Source: a virus. Taken from it: DNA of 27,736 nt. Positions 1 through 27,736 of this stretch are shown here, piece after piece. A program made the position numbers and the translations under genes. Every line of letters starts with the position of its first letter. Within the stretch, counting starts at the first letter, position 1. The notes beneath the pieces are model-generated. The model ran no database searches. It worked only from the letters and a program-made list of their open reading frames with translations, and was not told the DNA's origin. The stretch covers positions 1 to 27,736 of IMG/VR virus record IMGVR_UViG_3300028844_002209; one strand, written 5' to 3'.

Positions 1-687
1 TATCTGTTCTCTCTGAGATGATTGTTGGTCAAATAGAGTGTTTGCCTGTTCAACATAGTCTATGGTTTCTGATTCACTTTGTCTAAAAACACCCCCTTCA
101 TCGGTAGTGATGACTTCAACACCTTTGTTCCTAAGAGTGGATACAGCCGTGTCTAGCGAGGTCACAGTACCCCTTAGAGATGTTATCTGACCTTGTGCAT
201 AGTCTATATCCCCTTGAACTCTGGCCCATGCACCATCTCTGATAGTTTCCTGTTGTTTAATAGACTCTGATACATCTATCTTTCCACCACCAAGATTGTC
301 TATTCTATCTTGATATGTTTGTATCTTGTTCTGTTCCCTTGCAATCTGATTCTCGATACGAGTAACAACGGACTGTGCTTGTGCAGTATCACCTGTTTGT
401 TCTGAGTGTGCTTTTGATAGGTATCCAAATATACCTAGTGATGTGATTAACATGAGAACAAATACTGCAAACACTAGATAGTATTTCATGTAGTTGAGTT
501 TTTCCCATGCAAGATGCAGATAGGCTGCGGTGACAACTTTACCGAATTCTAAAGCACCTGCCATAATTACGATACCCATGAAAGCACCAGCAAATATTGT
601 TGCAAGTCCTAACACTGAGAAATATGCAGCTATAGATGCAATTCCTAAAGACGTAATTACCGCGAGGTAATTCAAAAATCTGTTCAT
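1..687 (-). CDS. Membrane-anchored coiled-coil protein, C-terminus beyond window
   Basis: The reading frame starts at ATG 687 and is open to base 1, giving 229 codons with the C-terminus outside the window. Residues 8-46 form one or two hydrophobic segments rich in Ala, Gly and Ile, and residues 70-90 (YYLVFAVFVLMLITSLGIFG) form another. From about residue 91 the protein is hydrophilic and rich in Gln and Glu (for example ENQIAREQNKIQTYQDRI), with heptad-like spacing that suggests a long coiled coil. The architecture fits an inner-membrane-anchored phage protein with a cytoplasmic or periplasmic coil. I know similar proteins of unknown function from marine T4-like phages. It starts 3 bases after the stop of the upstream 64-residue gene, so it is probably co-transcribed. 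The function is not known, and the existence of the gene is well supported. Confidence 0.8.
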   Translation of the reverse strand, partial: MNRFLNYLAVITSLGIASIAAYFSVLGLATIFAGAFMGIVIMAGALEFGKVVTAAYLHLAWEKLNYMKYYLVFAVFVLMLITSLGIFGYLSKAHSEQTGDTAQAQSVVTRIENQIAREQNKIQTYQDRIDNLGGGKIDVSESIKQQETIRDGAWARVQGDIDYAQGQITSLRGTVTSLDTAVSTLRNKGVEVITTDEGGVFRQSESETIDYVEQANTLFDQQSSQREQI

Positions 688-690
688 AAT

Positions 691-885
691 CTATCTCTTA
701 ATGTTTCTTCTCAAGAGACCGAATAGAGCATTCGGTTCATACTTCTTATTCCTCTTCTTGAAACCGATACTACTTGCATCAGTTGAAACAGCTGCACCTG
801 TGGCATTCATAGGTGCATCTTCGGTCTGAAGGTTGTCTTCAACCTTCTTCTTGTTCACATCAAATAGTGTACTAATATACGTCAT
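691..885 (-). CDS. Small hypothetical protein, 64 aa
   Basis: A short basic protein starting MTYISTLFDVNKKKVEDN and ending in a very basic tail (LLRRNIKR). It has no transmembrane segment and no recognisable domain. The start overlaps the end of the preceding 194-residue gene by 14 bases, and its stop is 3 bases before the membrane/coiled-coil gene, which fits a translationally coupled run. I do not recognise the family. A virion or assembly role would be only a guess from position. Confidence 0.6.
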   Translation of the reverse strand: MTYISTLFDVNKKKVEDNLQTEDAPMNATGAAVSTDASSIGFKKRNKKYEPNALFGLLRRNIKR

Positions 886-1456
886 TTTCTGTTACCAATA
901 CCCTGTCTTCGTTTGCGTAGCCGATATAAACATCAATGCCGAAGACTTTTGAATGATGTTCTGTTATTTCGACTGCAGTTTTATGTGGATGTACCACATC
1001 TAATTGTTCGAGTGTTCGTCTTAAGTGATACTGACCACCAACATGGAGTTTTCCGACTGACATGGATTCTTCTAGAACCTCTGAATCAACCTTACCTAAT
1101 TCTTTTAGGTGTCTGTAAAACTTTTCACACAGTTCTTCCATTTGGTCTTCATCTAACTCATTTGTTTCTTTTAACATGAGTAATGCAACAGCATATGATG
1201 CAAATTGTGATTTACCAAATGGTACCTTGTTTATAATTTTCTTTAGATTCCATACTAAACGATGGAGAGGTGTCAAGGAAGCTTTCTCTGCAGCTGATTC
1301 GGGGTTGTTGTCGACATTCTTACCATCGACTTTTATCTGTTTTATCCTCGTTCCATTCTTGTCGATAAACCCAAATTTATATGCCTGCATTTTCTCCCAA
1401 GGTGTAGTCAACATCTTGAGTATTCTAAAGACTATTAAAGTATCTATGATTCTCAT
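872..1456 (-). CDS. Conserved marine phage protein (LTTPWEKM family), 194 aa
   Basis: The protein opens with MRIIDTLIVFRILKMLTTPW, then GFIDKNGTRIK, then a helical block TPLHRLVWNLKKIINKVPFG and an alanine-rich helix (SYAVALLMLKE). I recognise this arrangement (ILKxLTTPW...GxIDxxG...HRxVxNLKxxxxxVP) from uncharacterised proteins near virion genes in T4-like marine phages. No catalytic motif is visible. The start lies 26 bases after the 3' end of tRNA-Thr, and the end overlaps the next gene by 14 bases. A structural or assembly role is inferred from neighbourhood only. Confidence 0.75.
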   Translation of the reverse strand: MRIIDTLIVFRILKMLTTPWEKMQAYKFGFIDKNGTRIKQIKVDGKNVDNNPESAAEKASLTPLHRLVWNLKKIINKVPFGKSQFASYAVALLMLKETNELDEDQMEELCEKFYRHLKELGKVDSEVLEESMSVGKLHVGGQYHLRRTLEQLDVVHPHKTAVEITEHHSKVFGIDVYIGYANEDRVLVTENDVY

Positions 1457-1481
1457 ATATCTATTTAGGTGATTTGAGCAG

Positions 1482-1557
1482 TGGAGCTCCCAAACCGATT
1501 CGAACGGTTGACCTACTGATTACAAATCAGTTGCTCTACCAGCTGAGCTATGGGAGC
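1482..1557 (-). tRNA. tRNA-Thr (anticodon UGU)
   Basis: Read on the minus strand, a complete cloverleaf folds. The acceptor stem is GCTCCCA paired with TGGGAGC. The D arm is GCTC...GAGC. The anticodon stem is ACTGA/TCAGT with loop TTTGTAA, giving anticodon TGT. The T arm is AACCG-TTCGAAT-CGGTT. The discriminator is T, and CCA is encoded at 1484-1482. The tRNA begins on the base directly after the TAA stop of the 123-residue gene (TAA 1560-1558), so it must be cut out of a polycistronic transcript. It reads ACA, a codon favoured in AT-rich phage genes. Confidence 0.95.
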
Positions 1558-1929
1558 TTACAATTCTCTCAATCTTTGTGCAATCACATCATCAATTGGT
1601 AGTTCAGGCCTGAAATCCTGTGTGATGTAATCTAAGTATAGTAATAGAGTTTTGATTGAAGACCAGTATCTATCTTCTTTGATTTTAAAATTCAACATTC
1701 TCATACATGCATCGTATCCAAATACGTTGAATAGACATATGAGATGATTGAGTAACAGGCGTTCTCTTAGTTCCCCACTTTCATGGTATCTAAAGAGTAA
1801 TCTTTTAAAGTATCTAAATCTACGTAAGTCCTCTTGGAAGTCTTCCATGTCCTCACATTGAGGGTCATCATAGTGCTTCAGAGCAAATGCAGAAAAGTTT
1901 TTAGCAGTTAGTTTGTCAAATAGACTCAT
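1558..1929 (-). CDS. Conserved phage protein, 123 aa, helical
   Basis: Starts MSLFDKLTAKNFSAFALKHY and continues with a charged helical region (EDFQEDLRRFRYFKRLLFRY), then ELRERLLLNHLICLFNVFG and an ending rich in Leu and Asp. I recognise the pattern NFxxFAxKHYDxPQ...RLLLNHLIxLxNVFG from small proteins common in marine T4-like phages, where the function is unknown. There is no signal peptide or enzymatic motif. The gene follows a strong hairpin at 1946-1977 and is followed without any gap by tRNA-Thr. A TATAAT hexamer lies 6 bases upstream of the ATG, without a convincing -35. Confidence 0.8.
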   Translation of the reverse strand: MSLFDKLTAKNFSAFALKHYDDPQCEDMEDFQEDLRRFRYFKRLLFRYHESGELRERLLLNHLICLFNVFGYDACMRMLNFKIKEDRYWSSIKTLLLYLDYITQDFRPELPIDDVIAQRLREL

Positions 1930-1945
1930 AATGTATTATAAAGTT

Positions 1946-1977
1946 AGTTGGTCTACCAGTATTTAGTAGACGCAACT
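1946..1977 (-). terminator. Bulged stem-loop between genes, possible terminator or processing hairpin
   Basis: The arms AGTTG-GTCTAC (1946-1956) and GTAGAC-G-CAACT (1966-1977) pair over 11 base pairs with a single bulged base around a 9-base loop. The hairpin starts 8 bases after the stop of the 132-residue gene and ends 17 bases before the next ATG. A run of T is not clear after it (AACTTTATAAT), so it could be a weak terminator, a stabilising hairpin or an RNase site upstream of the tRNA. The loop also holds CTAAATA, the core of the late-type motif. Confidence 0.5.
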
Positions 1978-1984
1978 AAAGGAG

Positions 1985-2383
1985 TTAGACCAATGAACCG
2001 TATACTTTATAGCTGTTGTTCATCAATCTCTCATATTTCACTTTGAGTGAAATTATTTTTTCTTCTTTTTCAAACTCATCGATAGGGGTATCGACTGTCT
2101 TCCCGAAAGTCTCACCATATTGAGAGAATGAAAGGTCAAACTCACCACTTTCATTGAACTCCACGTCATCATATTGCTTACATGATAGTCCTACGTGAGA
2201 AAGTTTTGCCTTCATTTGTTCTACTGCAGCTTGTGGGTTCATGTATTCTGAACTAGCACAATGTCCTAGTACTGCATTAATTTTTGCTTTCACAGATGAA
2301 TCATCAATGTCGTATGGGGCATGCTCATCTCCAGGCCAAGCATTGAATTGCTGTTCTGCCATGAATTGATTGAATTTTTTCAT
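1985..2383 (-). CDS. Probable virion or internal protein with capsid-targeting-like N-terminus, 132 aa
   Basis: Starts MKKFNQFMAEQQFNAWPGDE. The first ten residues resemble the T4 internal-protein capsid-targeting sequence (MKTYQEFIAEA in IPI-III and Alt), which the prohead protease removes after the Glu. The remainder is acidic and hydrophilic with a predicted helical middle (AAVEQMKAKLSHVGLSCKQY), and I recognise no enzyme motif. It is surrounded by tail or decoration-type genes, which fits a virion protein. The capsid-targeting reading is an inference from similarity of the N-terminus alone. The family is otherwise unknown to me. Confidence 0.7.
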   Translation of the reverse strand: MKKFNQFMAEQQFNAWPGDEHAPYDIDDSSVKAKINAVLGHCASSEYMNPQAAVEQMKAKLSHVGLSCKQYDDVEFNESGEFDLSFSQYGETFGKTVDTPIDEFEKEEKIISLKVKYERLMNNSYKVYGSLV

Positions 2384-2395
2384 AATTTTTTCCTA

Positions 2396-2623
2396 TTATT
2401 GATTGTCGTAGTAGTTTTTATTTAACTCACCACGAACTATTGTTTCACCGACTTTTCTACACTTAATGTAGACTCTCTCTGTATTACCGCCAATCGATGT
2501 AAACGTTCTAATACCATTTGCTACAGTTCCATTGGATTCGGAGTATGTATCTGCAGTTGATTTATCTGCAGAGTTTTCATTCTCCCAAATTCCGTTAGAG
2601 CCCGATACTGCCACCCAAGCCAT
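2396..2623 (-). CDS. Small virion-type protein, 75 aa
   Basis: A beta-rich sequence with MAWVAVSGSNGIWENEN at the start, then GIRTFTSIGGNTERVYIKCR and GETIVRGELNKNYYDNQ. The Ser, Thr, Gly and Asn-rich composition and the MAW(V/I)AVSG opening are typical of short decoration or fibre-associated proteins in marine T4-like phages. The ATG is 9 bases after the stop of the Ig-like gene upstream, so the two are almost certainly made together. It has no signal peptide. The exact location in the particle cannot be told from sequence. Confidence 0.7.
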   Translation of the reverse strand: MAWVAVSGSNGIWENENSADKSTADTYSESNGTVANGIRTFTSIGGNTERVYIKCRKVGETIVRGELNKNYYDNQ

Positions 2624-2632
2624 TTAAGACTC

Positions 2633-3205
2633 TTATGCTACTGCAGTAATCGTTCCAGCTGCGGTACCGATACCTGCGACTGAAGTGATTGTAGAAACTG
2701 TTGAAGTTCCTTTATCTTTAATTGTACCACCGTTCAATGCAACTGCGTTAGCACCAATACTTAATACGTCATCCGCTGCAATCGCTGCATTCGCTGCACC
2801 GTATGTAATTGAGAATGTAAGTTCGTTAGAACCTGTTCCACTTGCATATGATAGTACGTGTGGGCCTCTTCCACTTCCACTACCTTGGTTACCGTTAGTA
2901 ACTGATAGTTGAGGTGTTCCAGTAACGTCTACTGCTTCGTTAAATATAACTTTGGCAGATAGTGTTCCACCAGCAGATACGTCCCATGCAGTTGATACCC
3001 AATCGATATCAGTGATATCAGCAGCACCCAAAGCAGTTGTTAGACCAGAGCTTGACCATGCCACTAGGACTTCAGTCAATGTTCTACTTCCCACAACCTT
3101 CTTCAGTTCCCAACCGTGTGGTTTTGCTGATGTGTTTGTTTTATCCGCGTCACTCAACCAGTTAGGTTTTGATTCAGTTCCACTTGTATGTCCCCATAGT
3201 GCCAT
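2633..3205 (-). CDS. Virion structural protein with MALWG module and Ig-like/cadherin-like domain
   Basis: Residues 1-50 (MALWGHTSGTESKPNWLSDA, then GWELKKVVGSRTLTEVLVAW) match an N-terminal module I know from marine phage virion proteins, with KPxxLSDADK and EVLVA as landmarks. Residues 75-190 are Gly, Ala, Thr and Ser-rich beta sequence. They include SVTNGNQGSGSGRGPHVLSY, then SGTGSNELTFSITYGAAN, the alternating pattern of bacterial Ig-like or cadherin-like repeats used in adhesins and decoration proteins. A purine-rich ribosome site (AGAGGA) precedes the ATG. Likely on the particle surface as a decoration, whisker or fibre component; which one cannot be told. Confidence 0.75.
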   Translation of the reverse strand: MALWGHTSGTESKPNWLSDADKTNTSAKPHGWELKKVVGSRTLTEVLVAWSSSGLTTALGAADITDIDWVSTAWDVSAGGTLSAKVIFNEAVDVTGTPQLSVTNGNQGSGSGRGPHVLSYASGTGSNELTFSITYGAANAAIAADDVLSIGANAVALNGGTIKDKGTSTVSTITSVAGIGTAAGTITAVA

Positions 3206-3218
3206 TTTAATTTCCTCT

Positions 3219-3764
3219 TTATTTTGCGACTCTTAATATAGTATCAAAAGTCTTTTTAAATGTTTTTACATCTTTTTGTAATAGACGAGAGTATTTATCA
3301 CGCAAGGCAGGCTTAACAGACATTAAAGCGTCATAAACTTTCTCTGCATCCGCTGCTTTTACCTTTAACTTTTTCATGTCATCGGTTCTAATCTCGGTAT
3401 CACGTTTAGTATCAACCATTTTCGATAGTTGTACTAAGATGTTTGCATCGGGTCTTAATTGCATTCCCGCTGCCTTTGAGTTAAAAGCATCGATAGCTCT
3501 ATCGATAACTTCATCCTCTTGTGCTTCCGAATACTTTCCACCAGCCATAGTGCTGATTTTCTGTATCATGGCACGCAATTCTTTTTCTGATTTTGCCTTT
3601 GATACTGCACGTGCAATCTTCTTATTGCCACCGTCACTCATCATTGCAAAGTCTGAAGCCTTCTCCATTACGGCATTGGTCTTCTTTGCAGCGTCTTTGA
3701 TGTACCCTAATTTTTTAAGTTTTTCCTTAAAAATTTTGTATCTTGCATCACCTTTGACGCTCAT
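3219..3764 (-). CDS. Lysine-rich helical phage protein, 181 aa
   Basis: Starts MSVKGDARYKIFKEKLKKLG and is almost entirely charged and helical, with about one residue in six a lysine. Segments such as AVMEKASDFAMMSDGGNKK and DTKRDTEIRTDDMKKLKVKA show no catalytic pattern. ATG follows the stop of the 370-residue protein by 2 bases (TAA-A-ATG context) with an AAGGA ribosome site inside the upstream gene. The composition and tight linkage to other Lys-rich proteins suggest a prohead-core or internal capsid protein. That is an inference; I do not recognise the family. Confidence 0.7.
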   Translation of the reverse strand: MSVKGDARYKIFKEKLKKLGYIKDAAKKTNAVMEKASDFAMMSDGGNKKIARAVSKAKSEKELRAMIQKISTMAGGKYSEAQEDEVIDRAIDAFNSKAAGMQLRPDANILVQLSKMVDTKRDTEIRTDDMKKLKVKAADAEKVYDALMSVKPALRDKYSRLLQKDVKTFKKTFDTILRVAK

Positions 3765-3765
3765 T

Positions 3766-4827
3766 TTACTTCATTCCTTTGGTTAACATCTTATCTATTT
3801 GTGGTGTGGTGTAATCACCATTTGTAGGGTCTCCATATGAAGATTTACCTATGACCACTCTTAGAAAGTCGTTTACCTGCTTTTTATTTCCTTTGATTCT
3901 TACGTGTTTACCTAAAACTGCAGCTTTAAGTTTAAATCTTCTCGCTGCTTTTGCAATTTCCATTCCATGATAGTTTTGGTCAGATGGACTACTGAACTTT
4001 TTGTTCTTTGGGTCTACAGTAATGTCCTGTACTTCTTCTGCAAACATGTTTAGGTATGATTCACCTATGTTATCACCTTGCTTAAGATATTTCTTTGCCT
4101 TAACTCTGTCATGGTAAAAGAACTGGTAATTCTTCTTAGTCTTGTCATCTCTTACGATGTAACTCTTAGGGCCCATCTTGACGACTTTACCCATGTACTT
4201 TGCACCGTCTGCTTGATAGTAATCTACTTCTGTACCAACTTTGATTGAGTTCTTAGTCTCTGCACCCATACCATGTTTTGCAAGAACTCTATAGTTCTCT
4301 GATATAGTACTTTCATCAAGGATTGACATTATGAAGTCTTCTGCATCATGTTTACCACTGACTTCACCAGTTTGTGATGCCCAACCTAGTAATTCATCTT
4401 CTACCTTTTTAGGTAAATCTTTATTGTTGTTTCTGAATTTGTCAATATCACGTTTATATTTTGTGATAAGTTTTTTCCAGTCGTTATCTCTTGGGAACAT
4501 TTTGATTACTTTTTTGTAATCTTCTGATACCATTTCACCTTCTGATATAGTTCCTTCGTTTGCATACTTAAGTGCAGACTGTACTTCTTTTGATTTAAGA
4601 ATCTTATCACCAAAGAACTTCTTAATTTCTTTAGCTGCAATATCCATTGCACCACTCATGTCAAGTGCAACTTCTACTGCTTTCTTGACTTCGGGGTCAC
4701 TGACTTTGTTTCTTCTGAAATAGGTAGAAACTTCTCTACCAGTAAGTTTCATCTTACCATAAGGGCCTAAAGGATTAACTTTCCCATCCTTGTCTAGTAC
4801 CTTCTTTGCTTCGTGAAATAAATTCAT
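3766..4827 (-). CDS. Large lysine-rich phage protein, probable internal or core component, 353 aa
   Basis: I choose ATG 4827 (MNLFHEAKKVLDKDGKVNPL), one base after the stop of the upstream gene and behind GGAGAG. An in-frame start 81 bases further up would run into the upstream gene. A helical N-terminal half is followed by a small beta section around residues 195-250 (KVGTEVDYYQADGAKYMGKV, KSYIVRDDKTKKNYQFFYHD) that looks like an SH3 or KOW-type barrel. The C-terminal part includes KAARRFKLKAAVLGKHVRIK. ILDE/S and ISE/G resemble cleavage sites for a T4 gp21-type prohead protease. No enzyme motif is seen. An internal head protein is my preferred guess. Confidence 0.7.
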   Translation of the reverse strand: MNLFHEAKKVLDKDGKVNPLGPYGKMKLTGREVSTYFRRNKVSDPEVKKAVEVALDMSGAMDIAAKEIKKFFGDKILKSKEVQSALKYANEGTISEGEMVSEDYKKVIKMFPRDNDWKKLITKYKRDIDKFRNNNKDLPKKVEDELLGWASQTGEVSGKHDAEDFIMSILDESTISENYRVLAKHGMGAETKNSIKVGTEVDYYQADGAKYMGKVVKMGPKSYIVRDDKTKKNYQFFYHDRVKAKKYLKQGDNIGESYLNMFAEEVQDITVDPKNKKFSSPSDQNYHGMEIAKAARRFKLKAAVLGKHVRIKGNKKQVNDFLRVVIGKSSYGDPTNGDYTTPQIDKMLTKGMK

Positions 4828-4828
4828 T

Positions 4829-6061
4829 CTACTCTCCAAATATTGCGTATGACAAGATAGCATCTTGCATAATGATTTCTGCCATCTCTTCTCTAAACAT
4901 TGTATCACCTTGGAAATCTTTCGAAAACTTATCGTGCATTCTGTTTGTTAATACAATATTCTCTTCGTAACCCATAACTTCACACTTCTTTAAGTGTCCT
5001 TGTATAAGTTTACCGTATTTTTGTGAATCGGGAAATTCTTTCTCCGTCTTCATTAATTTATCTAGGTCTTTTAAAATTTTATTTAACTTAGGTGCCTTAT
5101 AGATGAATGGTTTTTCATTACCGTGTTTTGCTATAAGAGCATCTACTTGTTTGTAGTAATCTCTACTTGCCTCAGTAACAGGCTGCTTTAGATTTTTTTT
5201 TTCATCTCCAAGTTTAATGAATTTTTTACTTGGTTTTGCTTCGTCTAAACCTTCACTGAATGCAGCCATAAGAATCTTTTCAAATCCTTTGTCTTCTTTA
5301 ATACCTAGTTTTTTAATTTCAGATGCAATCTTCTTGTTGATGTCACCAACTTCTTTAGTTGCAACTGGGCCTTGTGCAACTAGTCGTGCTTTTTGCATAA
5401 GAAGGTCTGAGTATTTTGCATACTTTCCAGCCTTCTCGTTAAATGTTTCTGATTCTGCGACACCGTCAATTGGTGTTGGTAGGACTTCTTCAATTTTAAT
5501 TGATTCGTTTTTCGTTGGCCCGTTGACCTTACCCCTATACTTTTTAACAATCTTTTGTACATTTCTATCAGAAATAAATTTGTCTAAAGACTTTTCATCA
5601 CCATAAAATTCTAAAGAATTTGGTTCATCAGATGCACCATCAAAACTAGTTACATGCATTTTCTTAATTTTACTAATTAGTTTATCTATAACTGTTAATT
5701 CATCTTTGGAAATTTTACCCTTTGTTTCGATATATAAACTAGCTTCATGACCTCTACGGTCTTTATTTTTGAAGTTTTTCATATCTCGAACATCTTCGTC
5801 TATCTTTGACTCGTGTGCATGAGGTTTGTCACCTTTCTTTTGATGGTGTTCATTTTTCTCATCTTTTCCATCCCAATTCTTATCGATGTAATCATAGAAT
5901 TCTTTCTCTTTGTCACCTTTAAGTTCTGCTGGTGATGTAACACCAAACTTCTTAAGTGCAGCTTGGAAAAACTTCTTGTAGTCTCCACTCTCTAATACAA
6001 TTGCATTGGCAGCTGCAAGTAAGTCTGCAGATAAACCATGTCCTAGTCCTTCAAATTTCAT
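4829..6061 (-). CDS. Lysine-rich phage protein with ALKKFGVTSPAEL motif, 410 aa
   Basis: The N-terminus reads MKFEGLGHGLSADLLAAANA and is followed by DYKKFFQAALKKFGVTSP and KEFYDYIDKNWDGKDE. I recall this KFGVxSPxEL...FxDYxDKNW block from several proteins of marine T4-like phages encoded near head genes. The rest is charged and helical, with His/Lys-rich stretches around residues 70-85. Sites LDE/A (EGLDEAKP) and VTE/A resemble prohead protease cleavage sites. The ATG overlaps the previous stop (ATGA) and the stop is one base before the next ATG, so three Lys-rich genes form one translational unit. The function is unknown; an internal or core protein is inferred. Confidence 0.75.
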   Translation of the reverse strand: MKFEGLGHGLSADLLAAANAIVLESGDYKKFFQAALKKFGVTSPAELKGDKEKEFYDYIDKNWDGKDEKNEHHQKKGDKPHAHESKIDEDVRDMKNFKNKDRRGHEASLYIETKGKISKDELTVIDKLISKIKKMHVTSFDGASDEPNSLEFYGDEKSLDKFISDRNVQKIVKKYRGKVNGPTKNESIKIEEVLPTPIDGVAESETFNEKAGKYAKYSDLLMQKARLVAQGPVATKEVGDINKKIASEIKKLGIKEDKGFEKILMAAFSEGLDEAKPSKKFIKLGDEKKNLKQPVTEASRDYYKQVDALIAKHGNEKPFIYKAPKLNKILKDLDKLMKTEKEFPDSQKYGKLIQGHLKKCEVMGYEENIVLTNRMHDKFSKDFQGDTMFREEMAEIIMQDAILSYAIFGE

Positions 6062-6420
6062 TGTTCTAATTCCCCTTTTTCGAAGTAGTCAAACATTTTT
6101 TCTTTACCTTGTTCATCAAGACGTAAAGACTTTGCAAGTCTACCTAACATGTTTTTTTCTGTTAATTTTTCAACTGTCTTTTCGAGAGATGTGTTCTCTT
6201 CTTTAACTTCAACTTCATCTTTGAGAGGTTTAACGCCTGCATCTCTGAACATTGCCAATAGTTTATTGTTGGTAGGTAGTGTAATCTTTTTCTCTTTACC
6301 TAACTGAACAATTAACTTTTCGAATCCTTTTGGGTTTTGTTTCTGCATTGATTGGACTACTTTGACACCAGTCATAGATAGCATCTTTGCAACACCGTAT
6401 TGTTCGTATCCTAACAACAA
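6058..6420 (-). CDS. Hypothetical phage protein, 120 aa, non-ATG start likely
   Basis: The frame opens after in-frame TGA and TAA codons, and its first usable codon is TTG 6420, giving MLLGYEQYGVAKMLSMTGVK, preceded by AAGGA. Alternative ATG starts exist at 6384, 6375 and 6348. The middle (NPKGFEKLIVQLGKEKKITL) and the acidic, lysine-rich C-terminal half are helical. It overlaps the cupin frame by 125 bases if the TTG is used, unusually long for this compact genome, and shares an ATGA with the next gene. No family is recognised. The gene is probably real because of the coupling, but the start is uncertain. Confidence 0.65.
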   Translation of the reverse strand: MLLGYEQYGVAKMLSMTGVKVVQSMQKQNPKGFEKLIVQLGKEKKITLPTNNKLLAMFRDAGVKPLKDEVEVKEENTSLEKTVEKLTEKNMLGRLAKSLRLDEQGKEKMFDYFEKGELEQ

Positions 6421-6694
6421 GATTTCCTTGTCCTTTTATCAACCTGTGGTAGGTCATTCTTGGGATATAATACTCTTCTCCTTGGTTTAATTGTATAGGT
6501 AACTCATCATCATGTTGTAACGACCAGCCTTTTCCACTTAGAACACTGACCACCCTTGATTCTTTATCACGGTGCCATACTAGTTCTTCATCTTCAACAC
6601 TTTCTGTGAACTCTCTGATAACATATGGTACACCTGTACCATGTTGTTCTTCTATTTTTTCTGTGTATGGTTTAGTCGTCAAGTTCGTGGACAT
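6296..6694 (-). CDS. Cupin-fold protein
   Basis: From ATG 6694 (MSTNLTTKPYTEKIEEQHG) the protein holds one compact cupin barrel. VWHRDKESRVVSVLSGKGW is the first strand pair with the metal-binding His, and EEYYIPRMTYHRLIKGQGN is the second half with the other His. Similar single-domain cupins occur in marine T4-like phages with unknown substrate. The last 40 residues (from about IRTIRCCKDAIYD) are unlike a cupin and overlap the next gene, so the C-terminus may be an unselected extension. The start overlaps the end of the 86-residue gene. ATG 6721 is an alternative with a better-placed purine stretch. Confidence 0.7.
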   Translation of the reverse strand: MSTNLTTKPYTEKIEEQHGTGVPYVIREFTESVEDEELVWHRDKESRVVSVLSGKGWSLQHDDELPIQLNQGEEYYIPRMTYHRLIKGQGNLVVRIRTIRCCKDAIYDWCQSSPINAETKPKRIRKVNCSVR

Positions 6695-6932
6695 AGTTGT
6701 CTGTCTTTTCCTTATATCCATAGTATCCAAAGTCATTTGGTTCTAAATCAAATATCTTATCAACATAGTTCTCTGCGAGATTCTCAGCATATGTTTCTGA
6801 GTGGTCGTGAACCTTCCTTGTTGCATATTCGTTGTTTGTTAAACTGCTAAGGTCAACTTCCCAGCCCTTGTCTGTCTTATAGACTTCTGCTTTTCTATCA
6901 TCCCTTAAATAACTGTGATATAATTCTCTCAT
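6672..6932 (-). CDS. Small acidic hypothetical protein, 86 aa
   Basis: ATG 6932 gives MRELYHSYLRDDRKAEVYKT. A longer frame from 6983 would overlap the upstream gene and has a hydrophobic, unconvincing start. The protein is rich in Tyr, Asp and Glu, with GWEVDLSSLTNNEYATRKVH and a Tyr-rich end (FGYYGYKEKTDNYVHELDD). The repeated YAENLAENYVDKIFD segment is helical. No domain is recognised. A CTAAATA motif lies 18 bases upstream of the ATG. Its end overlaps the cupin start by 23 bases. Confidence 0.65.
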   Translation of the reverse strand: MRELYHSYLRDDRKAEVYKTDKGWEVDLSSLTNNEYATRKVHDHSETYAENLAENYVDKIFDLEPNDFGYYGYKEKTDNYVHELDD

Positions 6933-6957
6933 AATATAACCTACACCTATATTTAGA

Positions 6958-7494
6958 CTACCAAAAAAAATCTCCCCCACCACTCAAACCTAATTGTTTT
7001 GCGTAGTACGGTAGTCGGCATGCCCAATAGCCTGCCGTAGTCTTATCGTTCTTTGTGTCACATTGGTGTCTTGCAACAAAAGATGCTCTTGCCTTCTTGT
7101 TATTCAGTTTTACTTTCAACCCTGTGGTATCACCCCATGATATCTTCTTAATCTTATCACCGTCTTTTACATAGACATAGTATTTTTTGGAGCCACCAAC
7201 CTTTGGTGAGTTCAGTTTAACGTCTTTCTTGTCTTCTTCTTCCATAATCATAGGACAATCTAAAGGAACAATGTTCCCTTCGTATACTTCGAATTGACCT
7301 AGGTCTGTTTCTATGATTTGTTTGTCGACTTCTGTGAGTGTGTACCTGTCTTCAGCAACAAGCTTTCGTGCTTCTTTGATGATTTCAAAATACATCATTG
7401 AACCTAATCTGAATGGGTTATCTGTAAGGTTGATACCTTCTGACTGCAAAGACTCTAATGTTTCGTCTATTGCGACTTCTCTCAACGTTTTCAT
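6958..7494 (-). CDS. Phage protein with C-terminal Cys/His-containing DUF5872-like domain, 178 aa
   Basis: The N-terminal 85 residues (MKTLREVAIDETLESLQSEG...) are helical and acidic. Residues 99-178 form a compact domain: KKYYVYVKDGDKIKKISWGD, then KARASFVARHQCDTKNDKTT and AGYWACRLPYYAKQLG. The ARxSFxARHxCDxxxDKTTxxYWxCR signature is one I know from a small domain (DUF5872-like) at the end of many phage and some giant-virus proteins. The two Cys and the His could bind metal. In T4-like marine phages it appears on proteins encoded near the head and prohead genes. The function is unknown. The coding frame ends GGGDFFW over an eight-T tract. Confidence 0.75.
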   Translation of the reverse strand: MKTLREVAIDETLESLQSEGINLTDNPFRLGSMMYFEIIKEARKLVAEDRYTLTEVDKQIIETDLGQFEVYEGNIVPLDCPMIMEEEDKKDVKLNSPKVGGSKKYYVYVKDGDKIKKISWGDTTGLKVKLNNKKARASFVARHQCDTKNDKTTAGYWACRLPYYAKQLGLSGGGDFFW

Positions 7495-7925
7495 TAGTCG
7501 TCTAGTTCACCATTAGCTGCTATATCTGAATATGTAATTAATGCTCTTCTTGCCTTTACAATACCGTCATTAACATCCATCATGTATGTTGACTTACCAT
7601 ATTGTAATTTATTCATACCTTTATATGCTTGTTCTAATAACTTATCAATTCTTTTAACATCAGCTACTTCTTTTTTTGAATTAAATTTCTCTGTTAAGTC
7701 TTCGGTAACTTCTTCTTTTAGTTTCTCTTCCTTCTGATAAGGATATCCCTTTAATGGATTAGGGTACTTAGTAGAGAAGTGTTTCTTTTGTATTGCTTCA
7801 TTAACATCTTTGATTTGTGATAGGTATTTTTCTACCTGTTGGCCTGGTGTATCGTCTTGATACGCCTTTCTAATTTCATCGGTACCCACTTCGTGTACTC
7901 CGTTATCTGTTTTGTTTCCGCTCAT
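7494..7925 (-). CDS. Hypothetical phage protein, 143 aa
   Basis: Starts MSGNKTDNGVHEVGTDEIRK, with IRKAYQDDTPGQQVEKYLSQ early and a Lys/Glu-rich helical middle. The C-terminal part (LLEQAYKGMNKLQYGKSTYM, then GIVKARRALITYSDIAANG) looks like a helical bundle. It overlaps the preceding gene by 4 bases (ATGA) and abuts the next. It therefore belongs to the same run of Lys-rich, probably head-associated proteins. I do not recognise the family. Confidence 0.7.
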   Translation of the reverse strand: MSGNKTDNGVHEVGTDEIRKAYQDDTPGQQVEKYLSQIKDVNEAIQKKHFSTKYPNPLKGYPYQKEEKLKEEVTEDLTEKFNSKKEVADVKRIDKLLEQAYKGMNKLQYGKSTYMMDVNDGIVKARRALITYSDIAANGELDD

Positions 7926-8875
7926 TTGATACCTCTTAATTTCAGTAATGTCTTAAAACTTTCTGATTGTGCTTCAGACTTCTTTCTGTCTGCATCACGT
8001 TTTGCTTGAATTTGTTTGTCTGCAGTCTCTTTCTCTTTCTGACCATCAACTCTTTCTTGTTCTCTTTCGTGTCTTTTAGTCAATGCTTCAAGTTCATCCT
8101 CTTGTCTCTGTTTGAGTCTTTCGAGTTCACCTGCCTGTTTTGCTTTTAACTCCGCTGCATCTACAGCTGCATCTTCGAATAGTTCATCACCTTCTAGATT
8201 GTCACCGAACTTAAGAAATAGTTTACCTTTCTCTTGTTTCTTATCAGTAACCTTATGTTTAATCATTGCACCGATTGTGTTGATGAGACCAATACCTTTT
8301 TCGGGATTCTTTTTGAGTTCATCTTCCATTTTTTGACCAACCTTTTTCATGATTAAATCAATAATTTCATGAGCACTGGTAACTAGTTTTCCTTCTTGGA
8401 CTGACTCAGATGCACCAGCTTTCTTTGCAAGGTCTTTATCTGCACCACCCCATGTTCCTTTACCTTTAGTAATGAAAGAGTTTACTCTTGCATGTCCCCA
8501 TTGCTCTGGAGTAGTGCCTGGCCTGTGACCAGTCTTCCATGCAGCGACACCTCTGTTATAAACCTGTTGTAGAATACCTTTAGAGATACCCGATTTATCC
8601 GCTTTCTTTGCAAGTGACTTACCAGCATCTTCGTACATATCTTTATACTTCTTAGTGTGTTTGGAAGGTTTAGTTTCTGCATCATGGTCGCCAGGTGCAG
8701 GGCCGTCTTTCTTCTGTGCAAAATGAGCTGCACGTTTTTGTTTGGTGGATTTAGACATTTCATCACCATCAGCATCCTTTGCATAATACTTAGATGGTTG
8801 AGTACCTTTACGGTCTTCAATATCTTTATCTTGTTTAACTTTTCTTTCGTTAAGTATTGATTCTAATATGTCCAT
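7922..8875 (-). CDS. Phage protein with HRPGTTPEQWG motif and C-terminal coiled coil, 317 aa
   Basis: Three parts are visible. Residues 24-80 are a Lys-rich linker (QPSKYYAKDADGDEMSKSTK, then PSKHTKKYKDMYED) of the type found in phage virion-associated proteins. Residues 85-150 hold SKGILQQVYNRGVAAWKTGH-RPGTTPEQWGHARVNSF-ITKGKG, a conserved short module (DUF5824-like) shared by phages and giant viruses. Residues 235-310 are a near-continuous coiled coil rich in Lys, Glu, Arg and Gln. The N-terminus MDILESILNERK is amphipathic. No catalytic residues are evident. The start lies just downstream of the bifunctional enzyme gene. A structural or packaged role is inferred. Confidence 0.75.
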   Translation of the reverse strand: MDILESILNERKVKQDKDIEDRKGTQPSKYYAKDADGDEMSKSTKQKRAAHFAQKKDGPAPGDHDAETKPSKHTKKYKDMYEDAGKSLAKKADKSGISKGILQQVYNRGVAAWKTGHRPGTTPEQWGHARVNSFITKGKGTWGGADKDLAKKAGASESVQEGKLVTSAHEIIDLIMKKVGQKMEDELKKNPEKGIGLINTIGAMIKHKVTDKKQEKGKLFLKFGDNLEGDELFEDAAVDAAELKAKQAGELERLKQRQEDELEALTKRHEREQERVDGQKEKETADKQIQAKRDADRKKSEAQSESFKTLLKLRGIK

Positions 8876-8883
8876 AGTACTAT

Positions 8884-10170
8884 TTATCGTTTTTTAGCAT
8901 CTAGTTCTGCTTGTTTCCATGCAAGTGCTGTCTTATTACTCGGGAATGAACCAGTCCAACCGAGTAGTTTTGAATATAGTTTAGTAGTTTTAGCTTCTAA
9001 TGATTTAACATCATCATCGTTTGAAATCTCTACAAAGTCTCTACCGAATACCTTTTGTAGTTCTTTTGAATTCTTTTGTGCATTATCCCAATCTTGTTTT
9101 ACAATTGCAGATGGTAGTTTTCTAGCTCTTTTTGCATTTCTTTTTTGTGCATTGTCCAATGATGCACTAACAAACAACATCTTAGAATCATACCCAAGTT
9201 TATCTAACTGGGTTTTATATGCTTTAACTTTGGATATGTTTGCACTTGTAGTGTCGAATATCATTCCAAGTCTACCACCGATATAGGCATTCATATTCTT
9301 TGTAGTGATATCCTTTGCCCTTGCACGAATTGGGTCAACCTTGTCGAAGTCTGCACCTCTAAGGTCAAGAGACATTCCTGCTTTCTTTAATCCGTTCTCG
9401 AATGCCTTATCTGTATTGACCAGTTTAAGACCAAGAGCTCTTAATGATAACTTATTTACAACTGTCGACTTACCACTTCCAGGCCCACCACTAAAGAAAA
9501 CTGCTTTAAACGTTCCTTGGTCATAGACCCCTTCGTTGATTAAATCTTCAATCATATAGTCGGGTAGTGTGGACTCTACGATACCCATTCCTTTACGGAT
9601 ATCTTTGTATAGTTGTTCTATATCTTTCTTGTTCTTGGTTGGAACACCTTGTGCAAATGCTTTGAAATCACCCTGTTCTGCAAGAGCTCTCAACTTAGAT
9701 GCACTCATTCCACTTAAGTCATCTGCATCGGGGTCTCTCTCCCCTGCTGATACGATTTCAATCTCATCGAATTTGTAATAACCGTGTCTTGCTTTAACTC
9801 CGTTGTACTTCTTAAGTAACATTTCGAATTCTTTGATTCTATCAGAACCAACTACCATCTTGACACGTGTGAACTTTTGTCTTTGTAACTCGTTTGCAAT
9901 TTCAAATACAGTACGTGCTTGTACGTCTGCAACTATCCTACCAAAGAACTTCTTAAGATATCTTACTTTAACCTTGTGGTCTAATGGATTTTTCTTTTTG
10001 TCGTTTGAGTGAGAAGAGAAAAGCATAGGTTGATATCCACCACCAGCTTCTTTCTTAAGTTTGTCTACTAACTTTGCATGACCAGTTGTGGGTGGATTGA
10101 ATCTACCGAATGTGAATACCACACCTTTGTCTTTTGCTTCTGTTAGAAATTTTCCGAATGTCTTTTTCAT
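8884..10170 (-). CDS. Bifunctional NMNAT-like nucleotidyltransferase / P-loop kinase
   Basis: Residues 17-160 form a HIGH-superfamily nucleotidyltransferase: GRFNPPTTGH (22-31) is the TxGH nucleotide site and SGMSASKLR (153-161) matches the ISxTxxR-type C-terminal motif. The fold is that of NMN or pantetheine-phosphate adenylyltransferases. Residues 222-400 form a P-loop kinase, with Walker A GGPGSGKST (228-236), VNTDKAF and the Walker B-like strand MIFDTTSA. Together they could act on NAD precursors or on a nucleotide or RNA-end substrate; which one is not shown. The N-terminus MKKTFGKFLTEAKDKG resembles the T4 capsid-targeting sequence, with a good protease site (LTE/A), so the enzyme may be packaged. 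It overlaps the 66-residue gene by ATGA. Confidence 0.85.
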   Translation of the reverse strand: MKKTFGKFLTEAKDKGVVFTFGRFNPPTTGHAKLVDKLKKEAGGGYQPMLFSSHSNDKKKNPLDHKVKVRYLKKFFGRIVADVQARTVFEIANELQRQKFTRVKMVVGSDRIKEFEMLLKKYNGVKARHGYYKFDEIEIVSAGERDPDADDLSGMSASKLRALAEQGDFKAFAQGVPTKNKKDIEQLYKDIRKGMGIVESTLPDYMIEDLINEGVYDQGTFKAVFFSGGPGSGKSTVVNKLSLRALGLKLVNTDKAFENGLKKAGMSLDLRGADFDKVDPIRARAKDITTKNMNAYIGGRLGMIFDTTSANISKVKAYKTQLDKLGYDSKMLFVSASLDNAQKRNAKRARKLPSAIVKQDWDNAQKNSKELQKVFGRDFVEISNDDDVKSLEAKTTKLYSKLLGWTGSFPSNKTALAWKQAELDAKKR

Positions 10171-10367
10171 TTCATTTTCTCTCGGTCTTGGTCTACCATG
10201 TCATCCATTTTATCGATGTTTTCATAACCATCTTTTGAAGTGTCGTATTCGAATGCTTTTTCGGGGTCACCCACTACCCAGTCATCATCTTTAAACTTGA
10301 TATCTGTTTGAGCAGGATACTTTGGTAATGCAAACTCTTCTTCTAAAAATTGTTTAAATGATTTCAT
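10167..10367 (-). CDS. Small acidic protein with capsid-targeting-like N-terminus, 66 aa
   Basis: Starts MKSFKQFLEEEFALPKYPAQ. The first ten residues closely parallel the T4 capsid-targeting peptide (MKTYQEFIAE), and cleavage after LEE would release a 57-residue acidic remainder. It carries many Asp and Glu (DDDWVVGDPEKAFEYD, KMDDMVDQDREKMK). It overlaps the upstream gene by one base (TAATG) and the next by ATGA. It is a good candidate for a small internal protein packaged in the head, but this rests on resemblance of a short peptide. Confidence 0.75.
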   Translation of the reverse strand: MKSFKQFLEEEFALPKYPAQTDIKFKDDDWVVGDPEKAFEYDTSKDGYENIDKMDDMVDQDREKMK

Positions 10368-11569
10368 TACTTGTCCCAGTTCTTAATTGCTGTAAAGTTA
10401 TTAAATGCAAATTCCATTCTGTCGACAAGCTTTACAGCCTTACCACTTCTATCGATTGCAACATAACCTTCGGGGTTAACTGCTTCGAATCCTTTGTCCG
10501 TTTTCTTGAATGTTCCGATGCTCTTTACTCTATTTAGAGCAACGATTATGATTTGTTTTGCAGACACCAAGTGACCCATGAAACTAGTAAGATTTGTGAT
10601 AAACTTTTTAAGACTTTTCAACTCTCTTAAAAGGTCTTGACCAATTTCTGTTTTGATTAGTTTATGTTTCTCTGTCTTAACACCACCGACAACTTTATCT
10701 TTCCAGTAACCGTCAAAGTGTTTAATGTATCCGTCAAATGTTGGATTGAATTTACCTTGTCTGATTAATGAGTTGCAGTATGTCTTATAAGATGCACCAG
10801 CACCCTTCTTTGTGATTGTTGATTGTATTTCTTGAAACTTCTGTAGGTCTTTCCTAGTGATACCATGAAATGCTTTACCTGTTGCAGTCAATTCTTGAGT
10901 CAATCCAAGCGTTTCCTTTGCAGTCATTGTACTGTTACCACTGACATCTTTATATGTTGCATCATCTAACCACACATCTGTGCTACTTCCCAACTTAGAT
11001 ATGTTTGCACCAAATGATGCACTCAATCCTTCAATAGTTGAACCTTCGTATGTGGTGTGAAATACAATACCCATCTTAGAGTTTGCGATTACTTTACCAA
11101 GTTGTGATTCTTCATCAACTGCATAGAGGATTGTGTTGGGTTGGAAAGTGATGTACGACTTACCATCTATCGTCTGTGTTTTCTTGTCGTTAGTGTACAT
11201 CAAGTCACCTTGCATGACTGTATTCCAAGATAGTTTAGATAAGTATTTGAATGAGGTTAGGAATTTTTCTTTAAGTTGGCCACCTAGGTCGGGACTATTC
11301 TTTATTTCATCTTCTGAGGTATAAAATAAAGGAGTCTTATTGAATAGGGATTTCTTTGCAACAAAGAATTGATTTGTCTCGGGATGTCTTCCACAAAAGA
11401 TAGCAGGAGCTCCATCCCACTTAACAGTCATATTAACTTTAGAGTTAGAATGACCTTTCATCATGTCTCTTAGACCTTGAAGAAAGTTAATTGCACCACG
11501 ACCACCATCAATACCTTGATTGATGATTTCGTCTTCTAGATGTTCTAAATGTAAGTTTTTTGCACTCAT
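10367..11569 (-). CDS. Predicted nucleotidyltransferase of the DUF6267-like phage family (KxDG motif), 400 aa
   Basis: The sequence LEHLEDEIINQG...GGRGAINFLQGLRDMM is followed by NMTVKWDGAPAIFCGRHP. K50-W-D-G53 has the form of motif I (KxDG) of the ligase/capping nucleotidyltransferase superfamily, where the Lys carries AMP or GMP. Later blocks could match further motifs: MQGDLMYT (119-126) as motif III and MGIVFHTTYEGS (166-177) as motif IV. I know this protein as a conserved, uncharacterised family (DUF6267) of cyanophages and relatives. It is larger than a minimal ligase domain. RNA or DNA end joining, or repair, would be possible; the assignment is inference from motifs. A late-type promoter and a dyad lie upstream. 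Confidence 0.8.
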   Translation of the reverse strand: MSAKNLHLEHLEDEIINQGIDGGRGAINFLQGLRDMMKGHSNSKVNMTVKWDGAPAIFCGRHPETNQFFVAKKSLFNKTPLFYTSEDEIKNSPDLGGQLKEKFLTSFKYLSKLSWNTVMQGDLMYTNDKKTQTIDGKSYITFQPNTILYAVDEESQLGKVIANSKMGIVFHTTYEGSTIEGLSASFGANISKLGSSTDVWLDDATYKDVSGNSTMTAKETLGLTQELTATGKAFHGITRKDLQKFQEIQSTITKKGAGASYKTYCNSLIRQGKFNPTFDGYIKHFDGYWKDKVVGGVKTEKHKLIKTEIGQDLLRELKSLKKFITNLTSFMGHLVSAKQIIIVALNRVKSIGTFKKTDKGFEAVNPEGYVAIDRSGKAVKLVDRMEFAFNNFTAIKNWDK

Positions 11570-11581
11570 AGTAGGTATTAT

Positions 11582-11596
11582 ACACCAATTTGGTGT
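11582..11596. promoter_or_regulatory. Perfect dyad in the leader of the KxDG gene
   Basis: Two 7-base arms (acaccaa and ttggtgt) surround one central base. The site is 13 bases upstream of the ATG of the KxDG gene and downstream of its CATAAATA element, so in the transcript it would form a small hairpin (ACACC-AAATT-GGTGT) close to the ribosome site. It could be a protein-binding operator or a translational control hairpin. Confidence 0.4.
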
Positions 11597-11606
11597 CCTT
11601 GTCTAC

Positions 11607-11614
11607 TATTTATG
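11607..11614 (-). promoter_or_regulatory. T4-late-like promoter element CATAAATA
   Basis: CATAAATA matches the T4 late consensus TATAAATA in seven of eight positions. It lies wholly between genes, 38 bases before the ATG at 11569, so a transcript starting about 6 bases downstream would carry a leader of some 30 bases including the dyad. Inference from motif and position. Confidence 0.45.
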
Positions 11615-11620
11615 TATTTT

Positions 11621-12007
11621 TTAGCTGTCTGCTAGAGTTGTATCACCAGCATCGACTCTTGATTGAAGGTGTGCAATGTCGGCTGCATAAGAAGTGATTG
11701 ATGCTTGCATTGTTGTAACTAAATCTGCATTAACTTCAAGGGCGTTAGCACCTCCAATTTCAGTATCAATATATTCAGCATACATATCTACGAATAGTTG
11801 GTCTAAATCGTCTTCGTTAACACCTTGTGCATTATGCCATTGTAGGAATCCTGCTCTACCAGCTCCTGTCCACTCTGCTGGAGAAGTTTCTGATTTGGAT
11901 TGGCCCACAAAATAAGTTTTGTTTACACCGTTATGCCAATCTAGTTTATCCTCTAGTTTTGCTTTTGTAGCTTGTTGAACAGCAATTAGGTCTGTGAGTT
12001 CTGACAT
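11621..12007 (-). CDS. Hypothetical virion-type protein, 128 aa
   Basis: Starts MSELTDLIAVQQATKAKLED. The first 30 residues are helical, followed by a Trp and Gly-containing middle (AEWTGAGRAGFLQWHNAQGV) and a long C-terminal helix (ADLVTTMQASITSYAADIAH) ending LQSRVDAGDTTLADS. The composition is acidic and soluble. The arrangement of coil, small domain and coil suggests a fibre, whisker or chaperone-type protein, but I do not recognise it. CATAAATA lies about 28 bases upstream, overlapping the stop of the preceding small gene. Confidence 0.65.
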   Translation of the reverse strand: MSELTDLIAVQQATKAKLEDKLDWHNGVNKTYFVGQSKSETSPAEWTGAGRAGFLQWHNAQGVNEDDLDQLFVDMYAEYIDTEIGGANALEVNADLVTTMQASITSYAADIAHLQSRVDAGDTTLADS

Positions 12008-12037
12008 GTATATCTCCGTATGTATTTACAGAATTAT

Positions 12038-12214
12038 TTATGTTTTAGAGAGCGGTGTGGAGTGTAGTTTATCCTCGATTTTATCGATTTTCTTTGATAT
12101 TTTCTTAGTTGCAGAATCGTCTGAAGCTTTCTTAGCTTCACGAAGTTTCTTTTTTAACGCAATCTTTTCTTCAATTGCACTAATCACATCTGAGGATTTC
12201 AAGTTAGTAGTCAT
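12038..12214 (-). CDS. Small lysine-rich coiled-coil protein, 58 aa
   Basis: ATG 12214 gives MTTNLKSSDVISAIEEKIAL followed by KKKLREAKKASDDSATKKIS and KKIDKIEDKLHSTPLSKT. Nearly all of it is predicted coiled coil. A longer in-frame start at 12247 would run back into the lipoprotein gene and is less likely. A perfect TATAAATA ends 12 bases upstream of this ATG. The family is unknown. Confidence 0.6.
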   Translation of the reverse strand: MTTNLKSSDVISAIEEKIALKKKLREAKKASDDSATKKISKKIDKIEDKLHSTPLSKT

Positions 12215-12225
12215 AATATCATATG

Positions 12226-12233
12226 TATTTATA
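12226..12233 (-). promoter_or_regulatory. Perfect T4-late consensus TATAAATA
   Basis: The octamer matches the T4 late promoter exactly. It overlaps the TAA stop of the lipoprotein gene and sits 12 bases before the ATG of the 58-residue gene, so the leader would be only about 6 bases. Because TAA stop codons supply part of the motif, chance is possible. It also lies at the boundary where virion-type genes begin. Confidence 0.45.
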
Positions 12234-13743
12234 GCATTGACGAACACCTATTGTACGCTTCCGTCCCACTAGTAAATTCTAGTTCTTCTCTTGTATCCCA
12301 ATCCCAAGATTTACATTCTTCTATAAGGGAACCACCTCTCATCTGTTGTCTAAACTGCCACAGATTGATTTGTGAGTTACCACCTTCGTAAATATGGAAA
12401 TCGTTATCGTACAGTAAGTATAGGTTACTTTGTGACCCACTCATGGTCATATCAATCTCAGTGATATCTGTATATAACTGAACCAATTCTGTTGGATTTC
12501 TGTTTGCCATAAGATTGACTATATTTTCATCAAAGTATGGATTGGCATCAACGGAATGTATTCTAAATTCAAAGTCACTTGTTGAACCACTCCCACCACT
12601 ATGAACAACACTTCTCCATCCGTCTCTGACAGCAAGTTCAAGTGAACTATCACCTACAAATCTTACAAAGGTTTTCTCATAGTTGTAACCATCCACCTCT
12701 TTTTGTTGTTCTATAGATATGTGTATCCTATGTCCACTGACAATAGTTTCACTCTCTTTGTTTTCATGATAGTTTTCTGATATGATTACTGAAGCATTGG
12801 CTTCAAGATTTGCAACTGTGATTGTAATTGGATTGCCGTCGACATCTAAAATTTGTCCTTGGGAATTGCCTCTTACTTCATTGAAGTTGTGCATTCTCCT
12901 ATAGGAGAACCATTCGTCTTGTTGTTCTCCTACGGTTTCATTCTGCAAGTCGAATGTTACGTCTGTAAAAGTCTCGTTGTTTAAAATCTTTGTGATGATA
13001 TCTTCATTTAAGATACCTCTGAATCCCATATTGTATTGTTCTTTGAGAACGGTCTCAACCGTGTGTAGTGTAGTAAGAAAGTCTACAACCTTTTCACCTA
13101 TGGCTTGTTGTGTGGTGTCTCCCGAAGCTATGAAATCATCATAGAAATAGTATCTACTGATATTGAAATTTGATTCTAGATTATAGAGGAATGTGTCTAC
13201 TGACCCTTGAAGTGAATATGCAACATCGTTTGCAGTAGAACCACAACCATCTGCAACTGATATATCAGTATTCAATTGTGAATTGATTGCAGTAAGTAAC
13301 ATGGTAGTGAATGGTGTCACATTTGCTTTGTATGTACTATCTCCATGTGGGAAATACAACATGGTGTATGCACTTTCTACATATCCTCTTGTTGAGTCAT
13401 ATGCACCTATTGGAACTTGTGCAACCCTCGGGCGGGATAATCCACATGCAGTGGTGAAGTTGCTTATTGCACTAAAGTCTGATACTTGGAACTCGTACTC
13501 ATTGGTATCAGCATTCCATACGCCCGAGGGTTCTCCATCGTCCTGTGTCAAGTTGAAATTGAAATCAACAAAGACATTGGCACCTTCTACATATCCATCG
13601 ATTACCTTAGTTCCGTAAATCGGGGATGATGATACTGGTGGGGTTGATAAAGACTGCAATTGTTGGAGTTCGGGGGATGATGTTCCACCACCACCACAAC
13701 CAACTAAACATGCTAGTACTGGTATAGTAATTAATTTTTTCAT
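12229..13743 (-). CDS. Large secreted lipoprotein, 504 aa
   Basis: ATG 13743 (MKKLITIPVLACLVGCGGGG) encodes a textbook lipoprotein signal: Lys-Lys, a hydrophobic core, then lipobox LVGC followed by glycines. The Cys would be lipidated after export. A second ATG at 13755 (adds MRGL) is possible, but 13743 has AGAGG just upstream. Residues about 45-65 (KVIDGYVEGANVFVDFNFNL, then TQDDGEPSG) match an Asp/Asn-rich repeat typical of bacterial surface lipoproteins and may bind calcium. The rest is Ser, Thr, Asn and Asp-rich and may form beta domains. Phage lipoproteins often block superinfection or alter the envelope; neither is shown here. It has its own consensus promoter, suggesting separate early expression. 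Confidence 0.85.
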   Translation of the reverse strand: MKKLITIPVLACLVGCGGGGTSSPELQQLQSLSTPPVSSSPIYGTKVIDGYVEGANVFVDFNFNLTQDDGEPSGVWNADTNEYEFQVSDFSAISNFTTACGLSRPRVAQVPIGAYDSTRGYVESAYTMLYFPHGDSTYKANVTPFTTMLLTAINSQLNTDISVADGCGSTANDVAYSLQGSVDTFLYNLESNFNISRYYFYDDFIASGDTTQQAIGEKVVDFLTTLHTVETVLKEQYNMGFRGILNEDIITKILNNETFTDVTFDLQNETVGEQQDEWFSYRRMHNFNEVRGNSQGQILDVDGNPITITVANLEANASVIISENYHENKESETIVSGHRIHISIEQQKEVDGYNYEKTFVRFVGDSSLELAVRDGWRSVVHSGGSGSTSDFEFRIHSVDANPYFDENIVNLMANRNPTELVQLYTDITEIDMTMSGSQSNLYLLYDNDFHIYEGGNSQINLWQFRQQMRGGSLIEECKSWDWDTREELEFTSGTEAYNRCSSML

Positions 13744-13768
13744 AAGACCTCTCATAATCTATAGTCTT

Positions 13769-13798
13769 ATTATACTACAATATCCTAGGTTTTGTCAA
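13769..13798 (-). promoter_or_regulatory. Consensus sigma70-type promoter of the lipoprotein gene
   Basis: The minus strand reads TTGACA (13798-13793), an 18-base spacer, then TATAAT (13774-13769). Both hexamers match the bacterial consensus exactly. The expected start of transcription is near 13762, about 20 bases before ATG 13743. The -35 lies inside the end of the 2OG-oxygenase gene. Confidence 0.8.
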
Positions 13799-14530
13799 CG
13801 GGCTTTTCCTTGGGGTCATATCTAACCTTGGTCTTGATTTGAGATTGTTACGAGATATGTCCTTAAGTGAATCCTCTTCGATAAGTTCAGTCCTTACTAA
13901 TCCTTCTGAAGTCACATCGGGTGTAAGTTTAATGTTACCCGACAATGTGATTCTAGGTTCAGCACACTTGTTGGGTGATACTGCATGAAAAATTGTTGAA
14001 GGGAAGATATACAATGTCCCTTTATCTTTAATTTGTGGTACATAGACTTGATGGGCTTCATAAGCTGCAAGTAAATTCTTTAGACATGCATCACTATTGG
14101 TTGCATATCTATTTTTAAATACAATATGAGAGTTCCCAGTTTCATGTACATAACACCATGAGAAGTCACTATACCTATCACCTTGATGGTCATGGGAATC
14201 TTGAAATCCACCCTCTTCATATACATTAATCCAAGGTACTTCGAAGTTACTGGTAATGACACACTTGGGCCCAAGCAAATCTAAGAACTGTTGGAACTCG
14301 TCATATACTAAATCCAATACTGGTGCATAGTCAATTTCAAGATTTGCATCTATATTATTTGAAGTTTTACAATTACTGAATGTAAACTCCTCTGCACATA
14401 GTTTATCTAAATCTTTATCTTTAAACCACTCATCAATTGGTGTTGGGTCAAGTTCTATTGCAGTTACAGGACTACCCCATAACAAATCATCAGACCTTGA
14501 ATTCTGAAAAGTCTCGTTTCTGTCCATCAT
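13775..14530 (-). CDS. 2OG-Fe(II) oxygenase (PF13759-like)
   Basis: The double-stranded beta-helix core is visible: PWINVYEEGGFQDSHDHQGD supplies the first metal-binding His residues, SDFSWCYVHETGNSHIVFKN the next strands, and GTLYIFPSTIFHAVSPN the distal His, followed by the 2OG-binding Arg in EPRITLSGNIKL. This is the pattern of PF13759, frequent in marine T4-like phages, with protein or small-molecule substrates generally unknown. ATG 14530 is preceded by GAGGAAGAA and overlaps the helicase end by 41 bases; ATG 14527 is the other choice. The C-terminal tail is basic (KSRPRLDMTPRKSPLTKPRI). It does not look like the TET-type enzyme elsewhere in the window. Confidence 0.85.
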   Translation of the reverse strand: MMDRNETFQNSRSDDLLWGSPVTAIELDPTPIDEWFKDKDLDKLCAEEFTFSNCKTSNNIDANLEIDYAPVLDLVYDEFQQFLDLLGPKCVITSNFEVPWINVYEEGGFQDSHDHQGDRYSDFSWCYVHETGNSHIVFKNRYATNSDACLKNLLAAYEAHQVYVPQIKDKGTLYIFPSTIFHAVSPNKCAEPRITLSGNIKLTPDVTSEGLVRTELIEEDSLKDISRNNLKSRPRLDMTPRKSPLTKPRIL

Positions 14531-15887
14531 TTCTTCCTCTATCAAACACTGGTACTGAATCATCGACGGCTGAGTCTATCAGTTCTTCTTGTGCTTCTTG
14601 TTCACAGTCGTAGAGTTTCATTCTACTTCTGTCGACACCAATAACAAACCTTTTGAATACGGTTGGGTCATTGTATCTGTTCTTTAATTGTTTGACCACC
14701 ATTTGGTCTAACTCTTCTAATTCATCACTGGTAATTAATGCAAACATAAAGTCTGCAGTCGCTGGTAAACCAAATGATTCTGAAGTATCAGTAAGTTCTA
14801 CATCTGTAGAACCATATCCACTTCTTGTTGTTTGTGTTGCACTCATGATTGGTACATCAAACTCTACTGCAAGTCCTCTAAGTTCCTCTGCAATACTCTT
14901 TACTAGTGTATATGAGTTTGCACCACTACCTGGCTTGACTCTTGCACTTGAACATATATTTAGATAGTCGATATAAATCATATCGGGTTTGAAATCTTTC
15001 TTAATGTTCAGTTCTTGTAATAGATGTCGGAAGTGACCAACATGTGCTGATGCAGTAGGATATTCTTTGACAATAAGTTTACCTTTGGTCTTCTCTTTGA
15101 TTTTGTCAATCTTCTTATCAAATTGATTCTTAGATAAGTCGGGTAAGTCTTTCATAGGGATATTCAATGTGTTCGAATCTATCCTCTCTGCAATCCTTTC
15201 TTCTGACATTTCAAGTGTAATATAAAGTACGTTCTTGTTCATCATCAAGTTGGCTGATGCCATGTGACACATAAACAATGACTTACCAACACCAGTACCA
15301 GCAAGACATATGTTTAGAGTTTTGTTTGGAAGACCACCTTTGGTAACCTTGTTGAAGTATTCCAAGTCAAATGGAAGTTTTTCTTCTTCAGTGTGGTAGA
15401 ATTCGAATCTATCATCTGAGTTTTCAATGAAATCGTGACCAATGTTAGTGTCAAACGATACAGATAAAGCTTCTTTTAAAAGGTCGGGTATTTCTCCAGT
15501 CGAACGTTGGGACTTTTTGTCGATGACTTCGATACTGTCCATGACTGCAATATAGATTGCTCTATCTTGACACCATTTCTCAGTTTCTTCTACCAACCAT
15601 TCGGTTGGAGTCTCTTCACTGTCCTTACTAATACTATCTACAATAGTTTTTGCGTTCGATAACTGTCCGTCATTAAGAGACGTATTGTTATCAAGATTTA
15701 TGAGAAGTGCTTCCACTGTAGGTGGTTTAGTGTACTTATCGAAGTATGAAACTACTTCGTTGAACACAGTCTTCTCGTCCGACTCGGAGAAATACTCTTC
15801 CTTAAGGAATGGTATTACCTTCCTTGTAAAAGATTCACTCTGAACTAAGTTCTTCAGTATCGTCTGTTCTAGTCTCACTTGTTCCAT
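14490..15887 (-). CDS. Replicative DNA helicase, DnaB/T4 gp41 type
   Basis: A 465-residue RecA-fold helicase that would unwind DNA at the phage replication fork, coupled to primase. The N-terminal 150 residues form the helical DnaB-type domain. Walker A is AGTGVGKS (196-203), followed by H1a [12 protein letters not shown] (225-236). Walker B is MIYIDYLN (303-310). The H3 region is [11 protein letters not shown] and H4 is DRSRMKLYD near the C-terminus. Length agrees with T4 gp41 (475 residues). The start lies inside the end of uvsX (53-base overlap), so the recombinase and helicase are translationally coupled. Confidence 0.95.
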
Positions 15888-16890
15888 ACTTAAAATATTC
15901 CTGTGCTTTCTGTTCGAGTTGTGCCATTACATCATCTGTAAAGTACTTCTCGGGATTGTTATTAATCGTCTTTCCGAATTCGGTTTTACCTGTAGGTAGT
16001 TTAACACGAGTTCCTTCTTTTGTAAAGACGCCAAATGCAAGTGCCATGTCTAATAGACCATAGTACCTGTCCAATCCTTTTTCATAAGAAAGCCTAACAT
16101 CCACTATTCTATTTTCTACAGTCAATCTTGACTTTGCATTCTTACAGTGAATGATATTTCCGATTATCTCTGTCCCATCCTTCTCTTTCTTTTTAGATAG
16201 ATAGATGATAGACGATGCAGCGTACTTGAGTCCACTACCACCACCCATTTCTTTCTGAGGGAACATAGAACCAATCACATCATATGTGTGGTTTGTGACA
16301 ATCATAGGAACACCAACTCGACCAAGTTTCAAAGTTAGGACTCTAAATGCACCTTTTACAATTTGTGCTCGAGTCATATCCTTTGTCTCTTTACCTTCTG
16401 CAGTATCTTCGATTTCTTTGGTTGTTGATAACATACCAAGTGAATCTAAACACATCATCAAAGGTGGACGTTTGGATTTTGGGGTTTCAGCATACTTATC
16501 CAGTATACTAATCGATTGAGTTCTGAATTCTTGTACAGTAACCACTGGGACAATAATCATCCTAGAGGAATCAATTCCCCTAGATTCAATCATATCCTTT
16601 GATATTGCTGACTCAGACTCAAAGTATATAACTGCAGAATCGGGATTATCAGATAGGAATTGTTTTACTATGCCTAATGCAAAGTATGTTTTACCTGTTG
16701 CTGATTCTCCTGCGATTGCAGTAATTTTGTTGTCGGGAAGTCCACCGTATAGTGAACCACTTAATAGTGCATTGAAAATGTGACTACCTGTGTCTACAAA
16801 GGTATCGACATCTCCAGCTGCAACACCGTCCGAAACGACATTTGCATATTCGTTTCCCGATGCTTTTACTAAATCTTTAATAAATGACAT
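15835..16890 (-). CDS. uvsX: UvsX, RecA-like recombinase
   Basis: A 351-residue strand-exchange protein for recombination-dependent replication and repair. Walker A is GESATGKT (61-68), the strand [11 protein letters not shown] serves as Walker B, and the region around [16 protein letters not shown] carries the L2-like and core elements of T4 UvsX. It is slightly shorter than T4 UvsX (391). ATG 16890 is preceded by GGAGAAGTGTT and by a consensus-like sigma70 promoter. It heads the uvsX-helicase-oxygenase run. The C-terminal tail is acidic ([12 protein letters not shown]), as in RecA-type proteins. Confidence 0.95.
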
Positions 16891-16914
16891 AACACTTCTC
16901 CATAATGTGTATCC

Positions 16915-16943
16915 ATTATAGACTATATTCGGGGTTTGTGCAA
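16915..16943 (-). promoter_or_regulatory. Sigma70-type promoter of uvsX
   Basis: Minus strand TTGCAC (16943-16938), 17-base spacer, TATAAT (16920-16915). The expected start of transcription is near 16908, giving a leader of about 18 bases. The -35 is preceded by a 16-base stretch (16941-16956) that agrees at 14 positions with the one before hsp20. Confidence 0.75.
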
Positions 16944-16950
16944 GGGGGTT

Positions 16951-17130
16951 TTAGAGTTTTTTTTCTATTTCAGATAATTTCTTACCAACTTCAGACATTT
17001 TTTTGTCGAACCTAGTATGTTCCTTCATCATAGCCTTTAACTCTGACATTCCTAATTCCAAGTGGATTATGAATCCGAATATTGCACATATCATTGCAAT
17101 ATAGAAACAATCCATTGGAGAAATAATCAT
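16951..17130 (-). CDS. Small membrane protein with coiled-coil tail, 59 aa
   Basis: The frame starts ATG 17130, overlapping the nuclease stop as ATGA. It reads MIISPMDCFYIAMICAIFGF, then IIHLELGMSELKAMMKEHTR, then an all-helical tail rich in Lys and Glu. Residues 8-24 make one membrane segment; the rest is a coiled coil facing the cytoplasm or periplasm. Its stop is directly followed by the uvsX promoter. The overlap, and the fact that it fills an otherwise unexplained gap, argue that it is real. It resembles small holin or spanin-like peptides only in general form, and function is unknown. Confidence 0.6.
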   Translation of the reverse strand: MIISPMDCFYIAMICAIFGFIIHLELGMSELKAMMKEHTRFDKKMSEVGKKLSEIEKKL

Positions 17131-17594
17131 GACATCACCTTGTCAATCTGTTCTTGAGTGACGACTCCTTTCTCCATTAGAAGCTTTCTATGCTCCATGT
17201 GACGTTCTGTTGTGGTGTCTTTATTCTCACCAGTATATTCCACTGCATGGTGGTCAAGAATCATTTGTCTGTTGACATTGATGATTGATTCATCTTCGCT
17301 ATGAACAAATAACTCTCCAAGTATGCGTCCGAATTTTCCTTTGTCGTGACTAACGAGGGTAATATCACCTTCTGATAGAAGATGTGTAAGATGTTTTTTA
17401 GATGCTTTACCAAACAATTTCTCCACGAGGTCTCTTGTTCTTGATTCGGGTGTATCTATACCCATTAGTCGCACTCTTTGTTTCTTTAAAACTGTTGAGA
17501 ACCCTAAGTCTATGTCGACATCAACTGTATCGCCGTCGACAATTTTACTGACCTTTACATGAAATTCACATTGTTTAAAGTTTTTAGTTCCCAT
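17127..17594 (-). CDS. Thermonuclease-family (SNase) nuclease
   Basis: ATG 17594 gives MGTKNFKQCEFHVKVSKIVD, 4 bases after the IscU-like stop; an upstream in-frame start at 17648 would lie inside that gene. DGDTVDVDIDLGF (20-32), VRLMGIDTPESR (41-52) and KGKFGR (85-90) supply the staphylococcal nuclease active site residues (Asp, Arg42, Glu50, Arg90). There is no signal peptide, so the 155-residue enzyme would act in the cytoplasm, for example in degrading host DNA or in repair. SNase-like genes are common in marine phages. It couples to the 59-residue membrane protein by ATGA. Confidence 0.9.
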   Translation of the reverse strand: MGTKNFKQCEFHVKVSKIVDGDTVDVDIDLGFSTVLKKQRVRLMGIDTPESRTRDLVEKLFGKASKKHLTHLLSEGDITLVSHDKGKFGRILGELFVHSEDESIINVNRQMILDHHAVEYTGENKDTTTERHMEHRKLLMEKGVVTQEQIDKVMS

Positions 17595-17598
17595 GGTT

Positions 17599-18021
17599 CT
17601 ATTTAGGATAGTTGTGTCTGCGATGTTCCAACTTGGTGTCGTAATCAATCATTGCCTTTTTGATTGCGTCTTCAGCAAGAACAGAACAATGAAGTTTAAT
17701 CGGCGGAAGGTCTAACGCATCAGCGATGTCCTTATCCTTAATTAGTTTAGCTTCTTCGATAGTCTTACCCATCATCATATCAACAAACATGGACGAACTT
17801 GCAATTGCACTTCCACATCCATAGGTTTTAAACTTTACGTCAATGATTCTTTCATCATCGTCCAGTAATAGTTGTAATTGCATTACATCACCACAGGCGG
17901 GTGCGCCTGCAAGACCTGTTGCAACATGTGGGTCGTCTTTGTCTAATCGACCTACGGAATGTTTTTCGGGGTTTGCAAGTACTGCTTCAAATCTTTGAAC
18001 TACTTCTTTTGAGTATGCCAT
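17599..18021 (-). CDS. IscU/NifU-like Fe-S cluster scaffold
   Basis: The three cluster-binding cysteines of IscU are present in their usual setting: GAPACGDVMQLQL (C43, with Asp45), YGCGSAIASSS (C69) and LPPIKLHCSVLAEDA (C112). The 140-residue length and the closing helix (EDAIKKAMIDYD) match IscU. In bacteria IscU assembles 2Fe-2S and 4Fe-4S clusters with IscS and hands them to apo-proteins. Here it sits directly between DNA polymerase and a nuclease, so it could supply a viral Fe-S protein or support host metabolism. No IscS, ferredoxin or chaperone gene is in the window. The start is 8 bases after the polymerase stop. Confidence 0.95.
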   Translation of the reverse strand: MAYSKEVVQRFEAVLANPEKHSVGRLDKDDPHVATGLAGAPACGDVMQLQLLLDDDERIIDVKFKTYGCGSAIASSSMFVDMMMGKTIEEAKLIKDKDIADALDLPPIKLHCSVLAEDAIKKAMIDYDTKLEHRRHNYPK

Positions 18022-18029
18022 AACGTTAT

Positions 18030-20522
18030 TTATCCGAAAAAGGAATCTAGCGAGGCAACTGGTTCAACATTCCAGCCAATCTTTTCTATAACCACCTTCA
18101 ATGGTTCTATGAATGACTTGTCAAATTGCATATCATAATCGATATACTTATGCAAGTCGAACTCCTTTGGTAAAACGTTCATAAATGATATGACGTTCTC
18201 GTTGATTGGATTTGGTGTAGTGAGATATGTAAAGTGTAGTTTTTCTCCACTCTTAATCAACTCATAACGTTTGTGAATGTTCTTCTGTTTTAAATGATGG
18301 TTGTAAAGTAATGCACCGCGTACGTGTATAGGTGTACCCTTTCCATAGATTTGTGTTGGGTCTGCATACTGTCCTAGGTTATTACAACCTCTAGGTGAAG
18401 ACATATCTTCGGGTGCAAGTCTACGGAAATCCATCCGTGCATTCTCAACAAAGTCCCATAGTTCTTCTTCAGTCCCTTGCATCACAATCTTGAATGCATC
18501 TGTAAGTTTACCCCTAACCCATTGTGGTGTACTGGACTTTGCAGTCTCAATACCCATCATCTTGAGTTTAGGTTCGGCTAGTCGGACTCCTTCGTTGTCG
18601 ATGACGTTGAGGATGTATCTTTTCTTTGCAGTCCAAATCCCACGGTCTGCGATGACCTCTCTCCCCATCTCCATCTTCTGTTCGAAGGCATTGGTGTATT
18701 TTGCAAGTTCTTGGAAACCTTTGTCAAGAACGTCTTCCATGTGTGACTTTGCGATTGAGTCGATGAAGTTTGTAATTTTTTGTTTATCAGTCTCATTAGG
18801 CATTACCTGCTGTATCAGTTTGTCTAGTGTAATATACACAGAATCGGTATCCATTGCAACAACATAGTCTTCATCTGTCTTGAGTGTGGTATTTAACCAA
18901 TCATTGATTGTCTTCTCTGCATGTTTAATAATCAGCTGACCCGACAATGTGATTGCCTCTGCAAGTTGTGGGTCAAAGAATGCAAAGTATTGGTTTGCCA
19001 AAGCACCATATGCTGAGTTCAAAGCAATCTTCCTAACCTGTTGGTTATTGTAAGAACGTTTGATTAATGTGTTGAGTTCGTTCTTACGTTTCCTATCTGT
19101 ACAAGTTTGTAGTTCCTTCTGATACCCAATCATTTTACCCTTCCACATCTTACGTTCGTCATAGAACTTCTGCATAAGTTCGGGAAGGAACCCTTGTTTA
19201 TCGTTTGAGAACCTAGCCCCGTTTGGTGTGATACCGAGTGCGCCATCAACAATCGTTTCCTTGTTGAATAATTTTTCTACGGATGTATCGGTCAACCCTC
19301 TCTGCATTTTCTCGGGTGAGATATTGTACTGCATGATGATGTGTGGATACAGTGAGTTCAAATCGAATGAGACAACCCATTCATGTTTACCCACGATAGG
19401 TTCTTTGACATATGCACCTTGGATTCTATCACCTTTTGTTTGTGACAGCTTCTGTGGTGGTGTTGCAATTTTCTGTTCCTTCAGAAAGTTATAGATGATT
19501 GTTTCCCAATACTTAACCATACCAAAAGTGTCGTTGTAATTACACTTAGCATTGTAAGACATTGCAAGAATCAATTCCATCAAACCTAGTTTCTCCTCTA
19601 GGTCTTCTACCAAGGTAACATCCTTTACATTGTAAGCAAGGAACTTGGAATAATTGTTTCTGTATAGATGGTGAAGAGAACCTTCCTCTTCATATGATAT
19701 CTTTGATTTACCTAGTTCCACATTTGCAATGTGGTCTAGTCTGTATGACTCTTGGTTTACAAAAGTATGTTTTTTGTAAAGCTCTAGGTAATCAATTACA
19801 TTGATTCCATACAGATTAAAGACCTGTTGGGTAGAACCCCAGTTGGTCTTGAACTCTCTGACATCACACATGTTCCATGGTGAAAACTTTCTATGTGATT
19901 CCGAACCGAATACTCTGTCCACACGATTACAAAGGTAAGTGATGTCAAAAGTATTAACATTCCAACCAGTAATGATGTCGAACTTTTCTTTTCTCCAGTA
20001 CTTGATGAATTGTTCAAGTAGGTCTTTCTCATCCTGTGCTTCATGATAATGTACGTTGGCTGGTGCCTCGTCCCACGGCCCAATCCCGAATGTGTGAGCC
20101 ATAAATCTAAAAGGTTTGATGGTGATTGCGTTTACTTTTTCCAAAGCTTGCATGGGTTCGGGGAACCCATCTTCACATTCACACTCAATATCTAGTGTTG
20201 CAATTTTGATAACTTTTGGGTCATACTTGATGTCCCCTTGAAACTTATCAGCAATGTATGTATAGATGTATCTATCATACCCATGGATTTCCATCCCTGC
20301 TGTTCCAGCAAACTTCTCTCGGAACTTTCTTGCACCACCCATCGAACTGAGATTAACAGCCTCAAGGTTCTTCCCATCCAGTGATTTGAATGCAGAAGGT
20401 TTTTTGGTTGGGACGTAATGATTAGGACGGTAGTCCACAGACATTTGAACCTGTTTCTTTCCTTGGTAACCTTTTACGAGTATTTTGTCGCGAGTTCGAC
20501 ACACATTAGTATAAAAATCCAT
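18030..20522 (-). CDS. Family B DNA polymerase (T4 gp43 type)
   Basis: Replicative polymerase with proofreading. ExoI is ATLDIECECEDGFP (Asp111, Glu113), ExoII GWNVNTFDITYLC, ExoIII YNVKDVTLVEDL. Motif A is DLNSLYPHIIMQY, motif B KIALNSAYGALAN, motif C MDTDSVYI, and KKRY is present in TAKKRYILNVID. All catalytic residues are intact; 830 residues compare with 898 in T4. The C-terminus ends VASLDSFFG, a clamp-binding-type peptide (SLDSFF) also found at the end of the TET-like enzyme. The ATG follows a perfect dyad with a TATAAT core. Confidence 0.97.
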   Translation of the reverse strand: MDFYTNVCRTRDKILVKGYQGKKQVQMSVDYRPNHYVPTKKPSAFKSLDGKNLEAVNLSSMGGARKFREKFAGTAGMEIHGYDRYIYTYIADKFQGDIKYDPKVIKIATLDIECECEDGFPEPMQALEKVNAITIKPFRFMAHTFGIGPWDEAPANVHYHEAQDEKDLLEQFIKYWRKEKFDIITGWNVNTFDITYLCNRVDRVFGSESHRKFSPWNMCDVREFKTNWGSTQQVFNLYGINVIDYLELYKKHTFVNQESYRLDHIANVELGKSKISYEEEGSLHHLYRNNYSKFLAYNVKDVTLVEDLEEKLGLMELILAMSYNAKCNYNDTFGMVKYWETIIYNFLKEQKIATPPQKLSQTKGDRIQGAYVKEPIVGKHEWVVSFDLNSLYPHIIMQYNISPEKMQRGLTDTSVEKLFNKETIVDGALGITPNGARFSNDKQGFLPELMQKFYDERKMWKGKMIGYQKELQTCTDRKRKNELNTLIKRSYNNQQVRKIALNSAYGALANQYFAFFDPQLAEAITLSGQLIIKHAEKTINDWLNTTLKTDEDYVVAMDTDSVYITLDKLIQQVMPNETDKQKITNFIDSIAKSHMEDVLDKGFQELAKYTNAFEQKMEMGREVIADRGIWTAKKRYILNVIDNEGVRLAEPKLKMMGIETAKSSTPQWVRGKLTDAFKIVMQGTEEELWDFVENARMDFRRLAPEDMSSPRGCNNLGQYADPTQIYGKGTPIHVRGALLYNHHLKQKNIHKRYELIKSGEKLHFTYLTTPNPINENVISFMNVLPKEFDLHKYIDYDMQFDKSFIEPLKVVIEKIGWNVEPVASLDSFFG

Positions 20523-20523
20523 A

Positions 20524-20538
20524 CTGTTATTATAACAG
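20524..20538. promoter_or_regulatory. Dyad at the DNA polymerase start
   Basis: The site is CTGTTAT-T-ATAACAG, two perfect 7-base arms around one base, one base upstream of the polymerase ATG. On the minus strand it contains TATAAT. A -35 (TTGTAG, 17 bases upstream) is poor. It could be an operator, a promoter -10, or a translational control hairpin; T4 gp43 represses its own translation by binding a hairpin at its ribosome site. No clear Shine-Dalgarno lies next to the ATG, so ribosome entry probably overlaps this dyad. Confidence 0.5.
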
Positions 20539-20546
20539 AAAGAGGT

Positions 20547-20768
20547 CTATTCTACAAGTGTTTTTTTGGTTGGATGTAGTAATTCTTTTACTGATTTTAG
20601 CTTATCTTGAGCATCTGCAAGTTTCTCAACTTCTGCATCTACTGCCTGAACGATATCAGAATGGTCTCCGATACCTGCTGGGTTTTCTTGGTAGACTTGA
20701 ATGTTTGCAGTGTGTACTGCAATATCACCTTCGTACTTCTTTTCTAATGCTCTTAATATATCTGCCAC
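20547..20768 (-). CDS. Small phage protein with GTG start, 73 aa
   Basis: GTG 20768 starts MADILRALEKKYEGDIAVHT, one base after the stop of the Sm-like gene; no ATG is available near this point. The sequence is helical (DIVQAVDAEVEKLADAQDKL, KSVKELLHPTKKTLVE). I recall comparable small proteins next to DNA polymerase in marine T4-like phages, without known function. It ends 25 bases before the polymerase ATG, so it is likely co-transcribed with it. Confidence 0.7.
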   Translation of the reverse strand: MADILRALEKKYEGDIAVHTANIQVYQENPAGIGDHSDIVQAVDAEVEKLADAQDKLKSVKELLHPTKKTLVE

Positions 20769-20769
20769 T

Positions 20770-21036
20770 TTATTTATTTCCAGTTAACACCTTGTAGTTT
20801 TGTGCAAGGTTTGGTCTAGGTTCAAAACAAGACACTACTCTGACTTTAGAAATATCAAAAGTATAGTCTTTTGCATAAGGTATCCATGGAGCTAGACCTA
20901 CTTCCATTTGGCCACCTTGAATCTCAACAATACAAGCATGTGCTTCTTCTACCACGTACTTGAATAATTTTTCTGTTACTTTACCAATAACGACATCTCC
21001 GTTTTCTAAACGAAGACATTTGATAGGGTTAGACAT
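20770..21036 (-). CDS. Sm-like (LSM-fold) phage protein, 88 aa
   Basis: A beta-rich sequence MSNPIKCLRLENGDVVIGKV, then AHACIVEIQGGQMEVGLAPW, then YTFDISKVRVVSCFEPRPNL. The pattern LxxGxxxIGxVTE...V...I..V is that of the Sm/LSM fold, and I know it from marine phages. In bacteria Hfq-type Sm proteins bind AU-rich RNA; whether this one does is not known. The ATG overlaps the lysozyme stop by 8 bases. Confidence 0.7.
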   Translation of the reverse strand: MSNPIKCLRLENGDVVIGKVTEKLFKYVVEEAHACIVEIQGGQMEVGLAPWIPYAKDYTFDISKVRVVSCFEPRPNLAQNYKVLTGNK

Positions 21037-21484
21037 TTAGTACTGACTCCTGTAATTCAACTGAACGTCTTCCGACTTGTCTGAACCAACGGCTGTCTTC
21101 CATTTCAACTGCCATTCTTTTCCAGTCTTCTGATACAACTGCTTTCCACATGTTGTTGAACTTACCAAAACGACTTCCACCTAAGTTGAATGTCATATTG
21201 ACTAGTACGTGTTGAATATCTTCGGGTAAAGAATAAAAATCCTTCCCACCTTTTGATTCAAACAAATGAATAGTTTCATCCACGTGTTTGTCAAAATCTG
21301 CTTCGTAGTATGCATCTACTACTGATTGTGATACTGGAGTTCCTGCTGGTTGTCCATGTTCTGCATCACCCTCTTTGATTAGATGTCCAACACCAAGTGT
21401 TAGATATCCTAATGAGTCTGCGTATACTTCAAGTACCTCGCCCTCATGACGCTTAATTTGTGCTTTCAATACTTCTTTATTCAT
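21029..21484 (-). CDS. Endolysin, T4 lysozyme (GH24) family
   Basis: Muramidase that cleaves peptidoglycan for host lysis. HEGEVLEVYADSLGYLTLGV supplies the catalytic triad Glu14, Asp23, Thr29, spaced 9 and 6 apart exactly as in T4 lysozyme (11, 20, 26). Further landmarks are NMTFNLGGSRFGKF and the C-terminal WFRQVGRRSVELQ. The protein is 151 residues against 164 in T4. No signal peptide is present, so a holin is needed; none is recognised in the window. It lies between the modification operon and the Sm-like gene. Confidence 0.95.
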   Translation of the reverse strand: MNKEVLKAQIKRHEGEVLEVYADSLGYLTLGVGHLIKEGDAEHGQPAGTPVSQSVVDAYYEADFDKHVDETIHLFESKGGKDFYSLPEDIQHVLVNMTFNLGGSRFGKFNNMWKAVVSEDWKRMAVEMEDSRWFRQVGRRSVELQESVLNV

Positions 21485-21500
21485 TGATTAATCCTTATTG

Positions 21501-21665
21501 TTATTCGGGGGTAGGTGGTTCAGTAGTCTTCTCTACCCATGTGTATTCGGCGTAAGCACCTTTGAGTGCGTCAAGCATTCCTTCTTCACAGGATAAAACA
21601 TACATCTCCTGTCCTTCCTCTACCTCGTCGGCTGTTAGCCTAAATTTATGATACTCTAGTGCCAT
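21501..21665 (-). CDS. Small acidic hypothetical protein, 54 aa
   Basis: ATG 21665, behind GGGAGAAAGAAG, starts MALEYHKFRLTADEVEEGQE and continues MYVLSCEEGMLDALKGAYAE to a Pro-rich end (EPPTPE). It overlaps the end of the 107-residue gene by 20 bases and stops 17 bases before the lysozyme. The acidic composition is similar to small phage inhibitor proteins, but I recognise no family. Codon use matches the neighbours and the ribosome site is good. Confidence 0.55.
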   Translation of the reverse strand: MALEYHKFRLTADEVEEGQEMYVLSCEEGMLDALKGAYAEYTWVEKTTEPPTPE

Positions 21666-21969
21666 CTTCTTTCTCCCTCTTCATTTGTTCCTCGACAAGT
21701 TCCATTAATATGTCACCCATGAGGTCGTTTAATTCACTATTATTTAGGAGTTCCTCAAGTCCAATCTCTGTCTTCCAGCCATCATGGCCATGTGGAAACC
21801 TTCTTATAGTTCTTGTGAAGTTGATATTTGGTTTACCTTCTTCGAATTGTATCTTGCCATACTGGTATACAAGTCCGTCCCATTTTCCACCTGTTAGTTC
21901 GATGGCTGCATCATCCTCATTGGGATTCTCTACAACCATGTAGACTTTTTTATGAAATAATTCTGTCAT
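21646..21969 (-). CDS. Hypothetical protein, 107 aa, end of modification operon
   Basis: ATG 21969 follows GAGGAAGAAATAT and gives MTELFHKKVYMVVENPNEDD. The middle is beta-like (GGKWDGLVYQYGKIQFEEGK, PNINFTRTIRRFPHGHDGWK) and the end is an acidic helix (LMGDILMELVEEQMKREKED). It overlaps the kinase gene by 20 bases. The family is unknown. Because it is coupled to the kinase it could be an accessory of the modification pathway, but nothing in the sequence proves it. Confidence 0.65.
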   Translation of the reverse strand: MTELFHKKVYMVVENPNEDDAAIELTGGKWDGLVYQYGKIQFEEGKPNINFTRTIRRFPHGHDGWKTEIGLEELLNNSELNDLMGDILMELVEEQMKREKEDGTRVS

Positions 21970-22486
21970 ATATTTCTTCCTCAATTTTCATAGAAGTCTC
22001 TATAGAATTGTTATCACGAATCTGCAATTGTCCTAGTAGATTCATGTTTGTTAATATGTTGTTTATCTGACTCCGTCTCCCTTTCAACCACACTTCGGAC
22101 TGTGTGTCTCCACGTTCTGCGTGACGATTGTGTTCTTCCGATAACTCTACTGTTAGTACGTAAACGCGTGCTTCGTGATTGTCTATTAACCATTCTATAT
22201 CCTTACCTCGAAAGTATCTATCACCTTCGATTAATACATGTTTATATGCAATGTTTGCCCACTCAATGAATTCTCTAAATTGTGGTATAGAACCGTGAGA
22301 GAGCTTATCAGTTCCACCGAATGTCTCTCCCTCGGGATATTGACCGACTACTAATACGTCACCATGTTCTTGGCACTTAAATAGTTTCATCGGTTCAATT
22401 AGGTTGGGTTCATCTAACCTAGAGATAAGTCTTCTCATGAGAGTTGACTTTCCCGAACATGGAACTCCACCAACCATGATAATCAT
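21950..22486 (-). CDS. P-loop kinase of the type found in phage DNA-hypermodification clusters
   Basis: Walker A is GGVPCSGKST (6-15). VVGQYPEGETFGGTDKLSHG (46-65) and VLIEGDRYF (84-92) are the features I associate with P-loop kinases that sit beside TET/JBP and thymidine-hypermodification genes, and that are thought to phosphorylate the hydroxymethyl group of the base in DNA. The C-terminal part has WLKGRRSQINNILTNMN, probably the nucleotide lid. It is coupled by ATGA to the ParB-like gene and lies in the same operon as the methyltransferase and TET-like enzyme. The substrate (5hmC in DNA) is inferred from context. A nucleotide or RNA kinase is the alternative. Confidence 0.75.
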   Translation of the reverse strand: MIIMVGGVPCSGKSTLMRRLISRLDEPNLIEPMKLFKCQEHGDVLVVGQYPEGETFGGTDKLSHGSIPQFREFIEWANIAYKHVLIEGDRYFRGKDIEWLIDNHEARVYVLTVELSEEHNRHAERGDTQSEVWLKGRRSQINNILTNMNLLGQLQIRDNNSIETSMKIEEEIYDRIIS

Positions 22487-23619
22487 AGTTGTATTATCCT
22501 TCCAGTTTCATCACAATGTGGTGTTTTATCTTGAGGTATGAATCCACCCCACTGAAAGATTTCTCTGAACTTCCATTCAAGTTCCATGAAGTTAAGTCCC
22601 ATCTTATGATAGTCAAGAGAATCCGTAAATCTTCTTACACATTCTTCTATGAACCACTCGTATCTTGCAAATGTTTCTGCTCTATCAGACTTTAAAGTCA
22701 TTGATGATGGGTTCTCAACATATCCATATAACATGATTGGTGATTGATACTTACCATAAAGTTTTAAACCATCCCACAATATTCTGTGTAGACTATTCCC
22801 TTTCTCAAAACAATAACCTAACTCAGTTACATCTTTGTTTCTTGCTCCAGCCCATCCCTTTCCAAGTTTGTTAAGAATTTCGTTTGCATATTTACCATCT
22901 AACGGTAGAATGTTTCTGTTCTTTCCTCTCTGTCTGTAGACCTTATATAGTAAACATGAAGTTGATAGTTCTTGAGTAGTACTCTCTGAACCATCGTCAT
23001 TTACTTCTGTTACATCGACATAATTGACAATCTCTTCATCTGTCTTTAAACGCATACCATCATCTGTTGATGTGATTTGTTTTAAGAATGAGATTATCTC
23101 TTCTTCGACTTCTTGATTGATTGCATTTGCATCAATCGCTTCTACTACACCTCTAATGAAGTCAATATCTTTATTAGGTTTAGATGGTAGGTTAGTATTG
23201 TTACAAACATACTTAAATGCAATGTTGTCCTTTTGGACTGGTGCATCTTCATACACATCTACTAATAGATATTCCCAACCACTTTCCGTTGCAGCTTTGA
23301 ATCTGTTGAATCCACTTCTTAGAATGAAGTTTCCATCAGCAGCGACTTGTACAAATAATGGTTCTTCTGAATGTAACCAACCTCTGTACTTGAATGAAGT
23401 TTTAATCTCAATAACATTTTGAGTGAGATTGATTTCTTCTCTCGGTTGCAATGGGTCGCCTGTAATAGGGTCAATGATGTAAATCTTATCCTTGTGTACT
23501 ACAAGTCTTTTCTTGAATTTACAAGTTTGATAAGTTTCTTTGGGTGGACATAGTTCTCGGGTGAGTTCTATATCGTAGCTCTTTTTTAAACCTGCGGACA
23601 GGTGTTGTTGTGTTGTCAT
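22483..23619 (-). CDS. ParB-like N-terminal domain protein, 378 aa
   Basis: Residues 88-125 (EPLFVQVAADGNFILRSGFN, then RFKAATESGWEYLLVDVYED) match the ParB/Srx core: V..DG.fil..GfnRfkAA...gw. The Gly-Phe-Asn-Arg segment takes the place of the GHHR or GxxR nucleotide-binding motif. Residues 126-378 are unrecognised, with a Trp and Arg-rich region near 245-285 (LGKGWAGARNKDVTELGYCF) and a helical end (FIEECVRRFTDSLDYHKMGL). ParB-fold proteins bind CTP or act as nucleases or kinases. Here, between a TET-like enzyme and a kinase, a role in tailoring or recognising the modified base is plausible but unproven. A strong Shine-Dalgarno (AAGGAG) precedes the ATG. Confidence 0.75.
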   Translation of the reverse strand: MTTQQHLSAGLKKSYDIELTRELCPPKETYQTCKFKKRLVVHKDKIYIIDPITGDPLQPREEINLTQNVIEIKTSFKYRGWLHSEEPLFVQVAADGNFILRSGFNRFKAATESGWEYLLVDVYEDAPVQKDNIAFKYVCNNTNLPSKPNKDIDFIRGVVEAIDANAINQEVEEEIISFLKQITSTDDGMRLKTDEEIVNYVDVTEVNDDGSESTTQELSTSCLLYKVYRQRGKNRNILPLDGKYANEILNKLGKGWAGARNKDVTELGYCFEKGNSLHRILWDGLKLYGKYQSPIMLYGYVENPSSMTLKSDRAETFARYEWFIEECVRRFTDSLDYHKMGLNFMELEWKFREIFQWGGFIPQDKTPHCDETGRIIQL

Positions 23620-23621
23620 TT

Positions 23622-23690
23622 TTACTCCTTATCCCACGGGGATATGATTTGACGTTTGATGTCCAAAAGGAAACGTTCCAGTTGATACAT
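23622..23690 (-). CDS. Candidate 22-residue leader peptide or mini-gene
   Basis: ATG 23690 opens a frame MYQLERFLLDIKRQIISPWD-KE that ends at TAA 23622, two bases before the ParB-like gene's ATG. The Shine-Dalgarno AAGGAG of that gene overlaps the last two codons and stop. It is the only thing occupying this 83-base gap. CTAAATA lies just upstream. It may be a true small protein, or a leader whose translation affects ParB-like expression. The frame is too short to be certain. Confidence 0.35.
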   Translation of the reverse strand: MYQLERFLLDIKRQIISPWDKE

Positions 23691-23702
23691 TATTATTTAG
23701 GT

Positions 23703-24704
23703 CTAGAAAAAGCTGTCAAGTGAACCTTTCTCCTCATACTTTCCAGCATGAGGGCCGATAGGATTCTCAGTCTTTCCAGCTCTCCCTTTAGTTGCAACAT
23801 GTTCATCACAATATGCAACACATGATAACCTTACTCCTTCACCAGTGATAGGTGATACACCGTGCAATTCATTTGAATCTGCAATCAGTACGTCTCCATC
23901 ATCTGCTTCAATAGCAATACCATATCTAGGGAAACATAAGTATGCACCCCCAAATTCTCCAATACGGAAGACACACATAGTTGTCATTCCGAACTCTAAA
24001 TCTTTACCATCCAAATGTGCAGACATCTTTGCAGTCCCACCAGTTGAATATTTGTTTGCAGATAACGCTGTCATAGGAGCTCCACCAATATGGTATTTCT
24101 CTTCTATACATTCATCTGCAAATGTTCTTTGCATCTTCCATATCTCGGGAACTGCAGTCTTTAATGCTTGTTCATTTACTTGTGCAATCTGTTGAAGGGT
24201 TTCAAACTTTTCTTTGTTTGCTTTCTTATCCATCCAACCACTTGCCTTAATCATTCCTGTGAATCTGCCACGTTTATACCCGATTAGAACTGAATGAATC
24301 TCATTTGCTTCTGCAATACGATTGAACTCACCGTTCTTCTTTAATGGATAATAACTGTTTGGAGTTCTTAGGACATAGTCTTTACCTTCGATTAATCCTT
24401 TTGCTTTCATTTCTTCGTGGTCGATAGGCCCGGCTGCATTTGCTCTCATTGTAGATGTATCATCTATAGAGAACAAAGTGTCTTTAACTGTTCTATAAGT
24501 TTTACCTTTGTATGCTTTCTTTACTATACATGCAAGTAAAGTTTCCCCCATGAGTGTACCATGAGGTTTGTATATTTTAATAGTATCATCTTCTACACCA
24601 ATGGATGAGATAACAGTGTCATAAGAATCTTCAGTAAGATACTTACCGTTCCATTTCTTAAATGTTTCTTTAAATCCTAAGTCTTTTGTTGCAGTGAATT
24701 CCAT
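23703..24704 (-). CDS. TET/JBP-like 2OG-Fe(II) dioxygenase, predicted 5mC hydroxylase
   Basis: The C-terminal half has the TET/JBP arrangement: SAHLDGKDLE (His230, Asp232, first two iron ligands), FGGAYLCFPRYGIAIEADDG, DVLIADSNELHGVSP (His281, third ligand) and GEGVRLSCVAY (Arg292, binds 2-oxoglutarate). TET/JBP enzymes oxidise the 5-methyl of cytosine or thymine in DNA, and phage TET-like enzymes are known to act on 5mC made by a partner methyltransferase. The N-terminal 150 residues are unrecognised. It overlaps the methyltransferase end by 28 bases, a strong context argument. The C-terminus KGSLDSFF is the same peptide as in the DNA polymerase. Whether it acts on DNA is not proven. Confidence 0.85.
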   Translation of the reverse strand: MEFTATKDLGFKETFKKWNGKYLTEDSYDTVISSIGVEDDTIKIYKPHGTLMGETLLACIVKKAYKGKTYRTVKDTLFSIDDTSTMRANAAGPIDHEEMKAKGLIEGKDYVLRTPNSYYPLKKNGEFNRIAEANEIHSVLIGYKRGRFTGMIKASGWMDKKANKEKFETLQQIAQVNEQALKTAVPEIWKMQRTFADECIEEKYHIGGAPMTALSANKYSTGGTAKMSAHLDGKDLEFGMTTMCVFRIGEFGGAYLCFPRYGIAIEADDGDVLIADSNELHGVSPITGEGVRLSCVAYCDEHVATKGRAGKTENPIGPHAGKYEEKGSLDSFF

Positions 24705-25951
24705 GGTTCTAATATTTGTCCTTTGATGTTTTCAACTAAGTAGTACATACATAATGGTGCTACCATCAATCCAATTCTTGCACCCTTGTCGTTGTAATCA
24801 CCAGTCATTTTATAATCATTTGGTAGAGTCATTAATCTCACCATTTCTTTTGGTGTGTAGATTCTCTTACCACTATGGTGGAAATGATTACCACCCATAA
24901 ATTTTGGTTGACAACCCTGTTCAGTCAATGAGTGAGCTGGTAGATGTTTAGGAACAATTCTTGACATGTAGTAAGAATGTTTTTCATCTTCGGGTTGTAC
25001 GTGTCCGTTCTTAATCTGTTCTTGAAACCAAGGTTTAACAATATGGTCTCCAATAGAAACATATGCTTGATTGTCTCTCTCATGTAGTACAGGAGTAACT
25101 CCACCACATGGGCCACAATCCTTGAACTTCTCATCGGGATGTTGTTCGAAACCATTTACCCAATGTCCCTTTGAAGATTCGTTCATTGCAGTTTCTAGAT
25201 AAGCTGCATCCTTGATGTTCTCTTCATCGGTTTCTAAATCTTGAATTGCATCTTCAATGGATGCAAATTCTTTAACTGGGTCGGGGAAGACTGAAGACAT
25301 ACACATCCAAGGCATTCCAATACCTTCAAGTACATCATCACGTACACCAACCATGAATACTCTTTCTCTTTTTTGTGGAACACCATGTTCATGTCCCTTC
25401 ATGATTTTCCAAGTCACTGAGTATCCTAGTGCTTCAAAATCATTTACCATCTTGTTTAGATGGTCTCTTGCATAGTCCATCGAGAGACCCTTCACGTTCT
25501 CACATACTATAACTTTAGGCATCAACCCTTCGGCAATCCTAATCATTTCCCATGTAAGGTCTTCGATGTTCTGTTGTTTCATACCATATGCCATCTTCTC
25601 TTGGTTCCATCCTTCTTTCTTGGAACCTGCCATAGAAAATGGTGGACAAGGTGGTGACCCATCCATGATATCTAATTCGTATTTTTTAAGTCCAGTCAGC
25701 TCCATGATTCCTTCTGCAGTGACTTCTTTGATGTCTCTACATTCATGAACTGTATTAGGGAAATTTTCTAGGTAGGTGTCGACATGAATCTGTTGAAATT
25801 CATTCATGTATTTTACATCACCACCAGCTAGTTTGTAACCACATGAAGAACCCCCACCACCAGCAAAGAAAGTAATGTAGTTAAACTGTTTACTTTCACT
25901 GTTTCGGTGAAGGTCTTCTAGGTTGTATTGAAAATATTTATTATCACTCAT
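24677..25951 (-). CDS. C5-cytosine DNA methyltransferase
   Basis: Transfers methyl from SAM to C5 of cytosine in DNA. Motif I is FFAGGGGSSCGYKLAGG (29-45), motif IV GSPPCPPFSMAG with catalytic Cys102, motif VI VIVCENVKG, motif VIII VPQKRERVFMVG, motif IX RIYTPKEMVRLMTLP and motif X GARIGLMVAPLCMYYLVENI. All are intact. The 424-residue length and a long region between VIII and IX (about 140 residues) give a target recognition domain whose sequence specificity cannot be told. I prefer ATG 25951 (MSDNKYFQYN), behind GGAG with good spacing; ATG 25954 is directly upstream. No restriction enzyme gene is near. It is driven by a consensus promoter and coupled to the TET-like gene, pointing to base modification of phage DNA rather than restriction. 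Confidence 0.95.
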   Translation of the reverse strand: MSDNKYFQYNLEDLHRNSESKQFNYITFFAGGGGSSCGYKLAGGDVKYMNEFQQIHVDTYLENFPNTVHECRDIKEVTAEGIMELTGLKKYELDIMDGSPPCPPFSMAGSKKEGWNQEKMAYGMKQQNIEDLTWEMIRIAEGLMPKVIVCENVKGLSMDYARDHLNKMVNDFEALGYSVTWKIMKGHEHGVPQKRERVFMVGVRDDVLEGIGMPWMCMSSVFPDPVKEFASIEDAIQDLETDEENIKDAAYLETAMNESSKGHWVNGFEQHPDEKFKDCGPCGGVTPVLHERDNQAYVSIGDHIVKPWFQEQIKNGHVQPEDEKHSYYMSRIVPKHLPAHSLTEQGCQPKFMGGNHFHHSGKRIYTPKEMVRLMTLPNDYKMTGDYNDKGARIGLMVAPLCMYYLVENIKGQILEPWNSLQQKT

Positions 25952-25960
25952 CATGACTCC

Positions 25961-25990
25961 ATTATACTATATTTAGCACAACGCTGTCAA
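25961..25990 (-). promoter_or_regulatory. Consensus sigma70-type promoter of the modification operon
   Basis: Minus strand TTGACA (25990-25985), 18-base spacer, TATAAT (25966-25961); both hexamers are exact. The leader is short: transcription should start near 25955, next to ATG 25954/25951, with GGAG overlapping the predicted start. A longer transcript from the peroxiredoxin side is also possible. Confidence 0.7.
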
Positions 25991-25998
25991 GGTGTTTC

Positions 25999-26526
25999 TT
26001 AAAGATTTTCTAATACATTTTCGGGTGTTGAAACCTCGTAAGGGTCGGACTCAGCATTATCAGTGTAACCGTCTTCGATAAAGATTTTTTCAATTACTCC
26101 ATCGTTAACTACAGCTGCATATCTCCAAGACCTGTATCCGAAACCAAGATTTGATTTAGAACATTCTGCACCAATTAAGTGAGTGAACTCACCGTTACCA
26201 TCGGGAAGAGGGTAAACATTTTTGATACCTAATGATTCGAACCATGAGTTCATTACGAATGTATCGTTAACTGATACACAGTAAATCTCATCAATACCTT
26301 TCTCTTGGAACTTCTCAAAGTTCTCATCAAAGCCAGGCAGTTGTTGAGTTGAACATGTTGGTGTAAATGCGCCAGGCAATCCAAATACAATCACTCTTTT
26401 ACCAGCAAACTGTTGTTGGGTGTCTAGTGTTACAAATTCACCACCGACTCTCTGTGGTAGGATTACTTCGGGTACTCTAGTTTCCCCTTCAATAATTTCT
26501 AACCCCATTGTTACTTCTTCTGTCAT
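25999..26526 (-). CDS. Peroxiredoxin (Prx5/hybrid type)
   Basis: Reduces hydrogen peroxide or organic peroxides. GLPGAFTPTCSTQQLPGF holds the peroxidatic Cys58 with Thr55, and SWRYAAVV supplies the conserved Arg side. Further Cys are at EIYCVSVND and GAECSKS. The 175-residue length and the VPEVILPQRVGGEFVTLD opening fit Prx5 enzymes. There is no glutaredoxin fusion or signal peptide, so the enzyme is cytoplasmic and would use host thiols. ATG 26526 follows GGAG with a long spacer; ATG 26508 is an alternative. Phage peroxiredoxins may guard the host during infection. Confidence 0.92.
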   Translation of the reverse strand: MTEEVTMGLEIIEGETRVPEVILPQRVGGEFVTLDTQQQFAGKRVIVFGLPGAFTPTCSTQQLPGFDENFEKFQEKGIDEIYCVSVNDTFVMNSWFESLGIKNVYPLPDGNGEFTHLIGAECSKSNLGFGYRSWRYAAVVNDGVIEKIFIEDGYTDNAESDPYEVSTPENVLENL

Positions 26527-26549
26527 AATAATCTATACTCCATTTTAAT

Positions 26550-26583
26550 AGATACACCTATTATATTACAAACAGGTGTATCT
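26550..26583. promoter_or_regulatory. 10-bp inverted repeat upstream of the peroxiredoxin
   Basis: AGATACACCT (26550-26559) and AGGTGTATCT (26574-26583) are perfect inverse complements separated by 14 bases. The loop on the minus strand contains TATAAT, with TATACA 17 bases upstream, so a weak promoter may be embedded. It could be an operator over that promoter or a hairpin between hsp20 and the peroxiredoxin; no T-run follows it. Confidence 0.55.
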
Positions 26584-26597
26584 GTATATAGGCTTTC

Positions 26598-27026
26598 TTA
26601 TGAAATTTTGATTTCTTGAGGTTTATCTTCTTCGGGTATTACTCTCTCAAGTGATACGCTTAGAATACCATCCTTCATGTCTGCACCTTTAACGACAATG
26701 TCGTCTGCTAGTGTAAACTTTCTAGTGAAATTTCTAGAAGAAAGTCCTTGATGGACGAACTCCCTTGCATTTCCTTGGTCTTTCTGATTACCCATAACGA
26801 TAAGAACTTCTTTCTCTTTTGAGATTGAAATTTCTTTCTTATTGAATCCAGCAACTGCAAGTTCAATTTGGAAGTTTTCCTCATCTACTTTTACAATATT
26901 GTAAGGTGGATAGTTAGAATTAGATTGTACATCTGCACGTTCTAATAGTTGAAGAGTTCTGTCGAACCCGATTGCGAATGGAAATTCTGTTGTGAATTTT
27001 CCGAAGACATCATTGAAATGTGTCAT
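26598..27026 (-). CDS. Hsp20/alpha-crystallin small heat shock protein
   Basis: Holds unfolding proteins in a refoldable state. The protein opens MTHFNDVFGKFTTEF, followed by YPPYNIVKVDEENFQIELAV (IbpA-like), an alpha-crystallin domain over residues 40-125 with FTRKFTLADDIVVKGADMKD and GILSVSLERVIP, and an IKIS tail providing the IxI-type motif. It is 142 residues, similar to bacterial IbpA. Hsp20 is one of the most widely shared genes of marine T4-like phages. ATG 27026 follows the strong ribosome site AAGGAG. Upstream are both a sigma70-type promoter and TATAAATA. Confidence 0.95.
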   Translation of the reverse strand: MTHFNDVFGKFTTEFPFAIGFDRTLQLLERADVQSNSNYPPYNIVKVDEENFQIELAVAGFNKKEISISKEKEVLIVMGNQKDQGNAREFVHQGLSSRNFTRKFTLADDIVVKGADMKDGILSVSLERVIPEEDKPQEIKIS

Positions 27027-27085
27027 AGTTTTCTCCTTATATTAAGCAAGTTATAATGTGTAACCTCTAATGAGCATTACAATGG

Positions 27086-27093
27086 TATTTATA
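27086..27093 (-). promoter_or_regulatory. Perfect T4-late promoter TATAAATA before hsp20
   Basis: Exact match to the T4 late consensus, in intergenic sequence 60 bases upstream of ATG 27026. Together with the sigma70-type promoter just upstream it suggests both early and late transcription of hsp20. Confidence 0.6.
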
Positions 27094-27106
27094 ACACCAT
27101 ACTACT

Positions 27107-27134
27107 ATTATATGGGTTTTTTCTAAAATTTCAA
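27107..27134 (-). promoter_or_regulatory. Sigma70-type promoter before hsp20
   Basis: Minus strand TTGAAA (27134-27129), 16-base spacer, TATAAT (27112-27107). The -35 is preceded by a stretch (27132-27147) that agrees at 14 of 16 bases with the one before uvsX. The leader is about 75 bases. Confidence 0.65.
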
Positions 27135-27147
27135 GGGGTTTTTAGAA
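27121..27147. repeat. 8-bp inverted repeat over the end of the DUF5658-like gene
   Basis: ttctaaaa (27121-27128) and ttttagaa (27140-27147) are perfect inverse complements around 11 bases and cover the stop codon of the DUF5658-like gene. The AT-rich stem makes it a weak terminator at most. It overlaps the -35 region of the hsp20 promoter. Confidence 0.3.
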
Positions 27148-27501
27148 TTTTCTGCATCTTTCTTTTGCATCTTTCAATATATCAAGATTACTTGCAATCA
27201 CCATAGACATTAAGAAGTTCATCTGATTCATAACGTATGGTGTTACCCTCTCATTTTTAATATCTGAGTTTATAGCAGGAATGAGAACTGCAATCTTAAA
27301 TGCAAACATTTGTGGAACTGAAGGTGATTCACCAAGAAAAGGATTTAGTTCTTTGACACAACTGTATTTGAGACCACGATATGTGGTATAGATATCTGCA
27401 AATTGAAGTGATATGAATGCAGCCCACTGAAGATTACTAGGTTGTTCAGATAGTGTAAACCACGACTGGTTCTGATTTTCCTTTAACTGTAATTGAATCA
27501 A
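27142..27501 (-). CDS. Small DUF5658-like membrane protein
   Basis: The conserved core is LQWAAFISLQFADIYTTYRG, then LKYSCVKELNPFLGESPSVP: hydrophobic helix, D-x-YTT, then E-x-NP. This is the pattern of DUF5658 membrane proteins. A second helix follows (FAFKIAVLIP) and a third (NFLMSMVIASNLDIL). The start is uncertain. No ATG suits; TTG 27501 gives 119 residues and overlaps the cyclase by 56 bases, while ATG 27570 gives a longer overlap. The frame stays open to 27735, but that part lies over the cyclase in another frame, so the signal-peptide-like beginning there is fortuitous. The function is unknown. Confidence 0.6.
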   Translation of the reverse strand: MIQLQLKENQNQSWFTLSEQPSNLQWAAFISLQFADIYTTYRGLKYSCVKELNPFLGESPSVPQMFAFKIAVLIPAINSDIKNERVTPYVMNQMNFLMSMVIASNLDILKDAKERCRKF

Positions 27502-27736
27502 CTTTTGTGAATGTTCTGTTTGGACATTGGAGATAAGTTTCTTGTCCCAACAACAAGTCCACCCCATCATAATTTCTTGTTTGTCCCTCAAGTCTAGCAC
27601 CGAGGTTGACGGCATCTCCAATGACGGAATAGTCAAATCTAAGTTCTGACCCCATGTTTCCAACGATGCACTCACCAGTATTAATCCCAATACCCACGTT
27701 AATGGGTGGAAGATTAAGCGGTTTGAGTTCTTCATT
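27446..27736 (-). CDS. Class III adenylate/guanylate cyclase, C-terminal part
   Basis: Only the last 96 residues are in the window; the gene starts beyond 27736. They read VGIGINTGECIVGNMGSELR, then FDYSVIGDAVNLGARLEGQT, then a closing strand pair (TFTKVDSITVKGKSEPVVVY). The NLGARLE segment holds the catalytic Asn and Arg, and GNMGSxxRFDYSVIGDAVN is the typical bacterial cyclase core. The sequence is closest in style to CHASE2-type or stand-alone bacterial adenylate cyclases. The product (cAMP or cGMP) and any N-terminal sensor domain cannot be told from this part. A nucleotide cyclase in a T4-like phage is unusual. Confidence 0.85.
   Translation of the reverse strand, partial: NEELKPLNLPPINVGIGINTGECIVGNMGSELRFDYSVIGDAVNLGARLEGQTRNYDGVDLLLGQETYLQCPNRTFTKVDSITVKGKSEPVVVYTI

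Follow-up and report, generated by a model that had tools for sequence, protein, structure and literature searches.

The window analyzed here, a 27,736-base linear virus fragment recorded in IMG/VR, ends inside a gene. The open reading frame at its right edge (27736-27446, minus strand) takes up the last 291 bases and contains 96 codons with a stop at 27446; it has no start codon within the window, and the protein is cut by the end of the contig. We found that the translated fragment matched the Pfam cyclase profile PF00211 (33.7 bits against a cut-off of 21.9 bits, E 3.4e-8, profile positions 99-176 of 183) and aligned with solved class III cyclases over their C-terminal halves, the best match being CyaB of Pseudomonas aeruginosa (3r5g, E 2.7e-13). 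Both matches are far above chance, which rules out a chance reading frame at the window end, and they bear out the original observation of a nucleotide cyclase domain whose N-terminal half is missing. The fragment corresponds to residues 517-612 of the intact protein of a close relative (L003:8453-10288), such that the N-terminal ~516 amino acids lie past the contig end, and it is 55% identical to the cyclase of phage HTVC008M (AGE60353.1). It is near certain that these are the C-terminal 96 amino acids of a phage receptor adenylate cyclase of the CHASE2-class III type.

The catalytic segment VNLGARLEG, which had been described as intact, does contain both the transition-state Asn (27607-27605) and the Arg (27595-27593), residues 44 and 48 of the fragment (together 27593-27607, minus strand). 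Just before it, the Ser codon in the motif FDYSVIGD (27626-27628, minus strand) aligns with the second of the two positions that determine base specificity, where solved adenylate cyclase CyaB (3r5g) and a bacterial light-activated cyclase carry Thr.

Three genes follow on the same strand: directly downstream, a small membrane protein with an uncertain start codon (27142-27447) whose match to DUF5658, at 23.9 bits, falls slightly below the Pfam cut-off; then a small heat-shock protein of the Hsp20 family (26598-27026); and then a peroxiredoxin-like protein with a Redoxin domain (25999-26526), in a gene order shared with the relatives L002 and L003. Hsp20 follows the cyclase in 60, and the peroxiredoxin in 41, of the 68 viral loci whose downstream sequence reaches 1.5 kb or more. 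Because this synteny recurs in dozens of independent viral contigs, we conclude that the contig end is phage DNA, as first proposed, and reject a chimera with host DNA. G+C content is even along the window as far as it was computed, to 27.0 kb.

Several other genes of the window are of interest in their own right. A C5 cytosine methylase (PF00145) adjoins a Tet/JBP-type oxygenase (PF12851) at 23703-25954, and the two are likely a cytosine hypermodification pair of the phage. A NifU/IscU-like iron-sulfur scaffold, rare in isolate phages (8 records), is encoded at 17599-18021, and a fusion-like reading frame at 8884-10170 combines a nucleotidyltransferase-type start (FGRFNPPTTGH) with a kinase-like P-loop (GGPGSGKST). 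The DNA polymerase gp43 is nearest to those of cyanophages (47%), UvsX is nearest to that of phage Melnitz (70%), and the helicase is ~60% identical to both; matches to isolate phages at the DNA level are short. Given these differing affinities and short matches, we claim no host for the window.

Scanning IMG/VR with the cyclase returned at least 593 matching loci, and the nearest among the matches listed were 97-98% identical. Together with the isolates HTVC008M and Melnitz and a published account of the module described below (PMC9599517), this number revises the initial impression that few phage examples exist. Intact relatives are ~612 amino acids long and consist of a membrane helix, a periplasmic CHASE2 domain, three further helices and a cytoplasmic cyclase domain; the L003 protein scored 103.7 bits for CHASE2 (PF05226) and 58.4 bits for PF00211 in Pfam, and the HTVC008M cyclase scored 134 bits for PF05226. 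An AlphaFold2 model of an intact relative (mean pLDDT 82) has the same topology, with one transmembrane helix, CHASE2, three transmembrane helices and the cyclase, and a Foldseek search against the PDB with this model gave solved class III cyclases as top matches over its cyclase part.

The N-terminal half that the window lacks, on whose integrity the predicted activity had been made to depend, is intact in nearly all relatives, including the metal-binding residues, the specificity Lys and the sensor domain. The two metal Asp residues are kept in 71 of 72 and in all 79 of the relatives covering each site, and among the sequences covering the respective positions Lys479 is kept in 78/78, the Ser in 82/83 (Ser553), the Asn in 82/83 and the Arg in 83/83. 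The exceptions are few: Tyr replaces one metal Asp in L033, and in the Melnitz cyclase Ser is changed to Asp and Asn to Ser. The Melnitz protein (L083:6465-8516) is extended at its C terminus, and its catalytic domain has diverged strongly, as though another one had been swapped in; this diverged active site implies that catalytic activity may be dispensable in some phages. The catalytic domain is under strong purifying selection, with dN/dS of 0.06-0.11 in pairs of intact relatives, compared with 0.13-0.40 for CHASE2; the window fragment compared with its relatives gave 0.09-0.16.

Adenylate cyclases are recognized by a base-recognition pair of Lys with Asp, Thr or Ser, and guanylate cyclases by Glu with Cys or Gly; in guanylyl cyclase 2w01 the aligned positions are Glu and Gly. 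Since the Lys/Ser pair of the phage proteins is similar to the Lys/Thr combination found in class IIIb adenylate cyclases, ATP is the predicted substrate, and the type IIIb-like domain, acting as a homodimer, should convert ATP to cAMP. The solved class IIIb enzymes P. aeruginosa CyaB (3r5g) and Spirulina CyaC (1wc0) share the catalytic fold and residues, although they have other sensor domains and carry Thr, not Ser, at the second specificity position.

The genes upstream of the cyclase sit past the contig end, and the setting in which it occurs is therefore invisible in the window. In all 42 viral loci that extend 5.5 kb or more before the cyclase, however, the upstream genes on its strand include csgF, csgG, FecR and two genes with curlin repeats. 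The order is csgF, csgG, curlin repeat, FecR, curlin repeat, a small membrane protein and, last, the cyclase. The 98%-identical relatives L002 and L003 are among these 42 loci, and the isolates HTVC008M (on SAR11) and Melnitz (on OM43) share this arrangement, with annotated cyclases. A type VIII secretion (T8SS, curli)/FecR/adenylate cyclase module has been reported in pelagiphage podo- and myoviruses by Wittmers et al. (2022; PMC9599517), who stressed that FecR and the cyclase are absent from bacterial curli operons. The window cyclase adds another member to this module. It shares with that of HTVC008M, a marine T4-like myophage, both the gene itself and its position after csgF-csgG-curlin-FecR-curlin. 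In the published podoviruses the genes preceding csgF were called histidine kinases, whereas here these genes encode two short membrane or coiled proteins of one family (phrog_18771; L003:3642-4216) in which Pfam found no histidine-kinase domain. One of the short membrane proteins has a weak match to a holin family (phrog_4898, E 7e-5). In Melnitz (QZI95054.1), a phage of the OM43 methylophages, a CHASE2-cyclase likewise closes an equivalent curli module, although with its own diverged catalytic domain and C-terminal extension.

Among cellular proteins, the closest to the phage enzymes are CHASE2 cyclases of alphaproteobacteria (31-35% identity), and we compared their surroundings with those of the phage genes. 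They have the same domain order and frequently a FecR neighbor, like Sinorhizobium meliloti CyaD1, CyaD2 and CyaK and their Bradyrhizobium relatives, but the other neighbors differ, being type I secretion genes, giant RTX/cadherin proteins and cAMP receptors. No csgG, csgF or phage-type curlin was recognizable in 80 bacterial loci with flanks of up to ~9 kb. Among the 64 of these loci with enough upstream sequence, FecR or type I secretion genes lay within 1 kb in 35, in a sample weighted toward Bradyrhizobium and counted without a background control. FecR in these bacteria commonly makes up the beginning of a giant RTX/cadherin protein encoded directly upstream of the cyclase, and the gene for S. 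meliloti CyaD1, a CHASE2 cyclase, lies near clr, which encodes the cAMP receptor, and near the FecR gene smc02177 (PMC5498481). These neighborhoods indicate that bacteria, too, combine FecR with a CHASE2 cyclase and a surface protein that is secreted; in the phages, the secretion route paired with FecR and the cyclase is curli. In one bacterial locus (L141:7216-11736) two cNMP-binding proteins flank the cyclase, one of them fused to HlyD; L143 and L156 have similar neighbors, which suggests direct control of secretion by cAMP. These three loci come from streamlined marine alphaproteobacteria, and HlyD is a type I secretion adaptor.

We looked for a cAMP receptor through the cNMP-binding domain PF00027. 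None of eight phage records, HTVC008M and Melnitz among them, gave a match; several of these records are fragments, and on this basis we dismissed a phage-borne receptor. We also looked at SAR11 as one plausible host group. An exact match to the SAR11-441R probe, by which SAR11 genomes were recognized, was present at a 16S gene in two genomes, and the family of one of these comprised 98 genomes. PF00027 occurred in seven of the 98: once in an FNR-like, Cys-rich protein of 245 amino acids, five times as a weak match in reading frames of ~870 amino acids, and once in a large, atypical mixed MAG. PF00211 occurred in two of the 98, both times on contigs (L170 and L171) that look viral, one having a FecR-cyclase pair followed by short genes and a nuclease, and the other, L171 from a SAR11 MAG, a DUF5658-like gene adjoining the cyclase. 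Both contigs are probably phage sequence binned into MAGs, and we set aside the idea of native class III cyclases in these 98 SAR11-family genomes. Our literature search on cAMP signaling in SAR11 returned nothing useful. Given that canonical receptors are absent from the eight phage records and almost absent from the 98 genomes, we name no output for cAMP.

Taken together, we favor, at a probability of roughly 60%, an envelope-sensing adenylate cyclase that belongs to a secreted-fiber module and directs a cAMP signal at envelope functions of the host or phage. During infection the module would supply curlin-repeat proteins and a CsgG/CsgF pore in the outer membrane. How secretion or the envelope is faring would be sensed by FecR in the periplasm together with the CHASE2 domain, which we infer to be a sensor pair; the cyclase would turn this information into a cytoplasmic pulse of its inferred product, cAMP; and the pulse may then adjust envelope-linked functions of the host or the phage. 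A more far-reaching version, which we consider speculative and rather unlikely, is that the phage brings a full envelope-to-cytoplasm cAMP signal to hosts with neither a class III cyclase nor the usual receptor. In that case cAMP would act through an undescribed receptor belonging to the phage or to its host. The secretion module itself might be what it acts on; the fusion of a cNMP-binding domain with HlyD next to the bacterial cyclase in L141 hints at such an action for type I secretion.

Alternatively, catalysis could be secondary, with the CHASE2 and membrane part of the protein serving as a scaffold that controls a pore or the timing of lysis. The authors of the Melnitz paper, who do not mention the cyclase, proposed that the curli pore helps to time lysis (PMC9004378), and both the weak holin match before csgF and the altered Asn of the Melnitz cyclase are consistent with such a role. 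However, no part of the protein is under tighter constraint than the catalytic domain, and the metal, Lys, Asn and Arg residues are retained, so we regard a mainly structural function as rather unlikely. It was also suggested originally that phage-made cAMP or cGMP could alter host catabolite control; this would mean raised host levels of the nucleotide acting through a CRP-type regulator. The active site does appear competent for ATP, and PF00027 proteins are present in 216 of 288 genomes of other alphaproteobacteria; against this, the cyclase is tied to curli and FecR genes in every viral relative with enough upstream sequence, and CRP-type control of carbon use is improbable if the host is SAR11, since so few genomes of that family have a PF00027 protein, most of them weak or atypical matches. 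With that limitation to SAR11, the suggestion found no support, and we judge it unlikely.

The other role put forward at the outset, interference with cyclic-nucleotide-based defense, also lacks support. We took it to mean the making of a nucleotide that competes in a system such as Pycsar, and we consider it very improbable. PADLOC models for PycC do match the domain, as would be expected of any class III cyclase, but the protein is a CHASE2 membrane receptor, not a soluble sponge or phosphodiesterase, and its constant association with curli and FecR does not fit; we therefore rejected an anti-defense role. With PF00211 in the SAR11 family confined to the two phage-like contigs, Pycsar-type targets are not evident in those 98 genomes, although other hosts are possible. 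Nor did we encounter the Pycsar arrangement itself, a cyclase adjoining a toxic effector with a cNMP-binding domain, in the eight phage records, which lack PF00027.

Bacterial CHASE2 cyclases adjoin giant secreted proteins fused to FecR, type I secretion genes and sometimes cNMP-binding/HlyD proteins, which suggests that the phage cyclase may have come along with surface-protein secretion, and may serve that rather than carbon control. Marine T4-like phages of this group, with isolates on SAR11 and OM43, keep a receptor cyclase under strong selection, while SAR11 genomes appear to be without the usual cAMP machinery. This raises a testable question: what effect phage-made cAMP would have in a cell that has no known receptor for it.
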